A DNA stretch of 36,004 nt, taken from NCBI GenBank assembly GCA_021815645.1, contig JAKBAB010000011.1:1-36004 (forward strand), given 5' to 3'. Below are positions 1 to 36,004 of this stretch, piece by piece. Source of the DNA: Actinomycetes bacterium. GTDB lineage: Bacteria > Actinomycetota > Acidimicrobiia > Acidimicrobiales > RAAP-2. The notes under the pieces were generated by a model. The model did no database searches. It was not told where the DNA came from and was given only the letters and a program-made list of their open reading frames with translations. Within the stretch, counting starts at the first letter, position 1. Each line of letters begins with the position of its first letter. Both the position numbers and the translations under genes were made by a program.

Positions 1-294
1 GGTGTAGTCGTCGAGTAGCTCGGGCGCGAAGTACCCCAGGTCCGCCAGCACCGGGTAGAGCCCGATCGCGGCGTGGCCCTTAGACAAGATGAACCGGTCC
101 CGCTCCGGCCAGCGGGGATTCGCCGGATCGAGGCGCAGGACGTGGTAGTAGAGCGTGGCGAGGAGTTCGGCCGCGGAGAAGGTCCCGCTGTAGTGGCCCG
201 CACCGGCGATTCGCGCGAGACGGAGGGTCTCGAGCCGGATAAACCTCGCCCGCTCTTCGATCCGATCAATCAACTCCCCGGGGGGTTCGGTCAC
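1..294 (-). CDS. Transketolase, N-terminal (thiamine-diphosphate) subunit, cut by window edge
   Basis: The minus strand from 294 to the window edge is open for 98 codons and is not interrupted. The visible protein begins with a GTG start and contains a GHYSGTFSAAELLATLYY segment near residues 32-50 and RDRFILSKGHAA near residues 67-78. These are typical of the N-terminal half of transketolases that are split into two polypeptides; the SKGH histidine region contacts thiamine diphosphate. Split transketolases transfer two-carbon ketol units between sugar phosphates in the cytosol. The GTG overlaps the TGA of the upstream ABC ATPase gene (GTGA at 291-294), so it is probably the last seen member of the transporter operon. 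The C-terminal part and any partner subunit lie outside the window. A 1-deoxyxylulose-phosphate synthase-like relative cannot be excluded, but the split-transketolase start fits best. Confidence 0.82.
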   Translation of the reverse strand, partial: MTEPPGELIDRIEERARFIRLETLRLARIAGAGHYSGTFSAAELLATLYYHVLRLDPANPRWPERDRFILSKGHAAIGLYPVLADLGYFAPELLDDYT

Positions 295-1136
295 GAGGTC
301 TCCTCTCGTAGTTTCGACGACGCCCGCAGCGGCGCGGGGTGGGGGTGAGCGGCCAGCAACGACCGGGTGTACTCGTCGCGTGGCGCGCGAAACACTTCGG
401 CCGTCGGTCCCACTTCGACGACGCGGCCGAGGTGCATGATCGCCACTCGGTCGGCCACTTCGGCGATCACCGAGAGCTGGTGAGCGACGAAAATAATGGA
501 GAGGCCCAGTTCGTCGCGCAGGTCGAGAAAGAGGTTGAGCAACTGGGTCTGGATGGACACGTCCAGGGCGCTCACCGCCTCGTCGGCGATCACCACGTCG
601 GGACCCACCGCGAGGGCGCGCGCGATAGCGACGCGCTGTCGCTGCCCCCCCGATAACTCCTCGGGGCGTCTGCGCGCCGTCGCCGCGGGCAGACGCACGA
701 AGTCGAGAAAGCGCGCGACGAACTGTTCGGGGTGCTCGCTACCGCTCTGGTGGTGTACGCGACCGGCTTCGAGTATCGCCGCACCCACGCTCATCCGGGG
801 GTTGAGCGACGAGTAGGGGTCTTGAAAGACCATCTGCATCCGTCGACGGGTCTCACGAAGGGCCCGTCCCGACAGGGATCGCACGTCTACGCCGTCGAAA
901 GTAATACGCCCGGCGTCGGGTTCGACGAGCCGGATAATCATTCGGGCCAACGTGGTTTTGCCGCTGCCCGATCCGCCGGCCAGCCCGAGAATCTCTCCGG
1001 GCGCCAACTGAAAACTCACGTCGTCAACCGCGGCGTGGGCCGGTCGTTTTCGACGGGCCACGGCGTCGGTCCAACCACGGCGCAGCGCGAAACTCTTACT
1101 CAGTCCCTCGACCTCGAGCGTCGGTCCCGCGGTCAC
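291..1136 (-). CDS. Peptide/nickel-type ABC transporter ATPase (DppF/OppF-like)
   Basis: This is the second ATP-binding subunit of a peptide/opine/nickel-class importer, 281 residues long. Walker A is GGSGSGKTT, the ABC signature is LSGGQRQRVAIARA, and Walker B plus D-loop read VVIADEAVSALDVS, the form usual in DppF/OppF. The N-terminus resembles the family (TLEVEGLSKSFALRRGW). The open frame runs further upstream to 1280, but that extension lies inside the preceding ATPase gene. The GTG at 1136 forms a GTGA overlap with that gene's stop and is the better start. The protein ends soon after the ATPase core and lacks the cysteine-rich C-terminal oligopeptide domain seen in its partner. It is presumed to form a heterodimer with the 1133-2158 product under the two permeases. 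The substrate is unknown. Confidence 0.9.
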   Translation of the reverse strand: MTAGPTLEVEGLSKSFALRRGWTDAVARRKRPAHAAVDDVSFQLAPGEILGLAGGSGSGKTTLARMIIRLVEPDAGRITFDGVDVRSLSGRALRETRRRMQMVFQDPYSSLNPRMSVGAAILEAGRVHHQSGSEHPEQFVARFLDFVRLPAATARRRPEELSGGQRQRVAIARALAVGPDVVIADEAVSALDVSIQTQLLNLFLDLRDELGLSIIFVAHQLSVIAEVADRVAIMHLGRVVEVGPTAEVFRAPRDEYTRSLLAAHPHPAPLRASSKLREETS

Positions 1137-2158
1137 GACGGCCCACCCACTCGCGACGACTCTGTAGCCCCGGGCGGGTCGCTCCACTCCCCCACGAACG
1201 GGCAGGCCGTCACGTGGCTCGGCCCAACGGGGCGTAGGGACATGTCCACCGACGAGCAGCGCGCGCTCGCGTGCGCGCACCGGTCGGCGAACGGACAGCC
1301 CTCGCCGACGTCGGCGGGATTCGGTGGCTGCCCGGGTATGCCCTCACGTCGTACGCGCCGCCCGGCCGCCTCCAGGCGGGGAATGGACTCCAGTAGGGCC
1401 CGCGTGTAGGGGTGTTGGGGCTCGGTACAGACTTGGGTGACCGGTCCACTCTCCATCACCCGGCCGCCGTACATCACGACCACGCGGTCGCAGACCTGAG
1501 CGACGACCCCGAAGTCGTGCGAGACCAGCAGCACCGCCATACCCGTGTCGTCGCGCAGTCGGCTCATCAGCGCCAAGATCTGCGCCTGGGTCGTGACGTC
1601 GAGGGCGGTCGTCGGTTCGTCTCCGATGAGTAACTTCGGGCCCGCGGAAATGGCGATGGCGATCATGACCCGCTGGCGCATCCCCCCGGAGAGTTCGTGG
1701 GGGTAGGAGCGTTGACGCTCCGCACCCCGATCAATTCCGACGCTCTCGAACAGTTCAATCGTTCGGGCGCGGGCGTCGATCTTGCTCATTCCGGCGTTAA
1801 CCCGTAACGCCTCGGCGACCTGTTCGCCCACGCGCTGGGTGGGGTTGAGGCAACTGTAGGGGTCTTGAAAGACCATGCCGACGTTGTGTCGACGGTGGTC
1901 GCGCAACTCGCGATCGGACAATTTAGTGACGTCGCGCCCGAGAAACTCAATGGCCCGCGCGCGCATGACGCCGTGGGCGGGCATGAGGCGCAAAATGGAG
2001 CGGCAACTCACGCTCTTACCCGAACCGGACTCTCCCACTAGCCCAACCACTTCACCCACGCCCACGTCGAAGCTAACGTCGCGCACGACGGTCAACTCTC
2101 CGCGTCGTTGGCGAAAGGCGATGGACAGTTCTTCGACGTTGAGCAGCGGGTCGGTCAT
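1133..2158 (-). CDS. Peptide/nickel-type ABC transporter ATPase (DppD/OppD-like)
   Basis: This 341-residue ATPase powers import together with the 291-1136 product. Walker A is GESGSGKS near residues 41-48, the signature is LSGGMRQRVMIAIA, and Walker B is LLIGDEPTTALDVT. The C-terminal region carries the cysteine pattern typical of the oligopeptide/dipeptide transporter C-terminal domain (CPFADRC, then ARC and TACPF), which in some relatives binds an iron-sulfur cluster. Its ATG overlaps the TGA of the upstream permease gene (ATGA, 2155-2158), and its own TGA overlaps the next GTG, so the subunits are translationally coupled. Family assignment is firm. Whether the solute is a peptide, a sugar conjugate or another small molecule is not shown. 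Confidence 0.93.
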   Translation of the reverse strand: MTDPLLNVEELSIAFRQRRGELTVVRDVSFDVGVGEVVGLVGESGSGKSVSCRSILRLMPAHGVMRARAIEFLGRDVTKLSDRELRDHRRHNVGMVFQDPYSCLNPTQRVGEQVAEALRVNAGMSKIDARARTIELFESVGIDRGAERQRSYPHELSGGMRQRVMIAIAISAGPKLLIGDEPTTALDVTTQAQILALMSRLRDDTGMAVLLVSHDFGVVAQVCDRVVVMYGGRVMESGPVTQVCTEPQHPYTRALLESIPRLEAAGRRVRREGIPGQPPNPADVGEGCPFADRCAHASARCSSVDMSLRPVGPSHVTACPFVGEWSDPPGATESSRVGGPS

Positions 2159-3012
2159 AGTCGCCCCTGAGCGAGGTCCCCGCGGGTTATGCCGTCACCG
2201 ATGAGGCTCACCCCAAACCCGAACAGGACCAAGACGGCTCCGGGCAGCGTCGTTATCCACCACGCACTGAGCAGGTAACCCTGGCCGCTCGCGATGATCG
2301 AACCGAGATCGGCCCCCGGCGCCTGTTGACCCAGCCCCAAGTAGGACATGCCCGCCAGCACGAGCATGTTGACCACCACGTCGACCGTTGAGTACACGAG
2401 GCTCGTTCGAACCAGGTTGGGCAGCGCGTGGCGAAAGATCGTTCTTAGGTGGGAGTACCCGAGGGCGCGCGTCGACATGATGAAGGGCTGCTCGCGCAGC
2501 GAGAGCATCTCGGCGCGCGCCAGGCGGGCGTAGAGGGCCCAGCCCACGATTACGATGCCGATCGCCACACCCTTGAGGCCGGGACCGACGATGGCCACGA
2601 CCGCCAGCACCAAGACGATGAAGGGGAAGGCCACGACGGTGTCGGCGACCCGACCGACGATCGCGTCGAACCAGCCCCCGACGTAGCCGGAGACCGTTCC
2701 GATAATCACCCCAACGACCAGACCCAAATAAGTGATGAGGGCCACAATTAGCACGTCGATGCGCAGCCCGAATAGCACGCGCGACCACACGTCACGGCCC
2801 ACGAAGTCCGTCCCCATCCAGTGGTGCCACGACGGCCCCTGGAGGGCGACGAGGACGTTGACCTGGTTGGGCGGATAGGGGGCGAGGTAGGGCGCCAGCA
2901 GCGAGGCGACCAGTAGCAGGCCAACGACGAAGAAGCCCGTCGTTAGCTCCCAGTTCTGTAGGCGACGAATCGACCAGCGGCGAGACCTCACGAGCGCGAG
3001 CGCGTTACTCAC
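2155..3012 (-). CDS. Peptide/nickel-type ABC transporter permease (DppC/OppC-like)
   Basis: This inner-membrane subunit has 285 residues. After a basic N-terminus and a first membrane helix (FFVVGLLLVASLLAPYLAPY) comes the family hallmark HHWMGTDFVGRDVWSRVLFG near residues 63-82. Several further hydrophobic helices follow, and then the EAA-type loop ALGYSHLRTIFRHALPN that docks on the ATPases. The motif SYLGLGQQAPGADLGS is also characteristic of DppC. The start is a GTG at 3012, eight bases inside the end of the preceding permease gene, which suggests coupled translation. About six transmembrane segments are expected. It forms the translocation pore with the 3005-3952 product. Confidence 0.93.
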   Translation of the reverse strand: MSNALALVRSRRWSIRRLQNWELTTGFFVVGLLLVASLLAPYLAPYPPNQVNVLVALQGPSWHHWMGTDFVGRDVWSRVLFGLRIDVLIVALITYLGLVVGVIIGTVSGYVGGWFDAIVGRVADTVVAFPFIVLVLAVVAIVGPGLKGVAIGIVIVGWALYARLARAEMLSLREQPFIMSTRALGYSHLRTIFRHALPNLVRTSLVYSTVDVVVNMLVLAGMSYLGLGQQAPGADLGSIIASGQGYLLSAWWITTLPGAVLVLFGFGVSLIGDGITRGDLAQGRL

Positions 3013-3952
3013 TGCGCACCCCCGGTCGAACCCGTGGGTCGAGCACGACCTGCATCAGGTCGGTGGCGAGATTGAGGAAGACCACGACGGCGCCCGCCAG
3101 TACCGCGATCGTCTCAACTAGGGGGTAGTCGCGCTGTTCGACCGCTTGGAACAGTAACGTGCCCAGTCCCGGTATCTGAAAAACCTGTTCGAGCACGACC
3201 GTGCCACCGATGAGGAAACCGACGTTGACCGCGAGCACGGTAATCGTCGGCATTACCGCGTTACGCATAACGTGGCGGGTAAGTATCCGCCGCGTAGAAA
3301 GTCCGCGGGCGTTCGCGGCCTCGATGTACTCGAGCGACAGTACGTGTCGGATGCTCGTTCGCAGCGTTCGTACGATGACCGCCAACAGTGATAACCCCAG
3401 GGCGATGGCCGGCAAGGTCAGTGACTGGACGACGCCGAAGAACCCCGAGCCGTAGCCCGACACCGGGAGCCAGTGAAGTTTCAGAGCGAAAACGACCGCC
3501 AGAATTAGACCGGACCAAAATGTCGGCATGGCGAAACTGATGGTCGTGAACACCCGGATCCCGTGATCGAGTGGTCGCTCCGCGCGCAGCGCCGACGCCA
3601 CCGCGAGCGGGACCCCGAGAACCAGCGCCACGATGAGGCCGTAGGCGATCAGGGCCAGGCTGGGCACGGCGCGCTGGGCGATCAGTGACGAGATGCTCTG
3701 AGAAAAGGTGAAGGACGTCCCGAAGTGCCCGGTCACCAAGTGACCGAGGAAGAGTCCGAACTGCTTGGCGAGGGGTTGATTTAGCCCCAGGCTGTCGCTG
3801 ATTTGGCGTATCTCGCTCGGCGTCGCTCGAGGTCCCAGCATGGTCGCCACGGGATTGCCCGGCACGAAGTGGATGAGGGAGAAGGCGAAGAACGACAGCA
3901 GTACTAGTTGGATCAGGCTCACGCCGACGCGCCGCGCCACGTACCCCGTCAC
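3005..3952 (-). CDS. Peptide/nickel-type ABC transporter permease (DppB/OppB-like)
   Basis: This 315-residue membrane protein begins GYVARRVGVSLIQLVLLSFF, the usual DppB opening, followed by HFVPGNPVATMLGP. The central segment has the conserved SFAMPTFWSGLILAVVF helix and LPVSGYGSGF loop. The EAA loop reads AANARGLSTRRILTRHVMRN, and the end has VFQIPGLGTLLFQAVEQRDYP. Six membrane segments can be drawn. The start is GTG at 3952, preceded by a G-rich ribosome-binding stretch that lies partly in a hairpin (see 3955-3978). It directly follows the solute-binding protein gene and precedes dppC-like 2155-3012 with an eight-base overlap. Confidence 0.93.
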   Translation of the reverse strand: MTGYVARRVGVSLIQLVLLSFFAFSLIHFVPGNPVATMLGPRATPSEIRQISDSLGLNQPLAKQFGLFLGHLVTGHFGTSFTFSQSISSLIAQRAVPSLALIAYGLIVALVLGVPLAVASALRAERPLDHGIRVFTTISFAMPTFWSGLILAVVFALKLHWLPVSGYGSGFFGVVQSLTLPAIALGLSLLAVIVRTLRTSIRHVLSLEYIEAANARGLSTRRILTRHVMRNAVMPTITVLAVNVGFLIGGTVVLEQVFQIPGLGTLLFQAVEQRDYPLVETIAVLAGAVVVFLNLATDLMQVVLDPRVRPGVRSE

Positions 3953-3954
3953 CG

Positions 3955-3978
3955 GACCCCCCCTAGGGGAGAGGGGTC
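3955..3978 (-). promoter_or_regulatory. Intercistronic stem-loop covering the permease ribosome-binding site
   Basis: In the 63-base gap between the binding-protein stop and the permease start, GACCCC and GGGGTC arms (3973-3978 and 3955-3960) can pair, with an inner CCCCTAGGGG palindrome as an alternative fold. The G-rich arm also supplies the likely Shine-Dalgarno sequence of the permease gene. Such a hairpin would stabilise the upstream mRNA end and damp permease translation. Periplasmic-binding-protein operons often use this arrangement to keep binding protein in excess. The function here is inferred. Confidence 0.45.
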
Positions 3979-4015
3979 TCGGTGGCTACGAGGCTGTGAC
4001 ACGACGCGTGGGCGA

Positions 4016-5647
4016 TTACGGCGCAATCCACGTGTACTGCAGAGAGTCGGCACCGAGCGGGTCGAGGTACGTCCCGCACACGTTCGACTGGTGCGCGTTC
4101 AAAAAGGGCAAGTCCATCACGTTGATGAAGGGGGTCTGGGCCATCAGCGCGGCCTGAATCTTGGGCCACATCGTCACCCGCGCGGCGTTGCTCTGGGTGT
4201 GGTCGAAGGTCGTGACCATGTTGGCGATGGTCGGGTCGTTCCACCACGAGAAGAAGCTGTACCCACCGCCGCCGTAGGTCGTAACGAACGTCGCGTACTC
4301 GTCGGGGACCGTGACGTCACTCGTGAACTCGGCGTAGGGGAAGGTTAGGTCGTACTGACCCTTCATGTACAGCGCCGTCATGGTGGCCTGGTCCTCGCTG
4401 ATCAGCTTGACCTTGATGCCAATCGAAGCCCACTCGGCCTGGAGGATGAGGACCAGGTTCGTGTACTCGGCGTAACCGCTCGGGTACTGCAACGTCGTGG
4501 AAAAGCCCTTCGGGAAGTCCGACTTGGCCATGTACTTTTTCGCCAGCGCCAAGTTGTAGCTGTAGGGCTTGACTACCGAGTTGGGGGCGTCGTACTTGAG
4601 TTGGGGCAAGACGCTGTTGGGTATGGTCCCCAGGCCGTCGAAGACGGTCTTGTTGATGAGCGGGCGATTAATCGCGTACTCCATCGCCAAGCGAACGTCG
4701 AGGTTTTGGAACTGCTTGCGCTGGTGGTTGAGCCACAGTCCCACCCAGTAGGGCACTTTGGCCGGTTGCAGAACGAGCTTGGGGTTGGACTTGACGGTGG
4801 CCACTTGGGAGAAGGGGATGCCGTCGGCGATCTGGGCCTGGTTGTTCTCCAAGTCCAGTAGGCGCGTGTTGTCGTTCTGCGCGTACTGGTAGGTCACCGA
4901 GTTCAGGTACGGCAGACCCGGCTGCCAGTAGTAGGTGTTACGGCTGAAGGAGATCGACGAGCCGCGGACCCACTTGTTCAGCTTGAACGGTCCGGTACCC
5001 ACCGGATTGTTCCAAAAATTCTTACCCTCCTTCGTGACGAGGTTCTTCGGCACGATAAACGCGTCGAAGATGCTCATGTTGTAGAGCAGACCCGGCGTCG
5101 GCGTCGAGAGAGTCATCTCGACGGTCGAGTTGTTAAGGGCGCGCGCGCTCTTAAAGCCCCCCGACAGAACGGCCGTCTCGTCGAGCTTGGGGTTCGCGAA
5201 GTAGTCGAGGGAAAAGACCACGTCGGCCGCGGTCACGGGCTGACCGTTCGAGAACTTTATGCCCGGGCGGATGTGAAATACGTAGCTCAGTCCGTTCGCG
5301 GACACCGTCCAACTACTGGCGACCGCGGGCACGATGTTCTGCGTTTTCCCGGTGGGGTCGGGCATGACGAGTCCCTGATACAAGAGCGTGTCGGCGAAAA
5401 TGTCACCGTTGCCGTTGGTGGGAAAGAAGGGGTTGAGCGTCACCGGCCCCGTTTGACGGGCGTAGGTGAGCGATCCGCCCCGGACCGGTGTGCCCGAACA
5501 GACCGTGGAGGTCGTGTGGCTCTTAACCGAAGCCGAGGCGCTAACGGCGGGCAGGACCAACCCCACCATCGCGAGCGCCAGCGCCCCTTCGACCATCCAG
5601 TAACGGTGCCGCCGCGACCGGTAACTAACTTCGCGAGTGCTCAACAC
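4016..5647 (-). CDS. Extracellular solute-binding protein, family 5 (peptide/nickel class)
   Basis: This is the ligand receptor of the importer, about 543 residues. A basic stretch (YRSRRHRYW) and a hydrophobic helix (GALALAMVGLVLPAV) end in SASA, a plausible signal-peptidase I site. No lipobox cysteine follows the helix, so the protein looks secreted or wall-held rather than a lipoprotein. Family hallmarks include GGSLTYARQTGPVTLNPF, ASSWTVSANGLSYVFHIRPG with KFSNGQPVTAADVVFS, and NNPVGTGPFKL. The mature chain has only two cysteines, one near each end. The open frame extends upstream to 5722, but AGGAGG at 5652-5657 sits just before GTG 5647 (4 bases) and TTG 5644 (7 bases), so the start is one of these two. 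A promoter lies at 5722-5750. The ligand is unknown. Confidence 0.9.
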   Translation of the reverse strand: MLSTREVSYRSRRHRYWMVEGALALAMVGLVLPAVSASASVKSHTTSTVCSGTPVRGGSLTYARQTGPVTLNPFFPTNGNGDIFADTLLYQGLVMPDPTGKTQNIVPAVASSWTVSANGLSYVFHIRPGIKFSNGQPVTAADVVFSLDYFANPKLDETAVLSGGFKSARALNNSTVEMTLSTPTPGLLYNMSIFDAFIVPKNLVTKEGKNFWNNPVGTGPFKLNKWVRGSSISFSRNTYYWQPGLPYLNSVTYQYAQNDNTRLLDLENNQAQIADGIPFSQVATVKSNPKLVLQPAKVPYWVGLWLNHQRKQFQNLDVRLAMEYAINRPLINKTVFDGLGTIPNSVLPQLKYDAPNSVVKPYSYNLALAKKYMAKSDFPKGFSTTLQYPSGYAEYTNLVLILQAEWASIGIKVKLISEDQATMTALYMKGQYDLTFPYAEFTSDVTVPDEYATFVTTYGGGGYSFFSWWNDPTIANMVTTFDHTQSNAARVTMWPKIQAALMAQTPFINVMDLPFLNAHQSNVCGTYLDPLGADSLQYTWIAP

Positions 5648-5721
5648 AACCCCTCCTGCCTCCCTTGGGTCGAACCACACAACGATCTTCCGCTGATCAG
5701 CTCGGCTGCGATAATCGGGCA

Positions 5722-5750
5722 AGCATACGTGGCACGAGCCCCCATTTCAA
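5722..5750 (-). promoter_or_regulatory. Sigma-A type promoter for the transporter operon
   Basis: On the minus strand TTGAAA (5745-5750) is separated by exactly 17 bases from TATGCT (5722-5727). The A/T-rich run at about 5762-5775 just upstream of the -35 could act as an UP element and stands out in this GC-rich window. The predicted transcript would start near 5715 and cover the binding protein, permeases, ATPases and transketolase. The gap 5648-5777 holds nothing else recognisable. Confidence 0.6.
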
Positions 5751-5777
5751 GCCGGACGTCCAATAAAAATAAATTCC

Positions 5778-6728
5778 CTACTTGACGGCCAGGGCGTTCG
5801 CGGGAGAGCCCACCGCCCCGCGTACGTGCAGGGGGGCACTGGCGAGGAGAAATTCGTACACCGCGTCCCGGGCGCAGTCCGCGGCCAGGGCCTCGAGGTC
5901 CCATAACTCCCCGATCGCGAAGCCGAACTGGCCGATGAGGACCCGATGTAAGAAGCCGAAGGGTCGAGCCTGGTCGGAAAAGTCCGGCGGCCACACCTCC
6001 AGGGCGAAGGTATCAGTAGCCACGGCGGCCGCCCCACTGTCCCAGAGGTACTGAGCCATCTCTTCGGTGTGCTCGACGCCCGGCGCGACCAAATCTTGGC
6101 TCAGCGCCGCGCGCTCGTCGGGCCCGAGCGAGCGGTACCACGAAAGAAATCCCGTCCGGATAACGATCGCGCAGCCCGCAGAGTACGTCAGGGAGTGGGC
6201 CGTGCGCGCGGCCTCTAACTCCTCGACCGTAATGGCTCCGCCCCGCCCGGTGGGGTCGCGTGAGCTAACGCGCGCGACGTCGAGTAAGAGGCCGCGCGTG
6301 ACTACGCCGCGGCGACTCCAGTGGTCGATGGTATTGCGACCGCGCTCGAGCACGTCGGCGACGGATCGTCCATTGTAAAAAACTCCCGGGCGCGCCGCCA
6401 CGTGCGCGAGGGAGTCCCACTGACTCGAGATCTGGAGAAAGAGATTGTCGACCACGTCGTCGAGATCCTCCGACGCGTCACCGGCGGGGACGAGCACGCG
6501 GTGCGCGTGAAGCGAGCGGGTCACGTCCAGGGGCGGGCGGAACGTATCGAGTGCCGCGTCGAGACCGAACGACACGCCGCGACGCACTAGCCGAGCGGCC
6601 GCGACGACCACCGCCTCGTCAATCAGGTTCAAGCGACCGAGCGAGTCGTCCTCGCCGAAGAGACCCCACGCCGTCGCGACGCCGTCGCCGTCGCGCGGCA
6701 GCGACGCGTAGGGGGGCAACTCGACCAC
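5778..6728 (-). CDS. Cyclase-family (kynurenine formamidase-like) metal-dependent hydrolase
   Basis: This 316-residue protein belongs to the cyclase/amidohydrolase group that includes bacterial kynurenine formamidases. Visible family segments are WGLFGEDDSLGRLNLI near residues 21-36, QWDSLAHVAA near 103-112 followed by FYNG, TRGLLLDVAR, and an AGCAIVIRTGF strand. The QWDSLAH form replaces the HGTHxDxPxH metal motif of classical formamidases and marks the longer subfamily of unknown substrate. The open frame continues upstream to 6836 inside the aminotransferase gene. GTG at 6728, two bases after that gene's TGA, is the best start. It is the last gene of the aldolase-kinase-aminotransferase run. 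It could hydrolyse an amide or lactone of the imported compound, but that is inference. Confidence 0.8.
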   Translation of the reverse strand: MVELPPYASLPRDGDGVATAWGLFGEDDSLGRLNLIDEAVVVAAARLVRRGVSFGLDAALDTFRPPLDVTRSLHAHRVLVPAGDASEDLDDVVDNLFLQISSQWDSLAHVAARPGVFYNGRSVADVLERGRNTIDHWSRRGVVTRGLLLDVARVSSRDPTGRGGAITVEELEAARTAHSLTYSAGCAIVIRTGFLSWYRSLGPDERAALSQDLVAPGVEHTEEMAQYLWDSGAAAVATDTFALEVWPPDFSDQARPFGFLHRVLIGQFGFAIGELWDLEALAADCARDAVYEFLLASAPLHVRGAVGSPANALAVK

Positions 6729-6730
6729 GC

Positions 6731-7993
6731 TCAGCGCCCGTTCGAAGCAGCCGCCCGTAACTCGCGAAAAGCGCCGTCCGAGGCCGTGAGTGCGAGGTCG
6801 AGGTCTCCGTCGGTCATCGCCGCCGAAACGAACCAATTGTGTCGCGGGTGCAAGTAGAGACCGTGACGGAGCGCCGCGGTGGCGAAGGCGGTCGCTACTT
6901 TGTGGTTGACGTCGCCGGCGAAAGTGACGTAGGGCATCTGCGGCGGCCCACTCTGGAGGATCGTGAACCCCCAGCGTTGGGCCTGGCTCGCGAGACCGGC
7001 CCGAAACGCCTCACCGCGACTTCGCATGGTCGCTACGGCGTCTTCGCTCTCGAGCGCGGACAACGTCGCGAGCGAAGCGGCCATGGCGACCGACGAGAAC
7101 CAAAATGAGCCCGTTGTAAAGAGCGACGTGGCCGCGGCCCGGAACCGGTCGCGCCCGAGCACGGCGGCCAGGGCGTAACCGTTGGCGATGGCCTTACTCC
7201 ACGCGGAGAGGTCCGGTTCCACACCAATGGGCTCCCAGCTGCCCCCGAAATTGAGTCGAAGTCCACCGCGAACGTCGTCGAGGATGAGCGCGGCGCCCGT
7301 CTCATCACACAGGGCGCGCAGACCTTTCGCGAACGCGACGTCGACGAGTTCCTGGTCGAAACCGGCGTCGTGTTTGAACGGCGACACGACGATGGCCGCC
7401 ACTTCGTCGGTCATCGCCGCGCGTACGGACTCGAGGTCGTTGTAGGTGTAGTAACCGATATTCGCCCGGTCCTGCGGCGTCGTGCCGGCCAGTACCGGCG
7501 TGCACCAGGGCGCCGCGCCGTGATACGCGCCGCTCGCGACGAGCACCCGCGGCCGGCCGGTCTCGGCGCGGGCCACCGTAACGCATAGCGTGGTCGCGTC
7601 CGTACCGTTCTTTTGAAACATCGCCCACTGGGCGTGCGAGACGACCTCGACCAATCGCTCGGCCAGTTCGACCATTCGCTCCGAGGGACCATTCAGGCAG
7701 TCTCCCGAGTTGGTCTGCGCTCGCGCGGCCGCCTCCACCGCACCGTGGCGGTGTCCGAGGATGACCGGTCCCCAACTACACATGAGGTCGACGTACTCGC
7801 GCCCGTCCACGTCGATAACCCGCGCGCCCTGACCGCTTCGAAAGAACTGCGGGTACTCGGGCGGCAAGGCACCCACGTTGAGGTGGCCGTACATCCCCCC
7901 GGGGATTACCCGCGCGGCCCTGGCGCGTAACTCGTTATCACGAAGACGCGGGGCGCCTGTCCCCACTACTGCGGTTCCACTCTCACTCGTCAC
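6731..7993 (-). CDS. Class III PLP-dependent aminotransferase (glutamate-1-semialdehyde aminomutase-like)
   Basis: This 420-residue fold-type I enzyme uses pyridoxal phosphate. FRSGQGARVIDVDGREYVDL near residues 51-70 and GPVILGHRH near 75-83 are typical of the GSA-aminomutase branch. FQKNGTDAT near 126-134 forms the phosphate-binding loop. D239 in ILDDVRGG should hold the pyridine nitrogen, and SAWSKAIANG contains K267, the expected Schiff-base lysine. The usual DEV after the aspartate strand is DDV here. The start is GTG at 7993. Because it lies between a sugar kinase and a hydrolase, it is more likely a catabolic amino-acid or amino-sugar transaminase than the haem-pathway HemL. The true substrate is unknown. 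Confidence 0.85.
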   Translation of the reverse strand: MTSESGTAVVGTGAPRLRDNELRARAARVIPGGMYGHLNVGALPPEYPQFFRSGQGARVIDVDGREYVDLMCSWGPVILGHRHGAVEAAARAQTNSGDCLNGPSERMVELAERLVEVVSHAQWAMFQKNGTDATTLCVTVARAETGRPRVLVASGAYHGAAPWCTPVLAGTTPQDRANIGYYTYNDLESVRAAMTDEVAAIVVSPFKHDAGFDQELVDVAFAKGLRALCDETGAALILDDVRGGLRLNFGGSWEPIGVEPDLSAWSKAIANGYALAAVLGRDRFRAAATSLFTTGSFWFSSVAMAASLATLSALESEDAVATMRSRGEAFRAGLASQAQRWGFTILQSGPPQMPYVTFAGDVNHKVATAFATAALRHGLYLHPRHNWFVSAAMTDGDLDLALTASDGAFRELRAAASNGR

Positions 7994-8013
7994 GTCCGGC
8001 CTCTCTCACTTAT

Positions 8014-9030
8014 TCACTGATTAACAAACTCGCGCAGCGCACCGGCCACGCCCACGGCGTCGGGGCAGTCGTCCCAAGACGCGAGGCGCGCTACTACTTG
8101 GGCGAGGTCCACGATTCCCGCGTCCGACCCGAGCCCGGTAGCCACGAGGGCGCCGCACGCCGTAGCCAACCACGCCGCCTCGAGGGGCTCGAGTCCAGCC
8201 ACCAAACCGGCGACGAAGCCCGCGTCGAACGCGTCCCCGCAGCCCGTCGTGTCTACGACGTCCACCGCCAGGGCCGGAAAGCCCGTCGTCCGTTCGGCCT
8301 CGACGACGAGGCAGCCCTGAGCACCGCGGGTGACGACCACTCCGTCGACGCCTCGCTGGCGCACGACGTGGGCCGCCTCCTCTAGGTCGTCGCGTCCAGT
8401 CAACGTCCGCAGCTGCTCGTCGTTGGGACAAAACCAATTCACGTAGCGCAAAATCGGGGCCATTCGCTCTAGCCCCTCGGGCCCTTCGTTACGTAGGACG
8501 TCCATCGTGACGACGGCGCCTCGCTCACGCGCGCGCGCGACCACGGCGGCTACTCCTTCCGAATCGAGCGCGGGCATCGCGTCGAGGCCGCCGAGGTGGA
8601 CTACTCTCGCGCTCTCCACCATCGTCCACGTTTCCGGTGAGAAATCCCCGAAAGTGGCCGTTGCGCTCGCGCCCGCCGCGTGCAGGGCCGGGCGCTCCCC
8701 GTTAGGTCGTATGGGCAGTATCGTCGCCGAGGTTCGCTCACCCCGTCGGCGAATGACGTGGGTCACGTCGACCCCTTGCGAAGAGAGAAGATCCGCGACC
8801 ACGTCGCCGATGTAGTCGTCGCCCAAAGCACCAACGTTTCGGACCCGTACGCCGAGTTTGGCGAGGTCGACGCTGGTGCCCGCGGCCGTGCCCGCGGCCG
8901 TTAAGCGTATTTCGTCGATGAGGACCGAGTGCTGACCGGGGGGAATGACTTCCACCGGCCGGCCCAACACGTCGAGGATGTGTACACCCCAACAGACCAC
9001 GTCCCCGCAGTCGGCCAAAGTTAGGTTCAC
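8014..9030 (-). CDS. PfkB-family carbohydrate kinase
   Basis: This 338-residue ribokinase-type enzyme transfers phosphate from ATP to a sugar or related alcohol. DTTGCGDAFDAGF at about residues 260-272 is PfkB signature 2; D266 is the expected catalytic base and the GCGD loop the anion hole. Signature 1 is degenerate: AAGTAAGTSVDLAKLG near 46-60 has alanine where a glycine pair is usual. NVGALGDDYIGD and VVVTRGAQGC are also family segments. The start GTG overlaps the aldolase stop (GTGA, 9027-9030). A kinase beside a class II aldolase suggests it makes a ketose or alcohol phosphate for aldol cleavage. Its specificity cannot be told from the motifs. Confidence 0.9.
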   Translation of the reverse strand: MNLTLADCGDVVCWGVHILDVLGRPVEVIPPGQHSVLIDEIRLTAAGTAAGTSVDLAKLGVRVRNVGALGDDYIGDVVADLLSSQGVDVTHVIRRRGERTSATILPIRPNGERPALHAAGASATATFGDFSPETWTMVESARVVHLGGLDAMPALDSEGVAAVVARARERGAVVTMDVLRNEGPEGLERMAPILRYVNWFCPNDEQLRTLTGRDDLEEAAHVVRQRGVDGVVVTRGAQGCLVVEAERTTGFPALAVDVVDTTGCGDAFDAGFVAGLVAGLEPLEAAWLATACGALVATGLGSDAGIVDLAQVVARLASWDDCPDAVGVAGALREFVNQ

Positions 9031-9710
9031 CGCGGCGCCTGCCCTTCGCTCAAGCCACCGTAACGACGGCGCGCCGCCTCGGCCGCAACGTCATCGAGCT
9101 CTTCCGTCGTCAAGATCCGCGCCGTTCCGTAAGCGAGCGACAGTCGATAAACGTGGGCGAGCCATTCGAGCAAAAGAGCGCGCTCGAACGCCTGAACGAG
9201 CGTCGCTCCGTAGGTGACCGCCCCGTGATTTTGCAGTATGGCCGCGCGGTGGGTCGCGAGAACCTCCACGGCGTTGTTGGCCAACTGTCGCGAACCAAAG
9301 CGGGTGTAACCGACAACGGGAACGGGGCCCCCGAGCGCGACGATGGCGTAGTGAATGGCCGGGAGGGCTTCGCAGGTCGCCGACAGGGCGACGACCTCGG
9401 GCGAGTGCGTGTGCACCACGGCCCCGGCGTCAGTCGCTTCGTAGATGCTCGAATGCAGGGGCCACTCCGACGACAGGGCCGCCCGCCCGTCTACCTGGCG
9501 TCCGTCGAGTGACATGACGCAGATGTCGTCGGGTTCGAGCAGTTCGTACGCCAGACTGCTCGGGGTAATCGCGATGAGGTCATCAACCCGCACGCTCAGA
9601 TTCCCCGCCGTCCCAATGGCCAGCCCTTCACTGACCAGCCGTCGGCCGAAGGCGACCAGCGCGCTGCGAGCGTCGTCCACCGCCGCCGATCGCCCGTCTC
9701 TTGTCGTCAC
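9027..9710 (-). CDS. Class II aldolase/adducin-family protein (fuculose-phosphate aldolase-like)
   Basis: This 227-residue zinc aldolase belongs to the FucA/AraD group. TAGNLSVR near residues 34-41 is the phosphate-binding loop. E82 in SSEWPLH matches the catalytic glutamate. H100 and H102 in VVHTHS, with H162 in LQNHGAV, are the expected zinc ligands. Members split ketose-1-phosphates to dihydroxyacetone phosphate and an aldehyde, epimerise ribulose-5-phosphate, or decarboxylate oxo-tetronate phosphates. The start is GTG at 9710 with GGGGAG four bases upstream. It is the first gene of the operon that continues with the kinase, aminotransferase and hydrolase, and it is transcribed away from tetR. 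The reaction is not determined. Confidence 0.88.
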   Translation of the reverse strand: MTTRDGRSAAVDDARSALVAFGRRLVSEGLAIGTAGNLSVRVDDLIAITPSSLAYELLEPDDICVMSLDGRQVDGRAALSSEWPLHSSIYEATDAGAVVHTHSPEVVALSATCEALPAIHYAIVALGGPVPVVGYTRFGSRQLANNAVEVLATHRAAILQNHGAVTYGATLVQAFERALLLEWLAHVYRLSLAYGTARILTTEELDDVAAEAARRRYGGLSEGQAPR

Positions 9711-9751
9711 CGAACTCCCCTCGACGGCGCCGTGGCGCGTACGGGGACGAC

Positions 9752-9778
9752 GTTATACGGACGCCCGACCAAAATCAA
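9752..9778 (-). promoter_or_regulatory. Candidate promoter of the aldolase operon
   Basis: On the minus strand TTGATT (9773-9778) and TATAAC (9752-9757) are 15 bases apart, or 16 if the -35 is read as GTTGAT. The hexamers are good but the spacing is short. They lie about 40-70 bases before the aldolase GTG, in the 140-base divergent gap shared with the TetR-type gene. Confidence 0.4.
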
Positions 9779-9816
9779 CTCACCAACCTGTCCGTTCCGT
9801 CGATAGTTGCGGTACG

Positions 9817-9841
9817 CTCGCCACCACGGCCGTGAAGCGAG
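9817..9841. promoter_or_regulatory. Candidate operator palindrome next to tetR-type gene
   Basis: CACGGCCGTG at 9825-9834 is a perfect ten-base palindrome. CTCGC at 9817-9821 and GCGAG at 9837-9841 flank it almost symmetrically, giving a dyad of about 25 bases. It lies just before the TetR-type start and upstream of the candidate aldolase promoter, where a local repressor would be expected to bind. GC-rich DNA produces such dyads by chance, so this is tentative. Confidence 0.3.
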
Positions 9842-9850
9842 TGGGGTGGA

Positions 9851-10447
9851 GTGCCAAAAATTGTTGACTGGGACGTACGTCGTGACGAGATTCTCGCCGC
9901 GACGTGGGCGGTCATCGCCCGCGACGGACTAGCCAACACCACCGTGCGCGCTATCGCGCGAGAGGCCGAGTGCTCCCAGGGCATCTTGTCGCACTACTTC
10001 AACGACAAACAGGACATTTTGGCCTCGGCGTTACTGCTGTCCCACCGAAGAGTTCGAGAACGCACCGAACGCAAGCTCCGGGGTCGAACGGGACTATCCG
10101 CCCTGCGCGTCGCGATGCTCGAAGCGCTGCCCCTCGATAAGGAACGGGAGCTCGAAGCGCGCATCGAGGTGAGTTTTTGGGGGCGGATGCTCTCCGACGA
10201 GCGCCTCGGCCAGCTCGGCCGCGACGAAGTTGATCACCTCCACGACAGCCTGTTGGCCAGTCTGCGCGACGCCGCGAAACTGGGCGAACTGCGCGAAGAC
10301 CTCGACTTAGAGTTGGCGACCCAGCAGTTGCTCGTACTGATCGACGGGGTCAGCGTGGAGCGGGTCCACTTCCCCTCCCGGGTCCCCCCTTCGCGGCAGC
10401 ACCAACTGCTCGACCACCTGTTGGAGAGTTTTCGCGCACCCGCGTAA
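9851..10447 (+). CDS. TetR/AcrR-family transcriptional regulator
   Basis: This is the only convincing plus-strand gene, 198 residues. The N-terminal 60 residues form a TetR DNA-binding domain: RRDEILAATWAVIARDGL, then the helix-turn-helix TTVRAIAREAECSQGILSHYF near 30-50, with the typical YFNDKQDILASAL ending. The C-terminal ligand domain resembles the BetI-like class (LRVAMLEALPLD, ARIEVSFWGRML, LLVLIDGVSVERVHFP). The start is GTG at 9851 with a weak, close GGTGGA before it. It is divergent from the aldolase operon, so it probably controls that module in response to a pathway metabolite. It converges with map on the other side. The effector is unknown. Confidence 0.9.
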   Translation: MPKIVDWDVRRDEILAATWAVIARDGLANTTVRAIAREAECSQGILSHYFNDKQDILASALLLSHRRVRERTERKLRGRTGLSALRVAMLEALPLDKERELEARIEVSFWGRMLSDERLGQLGRDEVDHLHDSLLASLRDAAKLGELREDLDLELATQQLLVLIDGVSVERVHFPSRVPPSRQHQLLDHLLESFRAPA

Positions 10448-10476
10448 CGTCGATGGCGCCGTGTGAGTCTCGCGCC

Positions 10477-10502
10477 CGGGCGACCAAGGAGATGTCCGCC
10501 CG
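10477..10502. terminator. Candidate hairpin between convergent tetR-type gene and map
   Basis: In the 69-base gap between the two convergent stops, CGGGCG (10477-10482) and CGCCCG (10497-10502) can form a six-base stem with a 14-base loop. There is no T-run on either side. The location suits a bidirectional terminator but the stem is short. Confidence 0.3.
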
Positions 10503-10516
10503 AAAGTCGCGTGGCC

Positions 10517-11257
10517 CTAGGGCCGGGTGAAGACCTCGGGTCCGTCGTCGGTGACCGCGATGGTGTGTTCGAAGTGAGCCGACAGCTGGCCGTCCGCGGT
10601 CACAACGCTCCACCCGTCGTCGAGGGCGACCGTCTCGTAACGGCCCACGTTGACCATCGGCTCGACGGCGTAGACCATCCCGGATTTGAGGGTAGGTCCG
10701 GGGGTGCCGGGCCAGTAGTTGGGTACCTGGGGGGTTTCGTGCATCTCGGTACCAATGGCGTGACCCACGTACTCGCGCACCACCGAAAACCCAGCCGCTT
10801 CGGCGACTTTCTGGACCGCCCGACCGACTTCGTGGAGTCGCGAACCGGCCACCAGTTGATCGATACCCGCCCAAAGGGACCGCTCGGTGACCTCGATGAG
10901 CCGCGCGGCGAGGGGGCTGACCGTCCCCACGGCCGCGGTGTAGGCCGCGTCGCCGTGGTACCCCTCGACGATGGCGCCGGCGTCCACCGAGATGATGTCA
11001 CCTTCGCGCAATACGTACTCTCCGGGGATTCCGTGGACGATCATGTCGTTGGGGCTCGTGCAGATGACCGCGGGGAAACCGTGGTAGTTGAGGAAGTTCG
11101 AGCGCGCGCCGCGACGTTCAATCACCTCCGCGGCTACGTCGTTCAGTTCACGCGTCGTTACACCGGGCCTTATCGCCGCTCGCGTCTCTTCGAGCATCTC
11201 CGCGACGACTCTCCCGGCTCGGCGCATCTTGTCGAGTTCGTCCTTCGAGCGAATCAC
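10517..11257 (-). CDS. map: Methionine aminopeptidase, type I
   Basis: This enzyme removes the initiator methionine from new proteins at the ribosome. It has 246 residues with all expected residues in place: H75 in MIVHGIP, metal ligands D92 and D103 in SVDAG and HGDAA, H166 in VGHAIGT, H173 in MHETPQVPNY, E199 in AVEPM and E230 in AHFEHT. It has no N-terminal extension, so it is the short bacterial type I form. The start is GTG at 11257, overlapping the adk stop (GTGA). It is the last gene of the ribosomal-protein run. The expected next genes, infA and rpmJ, are missing here. Confidence 0.97.
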   Translation of the reverse strand: MIRSKDELDKMRRAGRVVAEMLEETRAAIRPGVTTRELNDVAAEVIERRGARSNFLNYHGFPAVICTSPNDMIVHGIPGEYVLREGDIISVDAGAIVEGYHGDAAYTAAVGTVSPLAARLIEVTERSLWAGIDQLVAGSRLHEVGRAVQKVAEAAGFSVVREYVGHAIGTEMHETPQVPNYWPGTPGPTLKSGMVYAVEPMVNVGRYETVALDDGWSVVTADGQLSAHFEHTIAVTDDGPEVFTRP

Positions 11258-11910
11258 GGGGTACTCCGTCGATCGATCGCCGCCTCGATGGCCGCGGTTA
11301 CGTCGTCGAGGGTCCCGTCGCCGTCGACGGTTACGAGCAGTCCGCGCTGGTGGTAGTAGTCAATCAACGGGACCGTGTCGCGACGGAACATCTCGAGCCG
11401 TCTGGTGATGGCCTCGGGCTGGTCGTCGCTGCGCTGGACAACGTCACCGCCGCAGATCTCGCACGTCCCCGAAATCGCCGACACGTCGGCCTCGCCGTAA
11501 ATCTTGCCGCACTCCTGACAGACGCGCCGCGACGAGAGGCGCGCCAACACGAGTTCGTCGGGTAAGTCGAGGTTGATGACCAGCGAGACGCCGTGAGGGG
11601 CCAGAATCTCGTCGAGCGCCTGCGCCTGGGGAATGGTGCGGGGGAAACCATCGAAGAGAGCCCCGTGGGCCGCGTCGGGCCGCGCGACGCGCTCGCGCAC
11701 CAACTCGTTGACCAGATCGTCCGACACCAGGCCCCCGGCGTCGAGCACTTCGGCCACGCGCCGGCCGAGGGCGCTGTCGGCGGCCACGGCGGCTCGCAGA
11801 ATATCGCCGGTCGAGATGTGAACCAGAAAGTGAGTGGCGCACAGCCGCTGGCTCTGGGTTCCCTTGCCGGCGCCCTGCTTACCCAGGAGGACGAGGTTCA
11901 TCTGCGCCAT
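11254..11910 (-). CDS. adk: Adenylate kinase
   Basis: It interconverts ATP, ADP and AMP (ATP + AMP to 2 ADP) in the cytosol. The protein has 218 residues. The P-loop reads GKQGAGKGT at 10-18, where most homologues have GPPGAGKGT. HISTGDILRAA and FDGFPRT are the AMP-binding segments. The LID carries four cysteines, C131, C134, C150 and C153, in two CxxC pairs, so it is a zinc-binding long-form kinase. The start is ATG at 11910, two bases after the secY stop; a second in-frame ATG at 11901 is possible. The adk gene between secY and map is the common bacterial arrangement. Confidence 0.97.
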   Translation of the reverse strand: MAQMNLVLLGKQGAGKGTQSQRLCATHFLVHISTGDILRAAVAADSALGRRVAEVLDAGGLVSDDLVNELVRERVARPDAAHGALFDGFPRTIPQAQALDEILAPHGVSLVINLDLPDELVLARLSSRRVCQECGKIYGEADVSAISGTCEICGGDVVQRSDDQPEAITRRLEMFRRDTVPLIDYYHQRGLLVTVDGDGTLDDVTAAIEAAIDRRSTP

Positions 11911-11912
11911 GG

Positions 11913-13202
11913 CTATCGCTTGAGGAAGCCTTCGTAGTTACGCATCATGAGCTGTGAGTCGATCTGTCGCATCGTTTCGAGCGAGACGCCCACCGCAATG
12001 AGCAAAGTCGTGCCGTAGTAGGGGAATCGATTGATGCTCCAAAGGGCCATCAAGATGCTCGGCACGACCGCGACCGACGCCAGAAAGACCGCTCCGACGA
12101 CGGTCAGTCGCGAGAGCATTCGAGCGAAGTACTTTTCGGTGGGCATACCGGGGCGGATTCCCGGCACGAAGCCACCTTGTTGGCGGAGCAGTTCGGCTTG
12201 CTGGTGCGGCTCGAAAGCGATGTAGACGTAGAAGAACGTGAAGGCCAGAATCAGGACGAAGTCCGAGACTATGTAGAAGAAGTTCGTCGGCTGAAGCGAT
12301 GACGAGACGAAGTGCTGGAAGCTCGCCCACGGCACGATATTCGACAGCAAGACCGGGATGTAGAGCACCGACGAGGCGAAGATGATGGGAATAACGCCCG
12401 ACTGGTTGACCTTTAGGGGAATGTACGTGGAGCTCCCGCCCATCTCACGGCGGCCGACGACCCGTCGCGCGAACGTAACGGGAATGCGGCGCTGACCGTT
12501 ATCCATGAAGACGATGAGTACCAAGAGACCCAACGAGACGACCAAGATGATGAAGAACTTCGTCGGGCCACCTTCGGCGTAGACGGCCCGGCCGCCCGAC
12601 GGCAGTCCGGCCACGACGTTGGCGAAGATGAGCAGCGACATACCCTGACCGATGCCCCGCTGGGTAATCAACTCGGCCAACCACATCACGAAGGCGGTTC
12701 CGGCGGTCAAGATCACGACCATGAAAAGTCCGAGCCAGAAGTTAAAGCGTGGAATGAGGTCGATACTGAAACCCAAGAGCGCCTGGTCGTGTCCGTGGAA
12801 GGCGTAGACGAGTCCCGTCGACTGCAGCAGAGCGAGGCCGATGGTGAGGTAGCGCGTGGTCTGGGTAATGCGCTTTTGACCCACGGCACCTTGATCGCGC
12901 CACTCGGTCAGCTTCGGAATAACGGTCGTCAGTAGTTGGATGACGATGGAACTCGTGATGTAGGGCATAACGCCCAGGCCAAAGACGGCCAGTCGCGTCA
13001 ACGCACCACCGGAGAAGAGATTTAGGAAGCCGAGCACTCCACTGGCGCCGGCCTTGGCCTCGAGTAACTGGACCTGGGACCAACTAACGCCGGGAATCGG
13101 CAGGTTCGCGCCCAGCTGGTAGAGACAGATAATCGCGATGGTGAACAGGACCTTGTTGCGAAGGTCCGGTACGCGAAAGATGTTCCCGAGTCGCTGGAGC
13201 AC
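11913..13202 (-). CDS. secY: Protein translocase subunit SecY
   Basis: This is the channel-forming membrane subunit of the Sec translocon, 429 residues with about ten transmembrane helices. The N-terminus FRVPDLRNKVLFTIAIICLY and the plug region after LPIPGVSW are typical. Family motifs ALTRLAVFGLGVMPYITSSI, ELITQRGIGQGMSLLIF and FVPGIRPG near the C-terminal cytosolic loop are all visible. The start is GTG at 13202, nine bases after the rplO stop, with AGGG nearby as ribosome-binding site. Its place between rplO and adk is canonical. Confidence 0.97.
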   Translation of the reverse strand: MLQRLGNIFRVPDLRNKVLFTIAIICLYQLGANLPIPGVSWSQVQLLEAKAGASGVLGFLNLFSGGALTRLAVFGLGVMPYITSSIVIQLLTTVIPKLTEWRDQGAVGQKRITQTTRYLTIGLALLQSTGLVYAFHGHDQALLGFSIDLIPRFNFWLGLFMVVILTAGTAFVMWLAELITQRGIGQGMSLLIFANVVAGLPSGGRAVYAEGGPTKFFIILVVSLGLLVLIVFMDNGQRRIPVTFARRVVGRREMGGSSTYIPLKVNQSGVIPIIFASSVLYIPVLLSNIVPWASFQHFVSSSLQPTNFFYIVSDFVLILAFTFFYVYIAFEPHQQAELLRQQGGFVPGIRPGMPTEKYFARMLSRLTVVGAVFLASVAVVPSILMALWSINRFPYYGTTLLIAVGVSLETMRQIDSQLMMRNYEGFLKR

Positions 13203-13211
13203 TCTACGACC

Positions 13212-13697
13212 CTAACGGTTCTGGTGTTGGTTACCCGATGCGGCCGGACGCACGGCGAAGGGCAGATCCACTAACGTCACGGTCCCGCCCGCCGCCTCGA
13301 TAGCGCTTCGGGCCGAGTCGGAAAAGGCGTGGGCCGACACGTCGAGGGCGCCTACGACTTCGCCGCGGCCCAGCACCTTGACGAGGGCCTTTTTGCGCAC
13401 GAGACCGTGCGCGGCCAAAACGTCGGGATTAATAACCCGTACCTCAAGTGCGCTCAGGGCGTCGAGATTAACGGGGGTGTAGTTGACCCGAAAGGGGTTG
13501 GTGAATCCCTTCAACTTCGGAATGCGCTCGAGGAGGGGTATCTGTCCCCCTTCGAAACCGGCCGGGATCTGGCGGCGCGCCTTTTGACCCTTGGTACCAC
13601 GGCCCGCCGTCTTGCCACCCTTACCGGCGATCCCCCGGCCCACGATCTTCCTACGGTGGGTCGATCCGGCCGCCGGCTGGAGTTCGTGCAACTTCAT
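13212..13697 (-). CDS. rplO: 50S ribosomal protein L15
   Basis: This large-subunit assembly protein has 161 residues. The glycine- and lysine-rich N-terminal arm (RRKIVGRGIAGKGGKTAGRGTKGQKAR, residues 15-41) threads into 23S rRNA and is a family hallmark; GFEGGQIPLLERIPKLKGF follows. The globular C-terminal half ends with a short Q/N-rich tail (GNQHQNR) beyond the usual end. ATG at 13697 overlaps the rpmD stop (ATGA). Confidence 0.97.
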   Translation of the reverse strand: MKLHELQPAAGSTHRRKIVGRGIAGKGGKTAGRGTKGQKARRQIPAGFEGGQIPLLERIPKLKGFTNPFRVNYTPVNLDALSALEVRVINPDVLAAHGLVRKKALVKVLGRGEVVGALDVSAHAFSDSARSAIEAAGGTVTLVDLPFAVRPAASGNQHQNR

Positions 13698-13879
13698 GAC
13701 GACACCTCTTCTACGGTAATTAAGTGCGGAACGCGCGCGATCATCCCGTGGATCTCGGGTCGATCGGGTAGGACGTTGGACTGACCGATGCCGCGCAGTC
13801 CGAGGGCGCGCAGCGTCCCGCGGTGCTTGGGCTTAGTGGCGATGGACGAGCGTATTTGGGTGACTTTGAGCACGGTCAC
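13694..13879 (-). CDS. rpmD: 50S ribosomal protein L30
   Basis: This small 61-residue large-subunit protein has the motif [20 protein letters not shown] and the ending [15 protein letters not shown], standard for bacterial L30. The start is GTG at 13879 within a GTGA overlap with the rpsE stop; a second GTG two codons on is also possible. The position between rpsE and rplO is the usual one. Confidence 0.95.
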
Positions 13880-14430
13880 ACCTCCGTAACTTTGAAGAGA
13901 TCGCCCTCGCGCTGACGCTCGCGGTACGCGCGCAACGTCCCCGAGGGGATGACGTGATCGGCCGGCTGATTGCGCAACTTCGCCAGCTCTTCGGGTCGGC
14001 GAAGCTGCTTGAGGCCCTCAATGGTCGCGTGAGCCACGTTGATGCCGTTCGACGAACCGAGTGACTTCGCGATGATGTCCTTGACGCCGGCCATTTCGAG
14101 GATCGCGCGCGCGGCGCCTCCGGCGATGACGCCCGTGCCCGGAGCGGCCGGCTTCATGAGTACCCGTCCGGCTCCGGCGCTCCCGATGACCGGGTAGACA
14201 ATCGTGGTGCCCGCGAGGGGCACGTCGAAGAGGTTCTTACGCGCCTCTTCGATGCCCTTTTGGACCGCCAGGCCGGCCTCTTTGGCCTTGCCGTAACCGA
14301 GTCCCACTCGCCCCTTACCGTCGCCGATGACCATCAGGGCGGTAAAGGAGAACCGCCGACCACCCTTGACGACCTTCGAAACCCGGTTAACTTTGATGGT
14401 TCGCTCTTCGAACTGCTCTAAATCACTCAT
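13876..14430 (-). CDS. rpsE: 30S ribosomal protein S5
   Basis: This small-subunit protein takes part in translational accuracy, 184 residues. The N-terminal RNA-binding fold contains [32 protein letters not shown], including the loop where spectinomycin-resistance changes occur in other bacteria. [22 protein letters not shown] lies in the C-terminal half. The ATG at 14430 shares its A with the rplR TGA (TGATG). An in-frame TTG directly before it (14433) is a less likely start. Confidence 0.97.
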
Positions 14431-14786
14431 CAAAACTCCAGTCCGTGGGCGCGCAACTCTTCGGCGAAGGCCGCCACTCGACCGTGGTAGTCGAAGCCGC
14501 CCCGGTCGAAAACCACCACCGAAATGTCGGCGGCCTTGGCCCGCTCGGCGAGCAACTGCGCGACTGCCTTGGCGCCGACGACGTTGCCACCGGTCGTAGC
14601 GCGCAGCGCCGGCTCGACCGAGGAGGCCGCCGCGAGGGTACGGCCGGCGACGTCGTCGATGATCTGAGCCGAGATGTGCTTGTTGGTTCGACTGACCGCC
14701 ACGCGGGGCCGCTCGGCGGTGCCCGAAATGCGCCGGCGCACTCGGCGGTGCCGACGTAGGCGCAGTTCACGAGTAGTGCGTGCCAT
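14430..14786 (-). CDS. rplR: 50S ribosomal protein L18
   Basis: This 5S rRNA-binding protein has 118 residues. The basic N-terminus ([23 protein letters not shown]) and the core [33 protein letters not shown] and [22 protein letters not shown] are diagnostic. It overlaps rplF by one base upstream and rpsE by one base downstream. Confidence 0.97.
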
Positions 14787-15325
14787 TATTTTGCGGCCTT
14801 TCCAGCTTTACGCGCCACTCGTTCTCCGAGGTAGCGCACACCCTTACCCTTGTAGGGCTCGGGCTTACGTAGTTTGCGAATATTAGCGGCGACCTGGCCG
14901 ACGACTTCCTTATCGGCCCCCTTGACGACGACCCGCGTCGGGGTGGGGACGTCGAAGGTGACGCCCTCGGGCGCGGTGAACCGCACGGGGTGGCTAAAGC
15001 CGAGGGCCAGGTCGAGCACTCCGCTCGCCCCGGGGGCGGCGCGGTAACCCACGCCGATGATCTCCAACTCCTTGGTCCACCCGCTGGTGACGCCGGTCAC
15101 CATGTTGGCGATCAGCGTGCGCGTTAGTCCGTGCAGCGCCTTGTGGGCCGTTTCCTCACTGGCCCGCTCGACGACGACGACGTCGCCGTCGCGACGTACG
15201 TTCACCCCACTGGGCAACGTGCGCGACATGGTGCCGTTAGGGCCACTGACCGTAACGACGTCACTGGCCACGGCGACCTCTACGCCCGCCGGGACCGAAA
15301 TGGGGCTTCGTCCGATGCGGCTCAT
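14786..15325 (-). CDS. rplF: 50S ribosomal protein L6
   Basis: This protein sits near the sarcin-ricin loop of 23S rRNA and has 179 residues in two related alpha/beta domains. It begins [17 protein letters not shown]. The second half has the L6 signature [23 protein letters not shown] near the end. It follows rpsH after a 30-base gap, one of the few non-overlapping junctions in the spc genes. Confidence 0.97.
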
Positions 15326-15355
15326 CAGCTCTCCTCTCGTCGTGGGGTCCGATTG

Positions 15356-15760
15356 CTACCACACATAGCAGAGCACCTCGCCACCGAGTTTGGCCTTACG
15401 CGCTTCGCGGTCGGTCATAAGTCCGTGACTCGTCGAGACGACCGCGACGCCGACTCCACCGAGGACTTTGGGCATCTGATCGGACTTCTTGTAGATACGC
15501 AGCCCCGGCTTCGACACCCGCTTGATGCCGATAATCGTCTTTTCGCGGTCCTCGGAGTACTTGAGGTTGATCTCGAGTTGGGCGCCCGGTCGGTCCGCCA
15601 CGTTCGTGACCGTGTAGCCCGCGATGAATCCTTCGCGCTCGAGCAATTTGGCCAAGCTCTCTTTCAACTTAGAACTGGGCATTTTTACGCTGTCGAACAT
15701 CGCCGAGTTGGCGTTACGAATTCGGGTCAGCATGTCGGCGATGGGGTCGGTCATTGTCAT
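15356..15760 (-). CDS. rpsH: 30S ribosomal protein S8
   Basis: This 16S rRNA central-domain binder has 134 residues. It shows [14 protein letters not shown] at the N-terminus and the S8 signature [27 protein letters not shown] at the end. ATG at 15760 is preceded six bases upstream by a perfect AGGAGG, so it is preferred over the second ATG two codons later. S8 is the translational repressor of the spc operon in Escherichia coli; no such target structure was identified here. Confidence 0.97.
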
Positions 15761-15770
15761 AACGTTCCTC

Positions 15771-15956
15771 CTACCAACTGGCTTTCGTGACGCCGGGGAT
15801 CTCTCCGGCGTGGACCATAGTGCGCAGGCAGATCCGACAGAGGCCGAACTTGCGATAGACCGACCGCGGCCGACCGCACCGCTCGCAGCGCGAGTAGGCG
15901 CGCGTCGAGAACTTGGGGGTTGCGCGCTGCTTGATCCGAAGTGATTTCTTCGCCAT
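15771..15956 (-). CDS. rpsZ: 30S ribosomal protein S14, zinc-binding (type Z)
   Basis: This 61-residue short S14 carries a zinc ribbon with two CxxC pairs: C24 and C27 in [10 protein letters not shown], and C40 and C43 in LCRICLR. The length and four cysteines define the zinc-dependent type rather than the roughly 100-residue zinc-free form. The ATG is two bases after the rplE stop. Actinobacteria often keep a second zinc-free S14 elsewhere for zinc limitation; none is in this window. Confidence 0.97.
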
Positions 15957-15958
15957 GC

Positions 15959-16522
15959 TTATCGATTCTCCTGCTTGAAGGGAAAGCCGTAGGCGCGCAG
16001 AAAGGCGCGTCCGTGCTCGTCGTTGGTGGCCGTTGTCACAATCGTGATGTCGAAGCCCCGCGGGGCGTCGATCTTGTCGTAATCGATCTCGGGGAATATC
16101 AACTGATCGTTGACGCCGAAGGTGTAGTTGCCATGACCGTCAAAGGACTTAGCCGACAGTCCCCGAAAGTCTCGGATGCGCGGGATGGCGAGGCTGATCA
16201 GTCGGTCGAAGAACTCCCAGGCCCGGTCGCCGCGCAGGGTGACCTTCACCCCAATGGGCTGCTCTTCGCGGAGCTTGAAGCTCGCGACGGACTTCTTCGC
16301 GCGCGTCACGACCGGTCGCTGACCGGTTATCAGTTCGAGGTCACGCTGGGCGCCCTCTAAGAGCGACGCCTGTTGAGTGGCGCGCCCCACACCGGAGTTG
16401 AGAACGATCTTGTCGAGGCGCGGCACCATCATCACGTTGTCGAGCGCCAGCTCCTCTTTAAGGGCGGCGCGAACCTCGTCGTCGAAACGGACCTTGAGGC
16501 GCGGTCGGGTGGCGGTCGTCAT
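15959..16522 (-). CDS. rplE: 50S ribosomal protein L5
   Basis: This 5S rRNA-binding protein has 187 residues. Recognisable segments are [17 protein letters not shown] near the start, [27 protein letters not shown] in the middle, and [23 protein letters not shown] near the end. The open frame continues five codons further upstream, but ATG at 16522 makes an ATGA overlap with the rplX stop and gives the usual N-terminus length. Confidence 0.97.
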
Positions 16523-16824
16523 AGCGTCGCCCCACACTTGCGGCAGACCCGCAACTTCACGCCGTCGCGAACTTCGGCCCCCACTTTGGCGGGCCCCTTA
16601 TGACCCGAGCACCATACCGCCACGTTGGACGCGTCGAGGGGCATCAACTTATCGATAATGCCGGCCTGCATCGTGGCGCCGCTCTGCTTCGTCGCGCGTT
16701 TGGCGATGTTAACGCCATCGAGGACGACCTTATTGACGCTCGGCCTCGCCTCTTCAACCTTGGCGCGGGTACCGCGGAACTTGCCCGACAGTACGAGCAC
16801 GTCGTCACCTTTGTGAATCTTCAT
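16519..16824 (-). CDS. rplX: 50S ribosomal protein L24
   Basis: This assembly initiator of the large subunit has 101 residues. It contains a KOW motif: [22 protein letters not shown] at residues 2-23. The C-terminal region includes cysteines, one in [13 protein letters not shown] and two in [10 protein letters not shown], suggesting a possible metal site as in some actinobacterial L24. ATG shares one base with the rplN TGA (TGATG). Confidence 0.96.
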
Positions 16825-17192
16825 CAGAGCACCTCCGGCGCCAGAGAGATAATTCGCATGAACTTCTTGTCGCGCAGTTCGCGTCCCACGGGCCCGAAAA
16901 TACGCGTACCGCGCGGCTGGAGTTGGTCGTTGATCAGCACCGCCGCGTTCTCGTCAAACTTGATGTAGGAGCCGTCGGGCCGACGCTTCTCCTTAGCGGT
17001 GCGCACAACGACGCAGCGCACGACGTCACCCTTCTTCACCGCCGCCCCGGGGATGGCGTCTTTGACGGTGGCGATGAACACGTCCCCGATGGAGGCGTAG
17101 CGTCGACGGGTGCCCCCCAGTACACGAATACACAGGACCTCCTTCGCGCCGCTGTTGTCGGCCACCTTCAGCCTTGACTCTTGCTGGATCAT
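16824..17192 (-). CDS. rplN: 50S ribosomal protein L14
   Basis: This 122-residue protein has the exact usual length and begins [52 protein letters not shown] is the family core, and the end is [19 protein letters not shown]. The frame is open to 17225, but ATG at 17192 overlaps the rpsQ stop (ATGA) and gives the standard N-terminus. Confidence 0.97.
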
Positions 17193-17461
17193 TTCGCGCG
17201 CTCCACGACGTCGGTCAAGCGCCACCGCTTCAACTTCGACAGCGGACGGGTCTCTTGAACCCGGACGCGATCGCCCACTTTGGCCTCGTTCTTCTCGTCG
17301 TGCACGTAGAGCTTCTTCGTGCGCTGAACGGTCTTGTTGTAGCGGGGGTGACTGACTCGTTCGTTGACGGCCACGACCAAGGTCGAGTTCATCTTGTCCG
17401 ACACCACGACCCCTTCGCGGACCTTGCGGGGGTTCTTTCGAACGTCGTTCGATTCACTCAT
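17189..17461 (-). CDS. rpsQ: 30S ribosomal protein S17
   Basis: This early-assembly 16S rRNA binder has 90 residues. After a short N-terminal extension it shows [37 protein letters not shown] and [20 protein letters not shown], all standard for S17. ATG overlaps the rpmC TGA (ATGA at 17458-17461). Confidence 0.97.
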
Positions 17462-17697
17462 GACGCTTCACCTTCTTCCAGGGCTTCGGCGGCCGCGATC
17501 TCGCGCTCGCGCATGAACGTCGACAACCGCGCGACGTCTTTGCGCACGGCGCCGAGCCGGGCGGAGTTGTCTAACTGACCGGTCGCCAGTTGAAAGCGCA
17601 GGTTGAACAGCTCGCGACGGGCCTCGGCCAGACGCCCGAGCAGTTCGCTGTCGCCGAGCAACTTCATCTCCGCAACGTGTTCTTTGGTTTTAGCCAT
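17458..17697 (-). CDS. rpmC: 50S ribosomal protein L29
   Basis: This two-helix protein sits near the peptide exit tunnel and has 79 residues. LLGRLAEARRELFNLRFQLATGQLDN is the family signature. A short acidic tail ([11 protein letters not shown]) follows the usual end. The frame is open far upstream within rplP, but ATG at 17697 shares one base with the rplP TAA (TAATG) and gives the usual length. Confidence 0.96.
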   Translation of the reverse strand: MAKTKEHVAEMKLLGDSELLGRLAEARRELFNLRFQLATGQLDNSARLGAVRKDVARLSTFMREREIAAAEALEEGEAS

Positions 17698-18134
17698 TAG
17701 ATGCTGACCTCCGGGACTCCGTGGGTTCCGGGTCGCACGACGAACTTCGCCTTGATGGGGAGCTTTTGAATAGCCCGTTCCATTGCGGCGCGCGCCAGGG
17801 CCTCGTCCACGCCACCCAACTCGAATAGCATGCGGCCGGGCTTGACGACGGCTACCCAAAACTCGGGGTTACCCTTACCCGAACCCATACGGGTCTCGGC
17901 GGGCTTTTGCGTCACCGGCTTGTCGGGAAAGACCCGGATCCAGACCTTGCCGCCGCGCTTGACGTGACGGGTCATCGCGATACGGGCGGCCTCGATCTGG
18001 CGGGCCGTGATCCAGCCGCGCTCGAGCGCCTGGATGCCGAAGTCGCCGAAGTTGAGGTCCACCCCACCCTTGGCGTTTCCAGCCATCCGCCCGCGCATCT
18101 GCTTGCGGTGCTTCACCTTACGGGGCATCAACAT
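17697..18134 (-). CDS. rplP: 50S ribosomal protein L16
   Basis: This protein lies near the A-site tRNA on the large subunit and has 145 residues. It starts [19 protein letters not shown], close to the L16 consensus, and has the signature segments [22 protein letters not shown] and [21 protein letters not shown]. The frame stays open upstream through the rpsC tail. ATG at 18134, two bases after the rpsC stop, is the correct start. Confidence 0.97.
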
Positions 18135-18136
18135 GA

Positions 18137-19081
18137 TTACTCCGCGTCCTTTCGAAAGTGGGGCGTGTCGGTGTGCTCGACCGCCGTACGGCGTTCGATC
18201 TCTTCCTCGACGCTCAACTGCGCTTCCACCTCCGGCGTTGAGGCCAGCAAATCGGCGGGGTTGACGTCCGTGGTTAGCGCGCCCTCGTCGAGGGTGGTCT
18301 CGGCGTCGAGGGTCTCGGCGTCCACGCGCCGTCGCCCCCCGCCCGCGCGCACGACACCTTTCGGGGCGCCCGACCCAGCCCCCACCGGCATCGCGTCGCC
18401 GGCGGCCATCGCCGCTTCGCGCACGATCTTCTCGTCGTTGGTCAACTGGTAGGGCAGAATGTCGCCCTTGTAGATCCACACCTTGACGCCGATGCGTCCG
18501 GTCGACGTGCGGGCCTCACGAAACCCGTAATCGATGTCCGCGCGCAGGGTGTGCAGCGGCACGCGACCTTCGCGGTACGACTCACGGCGGGACATTTCCG
18601 CGCCCCCGAGCCGTCCCGAAGCCTGGATTCTCACGCCCAGAGCCCCGGCCTTTTGAACAGTTTGGATGCCCCGCTTCATCGCTCGGCGAAAGGCCACGCG
18701 GCGGATGAGCTGGTCGCAGATGCCCTGAGCGATGAGGGCCGCGTCCAGTTCGGGCTGCTTGATTTCTTGGATGTTGAGCGAGATCTTGTTCTTCTGACCG
18801 GTGATCTTTTCCAGGTCCTTCTTCAGCCGTTCGGCCTCGGCCCCACGCCGACCGATGACGATGCCCGGGCGCGCGGTGTGTATGTCGACGCGAACGCGAT
18901 CGGAGTTTCGCTCAATCTCAATACGACTCACGGCGGCGCTCTCGAGTTGACGCGTCAGGTAGTCGCGAATCTTCCAGTCCTCGATAACGAGGTCTCGGTA
19001 CCCGCGCTCCTTGAACCAGCGCGACTTCCAGTCCGTCGTAATTCCCAGCCGGAATCCGTAGGGGTTGACCTTTTGACCCAT
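18137..19081 (-). CDS. rpsC: 30S ribosomal protein S3 with long acidic C-terminal tail
   Basis: This mRNA-entry-channel protein begins [13 protein letters not shown]. It has a type II KH domain with its GRRG loop at residues 77-80 and the C-terminal core [27 protein letters not shown] ending near residue 206. The chain then continues for about 100 residues, to 314, against 233 in E. coli. The tail has an A/G/R-rich part ([15 protein letters not shown]) and then an acidic, threonine-rich part with many glutamates. Longer S3 tails occur in actinobacteria. The start ATG overlaps the rplV stop by one base. Confidence 0.97.
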
Positions 19082-19797
19082 TAGTTCGTCTCCTCCGCGG
19101 ACTCGGGGGAATCCCCCTCGCCGAGCGTTTCGTCGTCTGGCGAAAGGTCTTCGAGCGTCGCGTCCCCGTCGTCAACAACGTCTCCCTCGCCGAGCGGAGA
19201 GTCCGCCGACGACGACTCGAGTTCGCCCTGCGCTTCGAGTTCTCCCTGCGCGTCGAGTTCGGCCTGCGCCTCGATTTCGGCCTGCGCGTCGAGTTCGGCC
19301 TGCGCCTCGTGGGCGGCCTCGCGCCGGTTCACACTGGCCTGCTGGTCGGCCCGACGCCGTGACGTCGCGACCCGGCGAGACCGACTCGCCAAAGCGCTAG
19401 CGCTGCGAGCGGCTTGAAACAGTTCCAAACGCTCCTCGTCCATCCGCGAAACGATGACGGTGATGTGGGTAGAACGCTTAAAGATCTTGCCCGCTCGCCC
19501 GCGGGCGCGCGGGGAGAAGCGCTTCATCGTGATTCCCTCATCCGCGTAGGCGGCCGACACGTAGAGTTCGTCAATGTTCATCGCGTCGTTATTAACGGCG
19601 TTAGCGACCGCCGACGCCAGAACCTTCGCGATGACGCTCGCGGCTTCGCGCGACGTCGACGCGAGAATCTCTCGCGCGCTCGCCACGTCTTCGCCCCGAA
19701 TGAGGTTGAGCACGACACGCGCCTTCGACGCGGACATCTGGTAGCCGCGCACCGAGGCCCGAGTGCCGGGACGTTCGTTGGTCTTCACGTAGGCCAC
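19081..19797 (-). CDS. rplV: 50S ribosomal protein L22 with extended repeat-bearing tail
   Basis: L22 lines the peptide exit tunnel. The core, residues 1 to about 120, is normal: [49 protein letters not shown] and the [13 protein letters not shown] loop. The protein then runs on to 238 residues, roughly twice the E. coli length. The extension has an Arg/Ser/Ala-rich helix-like part (131-160), five six-residue repeats built on AQAELD (163-192), and a strongly acidic end. A structured L22 extension should lie on the ribosome surface near the tunnel exit. ATG overlaps rpsS by one base. Confidence 0.97.
19222..19311 (-). repeat. Five tandem 18-bp repeats within rplV
   Basis: Units at 19222-19239, 19240-19257, 19258-19275, 19276-19293 and 19294-19311 are each 18 bases, with the consensus TTCGGCCTGCGCSTCGAG on the plus strand. 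They encode five in-frame hexapeptides on the pattern LDAQAE in L22 residues 163-192. The unit keeps the reading frame, so copy-number changes would alter only tail length. Confidence 0.9.
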
Positions 19798-20075
19798 TAT
19801 CGCCGCCCCGTCTTTTCTTGACCGGCGTGGAACTTAAAGGTCCGCGTCGGGGCGAACTCACCGAGTTTGTGTCCAACCATCGACTCGTTCACGAACACCG
19901 GCACGTGACGGCGTCCGTCGTGCACGGCGAACGTGTGACCGACCATGTCGGGAATCACGGTGGAGCGGCGACTCCACGTCTTAATGACGCGTTTCTCGCT
20001 CGCGGCGTTCATCGCGTCCACCTTCTTCAGCAGGTGGGTATCGATGAATGGACCCTTTTTGAGACTTCGTGACAT
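19797..20075 (-). CDS. rpsS: 30S ribosomal protein S19
   Basis: This head-domain protein contacts 16S rRNA with S13 and has 92 residues. It begins [18 protein letters not shown] and has the signature ITVEEV-like region replaced as usual by [25 protein letters not shown], then [18 protein letters not shown] at 20075 follows a GGAGG sequence that overlaps the rplB stop codon. Confidence 0.97.
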
Positions 20076-20082
20076 TTTCTAC

Positions 20083-20916
20083 CTACCTCCGTGCCCCGCG
20101 CCCGCGGCGCCGGCGAATAATGAGTGCGTCCGAACTCTTGGGCAGACGGGTACGGCCCTCGGGTTGACCCCACGGAGAGACCGGGTGACGTCCCCCGGAC
20201 GTCTTGCCCTCGCCACCACCGAGCGGGTGGTCCACCGGGTTCATCGCCACGCCGCGCGTCTGGGGGCGCTTACCCTTCCAGCGATTACGCCCGGCCTTAC
20301 CGATTTTGATGAGTTCGTGCTCCGAATTACCTACCGTGCCCAACGTCGCGCGACAGTCGAGCGGTACGCGACGCATCTCGGTCGAGGGCAGGCGCAACGT
20401 GGCGTAGGCCTCGTCCTTCGCGACCAACTGCACGCTCATGCCGGCGCTGCGGGCCATCTTCCCGCCGCCACCGGGGCGAAGCTCGACGTTGTGAACGGTC
20501 GAACCAGTCGGGATGTAGCGCATGGGCAGTGCGTTGCCGTTACGAATGTCGGCCTTTTGGCCCGACTCGACCACGTCGCCCACCGTGAGGCCGAGCGGCG
20601 CCAGTATGTAGCGCTTCTCTCCGTCGACGTAGTGCAGCAGAGCGATGCGACAACTGCGGTTGGGGTCGTACTCAATGGTGGCGACCCGGGCCGGAATGTG
20701 GTCTTTGTTGCGTTTGAAGTCCACGACACGGTACTGGCGCTTGTGGCCCCCACCGCGGTGTCGCGAGGTCTTACGACCGTGGGCGTTGCGCCCGCCAGTG
20801 CGGGGCTTGGCCGACAGCAACGACTTCTCCGGCGTGGCGGTCGTCACGTCGGCGAAGTCCGACACCGTCTGGAAGCGGCGACCGGGGCTCGTAGGTTTGC
20901 GGCGGCGTAGGGCCAT
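20083..20916 (-). CDS. rplB: 50S ribosomal protein L2
   Basis: This protein is needed for subunit joining and peptidyl transfer; 277 residues is the usual length. The [22 protein letters not shown] segment and the C-terminal signature [17 protein letters not shown], which contains the conserved histidine near the peptidyl-transferase centre, are both intact. It starts eight bases after the rplW stop. Confidence 0.98.
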
Positions 20917-20924
20917 GGTCGTCC

Positions 20925-21215
20925 TTAGTTCTCGAAGAGGTTGATCGTGTCACCGGCGCGCAAGGTGACGATGGCCCGCTTGGTGCCGGGCTTGGTGCCC
21001 GTCACTCCCGTGCGGCGGTTTCGGGTGTGCTTGCCCTTGCGGTTCAAGGTGTTGACGTTTACGACGGTCACGTCGAAGGCCTGCTCCACGGCGTTGCGCA
21101 CGTCAATCTTCGTGGCGCGCGGGTCCACGACGAAGACGTAGGTTCCCTGATCCATCAGGGCGTAGGTCTTCTCCGAGATGACCGGGCTAATCAAAATGCT
21201 CAAGGCGTCGCGCAT
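20925..21215 (-). CDS. rplW: 50S ribosomal protein L23
   Basis: This tunnel-exit protein is the docking site for signal recognition particle and trigger factor; it has 96 residues. It shows [38 protein letters not shown] and the loop [13 protein letters not shown] at 21215 shares a base with the rplD TGA and has AAGGAG about eight bases upstream. GTG at 21218 in the same frame is an alternative start. Confidence 0.96.
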
Positions 21216-21895
21216 CACGCACTCTCCTTCGCGCTGGGCAGCGTCGCTTCGCTAAAGAGGATCCAGTCGCAGTTAAGAACGTCGTACGCGTTGAGCTCGC
21301 CGGCGTCGATCGTGGTCACGTTGATGAGATTGCGAAAGGCCCGTTGGGCCACGGAGTCTTCGCGACCGAGCACGACGAGGACCTTCCCGTCGAGGCCGAG
21401 CGCCCCGAGGGCCATCTCCGCTTCCTTAGTGCGTGGCTCACTCCAGGGGGCGAAACTCTCCACCAGGGCGACCCGTTCAATCGCCGCTCGGTCCGAGAGC
21501 GCCGAGTTGAGGGCGAGGCGAATCATCTTCTTCGGGGTCCGCTGCTCGTAGGAGCGTGGCTTAGGGCCGAGGGCGATGCCACCACCGGGGTAGTGGGGGG
21601 CGCGAACGGTGCCCTGGCGAGCCCCACCGGTGCCCTTTTGGCGAAAGGGCTTTTTGCCGCCCCCGCGCACCTCTTTGCGAGTTTTCGTGGACTGGGTCCC
21701 GGCGCGCCGGGCCGCCAGCTGGGCCGTGACGACTTGGTGCATGACGGCCACGTTGGGCACGATCCCGAAGACGTTGGGGTCGAGGGCGACGTCGCCCAAC
21801 GAGTCGCCGCTCAGCGAACGTTTCGTCACCGTACGCGCGGTGGGCGCCGGCCGCTCCTTTTTGACCGGCCCGCGCAAAGTAAAGACCTCACTCAT
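21215..21895 (-). CDS. rplD: 50S ribosomal protein L4
   Basis: This 226-residue protein has a long internal loop reaching the exit tunnel: RGGGKKPFRQKGTGGARQGTVRAPHYPGGGIALGPKPRSY, residues about 77-116, is the family hallmark. In E. coli L4 also represses its own S10 operon; nothing here shows that directly. ATG overlaps the rplC TGA (ATGA, 21892-21895). Confidence 0.97.
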   Translation of the reverse strand: MSEVFTLRGPVKKERPAPTARTVTKRSLSGDSLGDVALDPNVFGIVPNVAVMHQVVTAQLAARRAGTQSTKTRKEVRGGGKKPFRQKGTGGARQGTVRAPHYPGGGIALGPKPRSYEQRTPKKMIRLALNSALSDRAAIERVALVESFAPWSEPRTKEAEMALGALGLDGKVLVVLGREDSVAQRAFRNLINVTTIDAGELNAYDVLNCDWILFSEATLPSAKESA

Positions 21896-22551
21896 CGGAT
21901 CCCTCCGGCCTTCATCGGGTTCTTGACCGACGTGCGCAGGACCACCAGTCCCCCACGGGGCCCCGGTACGGCGCCCTTGACGAGCACCAAGTGGCGCTCA
22001 ACGTCGACCGAGATGACCTCTAAGTTGGTGGTGGTCACCTGGGAACCTCCCATGCGACCGGCCATTTTCGTTCCTCGAAAGACTCGACCGGGCGTCGCGC
22101 AAGCGCCGATCGACCCCGGGGCGCGGTGGTGCTTGTGGTTGCCGTGGGCCGCCCCTTGGCCCGAGAAGTTGTGGCGCTTCATGCCCCCGGCGAAGCCCTT
22201 CCCCTTCGAAACCGCGGTCGCGTCGATCTTGTCGCCCTGGCTAAAGACGTCGGCCAGTATCTCCTGGCCCACTTCGTACTGGGTTACGTCATCGAGGCGC
22301 AACTCGACCAACTTCTTGCCCGGGGCGACACCGGCCTTTTCGAAGTGGCCCAATTCGGGCTTGGTCAAAGTGGCGGGCCGCCTAACCCCCCACGTCACCT
22401 GGACCGCGGCGTAGCCCTCTTTTTCCGGCGTCTTGACCTGGACGACGCGGGCCGGGCTCACGCGTACGACGGTGACCGGAATGGCCCGGTTCTGGTCGTC
22501 CCAGACCTGGGTCATCCCCACCTTCTCGCCGACGATCGCTTTGGTCGCCAC
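21892..22551 (-). CDS. rplC: 50S ribosomal protein L3
   Basis: This assembly initiator near the peptidyl-transferase centre has 219 residues. It begins AIVGEKVGMTQVWDD and contains the signature SKGKGFAGGMKRHNF, then GSIGACATPGRVFRGTKMAGRMG. The start is GTG at 22551 with GAGGA four bases upstream. It is the first gene after a 208-base spacer with two hairpins, so it probably begins its own transcript or a regulated segment. Confidence 0.97.
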   Translation of the reverse strand: MATKAIVGEKVGMTQVWDDQNRAIPVTVVRVSPARVVQVKTPEKEGYAAVQVTWGVRRPATLTKPELGHFEKAGVAPGKKLVELRLDDVTQYEVGQEILADVFSQGDKIDATAVSKGKGFAGGMKRHNFSGQGAAHGNHKHHRAPGSIGACATPGRVFRGTKMAGRMGGSQVTTTNLEVISVDVERHLVLVKGAVPGPRGGLVVLRTSVKNPMKAGGIR

Positions 22552-22592
22552 CTTGTCCTCTTCCTCTTACGTGCCCGACGTCGGACGGGGCC

Positions 22593-22620
22593 GACATACA
22601 GACGCTCCGCCGGGCGACAA
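22593..22620 (-). promoter_or_regulatory. Possible promoter upstream of rplC
   Basis: TTGTCG (22615-22620) and TATGTC (22593-22598) on the minus strand are 16 bases apart and end about 42 bases before the rplC GTG. The match is moderate. It gains weight from its place downstream of a terminator-like hairpin in an otherwise gene-free spacer. Confidence 0.35.
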
Positions 22621-22690
22621 AACCCGAACGGAGCGCTCGACTGGTTGGTTCGGCGTTCCACGAATGGCGACCGAACACATCTTTTGTGCA

Positions 22691-22706
22691 CCCCCAACAA
22701 TGGGGG
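22691..22706 (-). promoter_or_regulatory. Second stem-loop in the rpsJ-rplC spacer
   Basis: CCCCCA and TGGGGG arms (22701-22706 and 22691-22696) form a six-base stem with a four-base loop on the minus-strand RNA. It lies about 25 bases downstream of the larger hairpin. It may be part of a leader structure for the rplC operon; this is inference. Confidence 0.45.
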
Positions 22707-22730
22707 CTACTCACTCTACACCACCACCTC

Positions 22731-22752
22731 CCCGGGGCGCAAAGGCCCCGGG
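22731..22752 (-). terminator. Strong hairpin directly after rpsJ
   Basis: CCCGGGGC and GCCCCGGG (22745-22752 and 22731-22738) form a perfect eight-base stem with a six-base loop. An outer CCACC/GGTGG pairing (22754-22758 with 22724-22728) extends it. It starts a few bases after the rpsJ TGA. No T-run follows, as is usual for terminators or attenuators in GC-rich actinobacteria. Confidence 0.6.
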
Positions 22753-22759
22753 CGGTGGC

Positions 22760-23083
22760 TCAGTTCTGGCGAATCTTGATCTCGATGTCCACACCGGCCG
22801 GTAGGTCGAGGCGCTGGAGCGAGTCGACCGTTTTGGCCGTGTGATCAACGATATCGAGCAGCCGCTTGTGCACCCGCATTTCGAAGTGCTCGCGACTGTC
22901 CTTGTGCTTGTGTGGTCCGCGCACGACCGTGTAACGGTGCTTCTCCGTGGGCAGGGGCACCGGCCCCTGGACGCGGGCGTTCGTGCGCTCCACGGTCTGG
23001 ACGATTTTGGCGGTGGACTGGTCCAGAACGCCGTGATCGAAGGCCTTCAGCCGTATGCGAATCATCTGTCGGTTGTCGGCCAC
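22760..23083 (-). CDS. rpsJ: 30S ribosomal protein S10
   Basis: S10, also NusE of antitermination complexes, has 107 residues. [60 protein letters not shown] and the ending are all standard. The start is GTG at 23083, six bases after the tuf stop; an internal ATG six codons later would give the shorter usual N-terminus. It is closely attached to tuf and well separated from rplC, so it seems to belong to the str transcript. Confidence 0.96.
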
Positions 23084-23089
23084 GCGAAC

Positions 23090-24277
<1,188 letters not shown>

Positions 24278-24368
24278 TGCCGGGAACTAACTTTCTCTCT
24301 CGTGACCGCTTCACGTTGAATCGGTCGTTTCTTTCGGTCCGCCCCGACGAAGGGTGGGACCCACTGGT

Positions 24369-24382
24369 GCTGGTTGCCCAGC
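24369..24382 (-). promoter_or_regulatory. Small GNRA-capped hairpin between fusA and tuf
   Basis: The minus-strand RNA can form GCUGG-GCAA-CCAGC, a five-base stem closed by a GCAA tetraloop, ten bases after the fusA stop. The rest of the 24278-24391 spacer shows a repeated GACCGA and no convincing promoter. It may be an RNA-stability or processing element; the function is inferred. Confidence 0.35.
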
Positions 24383-24391
24383 GGTTACTGC

Positions 24392-26479
24392 TTACGCGCC
24401 GGTGGCCTTGGCGATGATCTCCTTAGCGATCGCGTCAGGTACTTCCGCGTACGAATGGAACTGCATGGTGTACGTCGCCCGCCCCTGTGTGCGAGAACGC
24501 AGGTCAGTAGCGTAGCCGAACATGTCCGCCAGTGGCACCAAAGCCTTTATTACCTGGTTATTGCCCACCTGCTCCATGCCCTCGACCCGACCGCGACGCG
24601 ACGAGAGGTCCCCGATGACGTCGCCCATATAGTCCTCCGGGGTCACCACTTCGACGCTCATCACCGGCTCGAGGAGCACGGGACTGGCCAGTCGGGTCGC
24701 CTTTTTGACCGCGATGGACCCGGCGATCTTAAAAGCCATCTCCGAGGAGTCGACGTCGTGGTAGCTACCGAAGGTCAGGCGAACTCGCAGGTCGACCATC
24801 GGGTAGCCGGCCAGGACCCCCGAGGTGAGGGCCTCGACGATGCCCTGGTTGACCGGGCCGATGTACTCCTTGGGGATGACCCCGCCGCTGATCTCGTCGA
24901 CGAACTCGTATCCCCCCGCCGGTCCCGTGGGTTCCACGGTGATTACGACGTGCCCGTACTGACCCTTACCGCCGGTCTGTCGCACGTACTTCTCTTCGAC
25001 CTTTTCGACCTTTTTGCGAATGGTCTCGCGATAGGCGACCTGAGGCTTGCCGACGTTGGCGTCGACGGAAAACTCGCGCAGCATCCGGTCCACCAGCACC
25101 TCGAGGTGCAGTTCGCCCATACCCGAAATGACGGTCTGACCGGTCTCTTGGTCGGTGCGAACCCGAAAGGTCGGGTCCTCTTCCGAAAGCGCGTAGAGCG
25201 CCTTTCCGAGCTTCTCCTGGTCGGCCTTGGTCTTGGGTTCGACGGCCACGTGAATCACCGGCTCGGGGAAGGTCAAGGTCTCGAGCTGAATCGGTTGGCT
25301 GGAGTCCGAGAGGGTGTCGCCGGTCGTTACCTGCTTGAGGCCGACCGCCGCGACGATATCGCCGGTGCGAATGGTGTCGAGGTCCTCGCGGTTATTCGCG
25401 TGCATCAAGAGCAGGCGCCCGAGCCGCTCGCGCTTCATACCCTTGGTGGTGTTGATAACGGTGTCGCCCTTTTCGAGCGTGCCCGAGTAGACCCGCAGGT
25501 AGGTCAACTTACCGACGTAGGGGTCGGTCATGATCTTAAATGCCAGGGCGGAGAAGGGCTCAGCGTCATCGGGCTTACGCTCGAGAACCTCTTCTTTACC
25601 CGGCTTGGTCCCCTGGGTCGGGGGCAGGTCCACGGGTGAGGGTAGGAAGTCCACGACCGCGTCGAGCATCGGCTGGACGCCCTTATTCTTAAAGGCCGAG
25701 CCGTTGAGGATCGGCACGCAGTGGTTTTCGAGCGTGCCCCGTCGTAGGGCCCGGCGAACGTCCTCGACCGAAACGTCCTCGTCGCCGAGGACCTTTTCCA
25801 TTAAATGGTCATCGAAAGTCGTCAGCACGTCGAGCAGCTTGGCCCGGTACTCGTCGGCCAACTCACGAAGCGACTCGGGGATCTCGACGACGTCGAAGGT
25901 CTCGCCGCGGTCGTCGTGGTAGAGAATCGCCTTCATCGCGGTGAGGTCGACCACGCCCTGGTAGGCCGATTCCGCGCCCACGGGCAACTGGATTACGGCC
26001 GGCACGCAGTCGAGACGGTCGGCGATCATGTCGACGCAGCGGAAAAAGTCCGCCCCCACTCGGTCCATTTTGTTCACGAAGCAGATTCGCGGCACGTGGT
26101 ACTTATTAGCTTGGCGCCAGACGGTCTCGGTCTGGGGCTCCACCCCGGCGACGGCGTCAAAGACCGCGACCGCGCCGTCGAGGACCCGCAGCGATCGCTC
26201 CACCTCCACGGTGAAGTCCACGTGGCCGGGCGTGTCGATGATGTTGATCCGGTTGCCGTTCCAGTAGCAGGTGGTGGCGGCCGAGGTGATAGTAATTCCG
26301 CGCTCTTGCTCTTGGACCATCCAGTCCATGGTGGCGGCGCCCTCGTGGACCTCGCCGATTTTGTAGTTCTTGCCGGTGTAGAACAAGATCCGCTCGGTGG
26401 TCGTAGTCTTGCCCGCGTCGATGTGCGCCATGATGCCGATGTTGCGCACTTTATCCAGGGGGTATTCGCGGGCGGTCAT
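24392..26479 (-). CDS. fusA: Elongation factor G
   Basis: This translocation GTPase has 695 residues, the normal length. G1 is AHIDAGKT at 18-25, followed by [14 protein letters not shown] (switch I), DTPGHVDFT and [12 protein letters not shown]. Later domains include [14 protein letters not shown] and the domain IV segment with [19 protein letters not shown] at 26479 follows rpsG by 18 bases with an AAGAGAG ribosome-binding site. No duplicate or FusB-like gene is nearby. Confidence 0.98.
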
Positions 26480-26497
26480 AGCCTTACAACTCTCTCT

Positions 26498-26968
26498 TTA
26501 CCAGCGGTAGTGGGCGAAGGCCTTGTTGGACTCGGCCATTTTGGCCATGTCCTCGCGCCGTTTGACGGCCGCCCCCACGCCGTTGCTGGCGTCAATGATC
26601 TCGTTGGCCAGTCGGTCGGCCATGGTCTTTTCGCGCCGCTTTTTGGCGAAGTCGGTCAGCCACCGGATCGCCAGCGTCGTCGACCGGCGCGGCCGCACCT
26701 CCACGGGGACCTGATAAGTGGTGCCCCCGACGCGGCGACTACGCACTTCGAGCTCCGGGCGCACGTTCTCCAGCGCCCGCTTGAGGGTGGCCACCGGATC
26801 GGCCCCGGTCTTTTGCTCCACCTGTTCGAGCGCACCGTAGACGATACGTTCGGCGATGGTGCGCTTGCCGCGCTCGAGGATCTTGTTGGTCACTTGCGTC
26901 ACCAGTACTGACTTATAGATCGGGTCGAGGGGAATCTCTCGGCGCTCGGCGGGGCCCTTACGCGGCAT
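26498..26968 (-). CDS. rpsG: 30S ribosomal protein S7
   Basis: This primary 16S rRNA head binder has 156 residues. [30 protein letters not shown] at the start and [26 protein letters not shown] in the middle are diagnostic. ATG shares a base with the rpsL TAA (TAATG). S7 is the translational repressor of the str operon in E. coli; the tight rpsL-rpsG coupling here leaves no room for the same intercistronic target. Confidence 0.98.
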
Positions 26969-27339
26969 TACTTCTCCCTCTTAGCGCCGTAGCGACTACG
27001 GGCCTGCTTGCGGTCACGAACGCCCGAGGTGTCGAGGGCGCCGCGAATAATCTTGTAACGAACTCCCGGCAGGTCCTTGACGCGGCCGCCGCGAACGAGC
27101 ACGATCGAGTGCTCTTGGAGGTTGTGACCTACGCCGGGGATGTAGGCGGTCACCTCGACGCCCGAAGTCAGGCGAACGCGCGCCACTTTGCGCAGGGCGG
27201 AGTTGGGCTTCTTAGGGGTGACGGTGTGTACGCGGGTGCAGACCCCGCGACGTTGGGGGGCCCCCTTTAGCGCCGGGGTCTTCGTCTTCGAAATCTTGTC
27301 CTGTCGACCCTTTCGGACCAACTGTGCGATTGTGGGCAC
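26968..27339 (-). CDS. rpsL: 30S ribosomal protein S12
   Basis: This decoding-centre protein has 123 residues. [17 protein letters not shown] at about 41-57 and [17 protein letters not shown] at 84-100 carry K43 and K88, the residues whose change gives streptomycin resistance in mycobacteria, so this is the sensitive form. The start is GTG at 27339 with GAGAGG six bases upstream. It is the first gene after the rpoC spacer. Confidence 0.98.
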
Positions 27340-27367
27340 GCGGAACCTCTCTTTGGTACATCTCTGG

Positions 27368-27390
27368 GCACTGCGGCACGGCCACAGTGC
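27368..27390 (-). promoter_or_regulatory. Leader stem-loop upstream of rpsL
   Basis: GCACTGTGGC (27381-27390 on the minus strand) pairs with GCCGCAGTGC (27368-27377) around a three-base loop, a ten-base stem with one U-G pair. A consensus -35 hexamer TTGACA lies just upstream at 27395-27400, but no matching -10 is seen at 16-18 bases. The element could be a leader for regulation of the str operon or an RNA-processing site. Confidence 0.45.
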
Positions 27391-27430
27391 GGACTGTCAA
27401 TCCTACGACACCGCGACCCCCTACGGCAAG

Positions 27431-27457
27431 CCCGCCACCGCGCGAGGCGGTGGCGGG
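27431..27457 (-). terminator. Terminator or attenuator hairpin after rpoC
   Basis: Perfect 11-base arms CCCGCCACCGC and GCGGTGGCGGG (27447-27457 and 27431-27441) enclose a five-base loop, beginning seven bases after the rpoC stop. There is no T-tract after it. The stem is strong enough to act as a terminator or to limit readthrough into the rpsL genes. Confidence 0.7.
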
Positions 27458-27464
27458 GCTCACC

Positions 27465-30400
27465 TTAGAGAGCCTGGCCCCCGAGTTGATCTTCGGGGTT
27501 GTAGGCGTCGTTCTCGGGTAGCGCCGACTCGTCGTAGGTCGCGGTGCCGATATTTTGAAAAGCGGTGAGGTCGGCGCTGAAGGAGTCGTCACTGCTGAGC
27601 TCCCCGAGCAGGCTCGCCAGGTCGAGGTCTTCGTCGGAGACCTGCGCCCAAGCCGGCAGTAGTTCGGCGTCGGGCATGTCGAGACGCAGCTCGCGCTGGT
27701 TGTAGTAATCGAGTCCCGAACCGGCCGGAATCAGCTTGCCGATGATGATGTTCTCCTTAAGGCCCACCAGGTTGTCGCGCTTACCCTCGATGGCGGCCTC
27801 GGTGAGGACCCGCGTGGTCTCCTGGAAGGAAGCGGCCGAGAGCCACGAGTCCGTCGCCAACGAGGCCTTGGTGATGCCCATCAACTGGGCCCGCCCGTCG
27901 GCGACTTCGAGCGCGTTGCCCTCGAGGTCGTCGTTGGTGTCGTTGAACAGTTTCACGTCCACGAGCGCCCCGGGTAGCCACGGCGACGCTCCGGCGTCGA
28001 CGATCTGCACCCGGCGCGTCATCTGACGAACGATGAGCTCGATGTGCTTGTCGTGAATCGACACCCCCTGGTCTCGATAGACGTTTTGCACCTCTTCGAC
28101 CAAGTACTGCTGGGTCTCGCGGGTCCCGCGGAACTTCATCATCAACTTCGGATCGAGGGGTCCGTCGTGCAGCGGCGTACCGACCTCGACTTCCTGTCCG
28201 TCCTCGACGAGGAGGTGTCGGGCGATGGAGATCGATTCGTCCTGTTGTTGACCCTCGTCCCCGACGATGGTGACCTTACGCTCCCGACCCACCAACTCCA
28301 CGCGGATCGCCCCGGAGAACTCCGCGACGGCGGCGGCGCCCTTGGGCGTGCGCGCTTCGAAGAGCTCGACCACTCGCGGCAGACCGTGAGTGATGTCGCT
28401 CTCGGTTACGCCACCGGAGTGGAACGTGCGCATGGTGAGCTGCGTACCGGGTTCACCGATCGACTGCGCGGCGATTACCCCCACCGCCTCGCCCAGTTCG
28501 ACCAGTTGGTGAGTGGCCAGCGAGAGGCCGTAACAGGCCGCGCACACCCCCTGGACCGCGTCACAGGTGAGCGTGGTTCGCACCCGCACGCGAGTCACCG
28601 CGGCGTCGTCGCGTAGTTGCTCGACGTCGTCCATCAGCAGCATCGCGCCGGCTTCGATGACCGAGCCGTCACTTAACGTGACGTCTTCGGCGACGACGCG
28701 GCCCCACAGTTTCGTCTCCAGGTGGGCGCGCTGGGCGCGGGTGTCGGGCGCGACGTGTTCAATCCACATGCCCCGCCCCGTGCCGCAGTCGAACTCCTTG
28801 ACGATGAGTTCCTGGGCGACGTCGACCAGACGACGGGTCAAGTAACCCGAGTCCGCCGTTCGTAGCGCGGTGTCACCGAGACCCTTGCGCGTGCCGTGGG
28901 TGGAGATGAAGTACTCGAGGACCGACAGACCCTCACGGAAGGAGGACTTGATCGGCCGGGGAATCATCTCACCGCGCGGGTTGGACACGAGGCCCTTCAT
29001 CGCGGCGATCTGACGAATCTGCTGGGAGTTACCGCGCGCTCCCGAGTCGACCATCATCCGAATCGGGTTGTCGTGAATGACGCTCATCGCGCGGTCGGTG
29101 GCGTCACCGACCTCCTTGTTGGCGTTCGTCCAAATCTCGATCTCCTGCTGACGGCGCTCGTCGTCGACGATGACGCCGCGGCGATAGTTGGTCTCCACCT
29201 TCGCCGCCTGCTCCTCGTACTTATTGAGGATGGCCGCCTTCTCCGGAGTCGTCACGATGTCGTCGATGGAGATAGTCAAGCCGGACTTCGTCGCGAAGCG
29301 AAAGCCCAGTGCCTTGATGGCGTCGAGTGACTCCGCCACTTCCTGGCGCGAATATCGGGCCGAAATCTCTTCCACGATCGTCCCAATCGGCACGGCGTTC
29401 TTACCGACCAGTTGGTTGACGTAGCGAAACCCGAAGGGCAGCGCCTCGTTGAACAAGACGCGCCCCGCCGTCGTCACGAAAGCGCGCGAACTGCCACGCA
29501 CGGCCACGTCGGCCGCCTCCAAACGGGCGTCGAGTGACGAACCCTCCAGCGGCCGTATCTCGATCGGCGCACTAAGGTCCAATAGACCGTCGGAAACCGC
29601 GTTTTCGATCTCGAACACGTGGCGGTAGACCTTGGGGTTGGTGACCTCCCCCTCCCCCTCGCTGGGCCGGGTCAGGTAGTAGGCACCAAAGACCATGTCC
29701 TGAGCCGGCTCGGTGATCGGTCGCCCCGTCGCCGGAGTGAAGATGTTGTTGGTCGAGAGCATCAAAATACGAGCTTCGGCCTGCGACTCCGCCGATAGCG
29801 GAACGTGCACGGCCATCTGGTCACCGTCGAAGTCCGCGTTAAAGGCCTTACACACCAACGGGTGGATCTGAATGGCCTTTCCGTCCACCAACACGGGCTC
29901 GAAGGCCTGAATACCCAAGCGGTGCAAGGTCGGAGCGCGGTTCAACAGAACCGGGTGTTCACGAATTACCTCTTCGAGCACGTCCCACACGATCGTCTTA
30001 CGCCGTTCGACCATGCGCTTGGCGCTCTTGATGTTCTGGGCCATCTGGGTCTCGATGAGCCGCTTCATCACGAAGGGCTTAAACAGCTCGAGGGCCATCA
30101 TCTTGGGCAGGCCGCACTGGTGCAACTTCAGTTGGGGACCGACCACGATGACCGATCGTCCGGAGTAGTCCACGCGCTTACCCAGTAGGTTCTGGCGGAA
30201 CCGCCCCTGCTTGCCCTTCAACATGTCCGAGAGGCTCTTTAGGGGTCGGCCGCTCTGTCCGGCGACCGGACGACCGCGGCGCCCGTTGTCGAATAAGGCG
30301 TCGACGGCCTCTTGGAGCATGCGCTTTTCGTTGTTCACGATGATGTCGGGCGCGCCGAGGTCGAGCAGTCGCTTCAGTCGGTTGTTGCGGTTGATCACTC

Positions 30401-31499
30401 GGCGATAGAGGTCGTTAAGGTCGGACGTCGCGAAGCGACCACCGTCGAGTTGGACCATGGGGCGTAGGTCGGGTGGGATGACCGGGACGGCCTCGAGAAT
30501 CATGGCTCGCGGATCGTTCAGCCGGTGGCCGTGGCCGTCACGGCGATTGAAGGACTGCACGATCGCCAGTCGCTTCAAGAACTTCGCGTGACGCTGCGCG
30601 CTTAGCGGCTTACGGCCGTCCTTCGCGTCGATCATCTCGCGCATGATGCGCTCCTCGTCGTCGAGGTTCATGCGGTCGATGAGTTGCAAAATCGCGTCGG
30701 CGCCCATGCCACCGTCGAAGTACTCGCCGTAGCGAAACTCCATCTCGCGGTAGAGCACTTCGTCCTCGATGATCTGACGCGAGTGAAGTCCTTCGAAGGT
30801 GTCGAAGGCCTGCTTGGCCAACTCACGCTCTTCGGCGAAGCGAGTGCGTACGCCGTCGAGTTCCTTCTCCGTGCCGCGCTGAAGCGCTCGCAACTCCGAC
30901 TCCTTGGCCCCGTCGGACTCCAGTTTGACGGCGCGCGCCTCGATGTCTTTGAGCTTGTGGTCGAGGGCCTTCACTTCCCGTTCGGCGATCTCTACGAGCT
31001 CTTCGCTCAGGGCGCCGCGCAGATCGGCGAGGTCGTTGTGTCGTCGATCGACGTCAACGTGGGTCACCATGTGAGCGGCGAAGTAGATGACTTTCTCTAA
31101 CTGCTTGGCCTTTAACTCTTCCTTGGGCGCCGTACCCATCAACAGGTACGCCAGCCACGACCGGGTTCCGCGCAGGTACCAGATGTGCACGACGGGGGCC
31201 GAAAGCGCGATGTGGCCCATGCGCTCACGGCGAACCTTGTCGCTGGTCACTTCGACGCCGCACCGCTCGCAGACGATTCCCTTGAAACGCACCCGCTTGT
31301 ACTTGCCACAAGCGCACTCCCAGGCCTTCTGCGGTCCGAAGATCTTCTCGCAGAAGAGGCCGTCCTTTTCGGGGCGCAACGTGCGGTAGTTGATGGTCTC
31401 GGGCTTCTTCACTTCACCCGACGACCAACTGCGAATGTTCTGGGCGGTCGCCAGACCGATGCTGATCTCGTTGAACTGATTGACGTCGAGGGGGCTCAT
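27465..31499 (-). CDS. rpoC: DNA-directed RNA polymerase subunit beta'
   Basis: This catalytic subunit has 1344 residues. The N-terminal zinc ribbon uses C62, C64, C77 and C80. NADFDGDQM at 554-562 holds the three magnesium-binding aspartates. The trigger loop lies near 850-890, and a second zinc site uses C905, C979, C986 and C989. The ending is rich in acidic residues and asparagine. ATG at 31499 overlaps the rpoB TGA (ATGA) and has AAAGGAAG in the rpoB end as ribosome-binding site. No intein or large lineage insertion is seen. Confidence 0.99.
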
Positions 31500-34400
31500 G
31501 ACAACTTCCTTTCGGCGGCGCGACGGGCGTCTTCCTCGTCACTGCCGCGCTCGGGTCGACTGATGTCGATGCCCAGTTCGCGCGTCACCGAGAAGAAGTC
31601 CTCCTCGGTGTCGGCGAGATCGACGTGCGCGCCGACCTTGTCGCGCACTTCGACGTTTAGACAGAGCGACTGCATCTCTTTGATTAGAACCTTGAAGGAT
31701 TCGGGGATTCCCGGCTCGGGCAGGTTCTGGCCCTTGACGATCGCCTCGTAGGCCCGTTCGCGACCCTTCATGTCGTCGGACTTAACGGTCAGCAACTCCT
31801 GGAGGGCGTAGGCGGCGCCGTAGGCCTCGAGGGCCCAGACCTCCATCTCGCCGAAGCGTTGACCCCCGAACTGGGCCTTGCCACCCAGGGGTTGGGCGGT
31901 GATCATCGAGTACGGACCGGTCGAACGGGCGTGAATCTTGTCGTCGACCATGTGAGCCAACTTCAAAATGTACGCGTACCCGACCGAAATCGGGCTGTCG
32001 TAGGCTTCGCCGGTGCGACCGTTGTAGAGGGTGACCTTACCGTCGTTGTCCCCCGCCAGGAGGCGCTTGCCGTTCTGGCCGTCGACGTTCAGGCTCTCGA
32101 ACGTCTGCTGGATCGTCGGCTTGTCCTTAGCCCGATCGGTCTCGTCCCAGTGGGCGCCGTCGAACGACGGCGTGGCGACGTAGATGGCCGGCTCAGTGCG
32201 CGGACGGGTCTTGCGGTACGGGCGAGTAGCCGGGTCGCTCTGGTCGAGGTGACCGGAGGTGCCCACGGTGGCGCTGACCTCGACGCCGGCCCAACCGTGG
32301 CGGGCGGCGTAGCCTAAGTGGCTTTCGAGGACCTGACCCACGTTCATACGACTCGGCACCCCGAGCGGACTCAAGATGATGTCGATGGGCGTACCGTCGG
32401 AGAGGAAGGGCATGTCCTCCTCGGGCAGAATCTTTGAGATGACGCCCTTGTTGCCGTGACGTCCGGCCAACTTGTCACCCTCGGAGATCTTTCGCTTTTG
32501 GGCGACGTACACCTTGACCAACTGGTTGACCCCGGGCTGCATCTCGTGGTCCTCGTCTCGGCTGTAGACCTTGACGTCGATGACCTTGCCGGACTCACCG
32601 TGGGGCACCTTCAGTGAAGTGTCACGGACCTCTCGGGCCTTTTCACCGAAGATGGCCCGCAGCAGTCGCTCCTCGGGCGACTGCTCGGTTTCACCCTTGG
32701 GGGTGACTTTGCCCACCAGGATGTCCCCCGGCTCGACTTCGGCGCCGATGCGCACGATACCGAGGTCGTCGAGGTCGGCCAAAATGTCGTCGGGTAGGTT
32801 CGGGATGTCGCGGGTGATCTCTTCCGCGCCGAGTTTGGTGTCGCGCGCGTCGATCTCGTACTCCTTGACGTGAATCGAGGTCAAGACGTCGTCGCGAACC
32901 AGCCGCTCGTTCAAAATTATCGCGTCTTCGTAGTTGTAGCCCTCCCACGGCATGTAGGCCACCAGCAGGTTCTTGCCGAGCGCCAACTCTCCGTTGCTGG
33001 TGCTCGTGCCGTCGGCGAGCAGATCCCCGGTGTCGACCGTTTCACCGCCGAAGACGAGGGGCTTCTGGTTGATCGACGTGTCCTGGTTGGAACGGCGAAA
33101 CTTGTTGAGGTTGTAACTCTTTCGACCGAGCGCCTTACCGTAACGGTCGGTCACGTCCTTTTCGTACTCCACCACAATGCGGTCGCCCGACACCGAGCGC
33201 ACGGCCCCACGCCCCTCGGCGATCAGGACGTCCCCGGAGTCGAGCGCGGCGCGCGCTTCCATGCCCGTCCCGACGAAGGGCGCTTCGGGCATGATGAGCG
33301 GCACGGCCTGCTTTTGCATGTTGGCGCCCATGAGCGCCCGCTGCGCGTCGTCGTGCTCGACGAACGGAATCAGGGAAGTCGCGACTGAGATGATCTGCTT
33401 GGTCGACACGTCCATCAACTCGACCTCGTCGGGCTTGACGAAGTCGATTTCCGACGTCGTAGACGACGACTTGTTTGACGACCCGACCCTAAGGCCAGTG
33501 CCGACGGGACCGCGACGGACCAACACGCGATCGGCGGTGAACACGCCGCGGTCGTCTAACTCACTGTTGGCCTGAGCGATGACGAACCGCTCCTCTTCGT
33601 CGGCCGTAAAGTACTTGATCTCCCCGGTGACGCGCCCGCCACTGACGACCCGGTACGGCGTCTCGATAAAGCCGTACCCGTTGATGCGCGCGTAGGTGGC
33701 CAGGTAGCCGATGAGCCCGACGTTGGGTCCCTCGGGCGTCTCAATCGGACACATGCGCCCGTAGTGCGACGAGTGGACGTCACGCACTTCGAGTCCCGCT
33801 CGCTCGCGCGACAGTCCACCCGGCCCGAGGGCGGAGAGGCGACGCTTGTGGGTTAGGCCCGACAGTGGGTTGTTCTGGTCCATGAACTGACTCAACTGGG
33901 AGGTCGCAAAGAACTCCTTGATGGCCGACATGACGGGGCGAATATTGATCAGCGTCTGTGGGGCGATCGCTTCGACGTCCTGGGTGTTCATCCGCTCGCG
34001 CACGACTCGCTCCATTCGCGACAGCCCCGTGCGTAGGGCGTTTTGAATTAGCTCGCCCACGCTGCGAATTCGGCGATTAGCGAAGTGGTCCTGGTCGTCG
34101 ATGTGGTACGTCGTCTCCTTCGCGGTACGGTCGCGCGCCAGGTTCAAAAGGTACGTCGCGGTCGCCAGTACCTCGGCCTTAGCCAGCACGTGCAGATCGC
34201 CGTGGGGTCGCTCGAGAACGTCGCCGAACAGTTCGACATTCTTGAGCACTTCGGCGCCCAATTTGCGGTCGAGTTTGTAACGGCCAACGCGGCTCAGGTC
34301 GTAACGCTTCTCGGAAAAGAACGCCCCCTCGAAGTATTGGCGGGCGGCCTCGACGGTCTGGACCTCACCGGGACGGGCCCGGCGGTAGATCTCGAGCCAA

Positions 34401-35179
34401 GCCGTCTCTTGGCTGGCGCGCACGAAACCCTCGGGCGTGTCGTCGATGTTGAACTTCTCCATGTGGCGCGCGATGTCTAGATGAGCCTTCTTCCAGTCGA
34501 CGTGGAACTGGTCTTCCAAAAAGTCGAAGTGCGCGACGAAGCGCTCGAAAAACGGCTCGTCCATCGAAGTGTCCAGAGCGCGCAGCAGAGTGAAGATCGA
34601 GATGCGACGCTTGCGCGCGATGCGCGCCCCCGCGTTAGCCGACTTGTTCTTCTTCTCTTCGAGGTCGACCTGGAGCCACTCGCCCCGGCTGGGGTGAATC
34701 GTGCCCTCGAACGCCACCTTCTCGTCTTTGCCCGGTTGAAAGAGAACCCCCGGTGAGCGAACGAGCTGCGAAACGACGACGCGTTCGGTGCCGTTGATGA
34801 TGAACGTGCCCTGCTCGGTCATGATGGGGAAGTCGCCCATGAAGACGGTCTGCTCTTTGATCTCACCGGTCTCGGAGTTCAAAAAGCGCGCCCGAACGAA
34901 GATGGGCTGGGAGTAAGTCGTAGCCCGTTGACGGCACTCTTCGACCGTGAACTTGGGCGGACTCTTGAGGTCCGCGTCGTCGGGGTCAAACTCCAACTCG
35001 AGCGAGAGGCGACCCGTGAAGTCGCTGATGGGCGAGATCGCCTCGAAGGCTTCGCGCAGGCCCTGTTTCATGAAGAGGTCAAAACTGTCGCGCTGGATCT
35101 CCAGGAGGTTGGGCAGGGGGTGGGCTTCACCCAGGGCCGAGAAATTAAAGCGTTCCGGGCTAGTGGACCGAGACGTCAA
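31496..35179 (-). CDS. rpoB: DNA-directed RNA polymerase subunit beta
   Basis: This subunit forms much of the active-site cleft, 1227 residues from the chosen start. The rifampicin region reads [11 protein letters not shown] (427-437), then [15 protein letters not shown]434, H444 and S449 match the sensitive residues. [23 protein letters not shown] and [23 protein letters not shown] near the end are standard. The frame is open ten codons further to a TTG at 35209. The TTG at 35179 has a perfect GGAGGA seven bases upstream (35187-35192) and gives the usual N-terminus, so it is preferred; no ATG or GTG competes. It forms an operon with rpoC. Confidence 0.97.
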
Positions 35180-35363
35180 CGGTCTATCCTCCGTGTTGGT
35201 GGGTGGCAACTGCTACGCGCCGGGTCGAGACTCAAAACGGCGTCAAGGGATGACGAAGTCTGGGGCAAGAACACGGTTATTCAACTCTAGTGGCTCCGCC
35301 AGACAATGCGCAACTGACGCTCCTCAAAGGAGAAACGTGGCCGTTACCAAACGGTTGCCGATT

Positions 35364-35392
35364 ACCCTAGGCACGTTCGGAGCCCAGGTCAA
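35364..35392 (-). promoter_or_regulatory. Sigma-A type promoter for rpoBC
   Basis: On the minus strand TTGACC (35387-35392) is exactly 17 bases from TAGGGT (35364-35369), a form common in high-GC actinobacteria. It lies between the rplL hairpin and rpoB, about 185 bases before the rpoB start. A CCGTT/AACGG inverted repeat follows just downstream, in the expected leader. The remaining part of 35180-35363 shows no gene. Confidence 0.6.
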
Positions 35393-35402
35393 GTCATTGG
35401 CC

Positions 35403-35437
35403 CCTCCCGCCACCGATTTCTCACCGGTGACGGGAGG
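35403..35437 (-). terminator. Attenuator hairpin between rplL and rpoB
   Basis: CCUCCCGUCACCG pairs with CGGUGGCGGGAGG on the minus-strand RNA (35425-35437 with 35403-35415), a 13-base stem with one U-G pair and a nine-base loop. It starts about a dozen bases after the rplL stop and has no T-run. Partial termination at this junction is well known in bacteria, where it keeps L7/L12 in excess over polymerase. The same role is inferred here. Confidence 0.7.
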
Positions 35438-35448
35438 AAGCCCAGTAA

Positions 35449-35838
35449 TTACTTGACTTCTACCGTGGCGCCCGCGGCCTCGAGGGCGGCCTTCGCCTTA
35501 TCGGCGTCGGCCTTGGAGACCTTCTCCAGCACCGGCTTGGGAGCCCCGTCAACCAGGTCTTTCGCTTCCTTCAGCCCGAGGCTGGTCAGGGCGCGAACTT
35601 CCTTGATGACTTGGATCTTCTTGTCGCCCCCGCTGGTCAAGATGACGTCGAAGTCGCTCTTTTCCTCCACTGCGTCGGCGACGTCACCGCCGCCCGCCGG
35701 GGCGGCCGCCACCGCGACGGGGGCCGCCGCGGTCACGCCGAACTTCTCTTCGAACTCCTTGAGAAGTTCGCTCAACTCGATCACGGATAGCTCCGCGATG
35801 CCGTCGAGAATCTGCGCCTTGGTCAAGGTTGCAGCCAT
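35449..35838 (-). CDS. rplL: 50S ribosomal protein L7/L12
   Basis: This stalk protein recruits translation GTPases. It has 129 residues: an N-terminal dimerisation domain ([26 protein letters not shown]), an alanine/proline/glycine hinge near residues 36-55, and the C-terminal factor-binding domain with [26 protein letters not shown] at 35838 has AAAGGA at good spacing. It lies between the L10-like gene and rpoB as usual. Confidence 0.98.
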
Positions 35839-35871
35839 GGTGATTCCTTTCTTTTGGTACTTCGTTGAGGG

Positions 35872-36004
35872 TCAGTCGTTCGAGTCGTCCAACGGGACTT
35901 CACCCGCGGGCGCACTCTCCGGCGCGTCTTGGGGCGCGTCGTCGGGGCTCACGGCTTCGGGGCTCACGGCTTCGGGGCTCGCGGCTTCGGGGGCGGGCTC
36001 GTCA
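35872..36004 (-). CDS. rplJ: C-terminal tail of probable ribosomal protein L10, cut by window edge
   Basis: Only the last 43 codons are visible, ending in TGA at 35872-35874, 33 bases before rplL. The tail is rich in proline, alanine and glutamate (for example PEAVSPEAVSP and DDAPQDAPES) and has no recognisable domain. Its identity as rplJ rests on the almost universal rplJ-rplL order. An acidic P/A/E-rich tail of this kind is beyond the usual L10 end. The rest of the gene is outside the window. Confidence 0.7.
   Translation of the reverse strand, partial: DEPAPEAASPEAVSPEAVSPDDAPQDAPESAPAGEVPLDDSND
35944..35988 (-). repeat. Three tandem 15-bp repeats in the L10-like tail
   Basis: Units at 35944-35958, 35959-35973 and 35974-35988 follow GGGGCTCACGGCTTC on the plus strand; the first two are identical and the third differs by one base. 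They encode three in-frame EAVSP-type pentapeptides (one is EAASP). Confidence 0.85.

Follow-up and report, generated by a model that had tools for sequence, protein, structure and literature searches.

A candidate rplC leader RNA at the putative junction of the str and S10 transcription units in Acidimicrobiia

The spacer between rpsJ and rplC in the 36,004-nt stretch of acidimicrobial DNA analysed here (the window) is supported by its sequence as the junction of two transcription units, at which the S10 operon is cut after its first gene and rpsJ is retained in the str unit, and this spacer carries a conserved structured RNA that is best read as a new family of ribosomal-protein leaders. The explanation as a whole, a two-unit junction followed by a new rplC leader that mediates autogenous feedback by a ribosomal protein, is considered likely, and by analogy with known leaders the RNA is probably a feedback switch that balances ribosomal proteins. 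It is a candidate S10-operon leader for a whole, little-studied class of Actinobacteria, most sampled members of which carry it at the same position, and no previous description of one there was found. The S10 operon is among the most conserved gene runs of bacteria, and its regulation has been worked out for few lineages.

The spacer between rpsJ and rplC, a putative unit junction

On the minus strand of the window the genes rpsL-rpsG-fusA-tuf-rpsJ are followed by the spacer and then by rplC-rplD-rplW-rplB-rpsS-rplV-rpsC, after which the run continues with the genes of L29, S17, L14, L24, L5, L6 and L15 and with secY (Table 1). A preliminary description of this locus, made from the sequence alone, had pointed to a 208-nt gap among the usually tightly packed S10 genes and to a distance of 6 nt between tuf and rpsJ; both lengths are exact (the gap covers 22552-22759), and the genes downstream are tightly packed, with overlaps of rplC with rplD and of rplD with rplW, each of 4 nt. 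The products of some genes of the run have long extensions. The 238-aa product of rplV (19081-19797, minus strand) has its L22 domain at residues 15 to 116 and a long C-terminal extension, as has the 314-aa product of rpsC (18137-19081, minus strand), with its S3 domain at residues 1 to 209, and the L29 reading frame (17458-17859) either has an N-terminal extension or has its true start further on.

Table 1. Positions of the genes and of the predicted elements of the spacer in the window.
Feature	Position	Strand	Basis
tuf (EF-Tu)	23090..24277	-	NCBIfam TIGR00485
rpsJ (uS10), putative last gene of the str unit	22760..23083	-	NCBIfam TIGR01049; adjoins tuf
Hairpin 1, palindrome right after rpsJ	22723..22759	-	Fold; co-evolving arms
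Predicted -35, TTGCGC, within the hairpin 1 loop	22737..22742	-	Conserved TTGC[GA]-19-TANNNT
Predicted -10, TAGAGT, 18-nt spacer	22713..22718	-	Conserved TTGC[GA]-19-TANNNT layout
Predicted transcription start	22706..22708	-	Position of the -10
Hairpin at the predicted mRNA 5' end	22690..22707	-	Fold only
Candidate rplC leader RNA, whole covariance-model match, ~96 nt	22589..22684	-	Model R1, 81.9 bits; model R2, 79 bits (the window belongs to the training set of both)
P1 hairpin, candidate protein-binding site	22648..22676	-	Five basal pairs covary
P2 hairpin, CGCUCCG...CGGAGCG nearly invariant	22603..22635	-	Alignments A1 and A3
P3, 3-bp helix closing P2 (22641-22643 with 22599-22601)	22599..22643	-	Weakly supported
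rplC ribosome-binding region, purine-rich	22552..22567	-	Sequence, by eye
rplC (uL3), opening gene of the S10-spc run	21892..22551	-	NCBIfam TIGR03625

The genome that carries the window is 86.5% complete and of the Acidimicrobiaceae type, and the named genomes closest to it are MAGs of Acidimicrobiaceae, many of which come from bog and palsa samples. When 80 related loci were compared, both rpsJ and rplC were recognised in 76, and the gap between them measures 193-406 nt except in L039, L045, L047 and L048, where it measures 607-1171 nt, and in L062. In this last locus (positions 3942-4030) the promoter and the 5' hairpin pass straight into the codons of rplC, with neither leader nor start codon; it is probably an assembly error and is for this reason not scored as a true loss of the leader. 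The spacer set used below consists of 72 sequences (70 distinct), being the window and 71 of the 80 loci, after removal of four loci without S10, four in which the gap exceeds 450 nt, and L062. Five loci (L016, L028, L034, L035 and L071) are labelled Candidatus Saccharibacteria or Acidobacteria and have rplC loci of the Acidimicrobiaceae type (82-89% identity); these are probably mislabelled bins.

For the gap, the predicted fold of the minus strand has a free energy of -98.8 kcal/mol, with z = -3.34, and none of 200 dinucleotide shuffles is as stable. The two GC-rich hairpins of the preliminary description are present, but the fold has more than two: the hairpins at 22723-22759 and 22690-22707, P1, P2 and another that precedes the ribosome-binding site of rplC. 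As for the promoter that the description mentioned as possible, a generic sigma-70 scan misses it (one match in 18 kb, elsewhere), but its layout, TTGC[GA]-19-TANNNT, is kept in 60 of the 72 spacers, and the 12 spacers without this strict form are those of more distant relatives. The hairpin at 22690-22707 (minus strand) varies in sequence among relatives and could shield the predicted 5' terminus of the mRNA.

Hairpin 1, the loop of which holds the predicted -35, seems to be terminator and promoter scaffold at once. Its two arms vary together, as the real hairpins fold at a mean of -35.1 kcal/mol (58 spacers) compared with -22.2 kcal/mol when arms are swapped (596 chimeras), and the median fold of the real hairpins is reached by only 3.0% of the between-species chimeras. 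In L038 and L044 a GC hairpin has a U-rich tail and its loop contains the -35, as in a fused intrinsic terminator/promoter; the hairpin of the window, unlike these, is a GC stem that lacks the U-tract of an intrinsic terminator, and because of this we can only infer termination there. Further evidence comes from the four loci with long gaps (L039, L045, L047 and L048), which carry extra DNA between rpsJ and rplC and which, falling into two closely related pairs, may represent two events. In these, a strong hairpin with a T-run is seen by eye directly 3' of rpsJ, and the fold of the promoter region is weak (-6.9 to -15.9 kcal/mol), whereas the same region of the contiguous spacers folds at a mean of -36.1 kcal/mol (sd 7.2), with weak folds of hairpin 1 also in the contiguous spacers L063, L005 and L066 (two of them cut short). 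The presence of a separate rpsJ terminator together with a weak promoter palindrome makes hairpin 1 look like a fusion of terminator and promoter, and it is likely that in hairpin 1 the str unit's 3' hairpin and the promoter of rplC have merged. An automatic test for a U-tract terminator after rpsJ finds one in three of 32 loci from other families (0.10 expected), in two of 72 close loci and in one of 16 split loci; this test is too strict, as it missed the four canonical terminators recognised by eye. The extra DNA of L045 resembles, by eye, an aldo/keto reductase gene.

The two genes are also found apart. Eighteen genomes have an rplC locus without rpsJ, and in 16 of these rpsJ was located elsewhere; 14 of the 16 have tuf upstream of rpsJ at a distance of -3 to 40 nt. 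In seven genomes (G091, G095, G122, G094, G112, G147 and G125) rpsJ and rplC share a contig and are separated by about 2.8-10 kb; in the other split genomes the two genes sit on separate contigs, in part perhaps because of contig breaks, and the contigs of G106 and G130 end near rplC. The end of the leader is close to the rplC start (median 36 nt, interquartile range 30-55 nt, n = 102), and the distance from the end of rpsJ to the leader ranges from 41 to 2029 nt (n = 71 with rpsJ in the fetched DNA). The suggestion that rpsJ ends the str transcript is thus supported by tuf remaining beside rpsJ in the split genomes and by the U-tract terminators directly after rpsJ in four relatives, and the suggestion that rplC begins a separate unit agrees with the conserved promoter and with the leader staying with rplC when rpsJ is distant.

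Structure, covariation and distribution of the leader RNA

A block of about 96 nt downstream of the promoter is present in every close relative and in most other families of the order. Its structure was assessed in two alignments. A1 is a MAFFT alignment made without structure, consisting of 32 sequences hand-picked from 90 extracted cores (53 loci yielded no core, and wrongly cut cores were left out). A3 is a model-fitted alignment of 86 sequences, which is biased towards the structure; its loci were chosen after matches were known in 94 of 100 loci, so that the 86 leader matches among its 86 sequences are not an independent count. An alignment of P1 only (A4), in which lineages were shifted against each other by one base, was excluded. 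In A1, 94.0% of the cells pair, 12 of the 25 pairs have changed on both sides, and the covariation is 0.390, compared with 0.167 for shuffled and at most 0.095 for slid alignments; the values for A3 are 93.5%, 17 of 25 pairs and 0.397. RNAalifold, without being supplied with a structure, predicts 18 pairs, those of P1 and P2 among them.

Relatedness was controlled for with 40 alignments simulated along the tree for each of A1 and A3, and in both sets all five basal pairs of P1 lie above all 40 simulated alignments. P1 is a variable hairpin, but its internal loop, GCC opposite GGNAC, is strongly conserved in an invariant manner. For P2, P3 and a possible closing helix, P0, no significant covariation is seen against the same null in A1 and A3. 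P2 gives no such signal because it is too conserved, and rare double changes occur in it (67-89 and 69-87 in A1); P3 is paired in 78.9% (A1) and 78.7% (A3). P0 is not supported: its column pair 6-190 is paired in 58 of 86 sequences, which is the number expected by chance from the make-up of the columns. The pairs that flank it vary too little for an assessment. The preliminary description had proposed a covariation analysis of the spacer and had named a lack of conservation of the hairpins as evidence against its reading; P1 covaries beyond the tree-aware null, and the leader occurs across the class.

P2 has a terminator-like stem with a U-poor tail (at most four T in the next 8 nt in 79 of 86 leaders), and in most leaders it is clear of the rplC ribosome-binding site. 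The 5' strand of P2 can also form a small hairpin that is followed by GUUUU (22624-22640, minus strand; from a terminator scan) and that is exclusive with P2. This alternative hairpin is seen by eye in close relatives, is absent from many other families, and could be a pause site. At 22595-22608 (minus strand) a GGAG in the 3' arm of P2 is followed after 7 nt by GTG, ATG or TTG, an arrangement found in 76 of the 86 leaders of A3. A leader-peptide attenuator was nevertheless rejected: the geometry of a ribosome-binding site is present, yet no reading frame is conserved. The frame relative to rplC is evenly spread (37, 35 and 30 of 102), many of the reading frames stop at once, their length is not conserved, and stops are not depleted in frame (34/1551, compared with 20/1520 and 31/1487 in the other frames).

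A search of 396 genomes of the phylum with R1 (E <= 0.01) gives matches in 39. For the 28 of these that belong to the class, the best match is on the strand of rplC and 17-157 nt ahead of this gene in 28 of 28 cases, in agreement with the consistent position of r-leaders before ribosomal-protein genes. The out-of-class matches are weak GC-rich hairpins; none of the 11 has rpsJ, rplC, rplD, rplW or tuf nearby, seven lie directly behind the stop codon of another gene, and for these reasons they were rejected as homologues. Within the class, R1 matches 176 of 395 genomes at E <= 1e-3, and R2, which was built from A3, matches 261 of 394 genomes (E <= 1e-4; sample restricted to genomes with a completeness of 90% or more); searches of more than 40 genomes were run with stricter filters. 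The 133 of 394 class genomes without an R2 match, which partly make up whole families (such as f32, f126 and members of f39), indicate that the leader is either not universal or has diverged. When loci were searched directly, the leader was found in 94 of 100; L129, L139, L148, L154, L162 and L062 gave no match, and L154 and L162 keep a P1-like hairpin by eye. Among 28 S10 loci from the phylum sample the leader is found only in L266, which is in the class, and in the remaining 27 the gap between rpsJ and rplC measures -10 to 128 nt.

Proposed mechanism and possible ligands

In the proposed mechanism, the str unit (rpsL-rpsG-fusA-tuf-rpsJ) would terminate at hairpin 1, and a sigma-70-type promoter with its -35 in the loop of this hairpin would start the mRNA of rplC-rplD-rplW-rplB and the following genes. 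This mRNA would open with a leader of about 157 nt that holds the lineage-specific structured RNA (P1 and P2/P3). A free ribosomal protein of the operon would bind P1 and, together with P2, lower expression of the operon, most likely via premature transcription arrest or via blocked initiation at rplC; P1 as the protein site and P2 as the attenuating or pausing element are assigned after the E. coli S10 leader. As for the ligand, the "Prior" rule of Eckert and Weinberg, as given in excerpts of PMC7247131, is to name a known ligand of the operon, which applied here gives uL4. By the precedent of S10-operon leaders uL4 is the likeliest, though still tentative, choice; uS10 is a rather doubtful one, and the rest of the odds falls to uL3 or another protein of the operon.

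It is very improbable that the spacer is an ordinary long one, crossed by a continuous transcript from tuf to rplC and folded into hairpins by chance. The collinear genes and the missing U-tract of hairpin 1 of the window would suit this, but the stability of the fold relative to shuffled sequences, the covariation, the class-wide presence of the leader and the separation of rpsJ and rplC in other genomes argue against it. P2 could be a leaky intrinsic terminator or a pause hairpin accompanied by a P1 without specific ligand; the out-of-class matches, mostly located just behind stop codons, suggest that P2 resembles Actinobacterial terminators, but such a plain terminator is improbable, as it leaves unexplained the U-poor tail, the near-invariant stem and the conserved internal loop of P1. 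The leader could also be a structured 5' UTR with a response unrelated to ribosomal proteins, for example to a small molecule, a growth-rate factor, RNase processing or mRNA stability, which would be in agreement with P2 being conserved beyond what is expected of a mere spacer hairpin, and with the fact that no rRNA mimic could be established. This reading is doubtful, since the in-class matches of the genome search lie only before rplC, as is the case for ribosomal-protein leaders, and none of the known riboswitch families matches.

The search for an rRNA mimic bears on a more specific and unlikely form of the ribosomal-protein reading: the ligand would be uS10, encoded in the adjacent str unit, and P1 would imitate helix 39 (h39) of 16S rRNA, so that the amount of uS10 controls the rplC operon across the two units. 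In 16S rRNA of the same genus (L295), h39 (CUAUGUUGCC...GGGGACUCGUAG) is built like P1 from a stem, one or two bases left unpaired, and GCC opposite GG-N-A-C with an N-A bulge; in P1 the bulge position is A in all 86 leaders. In one genome, of which the 16S and 23S genes were scanned, h39 is the only site with a stem of at least 6 and a loop of at most 25, and excerpts of PMC10695388 describe uS10 as stabilising h39 in the yeast head. The likeness is not significant, however, when compared with controls: such a site occurs in 17 of 300 shuffles of 16S length, in 17 of 200 of 23S length and at about 0.14 per 1.5 kb of genomic control, and a 5-bp site in the fragment fits the P1 motif too. A scan with a P1 profile scores h39 at 12.9, below a 23S position at 16.1, and the full models pass over h39; against the rRNA genes of G091 they reach at best 8.5 and 10.3 bits, in both cases at an unconvincing site. 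Moreover, the GUUGCC form common to P1 and h39 is found in only 10 of 86 leaders, and the likeness is only a lead. The full combination, a class-wide leader through which uS10, by way of a P1 that copies h39, controls its former operon, with the loop of the str terminator being the -35 of the controlled promoter, is quite unlikely; if true, the str and rplC units would be tied together both in DNA and by feedback.

Comparison with known leaders

Searches of Rfam 15 give no match at the gathering score in the window and 12 related loci; in 14 further loci only a tRNA is matched. A relaxed search at E up to 5 gives nothing credible. A literature search, outside the scope of which lay a 2017 survey of 224 motifs and supplementary files, found no description of this leader; likewise, Table 1 of PMC7247131, with its 20 leaders, has none that precedes rplC in Actinobacteria, and the excerpts of PMC2864571 show no such leader.

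In the E. coli S10 leader, as described in excerpts of PMC10578931 and PMC10931766, uL4 causes premature termination as well as translational repression. By description, the leader reported here is similar in being long and structured, with an upstream hairpin and an attenuator-like hairpin. The two differ in position, since the E. coli leader is placed before rpsJ, whereas here the leader lies between rpsJ and rplC and rpsJ is left in the str unit. The L31 and L17 leaders of Actinobacteria are likewise lineage-restricted structured RNAs that lie consistently before ribosomal-protein genes, although those genes are other ones. The L4 r-leader of Archaeoglobi also precedes an operon that is led by rplC (rplC, rplD, rplW, rplB and further genes; Table 1 of PMC7247131); it is archaeal, and this comparison is one of listed position alone.
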